Below, piece by piece: positions 1-64,000 of a stretch of 64,000 bases of DNA. Source of the DNA: Oscillospiraceae bacterium (GTDB lineage: Bacteria; Bacillota; Clostridia; Oscillospirales; Oscillospiraceae); assembly GCA_015068125.1 (NCBI GenBank), contig SVLD01000005.1:1-64000 (forward strand), written 5' to 3'. The translations under genes were made by a program, and so were the position numbers. How positions within the stretch are numbered: the first letter of the stretch is position 1; the number at the start of each line of letters is the position of its first letter. A model generated the notes under the pieces. That model was not told where the DNA came from. It searched no databases and saw only the letters and a program-made list of their open reading frames with translations.

Positions 1-500
1 TGCTGGGGGTTAAGGATCTCGGGCGCGCTCCAATGGCATGGAGCATACGACCCGGTTTCCGTGGAGACCTGAAGCTTGTGCGACGAAGTTGAGAACTCCG
101 ATTGGCGGAAGCCTCTTCGCGTACGAATCAGGTAAGAACCTGCAAAGTGGTGCACAGAATCGTGTGCTATGTGCAGAGTAGCCTGCCTTGAGTGAACATG
201 CGGGGAAAAGAGTTTACGCGGATGGCAATTTGTGGCCACAATTGCTTCCGAACAATAGCTCTTGGAAACCATGCTTGCAAAAGAGGCTAAGATTTGGTTT
301 GTTCTGCCGTGGAAATCACCTAGGCTGTCGTAACTGGGCAGACAGGGGATTACAGTACGGACTAAGTGGCAATCGGGTACGCAAGTGGGTAACGCTTGCG
401 CGGATGGATCAAATGGAAACAGCCTGCACGGCAACGGCAGGTTCTGTCCGGGGAAATCCAACCCGACCTAAGCCGTAAGATTTATCCTGTCTGCCGCCGT
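1..500 (+). ncRNA. ole: OLE RNA, 3' portion (5' end outside window)
   Basis: About 500 bases before oapA have no credible gene but many short stems, for example 225-230 with 240-245, 380-385 with 395-400, and 423-427 with 437-441. OLE (ornate, large, extremophilic) RNA is a roughly 600-nt RNA of anaerobic and extremophilic Firmicutes. It lies inside the isoprenoid operon, directly before the gene for its membrane-protein partner OapA and then dxs. That gene order (OapA-like protein, dxs, tlyA, nadK, argR, recN) follows here, which is the main support. The 5' part lies before the window and the 3' boundary is estimated. The 96-codon frame at 188-478 lacks a ribosome site and I treat it as chance. 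I could not run a covariance-model search. Confidence 0.75.
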
Positions 501-531
501 CTTTTTCACAAAATTCAAAGGAGATATTCCT

Positions 532-1119
532 GTGTCTAAATCCGACTCAGCCACACCTGGCAAACAACGAAAGAAAACCGCAATTTGGGTCATTACGATC
601 TTTATCGTAACCATCATCGTTTCCGCCACGATCTCTTTGATTTCCGAGGAAGTCATGGCCGGAAGCGGTACACTGACCGCATTTCTCATTCTGTTTGGAA
701 TCGTTTTGCTGGGTATTCTCTTTGATATTATTGGTGTTGCCGTCACCTCGGCAGACGAAACGCCCCTCCATGCTATGGCAGCCCGTAAGGTTTCCGGTGC
801 CCGGGAAGCGATTCGTTTGCTTCGTAAAGCGGATAAGGTTAGTTCTATCTGCAATGATGTGGTAGGTGACATTTGCGGCGTCGTTTCCGGTTCTGCGGCG
901 GCCAGCATTGCGGTGCAGCTCCTGCAGACCTTTGAATTTTCCTGGGAGCGCATGGCTTCCCTGATAATGTCCGCCATGGTAGCAGGCGTTACCGTTGGCG
1001 GCAAGGCCATCGGCAAGACTTTTGCAGTGAATTCCTCCACTACCATTGTTCACTGCGTGGGAAAAGTGATCTTCTGGTTGGGTAGACTGCCGGCATTTTT
1101 CCGCAGAAAGAAAACGTAA
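532..1119 (+). CDS. oapA: OLE-associated membrane protein OapA
   Basis: This 195-residue protein starts at GTG 532 behind AAGGAG. It has two strong N-terminal membrane segments (about residues 18-40 and 47-70), a charged middle with a conserved-looking ADKV...CNDVVGD stretch (about 102-115), and two further hydrophobic segments near the C-terminus, ending in a basic tail. Known OapA proteins are small multi-pass membrane proteins that bind OLE RNA and place it at the membrane, where the complex affects tolerance to cold, alcohols and metal stress. The assignment rests on size, topology and its place between the structured RNA and dxs. Its TAA stop overlaps the first dxs ATG, which suggests translational coupling. 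Confidence 0.75.
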   Translation: MSKSDSATPGKQRKKTAIWVITIFIVTIIVSATISLISEEVMAGSGTLTAFLILFGIVLLGILFDIIGVAVTSADETPLHAMAARKVSGAREAIRLLRKADKVSSICNDVVGDICGVVSGSAAASIAVQLLQTFEFSWERMASLIMSAMVAGVTVGGKAIGKTFAVNSSTTIVHCVGKVIFWLGRLPAFFRRKKT

Positions 1120-3008
1120 TGTTAGGTTGTGTCGCAAGGGTGAGTTTACTTGAAAGAATCAACGGCCATGATGATTTGGCCGCCCTGACAGATGAGCAGC
1201 GGATCGCGCTATGTGACGAGATCCGCTCTTTTCTCGTGGAGCGTGTAGCCAAGACAGGCGGTCACCTGGCCTCCAATCTGGGCGTTGTGGAGCTTACGGT
1301 TGCTGTAGAAACTGTTTTTGATACAAATAACGACCGTCTGGTGTTTGATGTAGGTCATCAGTCTTATGTCCATAAGATGCTGACCGGCCGCCAGGCGGAT
1401 TTTGACCGTCTGCGCCAGTTTGGCGGTATCGCCGGATTCCCCAAGCCCAGTGAAAGCCGCAGCGATTCCTTTGTGGCAGGCCACGCCTCCAGTGCGGTGT
1501 CCATTGCCCTGGGTATGGCCAGAGCCAGAACCCTGCTGAAGGACGATTATCATGTTGTCGCACTCATGGGTGACGGCGCTGCCACCGGCGGCATGGTCTA
1601 TGAGGGCCTGAACGATGCCGCGGAAAGCGGCGAGCCCATGGTGGTCATCCTGAACGATAACGAAATGTCCATAGACAAAAATGTAGGCGGAATGGCCAAG
1701 CACCTTTCCCGCCTCCGCACCAAGGAAAGTTACCTGGATATGAAGGACCGTTACCGCAGTGTATTGACCAAGGTGCCCGGCGGCAGAGGTCTGTACCATT
1801 TCTCTCAGCGCGTGAAGGAACGCGTCAAGCAAAGCCTGCTTCGCACTACCATCTTTGAAAACATGGGCATGACATACCTGGGGCCCGTGGACGGACATGA
1901 CCTGAAAGAGCTGATCCGTATTTTCCGGGTAGCGAAAGATATGCGCAAGCCCGTGCTTGTCCATGTGTTGACCCAGAAGGGCAGAGGTTACGCCCCTGCA
2001 GAGCAGCAGCCCTCCATTTATCACGGCGTGGGCAGATTCGATCCCATTTCCGGTCAGATCCCCTGTAAAAACGCCGATACCTTCTCCGACGCTTTCGGCC
2101 AGACGATGATGGCTCTGGCAAAGGAGGATCCCCGGGTTTGCGCCATTACTGCGGCTATGCCCGGCGGTACGGGCTTGCTTAGCTTTAAGGAGGCCTTCCC
2201 GGATCGCCTTTTCGATGTGGGTATTGCGGAGGAACACGCGGTTTCCATGGCCGGCGGCCTTGCCAAGCAGGGCATGGTGCCGGTGGTGGCACTGTATTCC
2301 ACCTTCCTGCAGCGTGCCTTTGACCAGATCATCCAGGATGTTGCTCTGCTGGGACTTCATGTAGTCTTTGCTGTGGATCGAGCCGGCTTGGTTGGCGAAG
2401 ACGGAGAAACGCACCATGGCGTTTTTGATGTGGGCTTTCTGCGGCAGATCCCTGGGATGACAGTGCTGTGTCCCTCCTCTTGCCAGGAGCTTTCCGATAT
2501 GCTGTTGTGGGCGGTTCGGGAATGCAGAGGGCCTGTGGCCATTCGCTATCCCCGGGGCGGCAACAGATGCTATGCCGCTTCCGACTGGACAGATATGGCG
2601 CTGAACAGCGCCGTAAAATGCCACAAGCAGGGTGATCATGTAACGATCATTACCTATGGCACTATGCTGGATAATGCTCTTACCGCTGCGGAAAGTTTGG
2701 CAAAAGACGGCATATCTGCATCGGTGCTGCGCCTTATGAGTATCGCACCGTTGCCGGTAAATCAGCTTATACCCTATATCCGGACAAAGCATGTTTTGAT
2801 TCTGGAGGAAACTGCAGCCCAGTCTTCTGTCTGCCATGAGCTGTCCGGGAAAATTCTTGCCGAAAAACCGAATTGCCGTGTCCAAAGTCTGACTTTGGGA
2901 AACCAGTTTGTACCCCACGGCGCGCTGAAAGACCTATACAGCCATTATGAACTGGACGGCGAAGGCATCGCCGAGTTTGTCCGAAAGGAGCATTTCTATG
3001 AAAATTAA
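1119..3008 (+). CDS. dxs: 1-deoxy-D-xylulose-5-phosphate synthase
   Basis: DXS condenses pyruvate and glyceraldehyde 3-phosphate, with thiamine diphosphate, in the first step of the MEP isoprenoid pathway. The 629-residue protein has the expected order: a conserved VGHQ near residue 79, the thiamine/magnesium motif GDGAATGG near 150 with its partner N in NDNEMS near 177, the pyrimidine-domain catalytic Glu in AEEHAV near 370, and the C-terminal transketolase domain with RYPRG. ATG 1119 overlaps the oapA stop. GTG 1140 gives a start closer to family members (VSLLERIN) and is a real alternative. The 3' end overlaps tlyA by 11 bases, so the genes are co-transcribed. Confidence 0.95.
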   Translation: MLGCVARVSLLERINGHDDLAALTDEQRIALCDEIRSFLVERVAKTGGHLASNLGVVELTVAVETVFDTNNDRLVFDVGHQSYVHKMLTGRQADFDRLRQFGGIAGFPKPSESRSDSFVAGHASSAVSIALGMARARTLLKDDYHVVALMGDGAATGGMVYEGLNDAAESGEPMVVILNDNEMSIDKNVGGMAKHLSRLRTKESYLDMKDRYRSVLTKVPGGRGLYHFSQRVKERVKQSLLRTTIFENMGMTYLGPVDGHDLKELIRIFRVAKDMRKPVLVHVLTQKGRGYAPAEQQPSIYHGVGRFDPISGQIPCKNADTFSDAFGQTMMALAKEDPRVCAITAAMPGGTGLLSFKEAFPDRLFDVGIAEEHAVSMAGGLAKQGMVPVVALYSTFLQRAFDQIIQDVALLGLHVVFAVDRAGLVGEDGETHHGVFDVGFLRQIPGMTVLCPSSCQELSDMLLWAVRECRGPVAIRYPRGGNRCYAASDWTDMALNSAVKCHKQGDHVTIITYGTMLDNALTAAESLAKDGISASVLRLMSIAPLPVNQLIPYIRTKHVLILEETAAQSSVCHELSGKILAEKPNCRVQSLTLGNQFVPHGALKDLYSHYELDGEGIAEFVRKEHFYEN

Positions 3009-3801
3009 AAAGCGTCTGGATGTGCTCCTGACAGAGCGGCTTTTTGCGGAATCCCGCGCCAATGCTCAGGCAATTATCATGGCTGGCCAGGTCTATGTGG
3101 ACGGCCAGAAGGCGGATAAGCCCGGTATTTCTTATGAGGAAACTGTGGATATCGAAGTCCGTGGCGAGACCTGCCCCTATGTGAGCCGGGGCGGATTGAA
3201 GCTGGAAAAAGCCCTCCGGGATTTCGGTGTAAAGCCCCAGGGTTATGTCTGCAGTGACTCCGGTGCTTCCACCGGCGGCTTTACGGATTGCCTGCTGCAG
3301 CAGGGAGCATCCAAGGTGTTTGCCATTGATGTTGGCTACGGCCAGCTGGACTGGAAGATCCGCTCCGACCCCAGAGTGGTGGTCATGGAGCGCACCAATA
3401 TCCGCTATGTCACTCCTGAGCAGCTGGGTGAGCCTCTGGATCTCAGCGTGGTGGATGTGAGCTTTATCTCTCTGAAAATCGTTCTGCCGGCTATCAAGGC
3501 TCTGCTGAAGCCTACGGGTCAGGTACTGTGCCTGATTAAGCCTCAGTTTGAGGCCGGCCGGGAAAAGGTTGGCAAAAAGGGCGTAGTCAGAGATCCTGAC
3601 ACCCATAAAGAGGTTTTGGATATGTTCGTGAGCCTGGCAGGGGAGCTGGGTATGACGATTTTGGGACTGACTTTCTCCCCTGTAAAAGGCCCCGAGGGGA
3701 ATATCGAATTTTTGGGTCACTTGACTTTGGAAGAAACTACCGGCATTTGCCCGGATACGGCTGCGGTTGTGTCTGCAGCCCATGAAGCGTTAAAGGGGTG
3801 A
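2998..3801 (+). CDS. tlyA: TlyA-family rRNA 2'-O-methyltransferase
   Basis: This 267-residue protein has an N-terminal S4 RNA-binding domain (about residues 3-65) and an FtsJ/RrmJ-like Rossmann methyltransferase domain. The SAM-binding loop is DSGASTGGFTDCLL, followed by the acidic GYGQLDWKI region. TlyA enzymes 2'-O-methylate ribosomal RNA; some members were also called hemolysins. I chose ATG 2998 because AAAGGAG sits 7 bases upstream; an upstream in-frame ATG at 2947 has no ribosome site and lies inside dxs. The position between dxs and nadK is the usual one in Firmicutes (yqxC in Bacillus). Confidence 0.9.
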   Translation: MKIKKRLDVLLTERLFAESRANAQAIIMAGQVYVDGQKADKPGISYEETVDIEVRGETCPYVSRGGLKLEKALRDFGVKPQGYVCSDSGASTGGFTDCLLQQGASKVFAIDVGYGQLDWKIRSDPRVVVMERTNIRYVTPEQLGEPLDLSVVDVSFISLKIVLPAIKALLKPTGQVLCLIKPQFEAGREKVGKKGVVRDPDTHKEVLDMFVSLAGELGMTILGLTFSPVKGPEGNIEFLGHLTLEETTGICPDTAAVVSAAHEALKG

Positions 3802-3805
3802 TACT

Positions 3806-4672
3806 GTGAAAAAGGTTATCTTAACACCCAATCCCTACCGGGATAGAGATTTTGCCACTGTCCGTAAGGCGGCGAAGATCCTGGAGGAAGCCGGCATCGA
3901 AGCAAAGATCTGCCTGCCTTTCGAGGTGGATCGCACCTTCCAGCTTCCCAGAGATCTGCGCTTTTCCCGGCTGGATCGGGAAATGAACTCTGCGGATATG
4001 ATCATCTGCTTCGGCGGCGATGGCACCATCCTGCACATGGCTAAGACCGCCACCCGTTCCGGCATTCCCATTTTGGGTGTCAATATCGGCACTATGGGCT
4101 TTATGGCAGAGCTGGAAGCCACGGAGCTGGAAGACCTGAAGCGCCTGGCTGCCGGTCAATACAGCATCGACAGCCGCATGATGTTGGATGTCACTGTCCT
4201 TCGTGACCGGGATATCATTTTCCACGATATGTGCCTGAACGATGCGGTAATCACCAAGGGCGGTATCGCCCGGATTGTCCACCTGGCCGTCCAGTGCGAC
4301 GGCGTCCAGGCCATGGAGTGCGGCGGTGACGGGCTGATTGTTGCTACTCCCACCGGCTCTACGGCTTACAGTCTTTCCGCCGGTGGCCCCATCGTGGAAC
4401 CCGAGGCAAACAGTATTCTCATTACACCTATCTGCGCCCATGATGTGGTCAGCCGCTGCATCGTGGCATCGGATAAGCGTGTCATTAAGGTGGGGCTGTC
4501 CCGCAACGCCCGGCGCAATGCCTTCCTGTCTGTCGATGGCGGCAAGGCGCTGAAGCTGAACATGGGGGATGTGGTCACTATCAAAAAGTCCAACTGCCAG
4601 ACCCAGTTGGTGCGGCTGAAAGACCGCAGTTTTTACGATGTGGTCAATCTGAAGTTTAAGAGCAGCAGATGA
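3806..4672 (+). CDS. nadK: NAD kinase
   Basis: NAD kinase phosphorylates NAD to NADP using ATP or polyphosphate. The 288-residue protein carries GGDGT at residues 70-74, the GVNIGTMGF loop, and the NAD-binding PTGSTAYSLSAGGPI segment, all hallmarks of the family. It starts with GTG 3806, four bases after the tlyA stop and behind a GGGGTG ribosome site that overlaps the end of tlyA. It is part of the dxs-tlyA-nadK-argR-recN operon. Confidence 0.95.
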   Translation: MKKVILTPNPYRDRDFATVRKAAKILEEAGIEAKICLPFEVDRTFQLPRDLRFSRLDREMNSADMIICFGGDGTILHMAKTATRSGIPILGVNIGTMGFMAELEATELEDLKRLAAGQYSIDSRMMLDVTVLRDRDIIFHDMCLNDAVITKGGIARIVHLAVQCDGVQAMECGGDGLIVATPTGSTAYSLSAGGPIVEPEANSILITPICAHDVVSRCIVASDKRVIKVGLSRNARRNAFLSVDGGKALKLNMGDVVTIKKSNCQTQLVRLKDRSFYDVVNLKFKSSR

Positions 4673-4681
4673 GGTGAAGAT

Positions 4682-5134
4682 ATGAAAAGTCAAAGACAAG
4701 CCAAGATCATGGAGATCATTACAAACCGTAATGTGGAGACCCAGGAGCAGCTTCTGAAGGAACTGAAGGACGCTGGTTTCCGCAGCACCCAGGCTACCAT
4801 TTCCCGGGATATCAAAGAACTTCGCATCGTTAAGGAACTGACCAGCTTCGGTACATACCGTTATGCTGCCAGCTCCGATGAAATGAACGGCACCTTCTCC
4901 GGCCGTCTGAATACCATCTTCCGGGAGTGCATCACCAATTTTGACTATGCCCAGAACATGGTGGTCATCCATACCCTGCCTGGCCTTGCCTCCGCTGCCG
5001 CCTCTGCCATCGATTCCATGAATATGAGCGTGGTTGTGGGCACCCTGGCCGGCGACGATACTGTCTTCATCGTCATGCGAGATACCAACGCCGCCGCCGC
5101 TTTCTGCGGCGAGATTAAGCATCTATTAACTTAA
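4682..5134 (+). CDS. argR: Arginine repressor ArgR/AhrC
   Basis: This 150-residue protein has an N-terminal winged helix (about residues 1-70; TQATISRDIKEL is the recognition region) and a C-terminal oligomerisation and arginine-binding domain. The latter carries the Ala/Asp-rich GTLAGDDTVF stretch near residues 118-127, where DD is the arginine-contact pair of the family. ArgR represses arginine biosynthesis genes and activates catabolic ones as a hexamer. It lies ten bases after nadK in the same operon. Firmicutes commonly keep argR directly before recN, as here. Confidence 0.95.
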   Translation: MKSQRQAKIMEIITNRNVETQEQLLKELKDAGFRSTQATISRDIKELRIVKELTSFGTYRYAASSDEMNGTFSGRLNTIFRECITNFDYAQNMVVIHTLPGLASAAASAIDSMNMSVVVGTLAGDDTVFIVMRDTNAAAAFCGEIKHLLT

Positions 5135-5153
5135 ATGTCAGGAGGAGTGCCCA

Positions 5154-6803
5154 ATGCTGAGCCTTTTGCATATTGAGAATATTGCCGTCATTGAGTGCTC
5201 CGACATTTCTTTCGATCGGGGCTTCAATGTCCTTACCGGCGAAACCGGTGCAGGTAAGTCCATCGTTATCGATGCCATCAGCGCCATTCTGGGCGAGCGT
5301 GCTTACCGGGATATGATCCGTACCGGATCGGCGAAAGCCTCTGTCCGGGCGGTATTTACCGATGTTCCAGAGCACCCCTGGTTCCAGGAAAACGATGTTC
5401 CTTACGATTCTGAAACCATCATCCAGCGGGAAATCTACCTGGACGGCAAAAACGTCTGCCGGGTCAACGGAACCCTGGTCACCGTATCCATTTTGCGCAA
5501 GCTTGGCATTCAGCTGATCAACATCCACGGCCAGCACGACTCCGCCAGCTTGTTTGATGAGGCGAACCATCTGACCTTCCTGGATGATTTTGCTGAGAAC
5601 GACGCCATTCGGGCAGATTATGCCGAAAAATATGCCATCGTCGCCGATCTCAACAAGCAGATCAACAGCCTGACCATGGACGAAAGCGAAAAGCTGCGCC
5701 GCATGGAAACCCTGAAATACCAGATCGCGGAAATTGAAAAGGCGGAATTGGAAGCAGGGGAGGATGACATTCTGGAGGAGCGCCGTAAACTCCTCCAAAA
5801 CGCCGAAAAGCTTTCCGATGGCATCCATGCCGCCGTGGAATGTCTTTATGGCGGTGATGATACCGACGGCGCAGCCAGCCTGCTTTCCCAGGCAGAGCGT
5901 GAGCTTGCCCGTCTATCCCGATTTACGGATGCTTATTCCCAGCTTCACGAGCGCGTGACAGACCTGATGTACCACGTCCAGGATGCTGCAGAGGAGATCC
6001 GTGCCGCCCGGGACGATCTTTCCTATTCTGCTGATGAGCTGGAGCAAATCGAAGCCCGGCTGGACATCATCCATCGCCTTCGCAAAAAATACGGCGCCAC
6101 CTGCGAAGATATCCTTTCCTACCTGGAAAGCGCAAAGCAGGAGCTGGATGAGATCGAATTTGCCGATGATCACCTGGAGCGGCTCAAAATCAAACTCACC
6201 AAGGCAGAAAAAGATGCCTGGTCTGCAGCCCAAGCCCTTCGGGAAAGCCGAAAGACTGCCGCAGCTGTTCTTTCCGACCGCATCCTGACAGAACTGGCCC
6301 AGCTGGATATGCCCAAGGTGCAGTTCTCCTGCGAATTTACCGAGCTGCCATTGTCTTCCAACGGCGCTGACGCTGTGGCATTCTATCTGTCCGCCAATGC
6401 CGGCGAAGCCCTGAAACCCTTGAGTAAGGTCGCATCCGGCGGTGAGCTTGCCCGGATCATGCTGGCCATGAAAAACGTCCTTGCGCAGCAGGACCAAGTA
6501 CCTACGCTGATCTTCGATGAAGTGGATACCGGTGTGTCCGGTCGCGCTGCCCAAAAGGTTGCAGAGAAGCTACGGAGCGTGGCTGCCAATAAGCAAGTCC
6601 TTTGCGTCACCCATCTGCCCCAGATCGCAGCCATGGGCGATACCCATATGCTTATCGCCAAATCCGAACGTGACGGCCGTACTTATACGACGGTCACACC
6701 CCTTGACCGCGAGGGTCGCGCAAGGGAACTTGCCCGAATTATCGGCGGCGCAAACATCACGGAAATCACACTGAAAAGCGCTGAGGAAATGCTTTCCCGT
6801 TAA
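5154..6803 (+). CDS. recN: DNA repair protein RecN
   Basis: RecN is an SMC-like ATPase that gathers and tethers DNA ends early in double-strand break repair. The 549-residue protein has Walker A GETGAGKS at residues 29-36, a long coiled-coil middle (about 155-370), the ABC signature SGGELARIMLA, and Walker B LIFDEVDTGVSGR near 450, followed by the D-loop and the THLPQIA switch His. Length and motif order are normal. It is the last gene of the operon; a promoter and T-box leader for the next operon begin directly after its stop. Confidence 0.97.
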   Translation: MLSLLHIENIAVIECSDISFDRGFNVLTGETGAGKSIVIDAISAILGERAYRDMIRTGSAKASVRAVFTDVPEHPWFQENDVPYDSETIIQREIYLDGKNVCRVNGTLVTVSILRKLGIQLINIHGQHDSASLFDEANHLTFLDDFAENDAIRADYAEKYAIVADLNKQINSLTMDESEKLRRMETLKYQIAEIEKAELEAGEDDILEERRKLLQNAEKLSDGIHAAVECLYGGDDTDGAASLLSQAERELARLSRFTDAYSQLHERVTDLMYHVQDAAEEIRAARDDLSYSADELEQIEARLDIIHRLRKKYGATCEDILSYLESAKQELDEIEFADDHLERLKIKLTKAEKDAWSAAQALRESRKTAAAVLSDRILTELAQLDMPKVQFSCEFTELPLSSNGADAVAFYLSANAGEALKPLSKVASGGELARIMLAMKNVLAQQDQVPTLIFDEVDTGVSGRAAQKVAEKLRSVAANKQVLCVTHLPQIAAMGDTHMLIAKSERDGRTYTTVTPLDREGRARELARIIGGANITEITLKSAEEMLSR

Positions 6804-6807
6804 CCGC

Positions 6808-6836
6808 TTGACAAACCTGAAACTTTTTGCTAGGAT
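6808..6836 (+). promoter_or_regulatory. Sigma-A-type promoter of the tyrS T-box operon
   Basis: The -35 box TTGACA (6808-6813) and -10 box TAGGAT (6831-6836) are separated by 17 bases. They lie directly after recN and just before the T-box leader, so transcription should start near 6843. Confidence 0.8.
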
Positions 6837-6839
6837 AGC

Positions 6840-7097
6840 CATAACACAAAGATGGGAACAAGTAAGCGATCCCTTTTCCGCCAGAGAGCTGCCGGTTGGT
6901 GCAAGGCAGTGGGAAAAACCGCTGAAATACCTCCCGGAGTGGCCTTTCCGAAATCGCAGTAGGGAAGGACGGATTCCCCCGAAACAGGGAAAAGCGTTGT
7001 TAGACGCTGTGAGGCCAGTGCCGTGAGGCAATGGCGAACCAGAGGTGGTACCGCGTAATTTACGCCCTCTGTCCTTGTAGGACAGGGGGCGTTTCTT
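6840..7097 (+). promoter_or_regulatory. T-box riboswitch, tyrosine-specific
   Basis: This leader senses uncharged tRNA and allows read-through when charging is low. It contains the AG-bulge/distal-loop region (about 6880-6910), a specifier region reading GAAATACCTCC with the Tyr codon TAC at 6928-6930, and the canonical T-box AGAGGTGGTACCGCG at 7041-7055 that pairs with the tRNA acceptor end. An intrinsic terminator follows. The Tyr specifier agrees with tyrS two genes downstream. An M28 peptidase gene lies between leader and tyrS, so it shares the control. Confidence 0.92.
7063..7097 (+). terminator. T-box attenuator terminator
   Basis: A GC-rich stem (CGCCCTCTGTCC pairing with GGACAGGGGGCG around a short loop) is followed by a T-rich run. 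It overlaps the T-box, so the antiterminator and terminator are mutually exclusive. Confidence 0.9.
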
Positions 7098-7123
7098 TAT
7101 CGCTTAGAGAGAGGAGTGTGCCT

Positions 7124-8071
7124 ATGCTTAACAGTCCATTGGATATTTTGGATCAGTTTCCCATTCGAAAAAGCCGCAAACAAAAGTGTGCATTTGCCGC
7201 GGATGTCCAGCGCTATTGCACCGCACAGGGCTATCCCTGCAGTATAGAAAAGGGAACACTGGGCAGCCGCAATATCGTTATCGGCAACCCGGATCGGGCG
7301 CAATACCTGGTCACCGCCCACTATGATACCCCTGCCAGCATCGGCTTGCCCAATATCATCACGCCGAAGAATCTGTGGTTTTACTTGCTGTGGCAAATTT
7401 TCTTGGTTGGAATCCTGTTGGTCCTGGCCTTCGTTACCGGCGCTGGTATGACGTTGCTTACAGGAGATGCCAGCTTTGCTTTTATCACTAGCTATCTTGT
7501 ATATTTCCTTGTCCTGGTTCTTATGCTCTTCGGTCCTGCCAACCGGCATAACGCCAACGACAACACCTCCGGCGTAGTCACTGTACTGGAGATGGCTCGT
7601 ACAATGCCGGAAAACCTCCGCAGCAAAGTTTGCTTTGTTCTTTTTGATTTGGAGGAAGCCGGACTGATCGGATCTGCGTCCTTTTATAAAACCCATAAGA
7701 AGACCGCTCAAAATCAGCTTGTTTTGAACTTGGACTGTGTTGGGGATGGCGATGAGATCGTTCTGTTCCCAACCAAAAAGCTGAAAAAAGATTCCAAATC
7801 CATGTCTGCGCTGGACACCATCAGCGGTGTTTACGGCGGCAAATCCATTTCCTTGCACCATAAAGGTTTTTCCGTTTATCCATCCGATCAGCGGAATTTC
7901 CCCAAGGGTGTAGGTATAGCCGCATTTCGCCGGAATAAAGTGCTGGGACTGTATTGCAGCCGGATCCACACCTGGCGGGACCGGATTTTGGAGCAAACCA
8001 ATGTCAATCTTCTCAGAGCGGCACTGACCACTCTGATTTCAAATTATAACTTACATCAGGAGGAAACATGA
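7124..8071 (+). CDS. M28-family metallopeptidase with two membrane segments
   Basis: The 315-residue protein has an M28 di-zinc aminopeptidase-like core: AHYD near residue 64, the bridging Asp in NDNTSG near 148, DLEEAG with the catalytic/metal acidic residues near 180, LNLDCVGDGD, and a late His in RIHTWRD near 287. Two hydrophobic helices (about 83-106 and 117-137) interrupt the core, so the enzyme is probably membrane-bound. I chose ATG 7124 because GAGAGGAG precedes it; the longer frame from 7031 would run through the T-box terminator. It is co-transcribed with tyrS (ATGA-type overlap). The substrate is unknown; a role in recycling peptides for tyrosine is inference from shared T-box control. 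Confidence 0.8.
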   Translation: MLNSPLDILDQFPIRKSRKQKCAFAADVQRYCTAQGYPCSIEKGTLGSRNIVIGNPDRAQYLVTAHYDTPASIGLPNIITPKNLWFYLLWQIFLVGILLVLAFVTGAGMTLLTGDASFAFITSYLVYFLVLVLMLFGPANRHNANDNTSGVVTVLEMARTMPENLRSKVCFVLFDLEEAGLIGSASFYKTHKKTAQNQLVLNLDCVGDGDEIVLFPTKKLKKDSKSMSALDTISGVYGGKSISLHHKGFSVYPSDQRNFPKGVGIAAFRRNKVLGLYCSRIHTWRDRILEQTNVNLLRAALTTLISNYNLHQEET

Positions 8072-9294
8072 TGAAACTTTACGATGAACTGGTAGCCCGC
8101 GGACTGATCGCTCAGGTTACCAACGAAGCCGAGATCCGGGAAATGATCGACAACGGCAAGGCCACTTTCTACATTGGCTTTGACCCCACGGCAGACAGCC
8201 TCCATGTAGGCCACTTCATGGCCCTGTGCCTTATGAAGCGTCTGCAGATGGCCGGTAATAAGCCCATCGCCCTCATTGGCGGCGGCACTGCCATGATCGG
8301 CGACCCCTCCGGCAGAACAGATATGCGTTCCATGATGACCAAGGAGACCATCGACCACAACTGCGCCTGCTTCAAAAAGCAGATGGAGCGCTTTATCGAG
8401 TTTGGCGAGGGCAAAGCCCAGATGGTCAACAATGCAGACTGGCTGCTGGACCTGAACTATGTGGATGTGCTGCGGGATGTGGGCGCCTGCTTCTCTGTGA
8501 ACAATATGCTTCGTGCCGAGTGCTACAAGCAGCGTATGGAGAAGGGCCTGTCTTTCCTGGAATTCAACTACATGATCATGCAGTCCTACGACTTCTACCA
8601 CCTGTACCAGAACTACGGCTGCAATATGCAGTTCGGCGGCAACGACCAGTGGAGCAATATGCTGGGCGGCACCGAGCTGATCCGCAAAAAACTGGGTAAG
8701 GATGCCCATGCCATGACCATCACGCTGCTCCTGAACTCCGAGGGCAAGAAGATGGGTAAGACCGCCAGCGGCGCTGTGTGGCTGGATCCCAATAAGACCA
8801 CCCCCTTTGACTTCTACCAGTACTGGCGGAATGTGGAGGATGCGGATGTCCTCAAGTGCATCCGTATGCTGACCTTCCTGCCCATGGAGCAGATCGATGC
8901 CATGGCAGACTGGAAGGATGCCCAGCTGAATACCGCCAAGGAGATCCTGGCCTTCGAGCTGACCAAGCTGGTTCACGGTGAGGAAGAAGCTCAGAAAGCC
9001 CAGGCCTCTGCCAAGGCACTCTTTGCCGGCGGCGGTGACGACGCCAATATGCCCACCACGGAAATCTCCGCTGATCAGCTGGTTGACGGTAAGATCGGCA
9101 TCCTGAACCTGATGGTTGCCTGCGGCCTGGCACCCTCCAACAAGCAGGCTCGTCAGCTTGTTGAGCAGGGTGGCGTGTTTGTCAATGATGAGAAGGTTCC
9201 CGCCCCTCAGTTCACCGTATCTGCGGAAATGCTGTCCGAGGGCGTTAAGATCCGCAAGGGTAAGAAGGTATTCCACAAGGCTGTTCTTGCATAA
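8068..9294 (+). CDS. tyrS: Tyrosyl-tRNA synthetase
   Basis: This class I synthetase charges tRNA-Tyr. The 408-residue protein has the HIGH-type motif HVGH near residue 48, the tyrosine-pocket region around QSYDFYHLYQ, the KMSKS-type loop KMGKTASG near 229-236, and a C-terminal S4 RNA-binding domain starting near 345. ATG 8068 and ATG 8071 both follow AGGAGG, and the start overlaps the peptidase stop. Expression is expected to rise when tRNA-Tyr is uncharged, through the T-box at 6840-7097. Confidence 0.97.
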   Translation: MMKLYDELVARGLIAQVTNEAEIREMIDNGKATFYIGFDPTADSLHVGHFMALCLMKRLQMAGNKPIALIGGGTAMIGDPSGRTDMRSMMTKETIDHNCACFKKQMERFIEFGEGKAQMVNNADWLLDLNYVDVLRDVGACFSVNNMLRAECYKQRMEKGLSFLEFNYMIMQSYDFYHLYQNYGCNMQFGGNDQWSNMLGGTELIRKKLGKDAHAMTITLLLNSEGKKMGKTASGAVWLDPNKTTPFDFYQYWRNVEDADVLKCIRMLTFLPMEQIDAMADWKDAQLNTAKEILAFELTKLVHGEEEAQKAQASAKALFAGGGDDANMPTTEISADQLVDGKIGILNLMVACGLAPSNKQARQLVEQGGVFVNDEKVPAPQFTVSAEMLSEGVKIRKGKKVFHKAVLA

Positions 9295-9305
9295 GAGGAA
9301 ACACT

Positions 9306-9929
9306 ATGAAAACCATCGTTTATATTGGCGATTCCATCACCGATTCCTGGCGTCACAGAGAACTGGATCGTTACCGCGGCAGCGGCTGGGTGACCATGAC
9401 CTCCGGCAAGATCGGCGTGGATTATCCCGGTCAGTACCAGTTCTTCAACCGTGGCATCGGCGGCAACCGTACCTGCGACCTGCTGGCCCGGGTCAAGAAG
9501 GACTGCATAAACCTGAAGCCCGATATCCTCACCATTATGATCGGTGTCAACGATGTTTGGCATGAGGTCAATGAGGATAACGGTGTCAGCCCGGAGCTGG
9601 GCGAAAACATTATGAATTTGTTTATCGCCGAGGTTAAGCAGGCACTGCCGGATGTCAAGATCGTGATCCTGGAGCCTTTTGTCTTCTGTGGCAAGGCCAC
9701 CAAGGATAACTGGGAAACCTTTAGCACCGGCGTTGCCAAGCGGGCAGAGATGTCCCGCCGCCTTGCAGAGAAGTGGAACCTGCCCTTCATTGTTGTGAAG
9801 GACGAGCTGCAGAAGCTCATCGATAAGACTGATGTTGCCTATGTCTGCTACGACGGTGTCCATCCCACCTGCAACGGCCATGAGGTCATCTCCCGGGTGG
9901 TTTACGAGGAATTGAAGAAAATCCTGTAA
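9306..9929 (+). CDS. SGNH/GDSL-family hydrolase
   Basis: The 207-residue protein shows the SGNH blocks in order: GDSIT with the nucleophile Ser near residue 10, the Gly and Asn oxyanion residues in GIGGNRT near 46-52 and GVND near 79-82, and the catalytic DGVH near 183-186. Such enzymes are esterases, acetyl-esterases or lysophospholipases. No signal peptide is visible, so it is probably cytoplasmic and may deacetylate imported sugars. It starts 11 bases after tyrS behind a ribosome site (AAGAGGAAAC), so it probably belongs to the T-box operon, which ends at the terminator at 9934. Confidence 0.85.
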   Translation: MKTIVYIGDSITDSWRHRELDRYRGSGWVTMTSGKIGVDYPGQYQFFNRGIGGNRTCDLLARVKKDCINLKPDILTIMIGVNDVWHEVNEDNGVSPELGENIMNLFIAEVKQALPDVKIVILEPFVFCGKATKDNWETFSTGVAKRAEMSRRLAEKWNLPFIVVKDELQKLIDKTDVAYVCYDGVHPTCNGHEVISRVVYEELKKIL

Positions 9930-9933
9930 ATTA

Positions 9934-9960
9934 AAGGGGTGCTGCGGCACCCCTTTTCTT
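9934..9960 (+). terminator. Intrinsic terminator after the SGNH hydrolase
   Basis: AAGGGGTGC pairs with GCACCCCTT around a CGG-containing loop and is followed by T-rich sequence. Confidence 0.85.
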
Positions 9961-9999
9961 AATATTTTCCTATGAACAGTACTGCACCGGAAAATTCAC

Positions 10000-10028
10000 T
10001 GGACATTTTTGCTAAAAGCAGATATAAT
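10000..10028 (+). promoter_or_regulatory. Sigma-A-type promoter for the MFS transporter
   Basis: TGGACA (10000-10005) and a perfect TATAAT (10023-10028) are 17 bases apart. A short GACG/CGTC hairpin lies in the 5' leader just downstream. Confidence 0.82.
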
Positions 10029-10075
10029 AAAAGCGACGTTTTTTGTCGTCACGAACTACGATGGGAGGATTTCCT

Positions 10076-11638
10076 ATGAAGCTCAATTACAGACGCACAA
10101 TCCTTGTCGGTTTCGCCTTTTTTCTGATCAGCGCATTTTGGCAGGCCTACGACGCCACGATCCCCGTTATTTTGACAAATAAGTTCGGTATGTCTCAGAC
10201 CTGGTCCGGCGTCATTATGGCTCTGGATAATATCCTGGCTGTGTTTATGCTGCCGATCTTCGGTGCCCTGTCTGATAAATGCATTAAAAGCAAAACCGGT
10301 AAGCGCACCCCCTTTATCACCATTGGCGCTACCATTGCCGCAATCGCTCTGATCGCCTTGAGCTTTGTGGACAACGCCCAGCTGAAAAATATCGCGGATG
10401 TAGCCGCTATTGACGATCCTGCGGCTTTGTCCGTCATCTACGATCAGCAGATCGATACCAAGCTGACCACTCCCGACGGTGAGGAATTTACACTGCGTGA
10501 GAAGTTCCCCAACAAGGAGAATTTTACTTCCATTACCAGTGAGATCGAGCTTCCCAGCGGCGATACCGAATCCAACCGGGATTACACAAATTATGTGGCA
10601 CCTGCCCGGCAGGCCTGCGCCGCCGATGCAACGGCGAAGAACAATGTAAACCTGATCCTGTTTGTTGTACTTCTTCTGATGGTGCTGATCGCCATGTCTG
10701 TTTTCCGCAGCCCTGCTGTTGCGCTGATGCCCGATGTGACCATCAAGCCCCTGCGTTCCAAGGCCAATGCGGTTATCAACCTCATGGGTACCGCCGGCGG
10801 CATTCTGGTGCTGGTATTGGGTATTGTTTTCGCCACATCTTCTGTTAAGAATTCCATGATGAGCTATACCCTCTATTACGGCGTGATCGCCGCTATCATG
10901 GTGGGCGCACTGGTGATTTTCCGGCTGACCGTGAAAGAGCCTAAGTGGGCTGCTGAGATGCAGCAGAAGAGCCTGGAGCTGGGCATTGAAGAGGAAGAGG
11001 ACGAAGAGAAGGGCGATAAGCGCCGCTTGACCTGGTCGGAAAGAAAGAGTTTGCTCCTGATCCTGGTATCCGTTGCTCTGTGGTATATCGGCTATAATGC
11101 TGTTACCTCCAAGTATTCTCTGTATGCCGGCCGGGTGCTGGATATGGACTATAATACCACCATGCTCATCGCCCAGGGCGCTGCTATCGTATCTTATCTG
11201 CCTGCCGGTATGATCGCATCTAAGGTGGGCCGTAAAAAGACAATCCTGGCTGGCGTTGTGATGCTTACCGCAGCCTTTGGTATTGCATCCTTCCTCCGGG
11301 CGGGCAGCTCTGTGATGCTGATGAATGTGCTGTTTGCTTTGGCCGGCATTGGCTGGGCGACTATCAATGTTAATTCCTTCCCCATGGTCGTTGAGATGTG
11401 CTCCGGCGGCGATATCGGTAAGTACACCGGTTATTACTACACTGCTTCCATGACTGCGCAGATCGTGACCCCCGTACTCTCCGGCTGGCTGATGGATGCC
11501 ACCGGCAGAATGACCGTTTTGTTCCCCTATGCGGCAGTTTTCGTAGCCCTTGCTTTCGTAACCATGAAGTTGGTAAAGCACGGCGATGCCAAGCCCGAAG
11601 CAAAGAAGGGCCTTGAAGCTTTGAATGTGGACGACTGA
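10076..11638 (+). CDS. MFS transporter, SLC45/sucrose-transporter-like
   Basis: The 520-residue protein has about twelve predicted membrane helices. The MFS loop motif is degenerate (GALSDKCIKSKTGKRTP), and the RSPAVALMPDVTIKPLRSKAN segment is characteristic of plant-sucrose-carrier/SLC45-like sugar:proton symporters. An unusually long polar loop (about residues 100-185) separates early helices, and an acidic EEEEDEEKGDKRR stretch forms the central cytoplasmic loop. The likely substrate is a disaccharide or glucoside, inferred from family only. ATG 10076 has GGGAGGA upstream. The gdpD-like gene follows three bases after the stop, so both are likely one transcript. Confidence 0.83.
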   Translation: MKLNYRRTILVGFAFFLISAFWQAYDATIPVILTNKFGMSQTWSGVIMALDNILAVFMLPIFGALSDKCIKSKTGKRTPFITIGATIAAIALIALSFVDNAQLKNIADVAAIDDPAALSVIYDQQIDTKLTTPDGEEFTLREKFPNKENFTSITSEIELPSGDTESNRDYTNYVAPARQACAADATAKNNVNLILFVVLLLMVLIAMSVFRSPAVALMPDVTIKPLRSKANAVINLMGTAGGILVLVLGIVFATSSVKNSMMSYTLYYGVIAAIMVGALVIFRLTVKEPKWAAEMQQKSLELGIEEEEDEEKGDKRRLTWSERKSLLLILVSVALWYIGYNAVTSKYSLYAGRVLDMDYNTTMLIAQGAAIVSYLPAGMIASKVGRKKTILAGVVMLTAAFGIASFLRAGSSVMLMNVLFALAGIGWATINVNSFPMVVEMCSGGDIGKYTGYYYTASMTAQIVTPVLSGWLMDATGRMTVLFPYAAVFVALAFVTMKLVKHGDAKPEAKKGLEALNVDD

Positions 11639-11641
11639 TTT

Positions 11642-12451
11642 ATGATTATTTTCGCAGCAATTCTACTTGTTTTGGCAATTTTCTATGTCCTGGCTCTGCG
11701 ATGCAGAGCCGGACATAAGGGACTTAAAGCCTTGCAGGGCTGGGCGTACGCCCACCGGGGCCTCCATGGAGATGGCGTACCGGAAAACAGCATGAAAGCA
11801 TTTCGGCTGGCTCTGGAAAACGGCTACGGCATTGAGCTGGATGTGCACCTGATGGCCGATGGAGAGCTGGCGGTGATCCATGATCCGTCGCTGAAGCGGA
11901 CGGCAGGGGAGAGTGTTTTCATCGAGGATCTGACAAAAGCCGACCTGGATCGCTATTTTCTGGAGGGAACCGACGAGAAAATCCCACTGTTTTCCGAGGT
12001 TTTGGCGTTGTTCGACGGAAAAGCTCCGTTAATTGTGGAGCTCAAAGCTGAACGCAACAATCACGCTGCCCTTTCCAAAGCTGTGTGCGAGATGATGGCG
12101 GATTATAAGGGCGTGTACTGCCTGGAATCTTTTGATCCCAGAGTTGTCCATTGGCTTAAGAAGAACAAACCCGACGAAATTCGGGGGCAGCTGACAGAGA
12201 ATTTTGTCGCAAATCCGAAAAGCAAGCTTCCCGGGATCCTGAAATTCCTGCTGACCACCCAGCTGATGAATTTTCTGACTGTGCCGGATTTCATCGCCTA
12301 CAAATCCGCAGACAGAAAAAGACTCGGTAATTTTGTGTGCCGAAAAATCTGGCGTGTCCAGGGCGTTACCTGGACTGTTAAGAGCCAGGACGAGTTTGAT
12401 GCTGTCGAAAAAGAGGGCTGGCTGCCAATTTTCGAGGGCTTTAGACCATGA
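11642..12451 (+). CDS. Membrane-anchored glycerophosphodiester phosphodiesterase
   Basis: GDPD enzymes hydrolyse glycerophosphodiesters to glycerol-3-phosphate and an alcohol. The 269-residue protein begins with a membrane helix (residues 1-18), followed by the GDPD signature: AHRG near residue 37, ELDVHLMADGELAVIHDPSL near 73-92 with the metal-binding Glu and Asp and the second catalytic His, then LIVELKAE. It is translationally close to the upstream transporter (three bases). The membrane anchor suggests it acts on lipid-derived diesters at the inner face or outside; topology cannot be settled from sequence alone. Confidence 0.88.
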   Translation: MIIFAAILLVLAIFYVLALRCRAGHKGLKALQGWAYAHRGLHGDGVPENSMKAFRLALENGYGIELDVHLMADGELAVIHDPSLKRTAGESVFIEDLTKADLDRYFLEGTDEKIPLFSEVLALFDGKAPLIVELKAERNNHAALSKAVCEMMADYKGVYCLESFDPRVVHWLKKNKPDEIRGQLTENFVANPKSKLPGILKFLLTTQLMNFLTVPDFIAYKSADRKRLGNFVCRKIWRVQGVTWTVKSQDEFDAVEKEGWLPIFEGFRP

Positions 12452-12458
12452 TTTTATG

Positions 12459-12488
12459 AAAAAAACACCGCTTTTGCGGTGTTTTTTT
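12459..12488. terminator. Bidirectional intrinsic terminator
   Basis: AAAAACACCGC pairs with GCGGTGTTTTT around TTTT, with A-runs and T-runs on either side. It serves the gdpD-like gene from the left and dapA from the right; the dapA stop codon lies within its T-run. Confidence 0.9.
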
Positions 12489-13356
12489 ATCCTAAAAGTT
12501 GCACAAGGGCGTTGTATGTGCTGTTTTTAGCCTCTGTCAGCGGCAGGCGGCAGCCGCCACAGTCAAAGCCGATGCATTTCAGGGCTGCTTTTACAGGGAT
12601 CGGATTGACCTCGCTGAACAGCAACTGGGTTAGCGGCAGCAGTCTGCATTGCAGATCCGCTGCGGTATCGAAATCCCCGGCAAGGGCCGCTGCAGTAAGG
12701 TCACGCATTTCCTCCGGGCAGACATTCCCAGCTACAGAGATAACCCCCTTGGCGCCCAGCGCCATGGCGGCGGCAGTCATATCGTCGTTTCCGGTCCAGA
12801 TGGTAAAAGAATCGCCGCAGGCAAGACGGATTTTCAAAATTTTTCCAATGTCTGTGGAGGCTTCTTTTACGCCGGCTATGTTGGGGATTACAGATAACCT
12901 TTTGTAGACAGAAACGGGAATATCCAGACCGGTACGGGATGGAACATTGTAGAGAATCACCGGGATTCTGACGGCGTGGGCAACGGTCATGTAATGGGCT
13001 ACCAGGCCGTCTTCCGTAGCTTTGTTGTAATACGGGCTGACTACCAAAAGCGCATCCGCGCCTGCTTCCTGGGCGGCGATGCTGAGCTCGGTGGTGTGCG
13101 CGGTATCGTTGGAGCCTGTGCCGGCGATGATGCACATACTGTCGCCAACAGCTTCTTTGGCCCGGCGAAATAACTCTAGCTTCTCATGATCGGTCAGGGT
13201 TGGGGCTTCGCCGGTGGTTCCGCATATGACGGTGGCCTCCAGGCCGGCCTGCCGCTGCCGGTAAAGCAGCTGTTCCAGCATGGGATAATTAACCTTCCCG
13301 TCAAGAAATGGTGTCACCAGTGCGGTACTGCAACCTGTGAATAACGGTTCTTTCAT
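12487..13356 (-). CDS. dapA: 4-hydroxy-tetrahydrodipicolinate synthase
   Basis: DapA condenses pyruvate with aspartate semialdehyde in the lysine/diaminopimelate pathway, which also feeds peptidoglycan and spore dipicolinate. The 289-residue TIM-barrel protein has the GTTGE motif near residue 44, the YNVPSRTG segment with the proton-relay Tyr near 135, and the Schiff-base Lys in AGVKEAS near 162. I chose the ATG at 13356 since GGAGGG is six bases upstream; an ATG two codons earlier directly abuts that ribosome site. It stands alone on the minus strand rather than with asd or dapB. Confidence 0.95.
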   Translation of the reverse strand: MKEPLFTGCSTALVTPFLDGKVNYPMLEQLLYRQRQAGLEATVICGTTGEAPTLTDHEKLELFRRAKEAVGDSMCIIAGTGSNDTAHTTELSIAAQEAGADALLVVSPYYNKATEDGLVAHYMTVAHAVRIPVILYNVPSRTGLDIPVSVYKRLSVIPNIAGVKEASTDIGKILKIRLACGDSFTIWTGNDDMTAAAMALGAKGVISVAGNVCPEEMRDLTAAALAGDFDTAADLQCRLLPLTQLLFSEVNPIPVKAALKCIGFDCGGCRLPLTEAKNSTYNALVQLLG

Positions 13357-13427
13357 AGGCATCCCTCCGAGTCAGCCTATGAAAAGCGGCAGTAATATGT
13401 GCCGATGACCCTGCCGAAATTTTGTGG

Positions 13428-13456
13428 TTGCAATTTTCGGTATCGTGTTGTAAGAT
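13428..13456 (+). promoter_or_regulatory. Sigma-A-type promoter for the transglutaminase-like gene
   Basis: TTGCAA (13428-13433) and TAAGAT (13451-13456) are 17 bases apart, 26 bases before the start codon. Confidence 0.7.
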
Positions 13457-13481
13457 ATTTGATAAGAAAAGGAGGAGCCTT

Positions 13482-15389
13482 ATGTTGAAATGTTTTAGAT
13501 GTTTTCTCGCACTTCTGTGCGTGATGACGATTGTGTTTGCGCTTTTGCCGCCGGCTCAGGCTGCCGAGCCCACAGGTTACGGCTACGGCTTGCTGAAAAA
13601 TGATCAGCAGCGCACGGCCTACAAGGCTCTGGAAGCCGGTATCAGTCAGCTGAGTACCCAGATCGAATTTACGGCAAAGGGGATAAACGGTACGGATCTG
13701 CAGATGGCGCTGGATATGGTGCTGGAGGATCATCCGGAAATCTTCTGGTTTAACGGCGCCGGCGGGTTCAGCCTTCTCAATACCGGAAAAGTCACCTTCT
13801 ATCCTGACGGTTACAGCGTTGACGGTGTGGCAGTAAACAGCTCCAATATCGGAAGCTATAAGCAAAAGCTGGAAAATGCAGTGACGAATGCTCTGAAAGG
13901 ATTACCCAACGACAGTGACTACGAAAAGGCACTGTATCTGCATGACTATATTTGCAAACTGGTGGAGTACAAGTCAGGAGAAGACGACCAGACTGCTTAC
14001 GGCTCACTGGTGGAGGGAAAGGCAGTATGCGCAGGTTACGCCAGAGCGTTTCAGCTTCTGCTGCAGCGCATCGGCATCAAATCCTGGTATGTTACCGGCT
14101 GGGGCATCAATCCCAGCTCCGGTCAGCAGGAAGCCCACGGCTGGAACATCGTATTTCTGAACAACAAATGCTTCTATACCGATGTGACCTGGAATGACCG
14201 CGGTACGGAGATTTTTCATTCTTTCTTCATGATAAGCCTGGAACATATCAGCGAAACTCATGTAACAGCGCATCCGGAGTACATTCCCAGCAGCTGCGGC
14301 CACAGTGATATGGATTATTTCGTCGTCCATGCGGGAAATGGCACAGGTATATTCCATGGCTATGAGTCGGCAAGTACCATTGCCGGATGGATGAGGGAAG
14401 TTAGCCCCGGAGAGTGGGTTTGTGAAATTGAAGTGCTTTCCGGAAATCTGATCACATGGATGTCCCAGAATTTCTCCACAGTTGCAAATACTCTGAATCT
14501 AACCGGCGAGAGAAAGTACACGATTTCCTACGTGGACAATGAGTATCATGTGCGTATAACCGGTACCCCCGGTCACAAGCACAGCAACCCTCTTCGGAAG
14601 GTCAGCAAGGTAAGCGCAAGCTGCACCAAGTCCGGCAATATCGAATACTATTTGTGCGATAGCTGCGGAGATTATTTCTATGATTCCGCGGCCAAATCCA
14701 AAATCAGCAATAAGCAGTCTGTTGTGATCGCAGCGAAGGGGCACACCTATACTGCTGGTCAATGGTATGCCAATAGCGCACAGCACTGGCAGAAGTGCAA
14801 GGACTGCGGATATGAGAAGCCTGGTTCCAGAGGCTCGCACATGGATTACAACATGGATGCCAAGTGCGATACCTGCGGTGGGAAGGTAGAAGTTCAGATT
14901 CTGCCCACCAATCCCGGCACGACGCCTACCAATCCCGGCACGACGCCTACCAATCCCGGTACGACGCCTACCAATCCTGGAACAACGCCGACGAATTCCG
15001 GTACGACACCTACTAACCCCGGCGTGGTGCCGACTAATCCTGGTGTACTGCCGACAAATCCGCCCACCAATCCCGGTGTGCTTCCCACCAATCCCGGTGT
15101 GCTTCCCACCAATCCCGGTAACAATACCGAACATAATCCCGGTGGAAATACTGAGTACAACCCCGGAGGAAATACGGAATTCAATCCCGGCGCATCTACT
15201 GCCACGAAACCCACCGGTACGCAGAACTCCGGAACAGCAACAAAAGCAACCCGCGGCGACGATTCTTCCGATAAAGACCATGATGAGGAAGATAACGTTA
15301 GCAATGTGGAATTGATACTGACGGGAACTATGGTGGCGCCTGTGGCGCTGATTATCATTGTAATCATCATTGCGAAACGCAAGAAATAA
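13482..15389 (+). CDS. Secreted transglutaminase-like protein with repeat stalk and C-terminal membrane anchor
   Basis: The 635-residue protein starts at ATG 13482 behind AAAAGGAGGAG. Its signal peptide has a likely cleavage after AQA near residue 28. A transglutaminase-like core follows, with candidate Cys near residue 183 (GKAVCAGYARAF), His near 220 (EAHGW) and Asp near 234 (YTDVTWND). Next come two CxxC-type modules (about 375-470), then a Thr/Asn/Pro/Gly-rich repeat region (about 476-590), a charged linker and one membrane helix ending in AKRKK. The order suggests an enzyme held off the membrane by a stalk, acting on wall or extracellular peptides as a protease or crosslinker; the target is unknown. 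No LPXTG sorting motif is present. Confidence 0.82.
   Translation: MLKCFRCFLALLCVMTIVFALLPPAQAAEPTGYGYGLLKNDQQRTAYKALEAGISQLSTQIEFTAKGINGTDLQMALDMVLEDHPEIFWFNGAGGFSLLNTGKVTFYPDGYSVDGVAVNSSNIGSYKQKLENAVTNALKGLPNDSDYEKALYLHDYICKLVEYKSGEDDQTAYGSLVEGKAVCAGYARAFQLLLQRIGIKSWYVTGWGINPSSGQQEAHGWNIVFLNNKCFYTDVTWNDRGTEIFHSFFMISLEHISETHVTAHPEYIPSSCGHSDMDYFVVHAGNGTGIFHGYESASTIAGWMREVSPGEWVCEIEVLSGNLITWMSQNFSTVANTLNLTGERKYTISYVDNEYHVRITGTPGHKHSNPLRKVSKVSASCTKSGNIEYYLCDSCGDYFYDSAAKSKISNKQSVVIAAKGHTYTAGQWYANSAQHWQKCKDCGYEKPGSRGSHMDYNMDAKCDTCGGKVEVQILPTNPGTTPTNPGTTPTNPGTTPTNPGTTPTNSGTTPTNPGVVPTNPGVLPTNPPTNPGVLPTNPGVLPTNPGNNTEHNPGGNTEYNPGGNTEFNPGASTATKPTGTQNSGTATKATRGDDSSDKDHDEEDNVSNVELILTGTMVAPVALIIIVIIIAKRKK
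14910..15120 (+). repeat. In-frame tandem repeat of a 21-bp unit
   Basis: About ten units encode NPGTTPT and variants (NSGTTPT, NPGVVPT, NPGVLPT), with the first four nearly identical in DNA. The tract then degrades to NPGGNTE-type units up to about 15195. It encodes the extended stalk of the transglutaminase-like protein and is likely to vary in copy number. Confidence 0.93.
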
Positions 15390-15393
15390 GGGG

Positions 15394-15431
15394 AATACCC
15401 ACAAGCCCAAACCGGCTTGTGGGTATTTTTT
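15394..15431 (+). terminator. Intrinsic terminator after the transglutaminase-like gene
   Basis: A 14-bp perfect stem (AATACCCACAAGCC with its complement) is followed by a run of six T. Confidence 0.92.
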
Positions 15432-15440
15432 GCAAATCGG

Positions 15441-15469
15441 TTGCATTTGCTTCGGTTTTCCGCTATACT
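15441..15469 (+). promoter_or_regulatory. Sigma-A-type promoter for queA
   Basis: TTGCAT (15441-15446) and TATACT (15464-15469) are 17 bases apart, directly after the preceding terminator. Confidence 0.75.
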
Positions 15470-15503
15470 AAAGGGGCTTTTTAGAGAATCGGAGGAATTC
15501 GGA

Positions 15504-16526
15504 TTGAAGACAAGTGATTTTTGGTATGATCTTCCTGAAGAGCTGATCGCTCAGACACCTCTGCAGCAGCGGGACAGCTCACGGCTGCTGTTTATGGACA
15601 GGAAAAGCGGCGCGGTGAAGCATCAGCATTTTTATGATATTCTCGAGCATCTTCGTCCCGGGGATTGCCTGGTGATGAATGATTCCCGGGTGCTGCCTGC
15701 CAGACTTCTTGGTCACCGTCCCACCGGCGGTGCGGTGGAGGTTCTGCTTCTGCGTGATCTGGGAGAGAAGAAGTGGGAATGTCTTTGCAAGCCCGGCAGA
15801 AAAATGCAGGTTGGCAGCGAGGTCATCTTCGGTGACGGCGAGCTCACCGGCGTTGTTCGGGAGGTTCGTGAGGATGGCAACCGGGTGGTGGAGTTCCGAT
15901 ATGAAGGCATTTTCCTGGAGGTTTTGGAACGGCTGGGAAAGATGCCCCTGCCGCCCTATATCAAAGCAGAGCTTGCGGATCAGGAACGGTATCAGACGGT
16001 ATATTCCAGAGAGGTGGGCTCTGCGGCCGCACCTACCGCCGGTTTACATTTCACCAAGAAATTGTTGGAGAAAGTCCGGGAAATGGGCGTGAATACCGCT
16101 TTTGTTACTCTGCATGTTGGTCTGGGCACCTTCCGCCCGGTGAAGGCCGACGAGATCACGGAGCATCATATGCACAGTGAGCTGTGCATGCTGGGTCAGG
16201 AAACGGCGGACATTCTGAACAAGACTAGGGTAAATGGCGGCCGGATCATTTGCGTTGGTACAACCTCTTGCAGAACCCTGGAATCCCTGGTGAATGAAGA
16301 TGGCAGCTTTGAGCCGAAGTCCAAATGGACGGAGATTTTCATTTACCCCGGGTATCAGTTTAAGGCTATGCAGGGACTGATTACGAACTTCCATTTGCCG
16401 GAGAGCACCCTGGTGATGCTGGTATCAGCCTTCGCCGGCCGGGAAAATGTGCTGGCTGCTTACGAAGAAGCGGTACGGGAGCGCTATCGTTTCTTCTCCT
16501 TTGGTGATGCGATGTATATAGGTTAA
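15504..16526 (+). CDS. queA: S-adenosylmethionine:tRNA ribosyltransferase-isomerase QueA
   Basis: QueA transfers the ribosyl part of SAM to preQ1 in tRNA, making epoxyqueuosine. The 340-residue protein starts at TTG 15504 ([17 protein letters not shown]), matching family N-termini, with GGAGGA eight bases upstream; the ATG at 15417 lies in the preceding terminator. Family blocks are present: [16 protein letters not shown] near residue 155, [13 protein letters not shown], and TLHVGLGTF. The C-terminus reads FGDAMYIG. A second copy of this end, reading FGDAMLIL and a stop, lies 90 bases downstream in the tgt leader, so the original 3' end appears displaced. tgt, another queuosine gene, follows. 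Confidence 0.95.
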
Positions 16527-16616
16527 AGGATTGAACAAATTGTGAACGAAAATTTATTCACTGCAGTGTATATCCTATAATCTATACACTTCGGTGATGC
16601 GATGCTGATCTTGTAA
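16500..16616 (+). repeat. Direct repeat of the queA 3' end flanking an 80-90 bp insertion-like segment
   Basis: The 15-base sequences at 16500-16514 and 16590-16604 match except for one third-codon base, and both encode FGDAM in the queA frame. The second copy continues as LIL-stop (to 16616), the usual QueA-type terminus. The segment between has an 8-bp inverted repeat (16565-16572 with 16583-16590) and a TATAAT at 16576. This looks like a small insertion or partial duplication that moved the old queA end into the tgt leader. Confidence 0.6.
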
Positions 16617-16635
16617 GATTGGAGCGAGGAATACT

Positions 16636-17766
16636 ATGTTCGAATTGAAGAAAACAGAAGGAAAGGCTCGCAGAGGTGAGTTTACCTGCAACCACGGCAC
16701 GGTGCAGACGCCGGTGTTTATGAATGTAGGCACCCAAGGCGCGATTAAGGGCGCCCTAAGCGCTGAGGATCTGAAGAACATCGGCTGCCAGGTGGAGCTG
16801 TCCAACACCTACCATCTGCATCTGCGTCCTACGGACAAGGTGGTGCGGGAAATGGGTGGTCTTCACAAGTTTATGACCTGGGATGGCCCGATCCTGACAG
16901 ACAGCGGCGGATTCCAAGTGTTTAGCCTGTCCGGCCTGCGGCGGATCAAGGAGGAGGGCGTGTATTTTTCCTCCCACATTGATGGCAGAAAGATCTTCAT
17001 GGGCCCGGAGGAGAGCATGCAGATCCAGTCCAACTTGGGTAGCGATATCTGCATGGCCTTTGACGAGTGCATCGAAAATCCCGCACCCCGGGATTATGTG
17101 AAAAAGAGCGTCGACAGAACCTACCGCTGGCTGGTTCGCTGTAAAGATGAAAATGCCCGGCTGAACGGGCTGCCGGATACGGTGAATCCGCAGCAGATGC
17201 TTTGGGGCATCAACCAGGGTGGCACTTATGCGGATATCCGTATCGATCACATGAAGCGGATCGCCGATCTGGATCTTCCGGGTTACGCCATCGGCGGCCT
17301 GGCGGTGGGTGAGACCGCTGAGGAAATGTATGATGTCATTGAGGCGGTTGAGCCCCATATGCCGGTGGAAAAGACCCGGTATCTTATGGGTGTAGGTACC
17401 CCCAGTAACATTATTGAGGCGGTGGCTCGCGGCGTGGACTTCTTTGACTGCGTGATGCCTGCCAGAAATGCCCGTCACGCACGGCTCTTCACCTGGGATG
17501 GTGCCATTAACCTGAAGAATGCCAAGTATCAGTTGGATGAAAATCCCATTGATCCTAAGTGTGACTGCCCGGTTTGCCGGCGGTATTCCAGAGCCTACAT
17601 CCGGCATCTGTTTGTGGCCGAGGAAATGCTGGCTATGCGGCTGAGTGTCATGCACAACCTGTATTTCTATAATAAGCTCATGGAAAAGATTCGCAACGCC
17701 CTGGATGAGGGAACATTTGCGCAGTTCCGAAATGAATATTCTGTTAAATTAAACCAAAGGATCTAA
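16636..17766 (+). CDS. tgt: Queuine/preQ1 tRNA-guanine transglycosylase
   Basis: Bacterial TGT swaps guanine-34 for preQ1 in GUN-anticodon tRNAs, the step before QueA. The 376-residue protein has the active-site DSGGFQVFSL near residue 90, the catalytic region GVGTPSNIIEAVARGVDFFDCVMPAR (split here around Asp near 271), and the zinc site CDCPVC with the later His in MHN. The ribosome site is GGAGCGAGG. A TATAAT at 16576-16581 could start transcription but I see no good -35, so it may also be read through from queA. Confidence 0.97.
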   Translation: MFELKKTEGKARRGEFTCNHGTVQTPVFMNVGTQGAIKGALSAEDLKNIGCQVELSNTYHLHLRPTDKVVREMGGLHKFMTWDGPILTDSGGFQVFSLSGLRRIKEEGVYFSSHIDGRKIFMGPEESMQIQSNLGSDICMAFDECIENPAPRDYVKKSVDRTYRWLVRCKDENARLNGLPDTVNPQQMLWGINQGGTYADIRIDHMKRIADLDLPGYAIGGLAVGETAEEMYDVIEAVEPHMPVEKTRYLMGVGTPSNIIEAVARGVDFFDCVMPARNARHARLFTWDGAINLKNAKYQLDENPIDPKCDCPVCRRYSRAYIRHLFVAEEMLAMRLSVMHNLYFYNKLMEKIRNALDEGTFAQFRNEYSVKLNQRI

Positions 17767-17773
17767 ATTCTGC

Positions 17774-17801
17774 TTGCAATTTGGCATTTCGATGCTATAA
17801 T
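17774..17801 (+). promoter_or_regulatory. Sigma-A-type promoter for yajC
   Basis: TTGCAA (17774-17779) and TATAAT (17796-17801) are 16 bases apart, 32 bases before the yajC start. Confidence 0.78.
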
Positions 17802-17833
17802 GTTAACGATTATCAAACAAAGGAGACTGTTTT

Positions 17834-18235
17834 ATGTTGTATTTTCTGACTGATGCAGCCGCTGGCGCACAAGGCGATGGCGGTATGGGTATGATCATTA
17901 TGCTGGTGGTAATGATCGGCATCTTCTACTTCATGCTGATCCGGCCTGAGAACAAGCGTAAGAAGGAAGCTGAGCAGCTTCGTTCCGGCGTGAAGGTGGG
18001 CGACAAGGTCACCACCATTGGCGGTATCACCGGCACTGTGGTGAATGTGAAGGATGACAAGTTCGTCATCGAGACCGGCGCTGACCAGGTTCGCATCGAG
18101 TTCTGCAAGTGGGCGCTGTCCACCAACGATACTGCTGCTGCCGCTGCCGCCGAGGCTAAGAAGAAGGCTGAGGAAGCCAAGGCCAAGGAAAAGGCTGCCA
18201 AGAAGGCAGAGAAGTCCAACAAGGATAACAAATGA
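17834..18235 (+). CDS. yajC: Preprotein translocase subunit YajC
   Basis: YajC is the small single-pass partner of SecDF in the Sec translocon. The 133-residue protein has a short N-terminal tail, a membrane helix (about residues 17-36) ending in the family-typical FYFMLIRPE, then a KVGDKVTTIGGITGTV segment. The last 35 residues are Ala/Lys/Glu-rich, an extension longer than in many homologs. The queA-tgt-yajC order is a classic bacterial neighbourhood. A terminator follows, so secD and secF are not adjacent here. Confidence 0.93.
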   Translation: MLYFLTDAAAGAQGDGGMGMIIMLVVMIGIFYFMLIRPENKRKKEAEQLRSGVKVGDKVTTIGGITGTVVNVKDDKFVIETGADQVRIEFCKWALSTNDTAAAAAAEAKKKAEEAKAKEKAAKKAEKSNKDNK

Positions 18236-18240
18236 TATGA

Positions 18241-18275
18241 AAAAACAGCTTCGGAAATTTCCGAAGCTGTTTTTG
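18241..18275. terminator. Intrinsic terminator between yajC and the convergent glycosyltransferase
   Basis: AAAAACAGCTTCGGAAA pairs with TTTCCGAAGCTGTTTTT, with A-run and T-run on both sides, so it can act in both directions. Confidence 0.92.
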
Positions 18276-18276
18276 C

Positions 18277-19209
18277 TTATTCCCAGGTGAGGGTTTCTTT
18301 TGCGATATAGATGGGGCGGTCTTTGACCTGCTCGAAGGTCTTGCCAACATACTCGCCGATGATGCCGATGCAGAAAAGCTGAATGCCTCCCAGCAGCAGG
18401 ATCAGCACGATGGCTGTGGCGTAACCGGGGATGGCGATACCCCAGAAAAGCTTTTCGCAGACAACTGCGATAAGGTATATAATGGCGGCTGCAGCGGTGA
18501 GCATACCGATATAGGCGGCGATCCGCAGGGGCTTGGTGGAGAAGCCGATGATACCCTCCAAAGCGTAGTTCATCAGCTTGCGGAAGCTCCACTTGGTGGA
18601 ACCTGCTGCCCGGGGGGCGGCGGTGTAGGGGATGTAAAGTGTGTCATAGCCAACCCAGGAGAAAATGCCCTTGGAAAAGCGGTGACATTCCGCCAAGGAC
18701 AGAATGCTTTTTGCTACGCTTTTGCGGAAGCAGCGGAAGTCGCTGGCATCGGGGCGGAATTTTACATCGGAGAGCTGGTTGATCACGGAATAGAAGCGTC
18801 GCTTGAAGAAAGACAGCACCTTGCTCTCGCCGCGGCGATCCTGGTAGGCGGCCACCACGTCGTATTCCGGCTTTTCATCCAGAAGCGATGCCATTTCCCG
18901 GGCAATACCGGGATGCTGTTGCAGGTCGGCGTCAATGAGGCAGATATAGTCACCGGTGGCGTGCTTGAGGCCTGCGTAAATAGCGGCTTCTTTGCCGAAA
19001 TTCCGGGAAAAGGAGATCACCTTCACAAAGCATTTTTGCGCCTTATGGAGCTTTTTCAGGTTATGAAGGGTGGCATCCTTGCTGCCGTCGTCCACAAAGA
19101 CAATCTCGTAGCTGTATCCACAGCCCTGGAAGGCTTCCAGAACGGCGTCGTGGAAGGCGGCTACATTTTCCGCTTCGTTATAGCAGGGAACTACCAGAGA
19201 TAATTTCAC
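18277..19209 (-). CDS. Family 2 glycosyltransferase, DPM1/GtrB-like, with two membrane helices
   Basis: The protein (about 310 residues) has a GT-A domain with VVPCYNEAENV near the start, VDDGSKDAT near residue 40, and the DXD-type DADLQQHPG near 92-100. Two C-terminal membrane helices (about 227-250 and 262-287) follow. This layout is that of enzymes charging undecaprenyl or dolichyl phosphate with a sugar, used in lipid or wall glycan decoration. GTG 19209 has GAGGG six bases upstream; ATG 19215 and TTG 19224 are in-frame alternatives closer to or before that site. No flippase partner (GtrA) lies beside it. Confidence 0.88.
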   Translation of the reverse strand: MKLSLVVPCYNEAENVAAFHDAVLEAFQGCGYSYEIVFVDDGSKDATLHNLKKLHKAQKCFVKVISFSRNFGKEAAIYAGLKHATGDYICLIDADLQQHPGIAREMASLLDEKPEYDVVAAYQDRRGESKVLSFFKRRFYSVINQLSDVKFRPDASDFRCFRKSVAKSILSLAECHRFSKGIFSWVGYDTLYIPYTAAPRAAGSTKWSFRKLMNYALEGIIGFSTKPLRIAAYIGMLTAAAAIIYLIAVVCEKLFWGIAIPGYATAIVLILLLGGIQLFCIGIIGEYVGKTFEQVKDRPIYIAKETLTWE

Positions 19210-19276
19210 ATGCATCCCTCGCAATCAGAGAATTTGCTCCATTATATGCCATTTTTTCCATATCGTCAAGCAGGTG

Positions 19277-19305
19277 TTGACATGCAATATTTAATATGAT
19301 ATCAT
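19277..19305 (+). promoter_or_regulatory. Sigma-A-type promoter for a short transcript
   Basis: TTGACA (19277-19282) and TATCAT (19300-19305) are 17 bases apart. The expected transcript covers a 29-codon ORF and ends at the terminator at 19418-19460, about 150 bases. Confidence 0.75.
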
Positions 19306-19335
19306 AATAATGTAATCAAAGAGGAGGTGATCGCA

Positions 19336-19425
19336 ATGGTAAACGCAATGACCCGGTGGGGCTTTTTGCGCGCGACTGTGGGGCATCGATCCGAGAAAAA
19401 TATAGCGAGCATAGTAAGCGCATAA
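19336..19425 (+). CDS. Putative 29-residue peptide of unknown function
   Basis: A short ORF starts at ATG 19336 directly behind a strong ribosome site (GAGGAGGTG, 6 bases) and its own promoter. The peptide starts MVNAMTRWGFLRATV, is basic, and ends in a small hydrophobic tail (NIASIVSA). Its TAA stop sits in the left arm of a perfect 12-bp terminator stem, so translation to the end could interfere with hairpin formation. It may be a small protein, a leader peptide or an RNA with fortuitous coding potential. I recognise no family. Confidence 0.45.
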   Translation: MVNAMTRWGFLRATVGHRSEKNIASIVSA

Positions 19426-19460
19426 GCTGCACCGAGAAAAGGACAGCTTATGCGCTTTTT
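19418..19460 (+). terminator. Strong intrinsic terminator of the short transcript
   Basis: GCGCATAAGCTG (19418-19429) pairs perfectly with CAGCTTATGCGC (19444-19455) and is followed by TTTTT. Confidence 0.92.
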
Positions 19461-19530
19461 AAAGAACAGAAACTATGAAATCCTGTCGTGAATATAAGAA
19501 AAGCTCGCTTTTATATAACTGAGGGCAAAA

Positions 19531-19565
19531 AGAATGGAGGTGTTTCCCATGAAGTAATCCATTCT
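19531..19565 (+). promoter_or_regulatory. Ribosome site with two-codon ORF inside an inverted repeat
   Basis: GGAGG (19536-19540) lies eight bases before ATG AAG TAA (19549-19557). The whole element is enclosed by an 8-bp inverted repeat, AGAATGGA (19531-19538) and TCCATTCT (19558-19565), which can sequester the ribosome site. It lies upstream of the subtilisin gene. The rest of 19461-19688 is AT-rich and I see nothing further in it. Confidence 0.4.
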
Positions 19566-19688
19566 GGTTGCATTACGATAAGCACATATCGATTAGTGCA
19601 GCATTATGTATGATTTATGTTAAAGAATTGCGCCATTACAATTACAAATGACAGATATGAATATAGTTCATGAAAGGGGACTGTAGAT

Positions 19689-21155
19689 ATGCATTTCAAG
19701 AAGATCATAGTGGCTCTGTTGGTTATTAGTCTTATGGTTGTATTTATGGGCACAAGCGTTAGTAATGCAGCTGAAGTTGAGTCGGCATACTTAGAAAATC
19801 ATAGTACCATCAGAGAAAAAGTATTATGTACTGCAACTATAAATGACAATTTTACAGAGAATGAGATTATTGTAGTTATTCAACCGAATTGGAACGAAAA
19901 AGTATACAATGCCGATGATTTTTCTGACATTGGCTGTCTTGCTGTTAGGGAATTGGCAGGTGCAACAGATACTCATACCTTGTCAAGGATTTTACTGCTT
20001 ACAATTTCGGACGGAACTAAAACCAAAGTACTTGAAGCCATTCAAAACCTTGAACAACGCAATGACATATATAGTGCCGAGCCTAATTATATCGAAGAGG
20101 TGTATGTTGATTGTGGCTATGATGAATTGCCAGCATTAGAACCTAATGATAATAAGTATGAAAATGGCGATCAGTGGGCAATAGAGAAAATTGGGTTGCC
20201 CTATGCTTGGAATATTACAACTGGCTCATCGTCTGTCATGGTGGGGGTTATTGATACAGGCATAGATGTAACTCATTCCGATTTAAGTAACCGTGTAAAT
20301 ACAGAATTAAGCAGATGTTTTACAGATGCCTACTCGACTGGACTGGCTGATTCCCATGGTCACGGAACTCATGTTGCGGGTATTATTGGAGCGCAAGGTA
20401 ATAATGAGATAGGAGTGTCCGGCACATGCTGGAATGTTCAGCTTGTGTCACTTAGAGTGGCAAATGCCGATAATAGTCTTAATGTCGCTGCAGTCATTGA
20501 TGCAATATACTATGCTGATGAGGAAGGGATACCTATTTTAAATTATTCTGGCGGAGGAACACAACTTTCTGAAGCAGCTATTGCCCGTAGGGTTGCAATC
20601 TCGAATTATTTTGGCCTGTTTGTGTGTGCTGCAGGAAATAATGGCACTAATAATGATATCACCCCATTTTATCCAAGCAATCACGGGCTTCCAAATTTAA
20701 TTTCTGTAGGAGCAAGCACAGAATTCGATACGGTTGCAAGCTTTTCAAACTATGGCTATGAGACAGTTATTATCTTCGCACCAGGGGATAATATATGGAG
20801 TACATTGCCAGGTAATCGTTACGCAAGTTGGGATGGTACATCCATGGCTGCTCCCTATGTTGCAGGAGTCGCCGCTTTGCTGAAGTCGTTGGATAGTAAT
20901 ATAACAACGAAACAAATCATACATCACATTGTGCACTTTGCAGATACCCAGAGTGCATTTTCTGGCAAATGCGTAACAGGTGGCCGACTTGATGCTTATT
21001 GGGCATTGGCTACACATACATATTCATATACCGAAACCGATTCGACATCACATTCTGGTTCTTGTTCTTGTGGTGCGACAAAGGTTGAGCCGCATACCTG
21101 GCGGGACATCGGTGGCCTTACCATGTGTGTGGATTGTGGGCTTATCATTCAATAG
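19689..21155 (+). CDS. Secreted subtilisin-like serine protease (S8)
   Basis: The 488-residue protein starts with a signal peptide (about residues 1-27), followed by a propeptide-like region to about 155. The S8 domain has catalytic Asp near 189 (VIDTGID), His near 225 (HGHGTHVAG) and Ser near 385 (GTSMAAPYVAG), and an oxyanion Asn region in CAAGNNG. A C-terminal tail of about 50 residues carries paired Cys (SCSCG, CVDCG), like modules in the transglutaminase-like protein at 13482 and the YD-repeat protein at 57036. Codon use is AT-rich against its neighbours, which suggests recent acquisition. The ribosome site is AAAGGGGA. Confidence 0.93.
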   Translation: MHFKKIIVALLVISLMVVFMGTSVSNAAEVESAYLENHSTIREKVLCTATINDNFTENEIIVVIQPNWNEKVYNADDFSDIGCLAVRELAGATDTHTLSRILLLTISDGTKTKVLEAIQNLEQRNDIYSAEPNYIEEVYVDCGYDELPALEPNDNKYENGDQWAIEKIGLPYAWNITTGSSSVMVGVIDTGIDVTHSDLSNRVNTELSRCFTDAYSTGLADSHGHGTHVAGIIGAQGNNEIGVSGTCWNVQLVSLRVANADNSLNVAAVIDAIYYADEEGIPILNYSGGGTQLSEAAIARRVAISNYFGLFVCAAGNNGTNNDITPFYPSNHGLPNLISVGASTEFDTVASFSNYGYETVIIFAPGDNIWSTLPGNRYASWDGTSMAAPYVAGVAALLKSLDSNITTKQIIHHIVHFADTQSAFSGKCVTGGRLDAYWALATHTYSYTETDSTSHSGSCSCGATKVEPHTWRDIGGLTMCVDCGLIIQ

Positions 21156-21196
21156 TGATTGTTATGTAATATTATGTCTATAAAAGGAGGTAACAT

Positions 21197-21640
21197 ATGA
21201 AACAAATCATAGTAATACCGTTGATGGTTCTTTCAATCCTTTTGGCTGGGTGCATGACATTTGGTAACGCAGGCGAATCGGAACCGAAATCACCCCCGGC
21301 ATATGAGCAGGAAATGAAAGAGGCGTACCAGCGGCAATTTGTAACGGATGGCAGCTGCACCGAGAAGGATCTTTCGGTGGACTACTACGGAACTTATGAG
21401 GGCGTGTATATTGGCTTTGTGAATGGCCCATGGGAGTATCCGGCTGTTGTAGAGCGTGAAACCATTGGCGAAACAGAGTTTGTGTATGCCTCGTCCCAAA
21501 GGCTGATGGCCTGTAAGGATGGTCAGATGCTTCCGTTGAAGGATGCGTATACCAGTGGCTGGCTGACAGACGATGGCATAAAGGATGTGCTTGCATACTA
21601 TAAAACCCAAAAGCCATCATTGTTTGGCGATGATAAGTAA
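21197..21640 (+). CDS. Putative lipoprotein of unknown function
   Basis: The 147-residue protein has a short signal sequence with lipobox LLAGC (Cys near residue 19), so it should be lipid-anchored outside the membrane. The mature part is about 128 residues, with alternating polar and aromatic residues (VDYYGTYEGVYIGFVNGPWEYP), and looks like a small beta-rich domain. It starts 41 bases after the subtilisin gene with AAAGGAGG upstream, so they may be co-transcribed; base composition is again closer to the chromosome average. I do not recognise the family. Confidence 0.75.
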   Translation: MKQIIVIPLMVLSILLAGCMTFGNAGESEPKSPPAYEQEMKEAYQRQFVTDGSCTEKDLSVDYYGTYEGVYIGFVNGPWEYPAVVERETIGETEFVYASSQRLMACKDGQMLPLKDAYTSGWLTDDGIKDVLAYYKTQKPSLFGDDK

Positions 21641-21649
21641 ATGATCCAT

Positions 21650-21676
21650 CCCCCGGAAAGCGCTCCTTTCCGGGGG
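21650..21676 (+). terminator. Stem-loop after the lipoprotein gene
   Basis: CCCCCGGAAAG pairs perfectly with CTTTCCGGGGG around five bases. The following T-run is short, so termination may be incomplete. Confidence 0.6.
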
Positions 21677-21724
21677 TTATAACTGTTTATGACGGGAAAA
21701 ATATGGAGTTTTCGCAAAATCAAG

Positions 21725-21753
21725 TTGACAGATCAGGGCAAATGTGGTAATTT
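21725..21753 (+). promoter_or_regulatory. Sigma-A-type promoter of the valS T-box
   Basis: TTGACA (21725-21730) is followed after 17 bases by TAATTT (21748-21753), just upstream of the T-box leader. Confidence 0.65.
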
Positions 21754-21757
21754 ATCT

Positions 21758-21985
21758 TCGTTAATTGCCGTGATGGAGAGGTTTTGCTGAACCCTTTTTT
21801 CAGAGAGTGCGTGGCTGGTGTGAACGCACAGAAGGTCGGTGGAATGTCGCTCCGGAGCTTGCTTCCTGAAAGAAAGTAGGGAAGTGCGGGTAAGCCCGTT
21901 ACAGCTTTTTGAGTGCCCGAAAGGGAATTCAGGTGGTACCGCGGATTTTTTCGCCCTGAGTCTTAGGACTTAGGGCGTTTTTTTA
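21758..21985 (+). promoter_or_regulatory. T-box riboswitch, valine-specific
   Basis: The specifier region reads GGAATGTCGCTCCGGAG with the Val codon GTC at 21846-21848. The conserved T-box AGGTGGTACCGCGG is at 21931-21944, followed by a terminator (CGCCCTGAGTC pairing with GACTTAGGGCG around TTAG, then T7). valS follows directly. Under low charging of tRNA-Val the antiterminator should form. Confidence 0.92.
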
Positions 21986-22003
21986 TGAAAAGGAGTGTTT
22001 ATT

Positions 22004-24649
22004 ATGGCCAGAGAACTGCCGAAGGTGTATGAACCCCAGCAGGTCGAAACCGAAATTTACAAGATGTGGGAGGATGGCGGTTATTTCCGTCCTGCGGAGA
22101 ATGCCGATGCCAAGCCTTTCACCATCGTTATGCCGCCCCCCAATGTTACCGGTCAGCTGCACATGGGTCATGCCATGGACGCAACTCTGCAGGATACCCT
22201 GATCCGCTTCAAGCGTATGCAGGGCTACAATGCATTGTGGGTACCCGGCACTGACCACGCCGGCATTGCCACCCAGATCAAGGTGGAAGAGGAGCTTCGC
22301 AAGAAGGAAGGCCTGAGCCGCCATGACCTGGGCCGTGAAAAGTTCCTGGAGCGTGTGTGGGACTGGAAGCATAAGTACGGCAACCGCATCGTGGAGCAGC
22401 AGAAGAAGCTGGGCGCATCCTGCGACTGGGAAAGAGCCAGATTTACCATGGATGAGGGCTGCTCCAAGGCTGTCCGGGAGGTGTTTGTTTCCCTGTACGA
22501 GAAGGGCCTGATCTACAAGGGCAGCCGTATCGTCAACTGGTGTCCCCACTGCGTTACCGCTCTGTCCGATGCGGAAGTGGAATATGTGGACAAGCCCGGC
22601 AATCTGTGGCATCTGAAATACCCCATCGTGGGCGAAGAGGGTCGCTATGTCATCGTGGCTACCACCCGTCCCGAAACTATGCTGGGCGACTCCGGCGTGG
22701 CCGTGAATCCCAACGACGAGCGTTATCAGGATATCATCGGCAAGAAATGCCTGCTGCCGCTGATGAACCGGGAGATTCCCATTGTGGCTGACGAGTATGT
22801 GGATCTGGAATTCGGCACCGGCTGTGTCAAGATGACCCCTGCCCACGACCCCAATGACTTCGAGGTTGGCCTGCGGCACAATCTGGAGACTATCCGTGTG
22901 CTGGATGACAACGGCAGGGTCAACGAGCTGGGCGGTAAGTACTGCGGTATGGATCGCTATGATGCCCGCAAGGCCATTATCGCCGATCTGGACGCGCTGG
23001 GTCTGCTGGAGAAAATCGAGGAGCATCAGCACAATGTGGGCACCTGCTACCGCTGCGGTAACGATGTGGAGCCCATTGTGTCTGCCCAGTGGTTCGTGAA
23101 GATGGAGCCCCTGGCCAAAGAAGCCATTCGCTCCGTTAAGGATGGCGAGACCAAGTTTGTCCCTGAGCGCTTCACCAAGAATTATATGAACTGGATGGAG
23201 AACCTCCATGACTGGTGCATTTCCCGTCAGCTGTGGTGGGGTCACCAGATTCCTGTGTGGTACTGCGCGGAGTGCGGTCACATGACCTGCACCCGCCACG
23301 ATCCCTGCAAGTGTGAGAAGTGCGGCAGCACCAAGATCGAGCGGGATCCCGATGTGCTGGACACCTGGTTCAGCTCCGCTCTGTGGCCTTTCTCTACCCT
23401 GGGTTGGCCTGAGAAGACTGCGGATCTGGAGAAATTTTATCCCACCGATGTGCTGGTTACCGGCTATGATATCATCACTTTCTGGGTTTCCAGAATGATT
23501 GTCTCCGGCCTGGAGCATATGCACAAGGCGCCGTTCCACACGGTGCTGATCCATGGCCTTGTCCGGGATGACAAGGGCAGAAAGATGAGTAAATCCCTGG
23601 GTAACGGCATCGATCCTCTGGAGATGATCGAAAAATACGGCTGTGACGCTCTCCGAATGAACATGGTCACCGGCAACTCTCCTGGAAACGATATGCGCTT
23701 CTATGTGGAGCGCTGTGAGGCTATGCGCAATTTCGCCAACAAGCTGTGGAATGCCAGCCGCTATGTGCTGATGAACCTGGGTGAGGATGCTAAGAACGAG
23801 CGGCCTGCCGCTGAGAAGCTGGAGATCGCTGACAAGTGGGTGCTGTCCAAGCTGAACACGCTTATCAGCGAAGTTACTGAGAACTTGGAGAAGTATGAGC
23901 TGGGCGTGGCGGTGCAGAAGATTTACGACTTCGTTTGGGATACCTACTGCGACTGGTATATCGAGCTGACCAAGGCCAGACTGTACAGTGAGGACGCCGG
24001 CCGTAAGCAGACCGCCATCTCCGTGCTGGTGTATGTGTTGGATCAGATTCTGAAGCTGCTGCATCCCTTCATGCCTTTCATCACCGAGGAGATCTGGCAG
24101 TCCATTCCCCACGAGGGCAACGCCCTGATCGTTGCCAAGTGGCCGGAATACAGCGCTGATCTGGCATTTAAGGCTGAGGAGAGCCTGATGGAGTCCGTGA
24201 TGGAGGCAATCCGGGCGATTCGTAACCGCAGAAGCGAGATGAACGTGCCGCCCTCCAAGAAGGCTGCACTGTTCGTTCTGACCTCCAAGCCCCAGGTCTT
24301 TGCCGAAGGTAAGGGCTTTATCCAGCGTCTGGCTTACGCCGATGAGGTTACCATGCTGGATGCCGAGCCTGAGAATCTGGACGGCATGGTTTGCTGCACC
24401 ACTGCCGATGCCAAGCTCTATATTCCTCTGGGTCAGCTGGTGGATGTTGCCAAGGAACTGGAGCGCATTGCCAAGGAGCTGGAGGCTCAGCGGAAGTTCC
24501 TGGCAAGCCTGGAAGGCAAGCTGTCCAACGAGAAGTTTGTGTCCCGGGCGCCCGAGGCGGTTGTCAATGCCGAACGGGAAAAGGCGCAGAAGACCAAAGA
24601 CCTGATCGCCCAGCTTGAGCAGAGCGAGAATGCGATGAAGAAGCTATAA
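22004..24649 (+). CDS. valS: Valyl-tRNA synthetase
   Basis: The 881-residue class Ia synthetase has the HIGH motif in [10 protein letters not shown] near residue 48, an editing domain (about 190-340) including the [12 protein letters not shown] and DPNDFEVG blocks, an inserted Cys-rich zinc-type segment ([12 protein letters not shown] and CKCEKCG near 424-445), KMSKSLGNG near 527, and a C-terminal coiled coil (about 810-880) typical of ValRS. I chose ATG 22004 ([10 protein letters not shown]) with AAAAGGAG nine bases upstream. It is controlled by the Val T-box at 21758-21985 and is followed by its own terminator. Confidence 0.97.
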
Positions 24650-24659
24650 GAAATGAAAT

Positions 24660-24707
24660 ACACTCTCCTGCGCAAACCATCTGTTTGCGCAGGAGAGTTA
24701 TTTTTTT
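24660..24707 (+). terminator. Intrinsic terminator after valS
   Basis: ACTCTCCTGCGCAAAC pairs with GTTTGCGCAGGAGAGT and is followed by a run of T. Confidence 0.92.
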
Positions 24708-24781
24708 GCGCTTTCCGATTGCGACGGAATATGCTCACAAATGCCTATATACTGAAGGAGAAACTTAAAGGAGGAATGTTT

Positions 24782-25099
24782 ATGCACCTTACCAGCTTTC
24801 TGGAAAACGGCAGATTGACTGTGGCGCTGACCGGGGAGATCGATCACCATTGTGCCAAGAATTATATCCAGGCCATATCCGGGAAAATTGAAGCCTACAC
24901 ACCGGAAGTTTGCATTTTGGACTTTCAGGAGGTCACCTTTGTGGATTCGTCCGGCATTGCTGTGGTGATTAACGCTCTGCGGAATATGTCCCAGATCGAG
25001 GGAAAGCTGATGCTGACTGGAATCTGCGCCCAGCCCATGCGTGTTTTCCGGGCATCCGGCATTGATAAATTAGTGGAAATCAAGGAGGCGGTATCATGA
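24782..25099 (+). CDS. spoIIAA: Anti-sigma-F factor antagonist SpoIIAA
   Basis: SpoIIAA is the STAS-domain switch that frees sigma-F from SpoIIAB in the forespore. The 105-residue protein contains the STAS core with VDSSGIAVV near residues 54-62; Ser56 or Ser57 is the site that SpoIIAB phosphorylates. I chose ATG 24782 behind AAAGGAGGA; the longer frame from 24653 would read through the valS terminator. ATGA overlap with spoIIAB shows translational coupling. In the family this operon is driven by sigma-H; I could not find a convincing sigma-H -35 here. Confidence 0.93.
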   Translation: MHLTSFLENGRLTVALTGEIDHHCAKNYIQAISGKIEAYTPEVCILDFQEVTFVDSSGIAVVINALRNMSQIEGKLMLTGICAQPMRVFRASGIDKLVEIKEAVS

Positions 25100-25527
25100 A
25101 ATTCGATAATTATATGATTTTGGAGTTCCCCAGCAAGTCCTGCAACGAGGCCTTCGCCCGGTCGGCGGTGGCCTGTTTTGCGGCCCAGATGGATCCCACA
25201 TTGGAGGAATTGGGGGATATTCGCACGGCGGTATCCGAGGCGGTGACAAACTGCATCGTCCATGCTTATCCCAACGAATACGGCACCATCATGCTTCGCT
25301 GTCGGATCCTGAAGGACAATGTGCTGGATATCGTCATCAAGGACAAGGGCGTGGGCATCGCCGATACGGAGCAGGCTCGGCGGCCGATGTACACCACCGG
25401 TGGCAGCGATCGAAGCGGCATGGGCTTTACCATTATGGAGAGCTTTATGACCAGCTTTGAAATCTTCTCAGAGCCGGGGAAGGGGACGACGGTACATATG
25501 CGGCGCAGATTGCAGCGGCGGCAATGA
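25096..25527 (+). CDS. spoIIAB: Anti-sigma-F factor and kinase SpoIIAB
   Basis: SpoIIAB binds and holds sigma-F and phosphorylates SpoIIAA. The 143-residue GHKL ATPase has the N box SEAVTNCIVHAYP near residues 47-60, the G1 box DKGVGIAD near 80-90, an ATP-lid segment (PMYTT), and the G2 box SGMGFTIMESFM. Length matches the family. It overlaps spoIIAA and sigF by four bases each, the expected stoichiometric coupling of the spoIIA operon. Confidence 0.95.
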   Translation: MKFDNYMILEFPSKSCNEAFARSAVACFAAQMDPTLEELGDIRTAVSEAVTNCIVHAYPNEYGTIMLRCRILKDNVLDIVIKDKGVGIADTEQARRPMYTTGGSDRSGMGFTIMESFMTSFEIFSEPGKGTTVHMRRRLQRRQ

Positions 25528-26228
25528 GCAGGACGGAGGAACTGATCCGTCTGGCACAGGAAGGAGAGAAAGATGCTGCGGAGCAGTTGGTTACGGAAAA
25601 CGCGGGGCTGATCTGGTCCGTAGCCCGGCGATTTATCGGCAGGGGTGCGGAATCGGAGGATTTGTATCAGTTGGGATGCCTGGGATTTTTGAAGGCTGTG
25701 GAGGGGTTCGATTTAAACTACGGTACGCAGTTTTCAACCTACGCCGTGCCGAAGATCGCCGGGGAGATTCGACGGTTTTTGCGGGATGATGGGGCGGTGA
25801 AGGTGAGCCGCACCATCAAGGAGCAGGCCATTACCATCAAAGCGGTCAGGAGCAATCTGACGGCATCCCTGGGGCGGGAACCGACGGTCACGGAAATAGC
25901 GGAAAAGACCGGGTTTTCTCCGGAAGAAATTGCCGTTGCGGAGACGGCTACGGCAGCCACGGAGTCCATTCAGCGGGAAACTGGGGAAGATGGCTTTAGT
26001 CTGGAGAATATTCTGACGGATACGGAGTCGGAGGAGCGTCTTGTAGAGAAAATCTCACTGCGGCAGGCCATCGATCGTCTGGGCGAACGGGAGGGGATGG
26101 TGATCCGGCTGCGGTACTTTCATGGGCTGACCCAGGAACGGGTGGCCAAGGTGCTGCAGGTCAGCCAGGTGCAGGTGTCCCGGATCGAAAAAAAGGCGCT
26201 GAATTTGCTGCGGCAATTCATGGCGTGA
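25524..26228 (+). CDS. sigF: Forespore RNA polymerase sigma factor SigF
   Basis: Sigma-F starts forespore-specific transcription after asymmetric division. The 234-residue protein has region 2 (about residues 15-85, with EDLYQLGCLGFLKAVEGFD and the -10-binding STYAVPKIAGEIRRFLRDDG), region 3 (about 95-165) and region 4 with the helix-turn-helix LTQERVAKVLQVSQVQVSRIEKK near 205-227. Gene order spoIIAA-spoIIAB-sigF identifies it among sporulation sigma factors. ATG 25524 overlaps the spoIIAB stop (ATGA). Confidence 0.95.
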   Translation: MSRTEELIRLAQEGEKDAAEQLVTENAGLIWSVARRFIGRGAESEDLYQLGCLGFLKAVEGFDLNYGTQFSTYAVPKIAGEIRRFLRDDGAVKVSRTIKEQAITIKAVRSNLTASLGREPTVTEIAEKTGFSPEEIAVAETATAATESIQRETGEDGFSLENILTDTESEERLVEKISLRQAIDRLGEREGMVIRLRYFHGLTQERVAKVLQVSQVQVSRIEKKALNLLRQFMA

Positions 26229-26242
26229 ATGAAAAATTGTGC

Positions 26243-26271
26243 TTTACCTTTTGCCCCGGATGCAGTAAAAT
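26243..26271 (+). promoter_or_regulatory. Possible sigma-A-type promoter for pcrA
   Basis: TTTACC (26243-26248) and TAAAAT (26266-26271) are 17 bases apart, 32 bases before the start codon. Confidence 0.6.
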
Positions 26272-26303
26272 AGAAGCATCACGAGAAATATACAGGTGCA
26301 GCT

Positions 26304-28691
26304 ATGACGGAAGAATTTGAATTGCGATTTTTAGAGGCTCGGCGGCGGTATATCGCCAGTCAGTTCTCTCAACTCAATGACATGCAGCAGCAGGCCGCCT
26401 TGACTACCGAGGGGGCCTTGCTTCTGTTGGCCGGCGCAGGCAGCGGTAAGACCACTGTACTCATTCAGCGTATCGCAAATCTGCTGCGGTTTGGCTGCGG
26501 CAGTGACTCCCACGAGATCCCGGATACAGTAACCGAGGAGGATGTGGCATTTCTGGAGAATTTTTCCGAACCGGCTGGCGACTTTGACCGCCGGCGGGCG
26601 GAGTTACTATGCGCTGTGCGTCCTGCTGCGCCCTGGAGCGTGATTGCAATTACCTTTACAAACAAGGCCGCCAACGAACTGAAAGGCCGTCTGACGGACA
26701 TGCTGGGCCCCGAGGCGCAGGATATCTGGGCGATGACTTTCCACAGTGCCTGTTGTCGAATTTTGCGGCGGGATATCGATCGGCTGGGCTACACCCGGAG
26801 TTTTACCATTTATGACACTGCCGATTCCGAGCGAGTCATGAAAGAGATCATCAAGGATATGGGTTTGGATGACAAGTCCTTCCCGGCGAAATATGTTCTC
26901 AATGTCATTAGCAAGGAAAAGGACAAGCGGGTGTCGCCGGAAGATCTTCTGGGTTGGGCGCTGGATCATGGGGATCAGAAAATGCTGCCCATCGCTAAGG
27001 CTTATAAGAAATACCAGGCACGGCTTAAGGAAAATAATGCTCTTGATTTTGATGATATTCTGCTGAAAACGGTGGAGCTTCTGGAGGAAAACGAAGATAT
27101 CCGCACCTACTATCAGCGTAAATTCCGCTATGTTTTGGTGGATGAGTATCAGGATACCAATAATTTGCAGTATCTGTTTACATCCTTGCTGGCAGGCGGG
27201 TATGAGAATATCTGCGTTGTGGGTGACGATGATCAGAGCATTTATCGCTTCCGGGGCGCCACCATCGAGAATATTTTGAACTTTGAAAAGCAGTACCGCC
27301 ACGCAAGAGTGATCCGTTTGGAACAGAATTATCGTTCCACCCAGTCCATACTCAATGCCGCCAACGCGGTAATTGCCCACAATCTGGGCAGAAAAGGCAA
27401 GCGGCTCTGGACTGCCAACGGCGCCGGTCAGCCGGTGACGGTGTACGAGGCTGCCGACGGAGAAGCGGAGGCCAGCTTTGTGGCTGGGCAAATCATTTCC
27501 AGATCCAAGGGCAAGAATTTTAAGGATTATGCGATTTTGTACCGCACCAATGCCCAGTCCAACGCTTTGGAATACGCCTTTAAGCGGAATGGCATTCCTT
27601 ACCGGGTCATCGGTGGTATGCGGTTCTTTGACCGGGCGGAAGTGAAGGATATGCTGGCGTATCTGTGCGTCATCAACAACCGCTCTGACGATCTGCGCCT
27701 AAAGCGGATCATCAACAATCCCCCCAGAGGATTGGGCGAAAAGACCCTGCTGCCGGCGCTGCGGCAGGCGGAGGCGGAGAACATTCCGCTGTACGCCATC
27801 GTTTCCGATCCTTACGCCTATGCGCCCCTGGAAAAGAGTGGCGAAAAGTTCCTGCGTTTTAGCCAACTGATCGAAGAACTGGCGGGACTGCTGGATGAGG
27901 GGATGCCCTTGGCGGATTTCTATGAGGAAGTCATGCGCCGCAGCGGCTACATCGACATGCTCAGGAAAAAGGACACCGAGGAAAACAAGACCCGGCTGGA
28001 GAACATTCAGGAATTGAAGTCCAGTATTTTGAACTACATGGAAAATACCCAAGAACCAACACTTGCCGGATTCCTGGAGGAGATCGCCCTGTATACCGAC
28101 ATTGAGGAATACAACGACAGTGATGATGCTGTGGTGATGATGACCATGCATTCCAGCAAGGGTCTGGAATTCCCCCATGTATTTTTGGTGGGCTTTGAAG
28201 ATGGCCTTTTCCCCGGCATGCGAACCATTGGCGATGCCGAGGAAATGGAAGAAGAACGGCGTCTTTGCTATGTGGCCATCACCCGGGCGAAAGAGAACCT
28301 GACCATCAGCTACGCCCGGCAGAGAATGCTCTACGGCCGAACCAATGCGGCCATGCCCAGCCGGTTTATCAGAGAACTGCCTGAGAGCGATATTGTGAAA
28401 AAGGGTGGATACTCCACACCGTCCCGTGTGCCGGGTTACAATACCCAGAGCTATGGCACTTATCGGCAGCCCGTGGTAAGAGCGTCCCAGCCGACTTTTG
28501 CATCCCAGGAAAAAGCACCTGTTATCGAACTGAACAAGGGCGATATGATCCAGCACGCGGCATTTGGCCGCGGGTTGGTGCTGACGGTGATGAAAATGGG
28601 CGGCGACGCTCTGCTGGAGATCGCCTTTGACCAGATCGGAACCAAGAAGCTCATGGCTCGGTCTGCGAGCCCCCATATTAAAAAGCTGTAA
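26304..28691 (+). CDS. pcrA: UvrD/PcrA-type ATP-dependent DNA helicase
   Basis: This 795-residue SF1A helicase has the Q motif LNDMQQQAA near residue 25, Walker A GAGSGKTT near 43-50, the extended Ia motif VIAITFTNKAANELKGR, DEXX-box VDEYQDTN near 282, the GDDDQSIYRFRGA motif, motif IV LEQNYRST, and later MTMHSSKGLEFPHVFLVG and VAITRAK. The C-terminal 100 residues form the linker and Tudor-like RNA-polymerase-binding tail, with GDMIQHAAFGRGLVL. PcrA works in repair, plasmid replication and clearing RecA or stalled polymerase. An insertion of about 30 residues after Walker A (near 60-95) is longer than in Bacillus PcrA. Confidence 0.95.
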   Translation: MTEEFELRFLEARRRYIASQFSQLNDMQQQAALTTEGALLLLAGAGSGKTTVLIQRIANLLRFGCGSDSHEIPDTVTEEDVAFLENFSEPAGDFDRRRAELLCAVRPAAPWSVIAITFTNKAANELKGRLTDMLGPEAQDIWAMTFHSACCRILRRDIDRLGYTRSFTIYDTADSERVMKEIIKDMGLDDKSFPAKYVLNVISKEKDKRVSPEDLLGWALDHGDQKMLPIAKAYKKYQARLKENNALDFDDILLKTVELLEENEDIRTYYQRKFRYVLVDEYQDTNNLQYLFTSLLAGGYENICVVGDDDQSIYRFRGATIENILNFEKQYRHARVIRLEQNYRSTQSILNAANAVIAHNLGRKGKRLWTANGAGQPVTVYEAADGEAEASFVAGQIISRSKGKNFKDYAILYRTNAQSNALEYAFKRNGIPYRVIGGMRFFDRAEVKDMLAYLCVINNRSDDLRLKRIINNPPRGLGEKTLLPALRQAEAENIPLYAIVSDPYAYAPLEKSGEKFLRFSQLIEELAGLLDEGMPLADFYEEVMRRSGYIDMLRKKDTEENKTRLENIQELKSSILNYMENTQEPTLAGFLEEIALYTDIEEYNDSDDAVVMMTMHSSKGLEFPHVFLVGFEDGLFPGMRTIGDAEEMEEERRLCYVAITRAKENLTISYARQRMLYGRTNAAMPSRFIRELPESDIVKKGGYSTPSRVPGYNTQSYGTYRQPVVRASQPTFASQEKAPVIELNKGDMIQHAAFGRGLVLTVMKMGGDALLEIAFDQIGTKKLMARSASPHIKKL

Positions 28692-28732
28692 TTCCTTAAG
28701 CAGCTGCTGCATAAAATAACCGAGGTGATTTT

Positions 28733-31331
<2,599 letters not shown>

Positions 31332-31342
31332 AGGAGAAAGAT

Positions 31343-32431
31343 ATGGATAAGAAACTTGGTTTTGGTTTGATGCGTCTGCCTTTGACAGATCCCAATGATT
31401 CCGGCAGCATTGATATTCCGTTGCTAAAGCAGATGGTGGACACCTTCCTGGAGCGTGGTTTTACCTATTTTGACACCGCGTGGATGTATTGCGGAAGCAA
31501 GAGCGAAAACGCGGTAAAGGAAGCGCTTTCCTCCCGGTATCCCAGAGATCGGTACACCGTAACATCCAAGCTGCCCTCCGGTTCGCTGACGGATCTTGAC
31601 AGCCGGGACGTGCTGTTTAACACCCAGCTGGAAAAGACAGGACTTGAATATTTTGATTATTATCTGCTCCACGCCGTTGGCGGTGGCAATGTGGAAAGAT
31701 TCAAGGAACTGAAATGCTTTGAATGGATCAAAGCAAAAAAGGCTGAGGGGAAGGTCAAGCATATTGGATTTTCCTACCACGATGGCCCTGAGCTTTTGGA
31801 TAAACTGCTGACAGAGCATCCTGAGTTTGATGTGGTTCAGCTGCAGATCAATTATCTGGACTGGGAGAATCCCAAGGTCCAGTCCCGGGCTTGCTATGAG
31901 GTGGCACGGAAGCACAACAAGCCTGTGATCATCATGGAGCCGGTGAAGGGCGGTGCTCTGGCCAATGTGCCGGAAAGCGTGGAGCGGATGTTCTTCAACC
32001 GTGAGCCGAAGATGAGCAACGCTTCCTGGGCGGTGCGGTTCGCGGCCGGTCTGCCCGGTGTGATGATGGTCTTGAGCGGTATGAGCAATATGGAGCAGCT
32101 GCTGGACAACACCGGCTTTATGGCGGATTTCAAGCCCCTTACCAAGGAGGAAACGGAGCTGGCGCTGTTTGCCGGCCAGGTGATCGCCAAGGATATGAAG
32201 ATCGCCTGCACAGGCTGCGCCTACTGCCTGGATCAGTGCCCTCAAAACATTGCGATCCCCCAGTATTTTAAGCTCTACAATGAGAATGGGGACAAGCAGG
32301 AATACGACGCCCTTACCAAGGAGTTTGGCAAGGCAGGGGACTGCATTGTGTGTGGTGCCTGTGAGAAGATTTGCCCCCAGCAGCTTCCCGTTCGGAAGTA
32401 CTTACGGGAAATCGCGGAAGATTATGAATAA
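31343..32431 (+). CDS. Aldo/keto reductase fused to a 2[4Fe-4S] ferredoxin domain
   Basis: The 362-residue protein has an aldo/keto reductase barrel (about residues 1-275), with the Asp of FDTAW near 39, an AKR-type Tyr near 45 (MYCGS), Lys in TSKLPSG near 73 and His in LLHAVGG near 104. A C-terminal domain has two ferredoxin motifs, CTGCAYCLDQCP near 285 and CIVCGACEKICP near 335. Such fusions are common in anaerobes and probably couple ferredoxin to carbonyl reduction; the substrate is unknown. The ribosome site is AAAGGAGA, and a terminator follows. Confidence 0.9.
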   Translation: MDKKLGFGLMRLPLTDPNDSGSIDIPLLKQMVDTFLERGFTYFDTAWMYCGSKSENAVKEALSSRYPRDRYTVTSKLPSGSLTDLDSRDVLFNTQLEKTGLEYFDYYLLHAVGGGNVERFKELKCFEWIKAKKAEGKVKHIGFSYHDGPELLDKLLTEHPEFDVVQLQINYLDWENPKVQSRACYEVARKHNKPVIIMEPVKGGALANVPESVERMFFNREPKMSNASWAVRFAAGLPGVMMVLSGMSNMEQLLDNTGFMADFKPLTKEETELALFAGQVIAKDMKIACTGCAYCLDQCPQNIAIPQYFKLYNENGDKQEYDALTKEFGKAGDCIVCGACEKICPQQLPVRKYLREIAEDYE

Positions 32432-32432
32432 C

Positions 32433-32460
32433 AAAAGCCGCCCGGTTGGGCGGCTTTTTT
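32433..32460. terminator. Intrinsic terminator, probably bidirectional
   Basis: AAAAGCCGCCC (32433-32443) pairs with GGGCGGCTTTT and is followed by T6. It separates the aldo/keto reductase from the convergent small Cys protein, whose stop codon borders it. Confidence 0.9.
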
Positions 32461-32668
32461 ATAGGCTGAAGTCTTCTTCGCTGTATTTGCCAAAGTCCGG
32501 GGCTTTGGGCTTGGGAGGAACCCGCTTGGTGGGTTCGTAGTTGAACTTGCGGCACTTTCTGCCGATCTGCACCAAACCACGTTTTGTGCAAAGGACGGTA
32601 TCTTCGTCCAGCTGGGTACCGTAGCTGCAATACAGGCAGGATTTTTCGATCTTTTTTCTGAAAAGCAT
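32459..32668 (-). CDS. Small four-Cys protein of unknown function
   Basis: The 69-residue protein starts MLFRKKIEKSCLYCSYG. Cys residues near positions 11, 14, 27 and 38 form a CxxC-x12-C-x10-C pattern that could bind zinc or iron. The C-terminal half is Pro/Lys-rich (TKRVPPKPKAPDFG). The start has AAACGAGGAAAAAGCT upstream, with GAGG at good distance. I do not recognise a named family. It lies between the reductase and the ylbJ-like gene, on the same strand as the latter. Confidence 0.7.
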   Translation of the reverse strand: MLFRKKIEKSCLYCSYGTQLDEDTVLCTKRGLVQIGRKCRKFNYEPTKRVPPKPKAPDFGKYSEEDFSL

Positions 32669-32701
32669 AGCTTTTTCCTCGTTTGTTTGATGATAGGGTG
32701 A

Positions 32702-33721
32702 TTATACACCAAGATACGCCGGAATGCTACTGTTTTTTTCGCGTTTTTTTAGATACAGCAGGGTGAAGATCAAAAACAGGGCGGAAATACCGATGGCAAG
32801 TGGAGAAATAGCGATTTTTTCCTGGGAGGAAAGCAAGATGGATTGCACAGGAATGGTCAAAAGCAGGCTGATTGCTGTTTGAATGCCTTTCCCGGGGAGA
32901 TACATACCAAGTCCAAGAGGTGCGGTGACGGAAGCGGTTTGCATCAGAACGCTCAGGCTGCCAAAGCTTAAGAAAGCGCTGCACAGCACCATACGAAGTC
33001 CCAGGTTTGATACAAGGGGAAGCTGCATGCAGCCGTTGGCCAGTTCGACGACCCCCATGATGGCAGCAGGAAAAGGTTGCGGCAGCGGCCAGAAGAACCA
33101 TCTGCCGAAAAAAGCAAGTAATATCCGAAAGAGGATGATCCAGCCGCAGACTCTAGCCATGATTTTTATGGAGCGTTCCAACGCCTCGGTTACTGTGAGC
33201 TTTGGTGCAGGCGGAATGTGGGCTGTGTCTCCACTGCCGCCAGGGAGCAGATAGCCGGTAAGCAATGCGCTGAGGATGTGGATCAGCCACAATACCCAGG
33301 GAATCCACCAATGGGGGAAGATGGGCGATAGAATTCCGAAGAGAAAGGACGGTCCGGCATTGCTGCAAAAGCCCAGCATACGTCGGGCATCGGTTTTTGA
33401 TAACTGCCCGGCGCGGTATGCCTGGCTGACTGCCTGCGCCCCGGTGGGATATCCGCCCAGTAATCCAAGGATGAAAATACTCTCGCTGTCTCTGGGGATG
33501 CGGCATAGTTTGGATGTTGGCCGCAGCAGCGGAATATTCAGTCCTGTGATGGATGAACTAAGCAGAATGGACAAAAAGAAGAAAGGAAGCAGAGAGGGGA
33601 TCACGGTGGACAGGCAGATCTGCAGTCCCTGAGTGCCTCCCATAAGGGCGGTTTTCGCGTCCAAAATCAAAACTGTCATGCCCAAACAGGCGAAAATGCC
33701 CGTCCAAATTTTTCTTCCCAT
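32702..33721 (-). CDS. ylbJ: YlbJ-like sporulation integral membrane protein
   Basis: The 339-residue protein has about eight hydrophobic segments and a nucleoside-recognition (Gate)-type pattern, with CLSTVIPSLLPFFFLSILL near residues 35-55 and LGLLGGYPTGAQAVSQAY near 85-105. These resemble YlbJ, a mother-cell protein required for spore formation. GAGGTG is six bases before the ATG at 33721. It is divergent from yqfC, another sporulation gene, with 83 bases between the starts. Members of this superfamily are also found outside sporulation, so the exact name is an inference. Confidence 0.78.
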   Translation of the reverse strand: MGRKIWTGIFACLGMTVLILDAKTALMGGTQGLQICLSTVIPSLLPFFFLSILLSSSITGLNIPLLRPTSKLCRIPRDSESIFILGLLGGYPTGAQAVSQAYRAGQLSKTDARRMLGFCSNAGPSFLFGILSPIFPHWWIPWVLWLIHILSALLTGYLLPGGSGDTAHIPPAPKLTVTEALERSIKIMARVCGWIILFRILLAFFGRWFFWPLPQPFPAAIMGVVELANGCMQLPLVSNLGLRMVLCSAFLSFGSLSVLMQTASVTAPLGLGMYLPGKGIQTAISLLLTIPVQSILLSSQEKIAISPLAIGISALFLIFTLLYLKKREKNSSIPAYLGV

Positions 33722-33804
33722 GGAAATCACCTCGGGAGAATCTATGCGCTAAGGAGCAAAATCATCCCTGGCGGTTCATATAGTTTTCCAAAGGAGGAAT
33801 GGAA

Positions 33805-34089
33805 ATGGGGCGAGGAGAAATTTTCATTGATCGGCTGACAAAGGCGGCGGATCTGCAGGATGAATCGATTCCCGGGCTGCCTGTGGTGGAATTGGCAGGG
33901 GATCGCCGGGTGCTCATTGAGCGGCACTGCGGTGTGACGGAATACGGACGGGAACGGATTCGTGTGAAGGTAAAATTCGGGCAGCTGTGCATTTACGGAA
34001 CAGGGCTGGAGCTTGCGAAAATGACAAAAGAGCAGCTTGTGATTTCGGGACGAATTCAGGGTGTCGAAATCACGCGGGGGTGCAAGTGA
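33805..34089 (+). CDS. yqfC: Sporulation protein YqfC
   Basis: This 94-residue protein matches the YqfC family in size and order: LPGLPVVELAGDRRVLIERH-type region near residues 25-42 (here PGLPVVELAGDRRVLIE), RVKVKFGQLCIYG, and a closing LVISGRIQGVEI. YqfC is a sigma-E-dependent protein of unclear mechanism. AAGGAGG is seven bases before ATG 33805; ATG 33799 directly abuts the ribosome site. Its TGA overlaps the yqfD ATG. Confidence 0.92.
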   Translation: MGRGEIFIDRLTKAADLQDESIPGLPVVELAGDRRVLIERHCGVTEYGRERIRVKVKFGQLCIYGTGLELAKMTKEQLVISGRIQGVEITRGCK

Positions 34090-35306
34090 TGGGGCTGTGG
34101 CACTCCTTGGGCGGTATGATAACCGCGGAACTGACCTGCGCCGATCCTGCCTACGGATTGACCATGCTCCAGGAAGCCGGTGTGACGCTTCTGGATGTTT
34201 GCTGGGTTGATGATTTTACCGTACGGTTTCAGACCCACCGATATCAGCGAAAGCGTTTGCGGGCCATTGCGGACAAGAGAGGACTTACCCTGTATCTTCG
34301 GCGCAGCAGAGGGCTTTACTGGGCCTTCCGACGGCTGCTGAAAAGACCGGTGCTTGCGGTGGGGATGCTCATGATCCTTGTCCTTGGATCATATCTACCC
34401 ACAAGGATATTTTTTGTCCGGGTGGAGGGCAATTCCCAGGTACCTACTCGGTGGATTTTGGAGGCCGCAGCACAGTGCGGCATTGGCTTTGGTGCGGAGC
34501 GTCGGGAAGTCCGCAGTGAGAAGATGAAAAACGCCTTATTGGAAGCGATGCCACAGCTTCAGTGGGCTGGGGTGAACACAAATGGCTGTGTGGCGGTAAT
34601 CTCCGTCAAGGAACGGCAAATGCCAGAGAATACCGATGAGAATAAAACAGTGGGCAGCGTTGTAGCCGCAAGGGATGGGGTTGTTACCGGTGTTACTGCC
34701 ATTCGGGGTAACGCTGTGGCGAAACCGGGGATGGCAGTGAAGGCCGGGGAAGTACTGATATCTGGCTACACCGACTGCGGAATATCCATTCGGGCGGAGA
34801 AGGCTGCGGGGGAGGTTTATGCACAAACGCAGCGCAATATTTCCGCGATTTATCCCGCCGATCGGCAGAAAAGAACCCAAATTATCGGCACGGAGAAAAA
34901 ATATTCTCTGATTATCGGAAAAAAACGCATAAATTTCTACTTTGGTAGTGGAATTTGTGAGGGTAGTTGTGTTAAAATGTACGAGGAAAACTATATGACG
35001 CTGCCAGGCGGCTTTCAGCTTCCGGTTTGTCTTGTGACGGAAACATGGACATACTATGATTGCCAGGGTGTTCTGGAGGAACCGGACAGTGGCATGCTTG
35101 CTGACTTTGCCCACAGCTATCTCCGGGGCAGTATGGTGGCAGGTAAGATTCTCTCGGCAGAGGAAAACATCTGTCGGCAGGATGATCTGTGGATTCTCAC
35201 CGGGCAGTATGCCTGCGAGGAAATGATCGGACAATTTCGTAATGAGGAGATCGTAAAACCAGATGGAACAAATGACAGAAAAGACAGTGAGCGCGGAGCG
35301 GGTTGA
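34089..35306 (+). CDS. yqfD: Sporulation protein YqfD (stage IV)
   Basis: The 405-residue protein has a cytoplasmic N-terminal region (about residues 1-90), one clear membrane helix (PVLAVGMLMILVLGSYLPT near 92-110), and an extracytoplasmic POTRA-like part starting IFFVRVEGNSQVP, with GVVTGVTAIRGNAVAKPG later. YqfD family proteins are sigma-E-controlled and needed in the mother cell around engulfment. ATG 34089 overlaps the yqfC stop; an upstream in-frame ATG at 33987 lies inside yqfC. The last 44 bases overlap phoH. Confidence 0.92.
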   Translation: MGLWHSLGGMITAELTCADPAYGLTMLQEAGVTLLDVCWVDDFTVRFQTHRYQRKRLRAIADKRGLTLYLRRSRGLYWAFRRLLKRPVLAVGMLMILVLGSYLPTRIFFVRVEGNSQVPTRWILEAAAQCGIGFGAERREVRSEKMKNALLEAMPQLQWAGVNTNGCVAVISVKERQMPENTDENKTVGSVVAARDGVVTGVTAIRGNAVAKPGMAVKAGEVLISGYTDCGISIRAEKAAGEVYAQTQRNISAIYPADRQKRTQIIGTEKKYSLIIGKKRINFYFGSGICEGSCVKMYEENYMTLPGGFQLPVCLVTETWTYYDCQGVLEEPDSGMLADFAHSYLRGSMVAGKILSAEENICRQDDLWILTGQYACEEMIGQFRNEEIVKPDGTNDRKDSERGAG

Positions 35307-36279
35307 AGACCTTATCGCCGTATTCGGCTCTTTTGATGAAAATATTCGAAATATCGAGGAGGCTTTGTCTGTTACAATCGTCAATCGGGGCGAGGAACTG
35401 AAGGTTTCCGGCGGCGTGGAGGCTGTGGATAAGGCTGTGCGGACACTGAACGGTCTGCTGGCGCTTGCGGCAAAAGGCGAGGTTATAGACGAGCAGAGAG
35501 TGCGGTATCTCATCACCCTTGTCAGTGAGGGCAATGACGATATGGTGGCAAAAATGGCTAAGGATGTGGTCTGTATTACCGCCAAGGGAAAGCCCATCAA
35601 GGCGAAAACCGTGGGTCAGCAGGACTACATGAAGGCCATTCAAAATAACACCATTACCATTGGTGTTGGCCCTGCCGGTACCGGTAAGACCTATCTTGCA
35701 GTGGCTGCGGCGGTGGCTGCCTTCCGGGAGCGTAGAGTAAACCGTATTATTCTTACCAGACCAGCTGTGGAGGCCGGTGAGCGCCTGGGCTTCCTGCCCG
35801 GTGATTTGCAGAATAAGGTGGATCCTTATCTGCGGCCTCTGTATGATGCCCTTTATGATATGCTGGGGCCGGAAACCTTCCAAAAGTATCAGGAACGGGG
35901 CTCCATCGAAGTGGCGCCTCTGGCGTACATGCGCGGCAGAACTCTGGATGACAGCTTCATTATTCTGGACGAAGCCCAGAACACCACACGGGAGCAGATG
36001 AAGATGTTTTTGACCCGGTTGGGCTTTGGTTCCAAGATCGTCATCACTGGCGATGTTACGCAAATCGATCTGCCGGATGATAAGACATCCGGTCTTAAGG
36101 ATGCGGTTCGGGTGCTGGAGAATGTAAAAGACATCGCCATCTGCAAGCTGACATCCGCGGATGTGGTGCGCCACGCCCTGGTACAGCAGATCATTAACGC
36201 TTACGAAATGGCAGACAAAAAGCCGGAAGTGAAGAAGCCCGCCGGGAATTATAAGGGCCAATACAAGAGGAAGAATTGA
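35263..36279 (+). CDS. phoH: PhoH-family ATPase
   Basis: The 338-residue protein has an N-terminal KH-like region (about residues 10-110) and a P-loop ATPase domain with Walker A GVGPAGTGKTYLA near 125-137, Walker B FIILDEAQNTT near 234, and the sensor TGDVTQIDLP. PhoH proteins are predicted RNA helicases or nucleotidases linked to ribosome maturation, usually beside ybeY, as here. The start overlaps yqfD by 44 bases; ATG 35272 is a shorter alternative. The unusual overlap suggests coupling to yqfD translation. Confidence 0.93.
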   Translation: MEQMTEKTVSAERVEDLIAVFGSFDENIRNIEEALSVTIVNRGEELKVSGGVEAVDKAVRTLNGLLALAAKGEVIDEQRVRYLITLVSEGNDDMVAKMAKDVVCITAKGKPIKAKTVGQQDYMKAIQNNTITIGVGPAGTGKTYLAVAAAVAAFRERRVNRIILTRPAVEAGERLGFLPGDLQNKVDPYLRPLYDALYDMLGPETFQKYQERGSIEVAPLAYMRGRTLDDSFIILDEAQNTTREQMKMFLTRLGFGSKIVITGDVTQIDLPDDKTSGLKDAVRVLENVKDIAICKLTSADVVRHALVQQIINAYEMADKKPEVKKPAGNYKGQYKRKN

Positions 36280-36280
36280 C

Positions 36281-36784
36281 ATGGAAAAGACGAAGATCAA
36301 TATTACCTTTGATATTTTTACGCTGAAGCAGCCCTTTGTGGAGAGCGTGATCCGCAAGTGTATTCAGGCGGTGCTTGAGGCGGAAGGGGTTCGCACAAAT
36401 TGTGAGATCAATGTGCTCATTACCAATGACAAGGGTATTCACGCCATCAACAAGGCAAGCCGAAATATCGATAAGCCCACGGATGTGCTGTCGTTTCCCA
36501 TGTTTCAGCTTGTTCCCGGTGAGCCGCCCAAGGATTGGTCGGAATATCTGGATGTGGAAACAGGACTGTGCCCTCTGGGAGATATATGCATCAGCCTGGA
36601 ACGAGCCGCCGCCCAGGCTAAGGAATTCGGCCATAGCGTGAAGCGGGAAGTGGGATACCTGACCATCCATTCCGTGCTCCATCTGCTGGGTTACGATCAC
36701 CTGGATGAGGGCGAGCAGAAGAAACAAATGAGAGCCAGGGAAGAAGCGATTGCTGCGGGAATCCCCGGTATGTCCAGAGAATAA
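36281..36784 (+). CDS. ybeY: Endoribonuclease YbeY (rRNA maturation factor)
   Basis: YbeY is a zinc-dependent RNase acting in 16S rRNA 3'-end processing and ribosome quality control. The 167-residue protein has the signature His motif HSVLHLLGYDH (H-x3-H-x5-H) near residues 128-138 and the conserved TDVLSFP near 67-73. It starts two bases after phoH, with AAGAGGAAG as ribosome site at the end of phoH, and precedes era. This order is conserved across Firmicutes. Confidence 0.96.
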   Translation: MEKTKINITFDIFTLKQPFVESVIRKCIQAVLEAEGVRTNCEINVLITNDKGIHAINKASRNIDKPTDVLSFPMFQLVPGEPPKDWSEYLDVETGLCPLGDICISLERAAAQAKEFGHSVKREVGYLTIHSVLHLLGYDHLDEGEQKKQMRAREEAIAAGIPGMSRE

Positions 36785-36798
36785 ACAGGAGAGTACGT

Positions 36799-37686
36799 AT
36801 GAAAACAAAAACCGCTATGATTACCATTGCAGGACGGCCCAATGTGGGCAAGTCCACCCTGACAAATTATTTGGTTGGTGAGAAGATTGCCATCGTTTCC
36901 AATAAGCCCCAGACCACCCGGAATCGGATCTGCGGCATCGTTACCAAGGGCGATACCCAGTTCGTATTTGTGGATACCCCGGGCTATCACCGCAGCCGGA
37001 CGAAACTCGGCGATTACATGGTCAATGTGGCCAGAGAGTCCATCGCAGATGTGGATCTGACGATCCTGGTGGTGGAACCCATCGCTTCCATCGGCCCTCA
37101 GGAGGAGGGGCTGCTGGAGAAAATCAAGGCCAGCGGCTGCCCTGCGGTTCTGGCGATCAACAAGATCGATATCGTGGAAAAGGATACCCTGCTGGAGGTT
37201 ATCGCACTGTATTCCCAGGCGGCGGAATTTGCGGCGATTATTCCCATTTCCGCAAAGACCGGTGATGGTGTGGATGCACTGCTGACCGAGTGTGAGAAAT
37301 ATGCGGTGGAATCTCCGTTCCTGTTTGACGAAGATCTGACCACCGATCAGCCGGAGCGACAGGTGATGGCGGAGATCATTCGGGAGAAGCTGCTGTGGTG
37401 CCTGGATCGGGAGATTCCCCACGGCACTGCCGTGGAGATCACCAAGTTCTCCGAACGGGATAACGGCATCATCGATATCGACGCTACCATCTACTGCGAG
37501 AAGGCCAGCCACAAGGGCATCATCATCGGCAAGCAGGGCGCTATGCTGAAGAAAATCTCCACCATGGCTCGGAATGACTGCGAAAGGTTCATGGGCACCA
37601 AGGTGTATCTGACCACCTGGGTGAAGGTGAAGGAAAATTGGCGTGACTCGGATTTCCTTGTCCGCAATTTCGGTTACAGCGAATAA
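36799..37686 (+). CDS. era: GTPase Era
   Basis: Era binds 16S rRNA near the 3' end and checks 30S assembly. The 295-residue protein has G1 GRPNVGKSTL near residues 12-21, the G2 region NKPQTTRN, G3 DTPG near 58, G4 NKID near 119, and the C-terminal KH domain with GIIIGKQGAMLKKI near 240-253. Spacing to ybeY is 14 bases, with CAGGAGAG as the ribosome site. yqzL and recO follow. Confidence 0.97.
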   Translation: MKTKTAMITIAGRPNVGKSTLTNYLVGEKIAIVSNKPQTTRNRICGIVTKGDTQFVFVDTPGYHRSRTKLGDYMVNVARESIADVDLTILVVEPIASIGPQEEGLLEKIKASGCPAVLAINKIDIVEKDTLLEVIALYSQAAEFAAIIPISAKTGDGVDALLTECEKYAVESPFLFDEDLTTDQPERQVMAEIIREKLLWCLDREIPHGTAVEITKFSERDNGIIDIDATIYCEKASHKGIIIGKQGAMLKKISTMARNDCERFMGTKVYLTTWVKVKENWRDSDFLVRNFGYSE

Positions 37687-37740
37687 TTTCCATGGGTAAT
37701 TCGCCCTGTCCCTGCAAAAGCTATTGCCGGAGGGATCAGG

Positions 37741-37884
37741 ATGAATGCAATGGATTACTGGCGTATTTTTATGGAGACCGGTGCACCGGAGGCATATCTG
37801 TCCTACACCCGGGCACTGAAAATGGAGGCAAATCATGTACCTGAAAACCCAGGGACTGGTACTGCGGGTAACGGATTACAATGA
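37741..37884 (+). CDS. yqzL: YqzL-family small protein
   Basis: A 47-residue ORF starts at ATG 37741 behind GGAGGG at seven bases, begins MNAMDYWRIFMETGAPEAYL, and overlaps recO by 50 bases. Firmicutes commonly encode a protein of this size (YqzL, 47 residues in Bacillus) between era and recO, with a Trp-x-x-Phe-x-x-Thr-Gly pattern and a YL helix, both of which fit here. Its function is unknown. The C-terminal 15 residues fall in the recO overlap and are low in structure. Overlap and small size make it easy to miss. Confidence 0.75.
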   Translation: MNAMDYWRIFMETGAPEAYLSYTRALKMEANHVPENPGTGTAGNGLQ

Positions 37885-38578
37885 TAAAGACGCTCTGCTG
37901 ACACTCTTAACTCCCAATCACGGAAAGCTGACGGTGAAGGCCAGAGGGCTGCGGCGGAAAAACAGCCCGCTGATTGCCCCTTGTCAGCTCCTGGCCTATG
38001 GGGAGTTCGTTCTGTTTGATTACAAAGGCAATCTGACGGTGAATGAGGCTGTGAGCATCGAACTGTTTCAGAATCTTCGCAAGGATCTTTGCGCGCTGTC
38101 CCTGGGCAGCTATTTTGCCCAGGCGGCGGAGCTGATCTGCCAGGAAGATTCTCCCAACCCGGAGCTGCTGAGCTTGGTTCTGAACTGCCTGTATGGGCTG
38201 TCCAAACTGGATATTCCCCGGGAAAAGGTCAAGGCCGTGTTTGAACTGCGAATTGCCTGCCTGGCGGGCTATATGCCGGAAATGGGCGGTTGTTTAGTCT
38301 GCGGCAGAGAAAACCCGGATCGGTTTGATCTGTCGGCGGGAAGCCTTGTGTGCAGCCGGTGCGGCGGCATTCAGAACGCCGGTATTCGGATGCCGGTGAA
38401 TGATGCTGTTGTGCAGGCTATGCGGTATATTGTGAATTGCGAGCCGAAACGGCTGTTTGCCTTTGCGTTGGGTGCAGAAAATCTGACACTGCTTGCCCAG
38501 ATCACAGAGGGGTATTTGTGTACCCAGCTGGAACGGGGCTCTTCTGCTCTTGATTTTTACAAATCGCTACTTATTTAG
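37835..38578 (+). CDS. recO: DNA repair protein RecO
   Basis: RecO, with RecF and RecR, loads RecA on gapped DNA and anneals strands. The 247-residue protein has the N-terminal OB fold (LVLRVTDYNDKDALLTLLT near residues 8-26, KLTVKARG near 33) and a four-Cys zinc finger (CLVCGREN near 148 and CSRCGG near 170), standard for Gram-positive RecO. The start lies inside yqzL (ATG 37835, with GGAGG upstream as AAATGGAGGCAAATC). mutS2 begins nine bases after its stop. Confidence 0.94.
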   Translation: MYLKTQGLVLRVTDYNDKDALLTLLTPNHGKLTVKARGLRRKNSPLIAPCQLLAYGEFVLFDYKGNLTVNEAVSIELFQNLRKDLCALSLGSYFAQAAELICQEDSPNPELLSLVLNCLYGLSKLDIPREKVKAVFELRIACLAGYMPEMGGCLVCGRENPDRFDLSAGSLVCSRCGGIQNAGIRMPVNDAVVQAMRYIVNCEPKRLFAFALGAENLTLLAQITEGYLCTQLERGSSALDFYKSLLI

Positions 38579-38587
38579 GAGTTTACC

Positions 38588-40963
38588 ATGTCTGAACTAT
38601 ACGAAAAATCATTACTGAAGCTGGAGCTGGATCAGGTGCTCCGCTTGCTTGCTGACTGTGCCGGCAGTGCTGAGGGCAAGGCGGCTTGTCTTGCTTTGCG
38701 GCCTACATCGGATCTGGAGGATGTGGAGGCTATGTTGGCAGAGACTACTGCGGCATCGGAGCTTTGCACCCGGAAGGGAAATCCCAGCTTTGCCGGTGTC
38801 AGCGATGTGTCTGCCTCGTTGGAACGGGCTGACAGGGGCGGTACGCTGCAGCCCGGTGAGCTGCTGAAGATCGCCGGTGTGCTGCGCTGTACCCGGAGCG
38901 TACAGGCCTATCGGGATGAGGAGGAGAAAGCCACGGTGCTGGATCCGCTGTTTCAGGCTTTGAGCCCTAATAAATATTTGGAAGATCGCATCAGCGGCGC
39001 GATCCTCTCGGAGGAAGAAATTGCGGATACTGCCAGCCCCGAGCTGGCGGATATTCGCCGGCATATGCGGATTCAGTCTGCGAAAATCAAGGACGGCCTG
39101 CAGAAGATCATTTCCTCCCCGGCGTATTCCAAGTACCTTCGGGAACCCATCATCACCATCCGCCAGGGACGGTATGTGGTACCGGTGAAGAGTGAGCACC
39201 GGGGCGACGTTCCCGGCATGGTTCACGATGTTTCCGCTACGGGTTCGACCTTCTTCATAGAGCCGATGTCCGCGGTAAATGCAAACAACGCTCTGCGGGA
39301 ACTGGAAATCAAGGAAAAGAAGGAAATTGAGCGAATCTTGTCGGAGCTGTCTGCCGATGCGGCATCCCACCGGGAGAACATTGATCTGAATGTGCAGCTG
39401 TTGATCCGGTTGGATGTGATCTTCGCCAAGGCGCGGCTGGGCTATCGGATGCGGGGCTGGGCTCCCATCATGAATGACAAGGGCGTTGTGGAGCTGCGAA
39501 ATGCACGGCATCCTCTGATCGATCCGAAGAAGGTTGTGCCTATCTCGCTGCATCTGGGCAAAGATTTTGACAGTATGATCATCACGGGCCCCAACACCGG
39601 CGGTAAGACTGTCACCCTGAAAACCATCGGTCTGCTGACGCTGATGGCGGAGTGCGGTCTGCATATCCCGGCAGGGGATGGCAGCACTTTGTCTACCTTT
39701 GACGCCATTTTGGCAGATATTGGTGATGAGCAGTCCATTGCGCAAAGCTTATCCACATTCTCCAGTCATATGCGAACCATTGTGGACATTGTGGAGCAAT
39801 GTGATGACAGAACGTTGGTACTCTTTGATGAATTGGGCGCCGGCACTGACCCTGCTGAGGGTGCGGCACTGGCGATCGCGCTGATCGAATTTTGCCGAAA
39901 GATGGGCAGCCGTGTGGTGGCGACCACCCACTATGCGGAACTGAAGCTGTATGCCATGCGTACCAGGGGCGTTATTAACGCTTCCTGCGAGTTCAATGTG
40001 GAGACTCTGCAGCCCACATATCGGCTGCTGATCGGTATTCCCGGTAAGTCAAACGCTTTTGCCATTTCCAGAAAACTGGGCCTTTCTGAGGACATTTTGA
40101 AGGAAGCGGCGGACCTGGTGGGTCAGAGCGATAAGGACTTCGAGGATGTGCTTTTGCAGCTGGAGCAGCAGCGGCAGCAGATGGAATCTGCCCGCCTGGA
40201 AGCAGAACGTCTGAAGCAGGAAACTGCCAAGATCCGCAAGCAGAGCGAGGAATACAGCCAGCAGCTTCAGAAGGAAAAGGACAAGGCTATGGAGGAGGCG
40301 CGCCGGCAGGCACAGCGGATCATTGAGGATGCCCGGATCGCCGCCAATGCCGCTTCCGAGGAACTGAAGGCTCTGCGTAAGCAGCTGGCCGACAGCGCCG
40401 ATACCACCGGTATCAATCAGCGCCAGGCGGAGCTTCGCCGGAATCTGAACGAAGCGGAAAGCAAACTCCGATCCGGGCAGGTTCAGGAAAAGCGTCCTGA
40501 GCCCAAACGGCCTGTTTTGGTTGGCGATACCGTAGAATTGCTGAAGCTGGGCACGAAAGCCAGTGTCATCGCCATCAATAAGGATGGCACCTATCAGCTC
40601 CAGGCAGGAATTCTGAAAATGACAGCTAAGCCCGATGAAGTTTACCTTTTGGAGAACGAGAATCCCTACAAGGAAAAGGGTAGGCCTGCCCACTCCGGCC
40701 GGGAGATGAAAATGGCGGCGATGAATTCCGAGGTGGATCTTCGTGGCATGGACACCGTGGAGGCAATTTGCGCCTTGGAGCTGTATCTGGACAGCGCCAT
40801 GCGTGGTAATTTGTCCCAGGTTCGGATCATCCACGGTAAGGGCACAGGAGCTCTTCGGACAGCGGTTCACCAGGAACTGAAGCGCAACAAATTTATCAAA
40901 TCTTATCGTCTGGGCGTTTACGGTGAGGGCGAGGATGGCGTGACAATTGCCGAATTCCGCTGA
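38588..40963 (+). CDS. mutS2: Endonuclease MutS2
   Basis: MutS2 is a MutS-like ATPase lacking the mismatch-recognition domain; in Firmicutes it acts in ribosome rescue and recombination control. The 791-residue protein has the core and clamp domains (about 1-310), Walker A GPNTGGKTVTL near 332-342, Walker B LVLFDELGAGTDP near 410, a long coiled coil (about 510-625), a KOW-like region, and a C-terminal Smr nuclease domain (about 715-791) with VDLRGMDTVEA and HGKGTGALR. All parts are intact. Confidence 0.96.
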   Translation: MSELYEKSLLKLELDQVLRLLADCAGSAEGKAACLALRPTSDLEDVEAMLAETTAASELCTRKGNPSFAGVSDVSASLERADRGGTLQPGELLKIAGVLRCTRSVQAYRDEEEKATVLDPLFQALSPNKYLEDRISGAILSEEEIADTASPELADIRRHMRIQSAKIKDGLQKIISSPAYSKYLREPIITIRQGRYVVPVKSEHRGDVPGMVHDVSATGSTFFIEPMSAVNANNALRELEIKEKKEIERILSELSADAASHRENIDLNVQLLIRLDVIFAKARLGYRMRGWAPIMNDKGVVELRNARHPLIDPKKVVPISLHLGKDFDSMIITGPNTGGKTVTLKTIGLLTLMAECGLHIPAGDGSTLSTFDAILADIGDEQSIAQSLSTFSSHMRTIVDIVEQCDDRTLVLFDELGAGTDPAEGAALAIALIEFCRKMGSRVVATTHYAELKLYAMRTRGVINASCEFNVETLQPTYRLLIGIPGKSNAFAISRKLGLSEDILKEAADLVGQSDKDFEDVLLQLEQQRQQMESARLEAERLKQETAKIRKQSEEYSQQLQKEKDKAMEEARRQAQRIIEDARIAANAASEELKALRKQLADSADTTGINQRQAELRRNLNEAESKLRSGQVQEKRPEPKRPVLVGDTVELLKLGTKASVIAINKDGTYQLQAGILKMTAKPDEVYLLENENPYKEKGRPAHSGREMKMAAMNSEVDLRGMDTVEAICALELYLDSAMRGNLSQVRIIHGKGTGALRTAVHQELKRNKFIKSYRLGVYGEGEDGVTIAEFR

Positions 40964-41020
40964 TTTTTGGCGATTTCTGGAAATCCTATGGTCACAGACG
41001 GCTTTTTCCGGGAAAAGCAG

Positions 41021-41048
41021 TTGACTTTTCCGAAGAATTTGTTATGAT
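41021..41048 (+). promoter_or_regulatory. Sigma-A-type promoter for the HPr-like gene
   Basis: TTGACT (41021-41026) and TATGAT (41043-41048) are 16 bases apart. A perfect GGCGCCG/CGGCGCC hairpin (41061-41081) lies in the leader just before the ribosome site and may affect translation or mRNA stability. Confidence 0.7.
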
Positions 41049-41098
41049 AATTTGCAGAGGGGCGCCGCGTCTGCCGGCGCCAAGGAGGAGAGTCGTTT

Positions 41099-41359
41099 AT
41101 GTTCAACAAGGAAATCGTTGTCCGCTGCGAATCCGGCCTGCACAACCGTCAGGCTACATATTTCGTTCAGAAAGCGAACGAATTTGAAGCCAGTATCTGG
41201 TTGGAGACCGGCAGTCGGAAAATGAACGCCAAGAGCCTGCTGGGTATCATGTCCCTGGGTATCGTTACCGGTACAACTGTTACACTGTCTGCCGCCGGCA
41301 CGGATGCTGAGACCGCAGTGAACGCTCTGGAAGCCCTGCTCCAGAGGGATGTTTATTGA
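41099..41359 (+). CDS. HPr-family phosphocarrier protein with altered active-site loop
   Basis: The 86-residue protein is a full-length HPr fold. His15 and Arg17, needed for phosphotransfer, are kept, but the usual LHARPA loop reads LHNRQA, with Asn16 and Gln18 in place of Ala and Pro. The regulatory Ser46 (AKSLLGIMSLG) is present, so HPr kinase could act on it. It has its own promoter and terminator and no PTS neighbours. It may be the general HPr of this organism with a drifted loop, or a regulatory homolog such as Crh, which differs at His15 instead. Confidence 0.88.
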   Translation: MFNKEIVVRCESGLHNRQATYFVQKANEFEASIWLETGSRKMNAKSLLGIMSLGIVTGTTVTLSAAGTDAETAVNALEALLQRDVY

Positions 41360-41376
41360 TAGTTCAGTATGATTGC

Positions 41377-41418
41377 ACCGCCTCAATGCCATTTGTTCCG
41401 CATTGAGGCGGTTAATTT
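41377..41418 (+). terminator. Intrinsic terminator between the HPr-like gene and uvrC
   Basis: ACCGCCTCAATGC pairs perfectly with GCATTGAGGCGGT, followed by TAATTTT, so the T-run is interrupted. Confidence 0.8.
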
Positions 41419-41428
41419 TGGAGTGACT

Positions 41429-43261
41429 ATGACTTACGAGCAATTAAAGGAAAAAGCACTGAGCTTGCCCTATGCCCCCGGTGTGTATATCATGCGGGAT
41501 AAAACCGAAAAAGTGATCTATGTCGGCAAAGCGAAGAAACTGAAAAACCGGGTGAGCCAGTATTTCCAGGACACTGCCTCTCACAGTCCAAAGACCAGGA
41601 TGATGGTCAGCAAGATCGATCATTTCGATGTGATCGTTGCGGCTTCCGAATTTGAGGCGCTGGTGTTGGAATGTTCGCTGATTAAGCGGCACATGCCGAA
41701 GTATAACATCCTCTTGAAGGATGACAAGGGCTATCCATACCTGCGGCTGGATATGAAGGAGGCCTATCCGAAGCTGACTTTGTCCGCAAAGATTGCCGAT
41801 GATGGGGCGGCTTATTTTGGCCCCTACGGCAGCCGGGGCGTGACAAACAGCTTACTGGAAGCGATCGTGAAAACGCTGAGATTACCGGATTGCCACAAAG
41901 AATTTCCCCGGGATGTGGGAAATGACCGGCCCTGCCTGAATTACCACATGAATCAGTGCGCCGGTTGGTGCAAGCAGGGGAGAAGCCTGCAGGAATACCG
42001 GGAGATTATGGAGCAGGTGCGGCAGCTTTTGTTGGGGAACTACAAGGGCGTTGCCGAGGAGATAAAAAAACAGATGCTTTCTGCTGCGGAGAATCTGGAA
42101 TTTGAGCTGGCGGCCAGTCTGCGGGACAGATTCAATGCGATCCAGGCTCTGGGTCAGAAACAGCTGGTGACCGCCGGCAATCTGGCGGATACCGATGTGA
42201 TCGGCTACGGTCAGACGGAAGCGAAGGCCTGCTTTGCGGTGCTGCATTTTTCCGGCGGAAATCTGCTGGACAAGGAGTACGAGGTCTTTCCTGTTCCGGA
42301 TGATCCGGAAGAAGCGGTATCCAGTTTGATAAAGCAATACTATATGGCAAGAGGGTTTGCACCCAAGCGGATTTTGCTGCCCTTTGCTATGTCGGATGGC
42401 GATCTGTTTGAACAGCTGCTTGCACAGAAATTCGGACGAAAGGTGAGCCTGGCAGTGCCGCAAAGGGGTGATAACCTTCGCTTGGTTGAGCTTGCGAACA
42501 AGAATGCCCTTGAGGAGGCTCAGAGAGTCACAGGCAAGGAAGAAAAGCTGTCCGGGACATTGGGGCTGCTGGGCAAAATGCTGTCTATACAGCTGCCTCG
42601 GCGCATTGAGTCCTTTGATATTTCCAATATTTCCGGAACGGATATTGTAGCCAGTATGGTGGTATACCAGGATGGCAGGCCCAGACGGTCGGACTACAAG
42701 CGGTTTAAGATCGAGGGCCTGGACGGGCAGGATGATTACGAGTCTATGCGGCAGGCAGTCGCCCGGCGGTTTGTGCATTTTGTGAACGGAGATAAAGGGT
42801 TTGACGCAGCACCGTCCCTCTTGCTTATCGATGGCGGTATTGCCCATGCCAAGGCGGCGCAGGAAGTCCTGGAAGCCCTGGAACTGTCTTTCCCTGTGTT
42901 CGGCATGGTCAAGGATGATCGGCACCGTACGCGGTCGCTGGTGACGCCGGAGGGGAATGAGATTGGTATTGACAGCAATCAGTCGGTGTTCGCCTTCATC
43001 GGCTCCATTCAGGAGGAAACCCACCGGTTTGCCATTACCTACCACCGTCAGCTTCGGAGCAAACGGCTGCGGTATTCGGCTCTGGATCAGATTCCCGGAA
43101 TTGGGCCAAAGCGCAAGCAGGAGCTGCTGAAGACATTTAAGTCTCTGTCTGCTATAGGACAGGCGGAGCTTGCGGAATTGGAAAGGGTACTGCCTAAGGA
43201 TGCCGCCACGGCGGTTTATCAGCATTTTCACAGAAGTGAGGAGGAAACGCCATGCGAGTGA
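41429..43261 (+). CDS. uvrC: Excinuclease ABC subunit C
   Basis: UvrC makes both incisions in nucleotide excision repair. The 610-residue protein has the N-terminal GIY-YIG nuclease (PGVYIMRD near residue 15 and IYVGKAKKLKNRV near 28), the Cys-containing LNYHMNQCAGWC, a UVR domain (about 195-235), the RNase H-like nuclease with FDISNISGTDIVASMVV near 390, and C-terminal helix-hairpin-helix motifs (IPGIGPKRKQELL). I chose ATG 41429, with GGAG six bases upstream; the longer frame starts within the terminator. It overlaps rsmD by ten bases. Confidence 0.96.
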   Translation: MTYEQLKEKALSLPYAPGVYIMRDKTEKVIYVGKAKKLKNRVSQYFQDTASHSPKTRMMVSKIDHFDVIVAASEFEALVLECSLIKRHMPKYNILLKDDKGYPYLRLDMKEAYPKLTLSAKIADDGAAYFGPYGSRGVTNSLLEAIVKTLRLPDCHKEFPRDVGNDRPCLNYHMNQCAGWCKQGRSLQEYREIMEQVRQLLLGNYKGVAEEIKKQMLSAAENLEFELAASLRDRFNAIQALGQKQLVTAGNLADTDVIGYGQTEAKACFAVLHFSGGNLLDKEYEVFPVPDDPEEAVSSLIKQYYMARGFAPKRILLPFAMSDGDLFEQLLAQKFGRKVSLAVPQRGDNLRLVELANKNALEEAQRVTGKEEKLSGTLGLLGKMLSIQLPRRIESFDISNISGTDIVASMVVYQDGRPRRSDYKRFKIEGLDGQDDYESMRQAVARRFVHFVNGDKGFDAAPSLLLIDGGIAHAKAAQEVLEALELSFPVFGMVKDDRHRTRSLVTPEGNEIGIDSNQSVFAFIGSIQEETHRFAITYHRQLRSKRLRYSALDQIPGIGPKRKQELLKTFKSLSAIGQAELAELERVLPKDAATAVYQHFHRSEEETPCE

Positions 43262-43794
43262 TTTCCGGTAAAGCAAGAGGCATACAGTTAAAAACGCCCG
43301 AGGGACTGAAGACCCGCCCTACCGCGGATCGCGTCAAGGAAGCGCTGTTCAGCATCATTCAGTTTGATGTGCCCTGCGCCCGGGTGCTGGATCTCTTTGG
43401 CGGCACAGGGCAGCTTGGCATAGAAGCGCTGAGCAGGGGAGCCAAGAGCGCTGTTTTCGTAGACGAGGGGCAGAAAGCCTGCGCCCTGATCCGGGAGAAT
43501 CTGGGCCGGACAAAGCTGGAGCAGGATGCCAAAGTCATATGCGGCGATTATATGCAATTTTTGCAGAATTGCCGGGAAAAATTTGACATCGTCCTGCTGG
43601 ATCCTCCTTATGCTGAAGTTTTTTTAGAAAATTCGTTAAAAAAGCTCACAGAAATTGACATTTTGGAATCTGGTGGTATAATAGTTGCGGAACGCCCTGT
43701 GGACAAGGCCCTAACTCTGGATTTTCCCGGGTACACCCGGTCACGGGACTACAAATACGGCATTACTTTGCTGACGCTCTACCGCAAGGAATGA
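43252..43794 (+). CDS. rsmD: 16S rRNA (guanine-966-N2)-methyltransferase RsmD
   Basis: RsmD methylates G966 of 16S rRNA using SAM. The 180-residue protein has the family N-terminus MRVISGKARG, TRPTADRVKEALF near residues 22-34, the SAM loop DLFGGTGQLGIEALSRGA near 46-63, and the catalytic DPPY near 117. It is placed between uvrC and coaD with overlapping ends; rsmD-coaD pairing is a widely conserved arrangement. Confidence 0.96.
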   Translation: MRVISGKARGIQLKTPEGLKTRPTADRVKEALFSIIQFDVPCARVLDLFGGTGQLGIEALSRGAKSAVFVDEGQKACALIRENLGRTKLEQDAKVICGDYMQFLQNCREKFDIVLLDPPYAEVFLENSLKKLTEIDILESGGIIVAERPVDKALTLDFPGYTRSRDYKYGITLLTLYRKE

Positions 43795-43799
43795 CAGCT

Positions 43800-44303
43800 A
43801 TGAAAATTGCGATCTATCCGGGCAGCTTTGACCCGGTTACCAGCGGACATTTGAATATTATCCGCAGAGCTGCGGAGATTTTTGACAAGCTCGTGATCTG
43901 TGTCATGGTCAATGCCGGCAAAAATCCCATGTTTACGCTGCAGGAGCGTGTGGAGATGATCCGGAAGGTCACTGCCGACATTCCCAATGTGGAAGTGGAC
44001 TGCTCCGATCAGCTTTTGGCGGAATATGCCAAGGATATCGGCAGTTGCGTGATCGTAAAGGGATTGCGTGCCGGTTCGGATTTCGAAAACGAATTCCAGA
44101 TGGCGCTCGTCAACCGTAAGCTGAATCCGGATTTGGATACGATGTTCCTGTCCGCGGATCAGCAGTACATGTCCCTGAGCTCCAGCATGGTGAAAGAACT
44201 GGCAACTTACAATGTAGACCTGTCGGATTTTCTGCCTGCGCAGATCATTGCCGACTTTAAAAACCGTATCGCAACCACACATCAAGGAGGAAATAGAAAA
44301 TGA
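43800..44303 (+). CDS. coaD: Phosphopantetheine adenylyltransferase
   Basis: CoaD makes dephospho-CoA from ATP and 4'-phosphopantetheine. The 167-residue protein shows the nucleotidyltransferase motif YPGSFDPVTSGHLNII near residues 6-21 (TSGH is the HxGH-type site) and KGLRAGSDFENEFQMA, followed by the ISSSMVKE-type motif (here LSSSMVKEL). I chose ATG 43800, with AAGGA at a workable distance; ATG 43791 directly abuts that site. The next gene overlaps by four bases. Confidence 0.96.
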   Translation: MKIAIYPGSFDPVTSGHLNIIRRAAEIFDKLVICVMVNAGKNPMFTLQERVEMIRKVTADIPNVEVDCSDQLLAEYAKDIGSCVIVKGLRAGSDFENEFQMALVNRKLNPDLDTMFLSADQQYMSLSSSMVKELATYNVDLSDFLPAQIIADFKNRIATTHQGGNRK

Positions 44304-44803
44304 ACGAACAACACATCGAAGATATCATCAGCGCGCTGTATGATATGGTTCAGGACGCCCGGGCTCTGCCGTTGGGTGCTGACCGCTGCATTCTGGAGCG
44401 TGACAAGGTTCTGGATATGCTGGACGAGATCATCGCTCAGCTTCCTGCTGAGCTGAAGCAGTCCCGTACCATCGTTGAGTCCCGCAACGAGCTCATCGGC
44501 CAGGCTCGCCGTGAGGCCGAGGGCATTGTCCGTCTGGCTCAGCAGCAGGCTAAGGAATTGGTTGCTCAGGAGGCTATCTATCAGGAAGCCCGCCGTCAGT
44601 GCCAGGAGATGTACAATCAGACCCAGACCCGTATTGCCGAGCTGCGCAAGGCCAGCAACGAGTATATGGACGATGCACTGCGCCGCACGGAGGAGGCTAT
44701 TGCTATGTCTCTGAGTGAGGTTCGCGATACCCGCGTGAAGTTCCGCGCTCTGACCGAGGCACAGGAGAACCGCGCCGCGGCCGAGGATGATAGCGCTATT
44801 TGA
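44300..44803 (+). CDS. Coiled-coil protein, V-ATPase-subunit-H-like or DivIVA-like
   Basis: The 167-residue protein is almost entirely helical and charged, with heptad-like stretches from about residue 30 to 150 (for example ARREAEGIVRLAQQQAKELVAQ) and no membrane segment. Similar proteins directly after coaD in Clostridia are annotated as ATPase or ATP-synthase-B-like, but no nucleotide-binding motif is present, so that name is not supported. A scaffold or division-site role is possible but unproven. Codon choice looks that of a well-expressed gene. A strong terminator follows. Confidence 0.75.
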   Translation: MNEQHIEDIISALYDMVQDARALPLGADRCILERDKVLDMLDEIIAQLPAELKQSRTIVESRNELIGQARREAEGIVRLAQQQAKELVAQEAIYQEARRQCQEMYNQTQTRIAELRKASNEYMDDALRRTEEAIAMSLSEVRDTRVKFRALTEAQENRAAAEDDSAI

Positions 44804-44812
44804 GCATAAACA

Positions 44813-44850
44813 AAAAAGCAGCTCAACAGAATCAATTGAGCTGCTTTTTG
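44813..44850 (+). terminator. Intrinsic terminator after the coaD operon
   Basis: AAAAAGCAGCTCAA (44813-44826) pairs perfectly with TTGAGCTGCTTTTT (44836-44849). Confidence 0.93.
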
Positions 44851-44874
44851 ATTATTTTAAGGGGGATGATTTTT

Positions 44875-46572
44875 ATGAATTATATGGAATGCTACAAGTT
44901 CTGGTGTGAATCCGGTTTGCCGGAGGATGTCCGTGCTGAACTGGCAGAAATTGCCAATGATGAAGAAGAACTGAAGGGACGCTTTGGCGGTGATCTGCAG
45001 TTTGGTACTGCCGGCATGCGCGGCATCATGGGCGCCGGCAGCAATCGTCTGAACCGTTACACGGTCCGCAGAGCTGCACAGGGTATGGCCGCATGGCTGT
45101 CCGGCACGGATCTGCCCAAGAGGGCTGCTATCGGCTACGATTCCCGGCATAATTCTCAGCTCTTTGCTGAGGTCTGCGCCGTGGCTTTTGCTGAAGCTGG
45201 AATCGCTGTGTGGCTGTATGATCGACTGGCACCTACACCTATGCTTTCCTATGCGGTTCGGGAATTGGGCTGCGGCTGCGGCATTGTGATCTCCGCCAGC
45301 CACAACGCCGGTGCATACAACGGCGTGAAGTGCTATGGTCCTGACGGCTGCCAGATGACCGATGAACCGGCGGCGGTTGTAACGGAGAAGATCTCTCAGA
45401 TCCCTTACTTTGTGCCGGAAAGTAAGTCCTTTGCGGAATTTATGGCAGAGGGTAAGATCCACTACATTGGTCAGGATATCTGGGAGGCTTACTATCAGAC
45501 TGTTCTAAACGAGGCTGTTGACCCCGATATGCTCCGCTCCGCCGGACTGAACATCGTTTACACACCGCTGTGCGGCACCGGCATGGAGCCTGTTCACGCT
45601 GTACTGGGTAAGCTGGGCGTGAATATTACCACTGTGGCCTGCCAGGCGAAGCCTGACGGCGATTTCAAGACCTGCGAATATCCGAATCCTGAAACCGACG
45701 CTGCCCTGAATGAGAGCTACAAGGTGGCTGCTACGGCCCCCTGTGATGTAATCCTGGGCACTGACCCGGACGCTGACCGGGTGGCGATCGCTGTTCCGGA
45801 CGGCAAGGGCGGCTTCGCAAAGCTCAGCGGCAACGAGCTGGGCTTCATGCTGCTGGATTACATCCTCAAGGCCAGAACCGCTAAGGGCAACATTCCCGAA
45901 GGTGCGATCACGGTGCGTTCTATTGTATCTTCTCCGCTGGCAGATCGGATTGCTGCCCACTACGGCGTGACCATGAAGGCGGTGCTTACCGGCTTTAAGT
46001 ATATCGGCGGAGAGATCCTGGAACTGGAAAACAAGGGAGAAGAACACAAGTTTATATTCGGCTTCGAGGAAAGCTGCGGCTATCTGAAGGGTACTTATGC
46101 CCGGGATAAGGATGCCATTGTGGCAACCATGCTGGTCTGCGAGCTGGCGGCAAGCATGAAACTCCAGGGCAAGAGCATTCTGGATGCGCTGGATGAAGTT
46201 TACGCCAAGTATGGCTACTACCTGGCATATGTCCAGAGTATTGAGCTTACCGGCGCGGATGCCATGGAAAAGGCTGCTAAGATGATGGCAGATTTGCGCA
46301 GCGATGTGCCTGCATCGATTGGCGGCGCGGCGGTGACCGGCGTCCGGGACTATAAGACCAGTGTTGCCAAGGATCTGGTGACCGGCGAGGAGTCTGTCAT
46401 TGAGCTGCCCAAGTCCAACGTGCTGGAGCTGCTGCTGGGTGAGAAGGGCAGTGTTATCGCCCGTCCTTCCGGCACGGAGCCCAAGGTGAAGTTCTATTAT
46501 ACCGCTGTGGGCGAAAGCAAAGAAGCTGCAAAGGCGCTTTTGGATGCCTGTGTAAAGCAGATGTCTGTGTAA
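44875..46572 (+). CDS. pgcA: Phosphoglucomutase/phosphomannomutase (alpha-D-phosphohexomutase)
   Basis: The enzyme interconverts hexose 1- and 6-phosphates, feeding UDP-glucose and wall or teichoic-acid sugars. The 565-residue protein has the family blocks TAGMRGIMGAGSNRLN near residue 45, the phosphoserine loop ISASHNAGAYNGVK near 141-154, the metal-binding DPDADR near 299-304, the sugar-binding FGFEESCGYL near 397, and the phosphate-binding RPSGTEPKVKFY near 530. ATG 44875 has AAGGGGG upstream; the frame from 44800 would span the terminator. Substrate preference cannot be set from sequence. Confidence 0.93.
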   Translation: MNYMECYKFWCESGLPEDVRAELAEIANDEEELKGRFGGDLQFGTAGMRGIMGAGSNRLNRYTVRRAAQGMAAWLSGTDLPKRAAIGYDSRHNSQLFAEVCAVAFAEAGIAVWLYDRLAPTPMLSYAVRELGCGCGIVISASHNAGAYNGVKCYGPDGCQMTDEPAAVVTEKISQIPYFVPESKSFAEFMAEGKIHYIGQDIWEAYYQTVLNEAVDPDMLRSAGLNIVYTPLCGTGMEPVHAVLGKLGVNITTVACQAKPDGDFKTCEYPNPETDAALNESYKVAATAPCDVILGTDPDADRVAIAVPDGKGGFAKLSGNELGFMLLDYILKARTAKGNIPEGAITVRSIVSSPLADRIAAHYGVTMKAVLTGFKYIGGEILELENKGEEHKFIFGFEESCGYLKGTYARDKDAIVATMLVCELAASMKLQGKSILDALDEVYAKYGYYLAYVQSIELTGADAMEKAAKMMADLRSDVPASIGGAAVTGVRDYKTSVAKDLVTGEESVIELPKSNVLELLLGEKGSVIARPSGTEPKVKFYYTAVGESKEAAKALLDACVKQMSV

Positions 46573-46584
46573 ATTCTTTTATAT

Positions 46585-46614
46585 GAACCGGGACGAAAGT
46601 CCCGGTTCTTTTTT
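46585..46614 (+). terminator. Intrinsic terminator after the phosphohexomutase
   Basis: GAACCGGGAC pairs with GTCCCGGTTC around GAAA, then T6. Confidence 0.93.
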
Positions 46615-46656
46615 ATGCCTGTCCGGAATAGCTTGTATCGAAAGGGGAGAGGGCTT

Positions 46657-47085
46657 ATGGTCAAGGCAAAAAAGGTCACTGGAAAAGCGTCTGCGGTGCC
46701 GATTGGTATTGGGTTGGGTGTTTTGATTTCCCTGGTTCTGACACTACTGGGCGGCATGGGGGTGGCCTCTTTGTTAGCTGGCGAAAGCATCGGTATGGAG
46801 GCGCTGGGGTTCTGGCGAATGGCGCTGCAATTTATAGCGGCATTTGCCGGTGCGGTGGTTACTGCCGTTAAGATCAAGCACCAGATTATGCCGATGAGCT
46901 TGATTACCGGGGGTGGATATTTTCTCACGCTTCTGGCAATGAATGCTTTGTTCTTTGGTGGGCAATACCAGGGGGTTTTGGTAACGGGGTTGATGATCCT
47001 TTTGGGGAGCGTGCTTGCGGCATGGATCGTCGGAAGGGGAGGAAACACACCAAAACGCAAACACAAAATACCTGCCTATCGTTAA
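46657..47085 (+). CDS. Small four-helix membrane protein (TIGR04086-like)
   Basis: The 142-residue protein has four predicted membrane helices (about residues 15-38, 53-74, 80-102 and 107-126) separated by short loops, with a basic N-terminus and C-terminus (GNTPKRKHK). Size and topology recall the TIGR04086/YrzE-like membrane proteins of Firmicutes, whose function is unknown; the match is by pattern only. ATG 46657 has AAAGGGGAGA upstream. Confidence 0.65.
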   Translation: MVKAKKVTGKASAVPIGIGLGVLISLVLTLLGGMGVASLLAGESIGMEALGFWRMALQFIAAFAGAVVTAVKIKHQIMPMSLITGGGYFLTLLAMNALFFGGQYQGVLVTGLMILLGSVLAAWIVGRGGNTPKRKHKIPAYR

Positions 47086-47443
47086 ATTGCACAAGAAACT
47101 TGGACGGGTAAGCGCTGTTTACCCCTGTGACTGCATTATGAAAGATATCTTGCAAAAACAACATTTGGTACACATTGGGATACCGGTCACCCAAGATGTA
47201 GGGATATAGTTGAAAATGGTAAAAATGTGCAGTGGATTAGTTGCATGAGTTGACATAATGATGTTGACATAAAAATCGGCATAATTTACAAAAATCGTAA
47301 AAAAAGCCAAAACACCTTGCAATTCAATGGATTTTGGGGTATAGTATTCATACATTATTTTCGACCGGGTATCTTTATGCCCATTTTACCCTGAATGTAC
47401 GGTTGCTGTGTTTTGGCGCAGGATGTAACTTCAGGAGGTTAAA
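47086..47443 (+). promoter_or_regulatory. Intergenic region with a promoter for the xerD operon
   Basis: This 358-base stretch has no supported gene. A good promoter lies at 47317-47345 (TTGCAA, 17 bases, TATAGT). The roughly 90-base leader after it has a weak GGGTA/TACCC stem near 47367-47392. Further upstream are a GGGTAAGCG..TTTACCC hairpin (about 47105-47124) and two TTGACA copies (47250-47255 and 47264-47269) without matching -10 boxes. Confidence 0.7.
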
Positions 47444-47974
47444 ATGGTTGCTGTACCCTATGCAAAACCTGGATTGAAAGCTTTCATTCGCCATCGGTAT
47501 CAGGTGCTTTTTCTGATAGTTTGGCTGGTCGCTTTGATCCTGGGCACCTGTTTTGCAGCCCACGCAGGAAACAATTACTTTCTTTTGATGCGCGGAGCAT
47601 CCGACTGTTCCGTGACGATCGCCGGCCTGCTGGCAACTGTTGTGCTGCCTTATCTGTTCGCCGCATTTGCGGTTTACATTTCCAAACCCAAGCTGCTGTA
47701 TCTGATCTGCTTTGTAAAGGCTTTTTGCTTTGCGATGTGCGGATACGGTATCTGTGTTGCCTATGGATCTGCCGGCTGGCTGGTTCGGTGGCTGCTCCAG
47801 TTTTCGGATATTTGTACGGTTCCTGTGCTGTGTTGGTTTGCATTACGGCATCTGAAAGGAAAGGGGCGTACATTTCGGACGGACGCTATGTTTTACGGCG
47901 GAATCGTGATGCTGGTGGGATATTTGGATTTTAGTTTGATATCGCCTTTTTTGGTGATTTTGACAGAGAATTAG
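47444..47974 (+). CDS. Five-helix membrane protein, possibly SpoIIM-like
   Basis: The 176-residue protein has about five hydrophobic segments (near residues 20-40, 57-78, 83-105, 108-130 and 148-170). The first, VLFLIVWLVALILGTCFAAHAG, resembles the start of SpoIIM. In Bacillus, spoIIM sits just before xerD, and this gene is 22 bases before xerD. SpoIIM is part of the peptidoglycan-degrading DMP machine of engulfment. The protein is shorter than Bacillus SpoIIM (about 215 residues), so the name is tentative. The ribosome site is CAGGAGG. Confidence 0.55.
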   Translation: MVAVPYAKPGLKAFIRHRYQVLFLIVWLVALILGTCFAAHAGNNYFLLMRGASDCSVTIAGLLATVVLPYLFAAFAVYISKPKLLYLICFVKAFCFAMCGYGICVAYGSAGWLVRWLLQFSDICTVPVLCWFALRHLKGKGRTFRTDAMFYGGIVMLVGYLDFSLISPFLVILTEN

Positions 47975-47996
47975 AAAATGGAAGGGTACGCAATTC

Positions 47997-48878
47997 ATGT
48001 TGGACTTGATCGCTGCATACGAAAATTACCTGTCCAAGGTAAAGCAGGCATCCGCCAACACCATTGCTTCCTACATCCGGGACATTCGGCAGTATGACCA
48101 GTGGCTCAAGGGTGAGGGCGTGGAGATCGTGGATGCTCAGCAAGTGAATATCAGCCGGTATCTGTCCCACCTGGAAAGCGAAGGGCGCAGTGCTGCTACG
48201 GTGTCCCGCGGTCTGGCAAGTTTGAAGAACTTTTACAGCTATGTGGTTTCCAGTGGTTTCATGGAACAGACGCCTGTAACGGACATCCGTGTGGATCGGG
48301 GAGAAAAGAAGCTGCCGCAGATCCTTACCGGACGTGAGATCGAGCTGCTGCTGATGCAGCCGGCCACTGTGGATGCCAAGGGTATCCGGGACAAGGCCAT
48401 GCTTGAAGTGATGTATGCCACCGGCATTCGTGTCACAGAGCTGATCGATCTCGATCTGGACGATGTGAACCTTGAGCTGGGGACAATCAAGTGCGCCGGT
48501 GCCAAGAAATCCCGTTCCATTCCGCTGTACCCCGGCGCTTTGAAGGCGCTGAGCAGCTACATAACGGACATTCGCCGGAGCATGCTGGCAGACCCGGAGG
48601 AAAAGGCGCTGTTTGTCAATGTCAGCGGTGTGCGGATGAGCCGCCAGGGCTTCTGGAAGATCCTGAAGCATTACCAGGCCACGGCGCACATCGAGAAAGA
48701 AATTACCCCTCATACTTTGCGGCACAGCTTTGCGGTGCATCTGCTGGAAAACGGCGCTGATCTGGGCTCTCTGCAGGAGCTGATGGGTCACAGCGATATT
48801 TCCTCCACTCAAATGTACACCCACATGATCAACCAAAAGCTGAAATCCGTTTACGAAAAGTGCCATCCCAAAGCATAA
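47997..48878 (+). CDS. xerD: Tyrosine recombinase XerD
   Basis: XerD, with XerC, resolves chromosome dimers at dif. The 293-residue protein has the N-terminal SAM-like core-binding domain (about residues 1-90) and the catalytic domain with the first Arg in YATGIRVTEL near 146, Lys in AGAKKSRSIPL near 170, HxxR in PHTLRHSFAVHL near 241, the later His in LMGHSDISST near 264, and the nucleophile Tyr in TQMYTHM near 276. No integrated element surrounds it, so a chromosomal Xer role is more likely than a phage integrase. Confidence 0.93.
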   Translation: MLDLIAAYENYLSKVKQASANTIASYIRDIRQYDQWLKGEGVEIVDAQQVNISRYLSHLESEGRSAATVSRGLASLKNFYSYVVSSGFMEQTPVTDIRVDRGEKKLPQILTGREIELLLMQPATVDAKGIRDKAMLEVMYATGIRVTELIDLDLDDVNLELGTIKCAGAKKSRSIPLYPGALKALSSYITDIRRSMLADPEEKALFVNVSGVRMSRQGFWKILKHYQATAHIEKEITPHTLRHSFAVHLLENGADLGSLQELMGHSDISSTQMYTHMINQKLKSVYEKCHPKA

Positions 48879-48914
48879 AAGCCTACTGTGAAATGAAACA
48901 CAGTAGGCTTTTTG
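48878..48914 (+). terminator. Intrinsic terminator after xerD
   Basis: AAAGCCTACTGTG and CACAGTAGGCTTT form a perfect stem followed by T-rich sequence. Confidence 0.9.
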
Positions 48915-48921
48915 TATAAAG

Positions 48922-48982
48922 GAAACCACGCGTTAGACGCGTGGTTTTCTTTATACAATCAAGGCTCCGGCTTAGCCGGAGG
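48922..48982. repeat. Two adjacent perfect hairpins, possible IS200/IS605-type end remnant
   Basis: AAACCACGCG (48923-48932) pairs with CGCGTGGTTT (48938-48947) around TTAGA; CTCCGGC (48965-48971) pairs with GCCGGAG (48975-48981) around TTA. Subterminal imperfect or perfect hairpins of this kind mark the ends of IS200/IS605 elements and related mobile repeats. No transposase gene is present, so this is at most a remnant or a non-autonomous element. Confidence 0.45.
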
Positions 48983-48995
48983 TTATGACTTGTAC

Positions 48996-49328
48996 TTATT
49001 CCTTATTGGAAGAAGCCAGTTCAAGGCATCTTCTATGCGCATATATCGACGAAACGAACGAGATCACGCACAGTACGCTTGTGCTAACAGCGGGTATCAA
49101 GAAATTAGCACATAAGATGCGGAAGCGAAACTGTTCCTGTTCGGTGTGCAGAGAGGTAAGACGTTTTGACAATTCCTTCCAGTAGTCAATGGAATTAAAC
49201 GCAACCGCATAAAGCAACACGGATATAATCAGAAATATGATGGCCGCTTTCTGAAATAAGGTTTCAAAGGCAACTGCGTCATTGGACGAACGAATAAAGT
49301 AATCCAGAATTTTTTTGCGATTTTTCAT
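48996..49328 (-). CDS. Two-helix membrane protein of unknown function
   Basis: The 110-residue protein has a polar N-terminus (MKNRKKILDYFIRSS), a membrane helix near residues 27-46, a charged middle loop (WKELSKRLTSLHTEQEQFRFR), a second helix near 72-95 and a short basic tail (YAHRRC). GGAGG lies eight bases before the ATG, inside the 3' end of the upstream gene on this strand, so the two are co-transcribed. Base composition is AT-rich. No family is recognised; size and position fit an accessory or immunity-type partner of the secreted protein, but this is speculation. Confidence 0.65.
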   Translation of the reverse strand: MKNRKKILDYFIRSSNDAVAFETLFQKAAIIFLIISVLLYAVAFNSIDYWKELSKRLTSLHTEQEQFRFRILCANFLIPAVSTSVLCVISFVSSIYAHRRCLELASSNKE

Positions 49329-49332
49329 TATG

Positions 49333-50778
49333 CTAACCTCCGTTAGGTGCGTATACCGTATACCCTAAAGGTAGAGTGGCGTAAAGTGTATGTTTTTTCG
49401 TCCCACTATAACATACATCAAAACTCAACATTAGTAATCCAGTCGTAGTAGCTGTGGTTTGCGGCGTGCCTAGCCGCTTAACATCAATGTGAATGGTAAA
49501 GTAGTCACCTTCTTCGTCATGACCCGGCTGATCTGTGCACTCACTGAATCTCCTATCAGTAAGATTCTCTCTAACAGCAAGAACGGTCTTTCCTGATAAT
49601 TTCGTGTATGGAGATCCAAGTTCAATTTCGTCATAAACAAGTGGTAGGTCAGCCAAATTATCCAGTATTCCTAACACTGTCGCAAATGTAGAAGCAACAT
49701 GATGCGAATTCGAAGTATGCTTCAATAAGCCAATCGTTATTGACGATCCATATTCGAACACCGTAGTTGACCCATTAAATTCATACATTCGTCCTTCATG
49801 CACAGACTCCAAAATTGTAGTATAATTGCCGCAAGCTATGGAAATATCAAGATTAGTGTAGTAAAAAGGGTTATATCCATATAGAGTAGTGCCGCCACAG
49901 TTATTATGTTCGGCTACCTTAAATGATGCAACCCAGGTTGTATCTGCAGAACTTTCCAAATTAGAATGCATATAACTTAGGTAGGGGAGAGAGCTACATA
50001 TATTTTTCGTGTTGCCCACATAGAAGGTATCTCGGTATCCGCTGTCTGGTGCCCACAATGTATATTCGTCGAGTCCTCTAGAATTTGAAGTTAGTCCGAA
50101 GTCATCCAGAACTTCTCCGGTTACAGGAAATTCCTCAATATGGTGCTCAACAATGTCGGTTGCCCAGAGAATAGCATCTTTATATTTGTCTGCCTGAGGA
50201 TAATCGCTTGCGTATAGTTTTTGAAGTGCTTTTGGAAGCGCACATTCAAAGAGATAAAGGATTCCCTGATTATCTTCCAGATAAATTCTCATGTGCGGCT
50301 GTCCGGACACGGACTTTTGTGAAGTAACAGAACTGTAAAGCAACCATGTATCTTCTTTTTGATCGTTGATGATTTCAAACAAGCGAACTGTGTACCCGTT
50401 GACTTTGTCAGGAACCTCAACGATAATGCTGTTCATGCCCGTTTGTGTACGAACGCCAGATGCAAGAGTACCAGAAATGGGTAAAGTTATATATCTGTCT
50501 CCTATAGCGACAGTTAAACTACACGAAAGTACATCTTCCGTAAGTTGAATATTTGTAACGAAGGCGCTAGTAGTTGACAAACTTTTTTCGGAAAAAAGCT
50601 TTGCTACCATAGCTTCTGATTTGGGGCCAGAAAACACTTGTGAAAAATTATCTTTAGAAATTACGAACGCTTCATTAGATGTACTAGCAGAGGAGAGCGG
50701 TTCGCTTGCTGCTACATTCGTAAACAGTGCCAAAAAATAGACGGTTGCGAGCAAAAGAGATAAAATTTTGGTTTTCAT
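49333..50778 (-). CDS. Large secreted protein of unknown function
   Basis: The 481-residue protein starts at the ATG ending at 50778 (AAAGGA nine bases upstream) with a clear signal peptide (MKTKILSLLLATVYFLALF, likely cleavage after VAA near residue 25). The mature part is Ser/Thr-rich and looks beta-rich, with few Cys, and contains a Gly/Tyr-rich central region (TTLYGYNPFYYTNLD). I see no catalytic motif. The coding DNA is AT-rich against neighbours, like the subtilisin island at 19689, and has a canonical promoter of its own. The downstream two-helix protein is the likely partner. Confidence 0.75.
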   Translation of the reverse strand: MKTKILSLLLATVYFLALFTNVAASEPLSSASTSNEAFVISKDNFSQVFSGPKSEAMVAKLFSEKSLSTTSAFVTNIQLTEDVLSCSLTVAIGDRYITLPISGTLASGVRTQTGMNSIIVEVPDKVNGYTVRLFEIINDQKEDTWLLYSSVTSQKSVSGQPHMRIYLEDNQGILYLFECALPKALQKLYASDYPQADKYKDAILWATDIVEHHIEEFPVTGEVLDDFGLTSNSRGLDEYTLWAPDSGYRDTFYVGNTKNICSSLPYLSYMHSNLESSADTTWVASFKVAEHNNCGGTTLYGYNPFYYTNLDISIACGNYTTILESVHEGRMYEFNGSTTVFEYGSSITIGLLKHTSNSHHVASTFATVLGILDNLADLPLVYDEIELGSPYTKLSGKTVLAVRENLTDRRFSECTDQPGHDEEGDYFTIHIDVKRLGTPQTTATTTGLLMLSFDVCYSGTKKHTLYATLPLGYTVYAPNGG

Positions 50779-50829
50779 TCTAAAAAATCCTTTCACATTG
50801 TTGGTTAATTATATTGCCAATACATTATT

Positions 50830-50850
50830 TCAGACCATAGGCATCCTCCT
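50830..50850 (-). promoter_or_regulatory. Ribosome site with a two-codon ORF in the leader of the secreted-protein gene
   Basis: On the minus strand AGGAGG (50845-50850) is followed after six bases by ATG GTC TGA (50830-50838). The real gene start is about 50 bases further on, with its own ribosome site. A similar element (ATG AAG TAA) precedes the subtilisin gene. Confidence 0.4.
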
Positions 50851-50884
50851 TTCACACTCATGTTTTGGTCGTTTTGACAATTTT

Positions 50885-50913
50885 ATTATATAGGTATAAT
50901 TAATATTTGTCAA
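50885..50913 (-). promoter_or_regulatory. Consensus sigma-A promoter of the secreted-protein gene
   Basis: On the minus strand TTGACA (50908-50913) and TATAAT (50885-50890) are exactly 17 bases apart, a perfect consensus promoter. Confidence 0.92.
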
Positions 50914-50933
50914 TACTGATGAGCTGCATATTT

Positions 50934-50975
50934 AAAATCCTCATTAACCGAAGCCATTCAGTTAATGAGGATTTT
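50934..50975 (-). terminator. Intrinsic terminator after pfkA
   Basis: AAAATCCTCATTAAC and GTTAATGAGGATTTT form a 15-bp perfect stem, with T-rich sequence on the minus strand side. Confidence 0.88.
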
Positions 50976-50983
50976 CTATGTAC

Positions 50984-51955
50984 TTACAGGCCGGTCATGG
51001 CGGCCAGGACATCCACTTCCATGGACTGAATGCTGCGGTGCATCTGCAGGGCGTCGTCGATATCCACATCAGTGAAGCTACCCTTGCTGGTGCAGACGAT
51101 ACGGTTGGTCTTATTGGCCAGCAGAAGCTCCACAGCCAGATAGCCCATCTTGGTGGCGTTGACACGGTCACGGCCGGTGGGGGAGCCGCCGCGCTGGATG
51201 TGACCCAGGACTGTAACACGGGGATCCAGGTCAATGGCTTCCTTGATCTTTGCGGCAATTTCCGATGCAGATCCTGCGCCTTCAGCAACCACGATCATAT
51301 AGTGGGTGAAGCCGTTGAATCGGGCCTGGCGGATCTTTTCGATGACATCCTTATCAAAATCGATGGTTTTTTCCGGTACCAGAACCGCCGTGGCGCCGAC
51401 GGCGAGGCCAACATACATGGCAAGGTAGCCGGCGTTGCGGCCCATGACCTCCACCACGGAGCAGCGCTCGTGGGACTGCATGGTGTCCCGGAGCTTATCG
51501 ATGCACTCGATGGCGGTATTGGCTGCGGTGTCAAAGCCGATGGAGTAATTGGTACAGCTGATGTCATTATCGATGGTAGCAGGGATGCAGACCACATTAA
51601 TGCCGTGGGAGGACAGAGCCCGTGCGCCGCGGAAGGTGCCGTCGCCGCCGATGGCAATCACACTGTCCAGGCCTAAGAATTTGCAAGTGGAAACCGCCTT
51701 GCGCTGGCCTTCCTCCGTCATAAATTCCTTGCTGCGGGCGGTATAAAGAATGGTGCCGCCACGGTTGATGGTACGGGAAACGCTCTTTTCATCCAGGCGG
51801 ATGATATCGCCGTTGATCAGACCGTTATAACCGCGCAGAATGCCGTAGACTTCCACGTCGTGAAACAGGGCAGTACGGACCACAGCCCGGACTGCAGCGT
51901 TCATGCCGGGGGCGTCGCCGCCGCTGGTCAGCACACCGATTCGTTTGATGCTCAT
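50984..51955 (-). CDS. pfkA: ATP-dependent 6-phosphofructokinase
   Basis: PfkA commits fructose 6-phosphate to glycolysis. The 323-residue protein has GVLTSGGDAPGMNAAVR near residues 7-23, the ATP-site GGDGTFRGA near 103-111 (the small residue after GGDGT marks ATP rather than PPi dependence), the catalytic TIDNDI near 126, and MGRNAGYLA near 171. AGGAGG lies eight bases before the ATG. It stands alone, with a terminator after it; pyruvate kinase, its frequent partner, is not adjacent. Confidence 0.97.
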   Translation of the reverse strand: MSIKRIGVLTSGGDAPGMNAAVRAVVRTALFHDVEVYGILRGYNGLINGDIIRLDEKSVSRTINRGGTILYTARSKEFMTEEGQRKAVSTCKFLGLDSVIAIGGDGTFRGARALSSHGINVVCIPATIDNDISCTNYSIGFDTAANTAIECIDKLRDTMQSHERCSVVEVMGRNAGYLAMYVGLAVGATAVLVPEKTIDFDKDVIEKIRQARFNGFTHYMIVVAEGAGSASEIAAKIKEAIDLDPRVTVLGHIQRGGSPTGRDRVNATKMGYLAVELLLANKTNRIVCTSKGSFTDVDIDDALQMHRSIQSMEVDVLAAMTGL

Positions 51956-52066
51956 GATGGGATCCTCCTAAGATCATTTCTATCGTTATTTTAACCATTT
52001 GTTTAAGGCTTGTAAAGTGGAATTTTCGACAAAAAGATAGCTTTATTTTAAATGCAATTGGTTCTG

Positions 52067-52095
52067 TTGACATAGGAGTAAAATCAAATTATAAT
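52067..52095 (+). promoter_or_regulatory. Consensus sigma-A promoter of the esterase/ATP-grasp operon
   Basis: TTGACA (52067-52072) and TATAAT (52090-52095) are 17 bases apart, 28 bases before the first start codon. Confidence 0.92.
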
Positions 52096-52123
52096 ATACA
52101 AAAACAATGGAGGCAGATGGGAA

Positions 52124-52879
52124 ATGATTAAAAAATGGTTTGTGCAGATTCCGCAACTTTCCGGTGATCTGCAGCGGCGGGTGTACCTGTATCTGCCGGC
52201 TTCCTATGAGAAAAAGAAGGATCAGCGGTATCCTGTTATGTATATGTTTGACGGCCACAATGTGTTCTTCGACAGCGACGCAACCTATGGAAAATCCTGG
52301 GGTATGAATAGGTTTATGCAGGAATCCGGTAAGGAGCTGATCATTGTGGCTGTGGAATGTAACCACGTGGGCAACGGCCGGCTGCAGGAGTATTCTCCCT
52401 TCAATTTTGAAAATGCCACTCTGGGCAAGATCAAGGGCAAGGGAAAGAACTACATGCATTGGCTGGTCAACACCCTGAAGCCCTTTATTGACGAAAAATA
52501 CCGCACCCTGCCGGATCGGAAAAATACCATCATTTGCGGCTCTTCCATGGGCGGTCTGATGGCACTGTATGCCGCAACGGTGTACAACCACATTTTCCAG
52601 CGGGCTGCCTGCCTGTCGCCCAGTTTGTGGGTTGATTCGGGTAAGGTGCTGGAAATGGTGGCCCGGGCCCACATTCGCCGGGATACCTGCATCTATATGG
52701 ACTACGGCAGCGAGGAAATGTTTAACCATGCCGCCAATGCCGAGGCGCTGATTTCCACATCCCATCTGCTGCTGACGAAGCGGGTGAATCTGGCGCTCCG
52801 GGTCGTACCCGGCGGAGATCATTCGGAAGCAAGCTGGGAACGGCAGATCCCGGTGTTTATGGACTGCTTAGGACTGTGA
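52124..52879 (+). CDS. Alpha/beta-hydrolase esterase (Fes/esterase-D-like), first of pair
   Basis: The 251-residue protein is a putative esterase of the enterochelin-esterase/esterase-D type: RRVYLYLPASYEKK near residue 18, a conserved YMFDGHNVF near 40, the nucleophile elbow GSSMGG near 139-144, a later acidic residue region near DYGSEE, and the terminal His in GGDHSEASW near 235. There is no signal peptide, so it works inside the cell. A consensus promoter drives a three-gene operon with a second esterase and an ATP-grasp ligase. The substrate is unknown. Confidence 0.85.
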   Translation: MIKKWFVQIPQLSGDLQRRVYLYLPASYEKKKDQRYPVMYMFDGHNVFFDSDATYGKSWGMNRFMQESGKELIIVAVECNHVGNGRLQEYSPFNFENATLGKIKGKGKNYMHWLVNTLKPFIDEKYRTLPDRKNTIICGSSMGGLMALYAATVYNHIFQRAACLSPSLWVDSGKVLEMVARAHIRRDTCIYMDYGSEEMFNHAANAEALISTSHLLLTKRVNLALRVVPGGDHSEASWERQIPVFMDCLGL

Positions 52880-52887
52880 GGGAAACA

Positions 52888-53640
52888 ATGGAAATTCGTT
52901 ACGAAAAGCATTACAGCTCCCACTTAAACCGGGAGATGGAATTTAAGATCTACGGGCATGCCGGTAAGCCGGTGCTGTTTATCCCTTGCCAAAGCGGCCG
53001 GTTCTTCGATTTTGAGAACTTCAAAATGGTGGATCACTGGGCCAAGTGGATTGAAGAGGGAAGATGCACCGTTTACAGCGCAGACTGCATCGATGATGAA
53101 GCCTGGGCTGCCCAGTGGGCAGACAACCGCTGGCGCATTGAGAATCACGAGCGCTGGTATAACTACATCATCGAGGAGCTTGTTCCTACCATTCGCCATT
53201 TGAGCGGACTGCGCAACGGATACGATCAGGGAATTATGACCTTCGGCTGTTCCATGGGTGCTATGCACGCGGCAAATCTGTTCTTCCGCCGACCGGATCT
53301 GTTTGACACGGTGTTTGCCATCTCCGGTTTGTACGACTCCAATATGTTCTTTGGAGATTACATGGATGAACTGGTTTACCGAAACAGCCCGGTACATTAT
53401 CTGGCCAATATGCCCTGGGATCATCCCTACATTGAGATGTACAATCAGCGGAAAATTATGATCGTGGTTGGTCAGGGCGACTGGGAAGGCCCCCTGCTGG
53501 AGAGCACCGGCTGGCTGGACACGGTGATGGCACAGAAGGGAATTAAGGCCAGATTTGAATACTGGGGCTTGGATGTTGCCCACGACTGGCCCTGGTGGTT
53601 CAAGATGGTGGAAACCTATGTTCCCGAACTGCTTGGTTAA
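52888..53640 (+). CDS. Alpha/beta-hydrolase esterase, second of pair
   Basis: The 250-residue protein has the esterase fold with GHAGKPVLFIPCQSGRFFD-type start region (near residues 18-36; written in part), an elbow GCSMGAMHA near 116-124, an acidic VGQGDWEG near 196, and a late His in DVAHDWPWW near 233. Trp-rich segments (HWAKWIEEG, WAAQWADNRWR) distinguish it from the first esterase. GAGGG is six bases before ATG 52888, and the gap to the first esterase is eight bases. It is probably cytoplasmic and co-expressed with the ATP-grasp enzyme. Confidence 0.85.
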   Translation: MEIRYEKHYSSHLNREMEFKIYGHAGKPVLFIPCQSGRFFDFENFKMVDHWAKWIEEGRCTVYSADCIDDEAWAAQWADNRWRIENHERWYNYIIEELVPTIRHLSGLRNGYDQGIMTFGCSMGAMHAANLFFRRPDLFDTVFAISGLYDSNMFFGDYMDELVYRNSPVHYLANMPWDHPYIEMYNQRKIMIVVGQGDWEGPLLESTGWLDTVMAQKGIKARFEYWGLDVAHDWPWWFKMVETYVPELLG

Positions 53641-53661
53641 AATGAGAAAGCGAGAAAGAAA

Positions 53662-54852
53662 ATGAAGAATTTTGTGTTTATTTCCCCGAATTTCCCTGCA
53701 AGTTACTGGAAATTCTGCGCGGAACTGAAAATTAATGGCCTGCGGGTGCTAGGTATCGGCGATTGCCCCTATGAGGAGCTGAAGCAGGAGCTGAGAGACT
53801 CTCTGGATGAGTATTACAAGGTCGGCAATCTGGAGAATTACGACGAGGTTTTCAAGGCTGTGGCCTTTTTTTCCTTCAAATACGGCAAGATCGACTGGTT
53901 GGAATCCAACAACGAATACTGGCTCATGCGGGATGCCAAGCTGAGAACGGAGTTTAACATCACCACCGGCTTTAAAGATGACGACATGGATCGTATCAAG
54001 CTGAAATCCGGCATGAAGGCATATTATGCCAAGGCCGGTCTGCCCACCGCCCGGTATCATCTGGTGAAGGGCTATGCCGACGCGGCTGAATTTGCCCACA
54101 AGGTCGGTTACCCGGTTGTGGTCAAGCCTGACAACGGCGTGGGAGCCAACAACACCTACCGCCTCAAGTGTGACGATGACCTGCACTTCTTCATCGATCA
54201 CAAGGATGACAATGTGTATATCATGGAGGAGTATGTCAAGGGTCATGTGGAGACCTTTGATGCCATTATCGATGGAAAAGGCAAGCCCATTTTCGAGTCC
54301 GGTAATGTAACGCCGCTGTCGCTGATGGATGTGGTGAACAACGGCGAGGATTCCATTTACTACATCGTCAAGGAGGTTTCTCCCAAGATTCGGGATGCCG
54401 GCCTGCGGACAGTGGAGGCATTTGGCGTAAAGAGCCGCTTTGTGCATCTGGAGTTCTTTGTGCTGGATGCTGACCAGGAGGGACTGGGCAAAACCGGCGA
54501 TGTGATCGGCCTGGAGGTCAATATGCGGCCTGCCGGCGGTTTTACTCCGGATATGTATAACTTTGCCTATGAGCTGGATGTGTATAAGCTCTGGGCGGAC
54601 ATGATTGCTTTTGACACCTGTACCGTTCCTACGGATCGCCCCCGGCATTACTGCGCCTTTGTTGGCAGGCGGGACGGACATCAGTATGTCATGAATCACG
54701 AGACTGTCATGGCTAAGTACGGCTCCAGAATGAAGATGCAGGGCAGAATGCCAGATGCGCTGGCCGGTGCCATGGGCAACCTGATGTATGTGGCCATTTT
54801 GGACACAGAAGAGGAGCTGCAGGGCTTCTTCCGTGATCTGCTGGCTACTTGA
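53662..54852 (+). CDS. ATP-grasp domain ligase
   Basis: The 396-residue protein has a Rossmann-like N-terminal lobe (about residues 1-95) and an ATP-grasp domain with the Lys in PVVVKPDNGVGANNTY near 152-167, the hinge EEYVKGHVETFDAI near 188-201, and the metal-binding acidic/Asn pair in GLEVNMRPAGG near 287-297. Such enzymes join a carboxylate, as acyl phosphate, to an amine or similar. It completes the operon with two esterases; a terminator follows. Neighbours suggest it builds or modifies a small peptide- or ester-type metabolite, which is inference. Confidence 0.88.
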   Translation: MKNFVFISPNFPASYWKFCAELKINGLRVLGIGDCPYEELKQELRDSLDEYYKVGNLENYDEVFKAVAFFSFKYGKIDWLESNNEYWLMRDAKLRTEFNITTGFKDDDMDRIKLKSGMKAYYAKAGLPTARYHLVKGYADAAEFAHKVGYPVVVKPDNGVGANNTYRLKCDDDLHFFIDHKDDNVYIMEEYVKGHVETFDAIIDGKGKPIFESGNVTPLSLMDVVNNGEDSIYYIVKEVSPKIRDAGLRTVEAFGVKSRFVHLEFFVLDADQEGLGKTGDVIGLEVNMRPAGGFTPDMYNFAYELDVYKLWADMIAFDTCTVPTDRPRHYCAFVGRRDGHQYVMNHETVMAKYGSRMKMQGRMPDALAGAMGNLMYVAILDTEEELQGFFRDLLAT

Positions 54853-54863
54853 TTGAGCATGAT

Positions 54864-54896
54864 AACGCCCCTGACCGAGAGGTCAGGGGCGTTGAT
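54864..54896. terminator. Bidirectional terminator between ATP-grasp and YD-repeat genes
   Basis: AACGCCCCTGACC (54864-54876) pairs with GGTCAGGGGCGTT (54881-54893) around GAGA. It separates the two convergent operons. Confidence 0.85.
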
Positions 54897-54898
54897 CT

Positions 54899-55825
54899 TT
54901 ATTCTTTATCTTCGTCGTAGACGACAATGGCGATATCATCGTAGGATACTTTTTGCCTGTAGTCAGGAGTGCCATCGCTGTTGTATACAGTATACCGGGT
55001 TCGGTTTCCGTATCTATCGTATTCGGAAGAGGTCTTTTCTGTTATTTCGCCTTCGGCGTCGTAGGTAACAGATCGAATTTGGTTTCCGTACTCATCGTAC
55101 TTATAGGTGGTTTCACCGGTTTTCTTTCCGTTGCCGTTTTTGAAAATTCTGCGAACTTCGTTGCCGTCTTCGTCGTACTCACATTCGTAGGTGCTTTCTA
55201 TATCAGTGTTTCTACCATAGTGTACGCAAAGGGTGACAAGATCATCGCCGTTATCATATCTGAACAAGAGGCTATATGATTCATTTTCGTCATAAAAAGC
55301 CATTTTCGAAATTCTGTCATCCTCGTCGTAAACATAAGTGAGTTTCGCTTCATAGATCACATTGTCTTTTTTGTCATAGACAGTGGCTTGCAGCAAATTG
55401 TTATGCTCATCGTATGTGTAGACATATTTGTTCTCGATTTTGCCGTCTTCGTCGTAATAGATTTCCAGGATGGGATTACCATAGTCATCATATTCGCACT
55501 TTATCTTATATGTGGTCTCTCTTGTGGACTCGCCACCGAGGTAGTTCGTATTTGTTACACGCTTATCTTCGTAACATACAGTAAAACGATCCAGAATTTC
55601 CTCAGTATCCTTAAAATCCCGGCATTGATCCAATTCTTCCAGCGCTTCGTTATAGTCCTCAGATTCGATCAGCTCCAGAGCTTGCTGATAGTGGTAATTG
55701 GGGACGAGATAGGAAATGATGACTTGCACTAGCAGAATGATAAGCACGATCACCACGGCGGCGGAAATGCATATGATTTTGATTTTCTTAGCCTTATTTG
55801 TTTGTGTGTCTGCGCCGTTTTTCAT
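54899..55825 (-). CDS. YD-repeat membrane protein 1
   Basis: The 308-residue protein has a short basic cytoplasmic tail, one membrane helix (about residues 17-42), a TPR-like helical hairpin (ALELIESEDYNEALEELDQC near 50-70), then about eight YD-type repeats of 20-24 residues of the form Y-x-Y-D-x-x-G-N. These resemble RHS/YD repeats of secreted toxin shells, but no toxin or protease domain follows; the protein ends within the repeats. The start has AAGGAGATGTT upstream, and it lies 32 bases after paralog 2, so the two are one operon. Function unknown. Confidence 0.75.
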   Translation of the reverse strand: MKNGADTQTNKAKKIKIICISAAVVIVLIILLVQVIISYLVPNYHYQQALELIESEDYNEALEELDQCRDFKDTEEILDRFTVCYEDKRVTNTNYLGGESTRETTYKIKCEYDDYGNPILEIYYDEDGKIENKYVYTYDEHNNLLQATVYDKKDNVIYEAKLTYVYDEDDRISKMAFYDENESYSLLFRYDNGDDLVTLCVHYGRNTDIESTYECEYDEDGNEVRRIFKNGNGKKTGETTYKYDEYGNQIRSVTYDAEGEITEKTSSEYDRYGNRTRYTVYNSDGTPDYRQKVSYDDIAIVVYDEDKE

Positions 55826-55857
55826 GGTAACATCTCCTTACATTGGAATACTGAATT

Positions 55858-56931
55858 TTATTTGGAATTGGGATTGAAAAAGACGATCTTTCCGCCGTAG
55901 GAATACTCATATTTCTCCATCAGCTTGCCGTCGCTGCCGTAGTGGACAGTGAGGAGGATATTTCCGTTTTCATCGTAGGTGTTCTCCAACTTGTCATGCA
56001 GGTTGCCCTGGTAGTCATACTGAAGTGACAGCGTCAGCTGTCCGGCTGCGTTGTAGGTATATGCTTCGCTGAATTCCAGTACGCCGTTGCCGTCGTAGTG
56101 AGCAGTGGACACCAGCATGCTGTTTTCGTAGGCGTAGGTGTCTTTGTACAGCATGGCACCATCGATGCTGTAGCAGGTCTGCTGAATAACCCTGCCAATG
56201 GAATCTGCGACATAGACATAGGAAAATTCGTCTTTAAATTCCAATACGCCATTTTGATCATAAGCGGCAGTTAGGGTGCAATTGCCTTCGGCGTCATAGA
56301 CGTATTCATTTGTAAAAACCAGTTCGCCGGTGCTGGTGTAGTGGGCATGGAAGATCTCGTTGCCGTCTTTGTCGTATTCGCTCTTGTCAGAGGACATCAA
56401 GATACCGCTACTGTCATAGAAAGCATATAAGCAACGGCTGCCGTTTTCGTGGTATTCATAGGTATGTGTTTCTTTAAATGTCAAACTGCCGGTGAGGTCG
56501 TATTGGGCTTCAACAGCGGTTAATTTTCTGCCGGATTCATCATAAGTGTACTCAGAACAGAATGTGGTTCCTTCTTCCACATTCTGGTAGGTGATCCTGA
56601 TGCAATTGCCGGCTTCATCGAAGACATAGGCATAGCGCTCATTGCTGACATACTCGGAATTGTTAAGGTAAGCGCAGTATTTTACATCCTTTTGCTCATA
56701 TTTGATGATAAAGCAGGGGAGCAGGTCTTCTGTATCCAGGAACTGGGGATATTTTTGGAGTTTTTCGTAGGCCTCGGCGTAACTACCGGCTTCAATCAGC
56801 TTCTTTGCGCTGTTATAGTTGAATAAAGGAGTGAAGTAGAATATGGCGGACAGAACGATGGCGGACACCAGCAGCACTGCCAGGGCGGCAAACAGAACGA
56901 TTTTGACGGTTTTCGGTTTTTTGTTTTCCAC
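55858..56931 (-). CDS. YD-repeat membrane protein 2
   Basis: The 357-residue protein starts at GTG 56931 (GAGGAG upstream). It has a membrane helix (about residues 9-33), the same helical hairpin as its paralogs (FNYNSAKKLIEAGSYAEAY near 37-55), and about eleven YD-type repeats. The hairpin is nearly identical to that in paralog 3, which points to recent duplication. It has its own promoter and is followed by paralog 1 in the same transcript. Orientation should put the repeats outside the cell. No known family name applies with confidence. Confidence 0.75.
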   Translation of the reverse strand: MENKKPKTVKIVLFAALAVLLVSAIVLSAIFYFTPLFNYNSAKKLIEAGSYAEAYEKLQKYPQFLDTEDLLPCFIIKYEQKDVKYCAYLNNSEYVSNERYAYVFDEAGNCIRITYQNVEEGTTFCSEYTYDESGRKLTAVEAQYDLTGSLTFKETHTYEYHENGSRCLYAFYDSSGILMSSDKSEYDKDGNEIFHAHYTSTGELVFTNEYVYDAEGNCTLTAAYDQNGVLEFKDEFSYVYVADSIGRVIQQTCYSIDGAMLYKDTYAYENSMLVSTAHYDGNGVLEFSEAYTYNAAGQLTLSLQYDYQGNLHDKLENTYDENGNILLTVHYGSDGKLMEKYEYSYGGKIVFFNPNSK

Positions 56932-56963
56932 AGTGTCAACTCCTCTCGTTTCGTTCTATGGAT

Positions 56964-56992
56964 ACTATATCACGATTCTGTCGGTTTGGCAA
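56964..56992 (-). promoter_or_regulatory. Sigma-A-type promoter of YD-repeat genes 2 and 1
   Basis: On the minus strand TTGCCA (56987-56992) and TATAGT (56964-56969) are 17 bases apart. Confidence 0.75.
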
Positions 56993-57000
56993 TAAAAGTT

Positions 57001-57028
57001 ACCCCCTGACCGAGAAGATCAGGGGGTG
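57001..57028 (-). terminator. Terminator after YD-repeat gene 3
   Basis: CCCCCTGA and TCAGGGGG form a stem, and T-rich sequence follows on the minus strand. It resembles the terminator at 54864-54896 (shared CCTGACCGAGA), so it may have been duplicated with the genes. Confidence 0.7.
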
Positions 57029-57035
57029 GTATGGA

Positions 57036-58550
57036 TTATTTGTCACTGTCGGTCTTGTTTGGATCGTAGCAGACGACCTTGCCGCTGTATGCGTACTCAT
57101 ACATATAGGTCTTGTCACCGTCTTCGTCGTAGCAGATCTCTTCTACACAGTTTCCATCCTTGTCATAGGCGTATTCGGTCTTGTTCTCGAGATCATTATC
57201 GCCGTCGTACTCTGCGTACAGCGTGCGATTGCCGTCCTTGTCGTACTCGTAGACATACTTGGATTTCATATCGTCATTGTCGTCATAAGTGACTTGCAAT
57301 GTCAAATTGCCATCTTCGTATTCATATTCGGTTTTGGAGTGGATATCGCCGGTGCTGGTGCGGTAGATCTCCAGGGTCATGTTGCCGTCTTTGTCGTAGT
57401 CATACTCATAACTGGATGAGACAGAGCCATCGACACTGTAATTGGTTTCGAGGATGCAGTTGTTGTTCTTATCGTACTCGTAAGTGGTCTTGTAGGCCAC
57501 GGTATCATCGGTGAAGTAGGAGATTTCCTGGGTCATGTTGCCGTTTTTGTCGTACTTGTATTCGTACCGGTATTCAGTGGTCAGGGCGCCGGTACTGTCG
57601 TAACGCTTATAATTTGTTACATTGCCGTGGTCGTCATAGGCCTGCTCGTACTTATACTTCAGATTGCCGCTGCCATCGTAGTAGGACATGACGGTGGGAT
57701 TGCCGTCCTTGTCATACACGCAATCTGCCTGAGTGTCGATATTGCCCTCTTCGTCATAGTAAACATAGCGCAGGCGGTGACCGGCCTTGTCATAATCATA
57801 TTCATACCGGTTTTCGCTGACACTGGGCTTTTCGCCATTGGGATAGTAAGTGTACGTTACGACGACTTCCTCATAGACGATAATGAAATGGGAAAGCAGC
57901 TCTTCCGTGTCCTGGAATTCCGGGTATTTCTGGAGCTTTTCGTAGGCTTCGGCATAGTTCTCGCTTTCGATCAGATCCTTTGCGCTGTTGTAGTTAAACA
58001 AAGGAATGAAGAAGAAAACGGAGGACAGCACGAGGGCCGCAACCACTGCCAGTGTGGTAAGGATCAGCATAATGTTCCGGAAGGTTTTGGGGACGGGGGT
58101 TACCACGGTCTGTCCGCAGCGAGAACAGAAAGCCTCCTGCATACCTTTCTGAGTTTCGGACTTCTTGGGCTTGCTCAGCTGGTGACCCAAAGCAGGGATC
58201 GCCTCCTCCTCCAAAACGCCGCAGCGCTGGCAGGTGTGGGCGCGCATACCGCTTTCCGTGCAGGAGGCGAAGCGCTGTACACTCCAGGCACCCCAGACAT
58301 GACCGAAGGGCGCAGCTTCCTGAACCTTGGTTTCACCGCAGACGGCGCAGCGAATGGTTCGGGAGCCGGGTGTAGTGCAGGTGGGCTTCGTTTCGTCCAC
58401 TACACCAAAATTGTGGTTAATCAGGGGCTTAAAGTTGTCCTTATACTCGTAGCCGCAGGCGCACCGGTGGAGGATATAGCCGCAGTCTTTGCAGGTGGAG
58501 GGGACAACGGTATCCTGGAACTGATGAATATGTACGTTGCCGTTTTCCAT
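57036..58550 (-). CDS. YD-repeat membrane protein 3 with N-terminal Cys-rich modules
   Basis: The 504-residue protein adds a 150-residue cytoplasmic N-terminus of Cys-pair modules to the paralog plan: CKDCGYILHRCACG near 18-31, C-x4-G-x5-C-x2-C modules near 56-72 and 94-115 each followed by a conserved GH, and FCSRCG near 138. A membrane helix (about 158-182), the helical hairpin (FNYNSAKDLIESENYAEAY) and about eleven YD-type repeats follow. The Cys modules probably bind zinc. Related modules occur in the proteins at 13482 and 19689. It has its own promoter and terminator; function unknown. Confidence 0.75.
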   Translation of the reverse strand: MENGNVHIHQFQDTVVPSTCKDCGYILHRCACGYEYKDNFKPLINHNFGVVDETKPTCTTPGSRTIRCAVCGETKVQEAAPFGHVWGAWSVQRFASCTESGMRAHTCQRCGVLEEEAIPALGHQLSKPKKSETQKGMQEAFCSRCGQTVVTPVPKTFRNIMLILTTLAVVAALVLSSVFFFIPLFNYNSAKDLIESENYAEAYEKLQKYPEFQDTEELLSHFIIVYEEVVVTYTYYPNGEKPSVSENRYEYDYDKAGHRLRYVYYDEEGNIDTQADCVYDKDGNPTVMSYYDGSGNLKYKYEQAYDDHGNVTNYKRYDSTGALTTEYRYEYKYDKNGNMTQEISYFTDDTVAYKTTYEYDKNNNCILETNYSVDGSVSSSYEYDYDKDGNMTLEIYRTSTGDIHSKTEYEYEDGNLTLQVTYDDNDDMKSKYVYEYDKDGNRTLYAEYDGDNDLENKTEYAYDKDGNCVEEICYDEDGDKTYMYEYAYSGKVVCYDPNKTDSDK

Positions 58551-58581
58551 GGTAACAACTCCTTTTTTATATTCTTTTATC

Positions 58582-58610
58582 AGTATACCACATTATTTTC
58601 CATCTTTCAA
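58582..58610 (-). promoter_or_regulatory. Sigma-A-type promoter of YD-repeat gene 3
   Basis: On the minus strand TTGAAA (58605-58610) and TATACT (58582-58587) are 17 bases apart. Confidence 0.78.
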
Positions 58611-58621
58611 TCCTTAGTTTT

Positions 58622-58652
58622 GCATCCCTCTGCGTATAAATCAGAGGGATGC
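58622..58652 (-). terminator. Stem-loop after cotJC
   Basis: GCATCCCTCTG pairs perfectly with CAGAGGGATGC; the T-run beyond is poor, so it may be a weak terminator. Confidence 0.5.
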
Positions 58653-58661
58653 GGCATGGTG

Positions 58662-59258
58662 TTACATATCCATAGCAGGGTTCATGAAGTAGACATTTTT
58701 GGGATTCAGCTTCTGACGCAGCTGCTCCATGGATTCGCCGAAGCGCTGGAAGTGGACGACTTCCCGCTCCCGGAGGAATTTGATGACGTCGTTGACATCG
58801 GGATCGTCGCTGAGCCGGAGGATATTGTCATAGGTTACCCGGGCTTTCTGTTCGGCGCCCATATCCTCGGTCAGATCGGCAATGGGATCGCCCTTGACCT
58901 GCATGGTGGCAGCAGTCCAGGGAGTACCGGAGGCAAAGGTGGGATAGACGCCTACGGTATGATCCACGAAATACTGCTCGAAGGGTGTGCCCTCGATATC
59001 TTTTTCCTTCAGGTTTCGGGTGAGCTGGTGGATGATGGCGCCAATCATCTCTAAGTGGTTCAGCTCTTCTGTGCCAATGTCCGTCAGCAGGGCTTTCTGC
59101 TCGTCAAAGGGCATGGAATACCGCTGGGACAGATAACGCAGCGATGCCCCCAACTCGCCATCAGGGCCGCCGTACTGGCTGATGATGATACCGGCAAGTC
59201 TGGGGTTGGGGCGGGCGATCTTCACGGGGTACTGAAGCTTCTTATTATACAAAAACAT
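58662..59258 (-). CDS. cotJC: Spore coat protein CotJC (manganese-catalase family)
   Basis: CotJC is a ferritin-like protein of the manganese-catalase family, placed in the inner spore coat. The 198-residue protein has the helical bundle with metal-ligand acidic and His residues in GTEELNHLEMIGAII near 62-76 and in the second pair REREVVHFQRFGESM near 162-176. Length matches CotJC rather than full catalases. AAGGAGGG precedes the ATG and overlaps the stop of the CotJA-CotJB gene, so translation is coupled. Sigma-E control is expected from the family. Confidence 0.92.
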   Translation of the reverse strand: MFLYNKKLQYPVKIARPNPRLAGIIISQYGGPDGELGASLRYLSQRYSMPFDEQKALLTDIGTEELNHLEMIGAIIHQLTRNLKEKDIEGTPFEQYFVDHTVGVYPTFASGTPWTAATMQVKGDPIADLTEDMGAEQKARVTYDNILRLSDDPDVNDVIKFLREREVVHFQRFGESMEQLRQKLNPKNVYFMNPAMDM

Positions 59259-59260
59259 AC

Positions 59261-59707
59261 TTAACCCTCCTTATTCGCGGCGTATTCCCAGGGCCAGGGA
59301 TCGTCCATCCAGGTATAGGAGTCATGATTGACCGGGGTGTGGTGAGTCATGGGGCCGCACTTTTCGCTGTAAGCCATCATGCCCTTGTGCATCATGTCCT
59401 GGTACGCGCGGTAAAGTTCCAGGGCTTCCTTGTCATCGGGGTGGGTGTCCAGGTACAGTGCCAGCTCCTGGATGGCGAAGCCCATGACCTGCAGCTCGGA
59501 TTTGGGCGTTACCGGCAGCTCTTTCTGGTTGACCATTCCCATAAAGGGAAGATCCAGACCGGGAAACAGGGTGCCCCGGATGAGGCCCTTTCGGGCTTCG
59601 TATTTCGGCGGGCTTTCCAATTGAAACGGTACATAGGGGTTTGCCAGCGGCGCCATGGCCGGCAGGCGTCCCATGCTGCCCTCTGGGTGGTTTTTCATGG
59701 ATTTCAA
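59261..59707 (-). CDS. Spore coat protein: CotJA-CotJB fusion
   Basis: In most spore formers CotJA and CotJB are separate proteins before CotJC. This 148-residue protein joins both: residues about 20-58 match CotJA (ANPYVPFQ, ARKGLIRGTLFPGLDLPF) and about 70-142 match CotJB (LQVMGFAIQELALYLDTHP, LYRAYQDMM, CGPMTH, MDDPWPWEY). TTG 59707 has AAGGAGG six bases upstream and is my preferred start; ATG 59698 is the alternative but sits 15 bases from that site. A CATAGAAT (59753-59760, minus strand), near the sigma-E -10 consensus, lies upstream without a clear -35. Confidence 0.85.
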   Translation of the reverse strand: MKSMKNHPEGSMGRLPAMAPLANPYVPFQLESPPKYEARKGLIRGTLFPGLDLPFMGMVNQKELPVTPKSELQVMGFAIQELALYLDTHPDDKEALELYRAYQDMMHKGMMAYSEKCGPMTHHTPVNHDSYTWMDDPWPWEYAANKEG

Positions 59708-59824
59708 AGGGATTCCTCCTTACGCTTAGAATCGAAACTGTCGTTTCGGGTCATTCTATGCCGCAATTTCTGTTTGGGTTCTTGCAGTTAGGGGACCGCC
59801 ATACCTTATAAAGAGGTGTTGTCC

Positions 59825-60529
59825 ATGAAATTGGAAAAGTATCTGGGATTGCTTCCGTTTTACTTGCTGACAGCGATTATAGTTATTGGGTTCGCTGCCG
59901 CTGGCAGCAGGGCTGTGACGGCTTCGGTGCAAAATTCGCCCGTCCGACGGGAGCATCGGATTGTCATTGATGCCGGGCATGGTGGTGTGGATGGGGGCGC
60001 CACATCTTGCACCGGGGTTCTTGAGAGTCAGATCAATCTGGAGATTGCCCTGCGGCTGCGGGATGTAATGCATTTGCTGGGGCACGATACGGTGATGATT
60101 CGCACAACGGATATTTCCGTTTACACAAAAGGAGAGACCATCGCTGCCAAGAAAGTATCGGATCTAAAGGAACGGGTACGGATCGTCAATGAAACACCTG
60201 GCAGCATTCTGGTCAGCATCCACCAAAACACCTTTTCTGACAGCAGGTACGGCGGTGCCCAGGTGTTTTATCCCACTACGGAGGGCAGTAAACAGCTGGC
60301 CGACCGGATGCAAAGCGCTCTGGTAAAATCCTTAAATCCCGGCAGCAGACGCACTGCAAAAAAAGGGGAGGGGATCTATCTGCTGGAGCGTATTTCCTGC
60401 CCCGGCGTGTTGGTGGAATGTGGCTTCTTATCAAACCCTGAGGAGGAATACCTGCTTCGCAGCAAGGACTATCAGATTAAGCTCTGCGCAGTGATTGCGG
60501 CGTCTATCTCCGAGTATATAAATGCTTGA
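59825..60529 (+). CDS. cwlD: N-acetylmuramoyl-L-alanine amidase CwlD
   Basis: CwlD, with PdaA, makes muramic-delta-lactam in spore cortex peptidoglycan, which marks cortex for germination enzymes. The 234-residue protein has a signal anchor (about residues 8-28) and an Amidase_3 domain with zinc ligands His in DAGHGGVDGGA near 49-59 and Glu in ESQINLEIALR near 68, the second His in SIHQN near 135, and catalytic Glu in VECGFLSN near 196. AGAGGTG is six bases before ATG 59825. It is divergent from the cotJ operon. Confidence 0.93.
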   Translation: MKLEKYLGLLPFYLLTAIIVIGFAAAGSRAVTASVQNSPVRREHRIVIDAGHGGVDGGATSCTGVLESQINLEIALRLRDVMHLLGHDTVMIRTTDISVYTKGETIAAKKVSDLKERVRIVNETPGSILVSIHQNTFSDSRYGGAQVFYPTTEGSKQLADRMQSALVKSLNPGSRRTAKKGEGIYLLERISCPGVLVECGFLSNPEEEYLLRSKDYQIKLCAVIAASISEYINA

Positions 60530-60554
60530 CTGGCAAACAAATGATTGGTATAAT
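60526..60554 (+). promoter_or_regulatory. Sigma-A promoter for radA
   Basis: TTGACT (60526-60531) and TATAAT (60549-60554) are 17 bases apart. The -35 overlaps the cwlD stop codon, so radA has housekeeping transcription separate from sporulation control. Confidence 0.88.
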
Positions 60555-60587
60555 CGAGAAAAAGACAGAGAAGGAGCTATTTCCGAT

Positions 60588-61949
60588 ATGGCCAAAACGA
60601 AGACGGTTTTCTTTTGTACCGACTGTGGATGTGAGACCCCAAAGTGGATGGGGCGTTGTCCCGGTTGCGGCGCATTTAATACCATGCAGGAGCATATTGA
60701 AAAGCCCATTGCTGCCGGCAGACGGCAAATTGAGTCCATTGGTACAACCCGGCAGCCCCAGCGGCTCTCAGAGGTCGTCAGTGGCAGCGAGATCCGCTTT
60801 TTCACCGGCCTGGGTGAACTTGATCGGGTTTTGGGCGGCGGCGCTGTGGCAGGCAGCCTGGTGCTTGTAGGCGGCGCACCGGGAATCGGCAAATCCACAC
60901 TGTTGCTGCAGATCTGCAACGAGCTTTGCAAAGAGCGCAGTGTGCTGTATATTTCCGGCGAGGAAAGTGAGCAGCAACTGAAGCTCCGGGCTCAGAGGTT
61001 GGGGGTCGCACCTCAGGATCTGCTGATCCTGTCTCAGACCAGACTTTCGGACATTTTGCAGGCAGTGGAGGAAACCAAACCGGACATTTTGATCGTGGAC
61101 TCCATTCAGACACTGTACAACGAGGACAATGAATCCTCTCCCGGCAGTGTTTCTCAGGTGAAGGACTGCACCATGACCATGATGCAGCTTTCCAAACAGG
61201 AAGGCATTACGGTGTTTGTGGTGGGACATATCAACAAGGATGGCAACATCGCAGGCCCGAAGGTACTGGAGCACATGGTGGACTGCGTGCTGTATTTCGA
61301 GGGCGATTCCAATTCCTCCTACCGGCTGCTTCGGGCGGCGAAGAACCGCTTTGGCTCTACCAATGAGATCGGTGTGTTTGAGATGGCGGATAAGGGGCTT
61401 ATCGAAGTACCGAATCCCTCGCAAATGCTGCTGGATAGCCGACCGGAAGCGGCTTCCGGTACCTGCGTTGCCTGTGTGATGGAGGGCAGCCGCCCCATTT
61501 TGGCAGAGGTTCAGGCATTGGTAACAAAGACCAGTTTTAATGTGCCCAGAAGAACGGCTGACGGCTTTGATTTTAACCGGGCGGCGCTGCTCATGGCTGT
61601 GGCCGAAAAGCGTGCAGGACTGAAGCTAAGCATGTTTGACGCATACATCAATGTGATCGGCGGACTGCGGCTGGATGAACCCGGTGCGGATCTTCCTGTG
61701 GTCTTGGCGTTGGCATCCTCTTATCGGGATGCGGTGATCCACGGAGATCTGGCTGCCATCGGTGAGGTGGGATTGACCGGAGAGATTCGGAGTGTTTCCA
61801 ATATGAATCAGCGGCTTTCCGAAGTAGCAAGACTGGGCTTTACCAAGTGCATCATTCCCAAGAACGGTTCGGACAAGCTGGAGATTCCCAAGGGCCTGTC
61901 AGTTTACCGGGTGCGGAACATCCGTGAGGCCATTGAGGTGGCGATGTGA
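60588..61949 (+). CDS. radA: DNA repair protein RadA
   Basis: RadA is a RecA-like, DnaB-shaped helicase that drives branch migration in recombination and transformation. The 453-residue protein has an N-terminal zinc finger (CTDCGCETPKWMGRCPGCG near residues 9-27), Walker A GAPGIGKSTL near 93-102, Walker B DILIVDSIQTLY, the RadA motif KNRFG near 249, and a C-terminal Lon-protease-like domain (VGLTGEIRSV near 390). I chose ATG 60588 with AAGGAG upstream; ATG 60522 lies before the promoter -10 and cannot be used from that transcript. Confidence 0.96.
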   Translation: MAKTKTVFFCTDCGCETPKWMGRCPGCGAFNTMQEHIEKPIAAGRRQIESIGTTRQPQRLSEVVSGSEIRFFTGLGELDRVLGGGAVAGSLVLVGGAPGIGKSTLLLQICNELCKERSVLYISGEESEQQLKLRAQRLGVAPQDLLILSQTRLSDILQAVEETKPDILIVDSIQTLYNEDNESSPGSVSQVKDCTMTMMQLSKQEGITVFVVGHINKDGNIAGPKVLEHMVDCVLYFEGDSNSSYRLLRAAKNRFGSTNEIGVFEMADKGLIEVPNPSQMLLDSRPEAASGTCVACVMEGSRPILAEVQALVTKTSFNVPRRTADGFDFNRAALLMAVAEKRAGLKLSMFDAYINVIGGLRLDEPGADLPVVLALASSYRDAVIHGDLAAIGEVGLTGEIRSVSNMNQRLSEVARLGFTKCIIPKNGSDKLEIPKGLSVYRVRNIREAIEVAM

Positions 61950-62437
61950 CACAGATTGAACTATGGGATGTTCTTGACGAGAACCGGAATCCTACCGGAC
62001 GACTCCATCGCCGTGGAGACCCCTTGCCAGAGGGGGATTATCACTTAACCGTACATATCTGGATGCAGCGCGCAGACGGCAAATTTCTGCTGACCAAGCG
62101 CTCACCCAACAAGACATTTCCGCTGATGTGGGAGACGACAGCCGGCTCCGCAATTGCCGGAGATGACAGCCTGACTGCAGCCCTACGGGAGGTCAATGAG
62201 GAGACCGGATTGGTACTGAAGCCGGAAAACGGGAGGCTCATGATGACCTGCAAGGCATCCGATCATTTTGCGGATATCTGGTACTTTCAGCAGGAGTTTT
62301 CCCTTGAGGATGTGAAGCTGCTGGAAGGGGAGACCTGCGACGCCCGGGCGGTCACCAAGGAGGAAATCCTGGAACTGGATCGCCAGGGGGTGCTTGTTCC
62401 CTTTGTCTATCTGCACGAACTGATGGACATGGTATAA
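61946..62437 (+). CDS. Nudix hydrolase
   Basis: The 163-residue protein has a Nudix fold with WDVLDENRNPTGRLHRRGDPLPEGDYH near the start (residues 7-33; quoted in parts: WDVLDENRNPTG, HRRGD) and the box GSAIAGDDSLTAALREVNEE near 67-86, with TGL after it. The first Glu of the box is Asp here, and the REVNEE metal cluster is intact. The arrangement recalls the YfcD/isopentenyl-isomerase-like subgroup. The substrate is unknown. GTG 61946 overlaps the radA stop, so it is co-transcribed with radA. Confidence 0.88.
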   Translation: MTQIELWDVLDENRNPTGRLHRRGDPLPEGDYHLTVHIWMQRADGKFLLTKRSPNKTFPLMWETTAGSAIAGDDSLTAALREVNEETGLVLKPENGRLMMTCKASDHFADIWYFQQEFSLEDVKLLEGETCDARAVTKEEILELDRQGVLVPFVYLHELMDMV

Positions 62438-62503
62438 AAGCAATTTTGTTATAGCTTTTGCCGTTGTCCTTTGTTAGCATAAGCATGTAAAGGAGGCGGT
62501 TGC

Positions 62504-64000
62504 ATGCTCATCACAAATCCCGGGGAGCTTCGCAAATTTTATGCCGATCAGCGGATCTGGCAGGGCATTCCCAGTGTGGAAGTGACGAAAAACGGCAGAG
62601 TTTTTGTTACATTTTATGCCGGCGGCGTTAAGGAAGAAATTGGCAATTACGCCATGGTGGTTATGTCCGATGATGGTGTGAATTTCACAGAGCCTGTGGT
62701 TGTCGCGTACATGGATGATTACCGGTGCTACGATCCCTGCCTGTGGATCGATCCTCTGGGACGGCTGTGGTTTACCTGGTCGATTTGCCCCGATGATGCA
62801 CTGTTTGCTTCTATTTGTGACAATCCGGATGCAGATGTGCTGCAGTGGGGGGAGCCTTTTAAGGTGGGCCACGACATTATGATGAACAAGCCCATCGTCC
62901 TGACCACAGGAGAATGGCTGTTCCCTCTGGCGGTATGGGGGCCGGGGATCCGATCTTTGCCGCCTCAATTTGACAGCAAAACCCCGGAAAAGGGATCTTT
63001 TGTGTACAAAACCTCCGATAACGGCAAGACCTTTGTGCGGTTGGGCCGCGCGGATGTTTACAAGCGGCATTTTGATGAACACATGGTGCTGGAACTGCAG
63101 GACGGCCGGCTTTGGATGCTGGTGCGCACCTTTTACGGCATCGGACAAGCCTTTTCCAGCGACAGAGGAAAGACCTGGAGCACGGACTCCGACAGCGGTT
63201 TGGGTGGCCCAAGCTCCCGGTTTCATATTTGCCGGCTGAAATCCGGTCGAATACTGCTCATTAACCATGTGGATTTTGATAAGCGAAACAATCTGATGGC
63301 GTTACTATCGGAAGATGACGGCAAGACCTGGTGTGCCAGACTGATGCTGGATCCCAGAGGTGAGGTTTCCTATCCTGATGTAAAAGAAGCCGATCACGGC
63401 TACATCTACATCACTTACGACCGGGAACGGGGCGCTTACAAGAAGAATATGGGCGAAGTTTATGCCAGTGCCCGGGAGATTCTGTTGGCCAGAGTCACCG
63501 AGGCTGATATACTCGCAGGAGAGGTTCGTGATCCGGGTTCTTACTTGCAGCGGATCGTTTCCAAACTGGGAGAATATCATGGTAAGGACACCAATCCTTT
63601 TGGCGAACCCCAGCTTTATTCTGACCGGGAGTTTGCCTGCAAGCTGCTGGAAAGGCGCAATAACGAGGAAATCATCCAGTCCGTTTTTGATGCTTACCCT
63701 TTGAAGTGCTGGGAGCAAAATATAAGCTATCAGTTGAAAATGGACGAACTGATCGCGGATTTTGAAGATGACAGCTACGGAGATTGCGATAAGCTGACAC
63801 AGATTATCGCGTTGGCCAGGACCATGGCCGGTCATCTGGAGCCCATGCATCCGACGGTGGAGCGGATCCAGAAATGGGTTCAGCAGAATGTCCGGGAGGA
63901 TATGAATCTGACCCGGATGGCAGGGGAGCTGGGCATCAGCCGGTTCTATATGTGCCACCTGTTCAAGCGCTGCACGGGAACCACCATTTTGGATTACAGA
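62504..64000 (+). CDS. Sialidase-like beta-propeller fused to an AraC-type DNA-binding domain (3' end outside window)
   Basis: An open frame of 499 codons starts at ATG 62504 (AAAGGAGG upstream) and runs off the window. Residues about 1-350 form a sialidase/BNR propeller with Asp-box motifs (SDNGKTF near 175, SDRGKTW near 220, SEDDGKTW near 268). Residues about 360-450 are a linker. From about 453 an AraC HTH begins (VQQNVREDMNLTRMAGELG, then ISRFYMCHLFKRCTG). No signal peptide is present, so it is cytoplasmic. It may be a regulator whose propeller senses an imported glycan, or an intracellular glycosidase that controls its own genes. Whether the active-site residues are kept is uncertain. 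Confidence 0.8.
   Translation, partial: MLITNPGELRKFYADQRIWQGIPSVEVTKNGRVFVTFYAGGVKEEIGNYAMVVMSDDGVNFTEPVVVAYMDDYRCYDPCLWIDPLGRLWFTWSICPDDALFASICDNPDADVLQWGEPFKVGHDIMMNKPIVLTTGEWLFPLAVWGPGIRSLPPQFDSKTPEKGSFVYKTSDNGKTFVRLGRADVYKRHFDEHMVLELQDGRLWMLVRTFYGIGQAFSSDRGKTWSTDSDSGLGGPSSRFHICRLKSGRILLINHVDFDKRNNLMALLSEDDGKTWCARLMLDPRGEVSYPDVKEADHGYIYITYDRERGAYKKNMGEVYASAREILLARVTEADILAGEVRDPGSYLQRIVSKLGEYHGKDTNPFGEPQLYSDREFACKLLERRNNEEIIQSVFDAYPLKCWEQNISYQLKMDELIADFEDDSYGDCDKLTQIIALARTMAGHLEPMHPTVERIQKWVQQNVREDMNLTRMAGELGISRFYMCHLFKRCTGTTILDYR

Follow-up and report, generated by a model that had tools for sequence, protein, structure and literature searches.

An ole-oapA locus in a gut Oscillospiraceae genome, and evidence for its repeated loss among close relatives

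The stretch of DNA analysed here (the window, 64 kb) opens inside a gene for OLE RNA, which is followed directly by oapA, the gene of its membrane partner. We put the probability at about 85 % that this ole-oapA pair supplies the large RNA of the OLE ribonucleoprotein together with its membrane protein, and that it works in the following way. In the genus of the host, ole would be transcribed from its own sigma-A-type promoter at the RNA's 5' end, and, as far as sequence can tell, transcription probably reads through ole into oapA and dxs. Published studies, most of which concern H. halodurans, suggest that the folded RNA would form a dimer anchored at the membrane through OapA. Its kink turn would be occupied by OapC and, in those relatives that keep OapB, its P13 by that protein. 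The unit would take the place of MpfA-type CNNM-CBS-CorC proteins in adaptation to stress and metal ions, the role in stress again being extrapolated from the published studies. Established here are the identity of the RNA, its conserved structure, the gene order, an OapC-type gene, the co-occurrence with OapA, the anticorrelation with CorC, and a repeated joint loss.

To our knowledge, OLE counts among the largest of the conserved bacterial RNAs that have no known biochemical role. It has been studied in Halalkalibacterium halodurans, and its structure was solved for Clostridium acetobutylicum. In the published picture, OLE forms a dimer to which OapA binds at the membrane; OapC sits on a kink turn, OapB on P13 and bS21 on P6, and the RNA is required under stress from cold, ethanol, Mg2+ and carbon sources (PMC12265935, PMC9723947, PMC12286853, PMC10898510, PMC12054373). 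As OLE has already been reported in 2,822 genomes of Bacillota, uncultured gut clades among them (PMC11332333), finding it here is less surprising than the sequence-only reading of this DNA had implied, and the ole of the window is a further copy of a well-described system. The parts worth following are instead the losses within the genus and the promoter element, and the locus is useful mainly because close relatives have lost ole-oapA cleanly.

The OLE RNA gene at the contig start

The gene occupies positions 1-516 of the plus strand and matches positions 131-616 of the 616 in the Rfam model RF01071 with 319.6 bits (E 3.6e-90 over 64 kb; gathering score 50). The match is cut at its 5' end, and base 1 of the window is also base 1 of its contig (85,375 bases, of which the window is the first 64 kb), so that the first ~130 nt of ole are absent because the contig starts inside the gene. 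This 5' fifth, which lies off the contig together with the promoter, includes most of P5 and a portion of the kink turn; P7-P9 and P13 are spanned as in the full-length type, here as in the genus, and the RNA regions for the published contacts are present as far as the contig reaches. In a permissive Rfam search of positions 1-1200, the sole match besides OLE was to a snoRNA family and fell well short of that family's gathering score. The likeness to OLE covers sequence and structure over all positions present, with oapA as the following gene, dxs, argR and recN in the same gene series and an OapC-type gene in the genome, and differs from the studied representatives in that the host is a gut MAG and not an extremophile, that the 5' end is off the contig, and that OapB was not found.

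The sequence-only reading had named the RNA from synteny and visible stems; its identity now stands on the covariance model and on covariation as well. For the latter, an alignment of 41 OLE sequences was used (the window, 20 loci of genus members, 9 of order members and 11 named records), onto which the Rfam structure was transferred via the cmscan alignment of L063, the closest named relative. Both letters were present in L063 for 156 of the 159 consensus pairs, and one loopless pair was dropped, leaving 155 tested. Paired cells amounted to 89.8 % as compared to 75.7 % in shuffles, 109 of the 155 pairs were changed on both sides (78.5 in shuffles), and the covariation score was 0.432 (0.170 in shuffles), with none of 500 shuffles reaching any of these measures. 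When the partners were slid by 1-3 columns, 38-46 % of the cells still paired, a control which somewhat favours the structure since this was taken from one aligned row (L063). Weak spots of the alignment are helix 13 and helix 18, paired to 65 % and 68 %, respectively, and two pairs of helix 3 are unpaired in 35 of the 41 rows.

An alternative in which the stretch codes for protein and its structure is incidental deserves almost no credence. It could draw on two open reading frames across ole (3-461 on the minus strand, 153 aa, and 188-478 on the plus strand, 96 aa), and several relatives likewise carry long antisense frames over OLE; however, neither of the two is kept as an open, in-phase frame in any of the 40 aligned relatives, and the covariation over the 41 sequences is strong. 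The earlier description of about 500 structured, non-coding bases (here 1-516) agrees with these results, as the covariance model matches the region and neither frame across it is conserved; the further 150 upstream bases that the sequence-only reading wanted included in the search lie off the contig. We regard it as very improbable, too, that ole has decayed in this lineage with only its 3' four fifths left. It is true that the 5' 130 nt are missing from the contig and were not found elsewhere in the MAG, as a genome search using 812 bases taken from the closest named relative (the upstream gene plus the 5' part of OLE) recovered the copy in the window and otherwise only short hits that look like chance. 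Against this, the cut coincides exactly with the contig start, 116 of the 130 Rfam pairs that the window could form are standard, and the nearest genome, G022, keeps the full model (1-616) with an OLE 95.3 % identical to that of the window over 510 bases; L063 also carries a complete OLE.

Contigs end inside ole-oapA in six of the 32 genus genomes with OLE or OapA (the window's own genome, G000, and G004, G005, G012, G017 and G025), as compared to an expectation of 2.6 based on the numbers of contigs and on rounded genome sizes (P 0.04, an observation made post hoc). Since contigs sometimes break inside ole, an absence of OLE from a MAG must be verified at the locus.

One published detail differs. 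In P6 of H. halodurans OLE, a CCUCC anti-Shine-Dalgarno mimic was reported (PMC12054373). No such mimic was found at the corresponding place (window ~14-61) in any of the 38 readable among the 41 aligned rows, nor in any of the 54 readable among the best 80 of at least 560 OapA loci, two overlapping sets of which H. halodurans itself is not a member. This fits the result, reported in the same paper, that constructs with changed Shine-Dalgarno or anti-Shine-Dalgarno letters still bound bS21 (PMC12054373).

Gene order, protein partners and host

Directly after ole, a likely ribosome-binding site read from the sequence (aaaggag, 517-523, plus strand) precedes oapA (532-1119, plus strand), which starts with GTG and encodes an OLE-associated membrane protein A of 195 aa. 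It is followed by dxs (1119-3008, plus strand; TIGR00204, 669 bits), whose start is more likely the GTG at 1140, as judged by comparison with relatives. The order of ole, an OapA-like membrane protein and dxs proposed from the sequence is thereby borne out. Further downstream, and separated from dxs by TlyA-like and NAD-kinase-like genes named by eye, lies the arginine repressor gene argR (4682-5134, plus strand; TIGR01529, 138.7 bits, over the cut-off), and recN (5154-6803, plus strand; TIGR00634, 557 bits) ends the series. T-box leaders over the gathering score were also detected in the window, at 6840-7072 and at 21761-21961, the latter just before an ORF of 884 aa at 21995.

Scanned against Pfam and NCBIfam, the OapA frame passed no curated cut-off and had no match named OapA, its single weak NCBIfam match being unrelated. 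It weakly resembles the CNNM domain of MpfA-type proteins (23.3 bits, E 5.5e-5, below the cut-off of 28.4; profile comparison E 7e-5, probability 63 %), from which it differs in having neither a CBS nor a CorC domain and in being paired with an RNA. CND..GD is invariant in 19 aligned OapA sequences. Of 80 OapA loci fetched from named genomes (the best 80 of at least 560), 20 were scanned, and each of these 20 has an OLE immediately before OapA, two of the OLEs being truncated by the start of their contig. An exception was seen in G037, where a complete OLE (L059, contig C53) precedes a long mfd-like gene, recognised by eye, while OapA-dxs is found on another contig (L207, C30) with ~200 bases upstream and no OLE tail; in this genome OLE and OapA look unlinked. 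G041 carries two different OapA genes (L208 on C94 and L061 on C41), the one on C94 so close to the contig end that an OLE before it could be unassembled.

The OapC candidate is an L7Ae-like protein (L049, 525-827, minus strand) encoded between rpoC and rpsL, both flanks recognised by eye, and its best solved matches are YbxF (3v7e/4lck, 2.3e-13); the other L7Ae matches in the 60 genomes surveyed below may be of either the YbxF or the YlxQ type. As to OapB, infA was considered as a pointer to its gene in the window's genome, and no infA was found there, so that OapB was sought instead with a profile built from small ORFs that neighbour infA in six relatives. This profile finds the OLE-associated protein B 7k9b at 6.5e-14 and detects OapB in 40 of the 60 genomes, including 21 of 22 near-complete OLE carriers as compared to 7 of 11 near-complete non-carriers. 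In the window's genome (87 % complete) the profile found none, and as infA is missing there too, the absence may reflect incompleteness of the MAG. G018, which has OLE and is 92 % complete, is likewise without an OapB match; of two genus members without OLE, G001 (99 % complete) lacks a match and G035 has one. Variant 1 and variant 2 OLE RNAs are reported from the reduced gut genomes of TANB77 and RF39 (PMC11332333), whose hosts resemble the present one in being uncultured gut bacteria with small genomes. In contrast to these variants, P7-P9 and P13 are spanned here, and most near-complete genus members keep OapB (11/13).

The host MAG comprises 1.58 Mb in 40 contigs and is estimated to be 87.4 % complete and 4.2 % contaminated. 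Among the best 80 of at least 560 OapA loci, the closest records come from MAGs under the label Oscillospiraceae, and the titles of several name animal gut samples; these records include Candidatus Faecousia intestinigallinarum. The OLE of the latter is 84.7 % identical to that of its nearest genus member, which falls inside the range between the 20 genus rows (71-98 %), whereas five outside rows reach 62.6-72.3 %; we therefore infer a Faecousia-like member of the Oscillospiraceae as host. This assignment would be wrong if the contig were a contaminant of the MAG, for which the estimate of 4.2 % leaves some room. We consider this improbable, as the contig is 85 kb long, its dxs groups with that of G022 inside the genus (100/99), and OLE occurs in most members of the genus (29/37). 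The host had also been described as a mesophilic-looking spore former: spore formation is plausible, with two markers in the genome, Spo0A and SpoIVA, whereas a mesophilic life is suggested by the gut samples in the titles of related records.

OLE and CorC proteins across the order

The survey covered 60 genomes including the window's own, 37 from the genus and 23 from the order, each of the latter from another family; 33 of the 60 are near-complete. OLE, searched with stricter filters that lose weak matches, was found in 42 genomes (22 of the 33 near-complete) and in 29 of the 37 genus members, of which 32 have OLE or OapA. OapA occurs in 45 of the 60 genomes, and among the near-complete ones in the same 22 of 33 as OLE. 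CorC_HlyC proteins were matched in 21 of the 60 genomes at E 0.001, 20 of them over the cut-off. Ten of the 26 matching proteins were scanned with Pfam, and nine carry CNNM, CBS and CorC domains; the weak one has CorC only.

All 11 near-complete genomes without OLE carry CorC, versus 4 of the 22 with OLE over the cut-off (5 including a weak match in G038; Fisher p 7e-6; this and the following Fisher tests ignore descent). In the order outside the genus, with one near-complete genome per family, CorC is present in 9 of 9 non-carriers versus 0 of 11 carriers over the cut-off (p 6e-6), or 1 of 11 if the weak match is counted (p 1e-4). Within the genus alone, the figures are 2 of 2 non-carriers and 4 of 11 carriers, which is not significant (p 0.19). 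As an anticorrelation between OLE and MpfA has already been published (PMC11332333) and agrees with ours, the present result is a confirmation in one order and not a discovery.

The pattern might also arise if the OLE unit is present as described but MpfA-type proteins do not replace it, and the anticorrelation follows lineage or lifestyle. We think this unlikely, yet it is the most serious of the alternatives, given the non-significant test within the genus, the 4 of 11 near-complete genus carriers that have CorC as well, and the fact that the CorC of the two OLE-minus members differs in type from that of their sister genomes. The test with one genome per family (9/9 versus 0/11, or 1/11) speaks against it, as does a cross-rescue mentioned as unpublished data in PMC12265935. 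Whether the exporter came first was considered as well: G017 and G010, called as sisters of the OLE-minus members, do carry CorC, but of another type, and an inherited replacing gene is not claimed.

Losses within the genus and the predicted ole promoter

Two genus members, G001 (99 % complete) and G035 (98 %), have dxs but lack both OLE and OapA, and no OLE remnant was found at either dxs up to E 1. In G001, a NUDIX-like gene lies 231 bases before dxs, and a gene alike by eye precedes ole directly in L063 and, with a short ORF between, in G022; both neighbours are thus kept, and ole and oapA are gone from between them. In G035, a cysteine-desulfurase-like gene (by eye) stands before dxs, whereas xseA and ispA (as read) stand before ole in its sister G010, which indicates that the upstream side was rearranged. 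In two dxs trees, G001 groups with the OLE carrier G017 (98/93 and 99/93) and G035 with the OLE carrier G010 (100/93 and 96/87). Forcing G001 and G035 into one clade was rejected (p-AU 0.0015), in a test that was run after the first tree had been seen, on a pair defined by OLE absence, and on ~295 columns of one gene. The first tree was computed without G043, G046, G045, G037, G041, G032 and G007, whose dxs was missing or too short in the fetched stretch, and the second comprised genus members and three outgroups, with G007, G032 and G036 left out. Judging from these gene orders and trees, ole and oapA were lost at least twice within the genus, OapA together with OLE both times, and a CorC protein is present both times. 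Other candidates were not scored as losses: in G008, G028 and G034 dxs was not found either, in G004 and G025 the 3' end of OLE lies at a contig start, and in G005 OapA is cut at a contig start.

In every one of 21 genus loci, a predicted promoter of the form TTGNNN, 16-18, TANNNT extends to the first bases of the OLE model. In the 34 distinct upstream sequences of 35 loci chosen as belonging to the genus or near it, the -10 element reads T(A/G)TGNTANNAT, and (T/A)ATATTC after TTG is nearly fixed. A stricter motif with a -10 element occurs in 17 of the 21 genus loci, each time at ole and nowhere else in their 74 kb, and across 353 kb of further fetched sequence, parts of which overlap, its only occurrences are at ole and at the dxs of G035. 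It is also found once in 400 kb of G011 without its ole, beside a hairpin-like sequence, and a single time in the window, at 7497 within an ORF; a related 13-base pattern was not matched at all in the window when up to 2 mismatches were allowed, the chance expectation being 3 matches. Between ole and oapA, no terminator-like site was listed. The OLE-minus G001 has a recognisable copy of the promoter before dxs (L152; 33-base alignment, 1 of 1000 shuffles as good), and in G035 an ole-like promoter motif is located in front of dxs (L155 and L191). In both genomes this looks like a former ole promoter left before dxs.

Taken together, we would give even odds to a scenario in which separate lineages of one gut genus deleted ole-oapA on at least two occasions, the ole promoter staying behind each time to drive dxs directly in a genome with an MpfA-type protein, and in which the conserved TATATTC by the -35 box marks ole as separately regulated. 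If true, the genus would be a natural experiment on a protein replacing an RNA machine, and the two near-complete, in-place losses offer closely matched genomes for asking what changes without OLE.

ArgR is reported to bind OLE RNA in H. halodurans (PMC10898510), and as argR also belongs to the gene series, an ArgR box in the ole promoter was considered; the conserved TGTATATTCA is without the spacing of ARG boxes, and no such box is claimed. In L025, L063 and further loci of the genus, ole is preceded by the conserved TTG(T/A)ATATTC with an extended -10 element, and farther out, TTG(A/T)ATATTC is found in 14 of 72 upstream sequences, genus members included.
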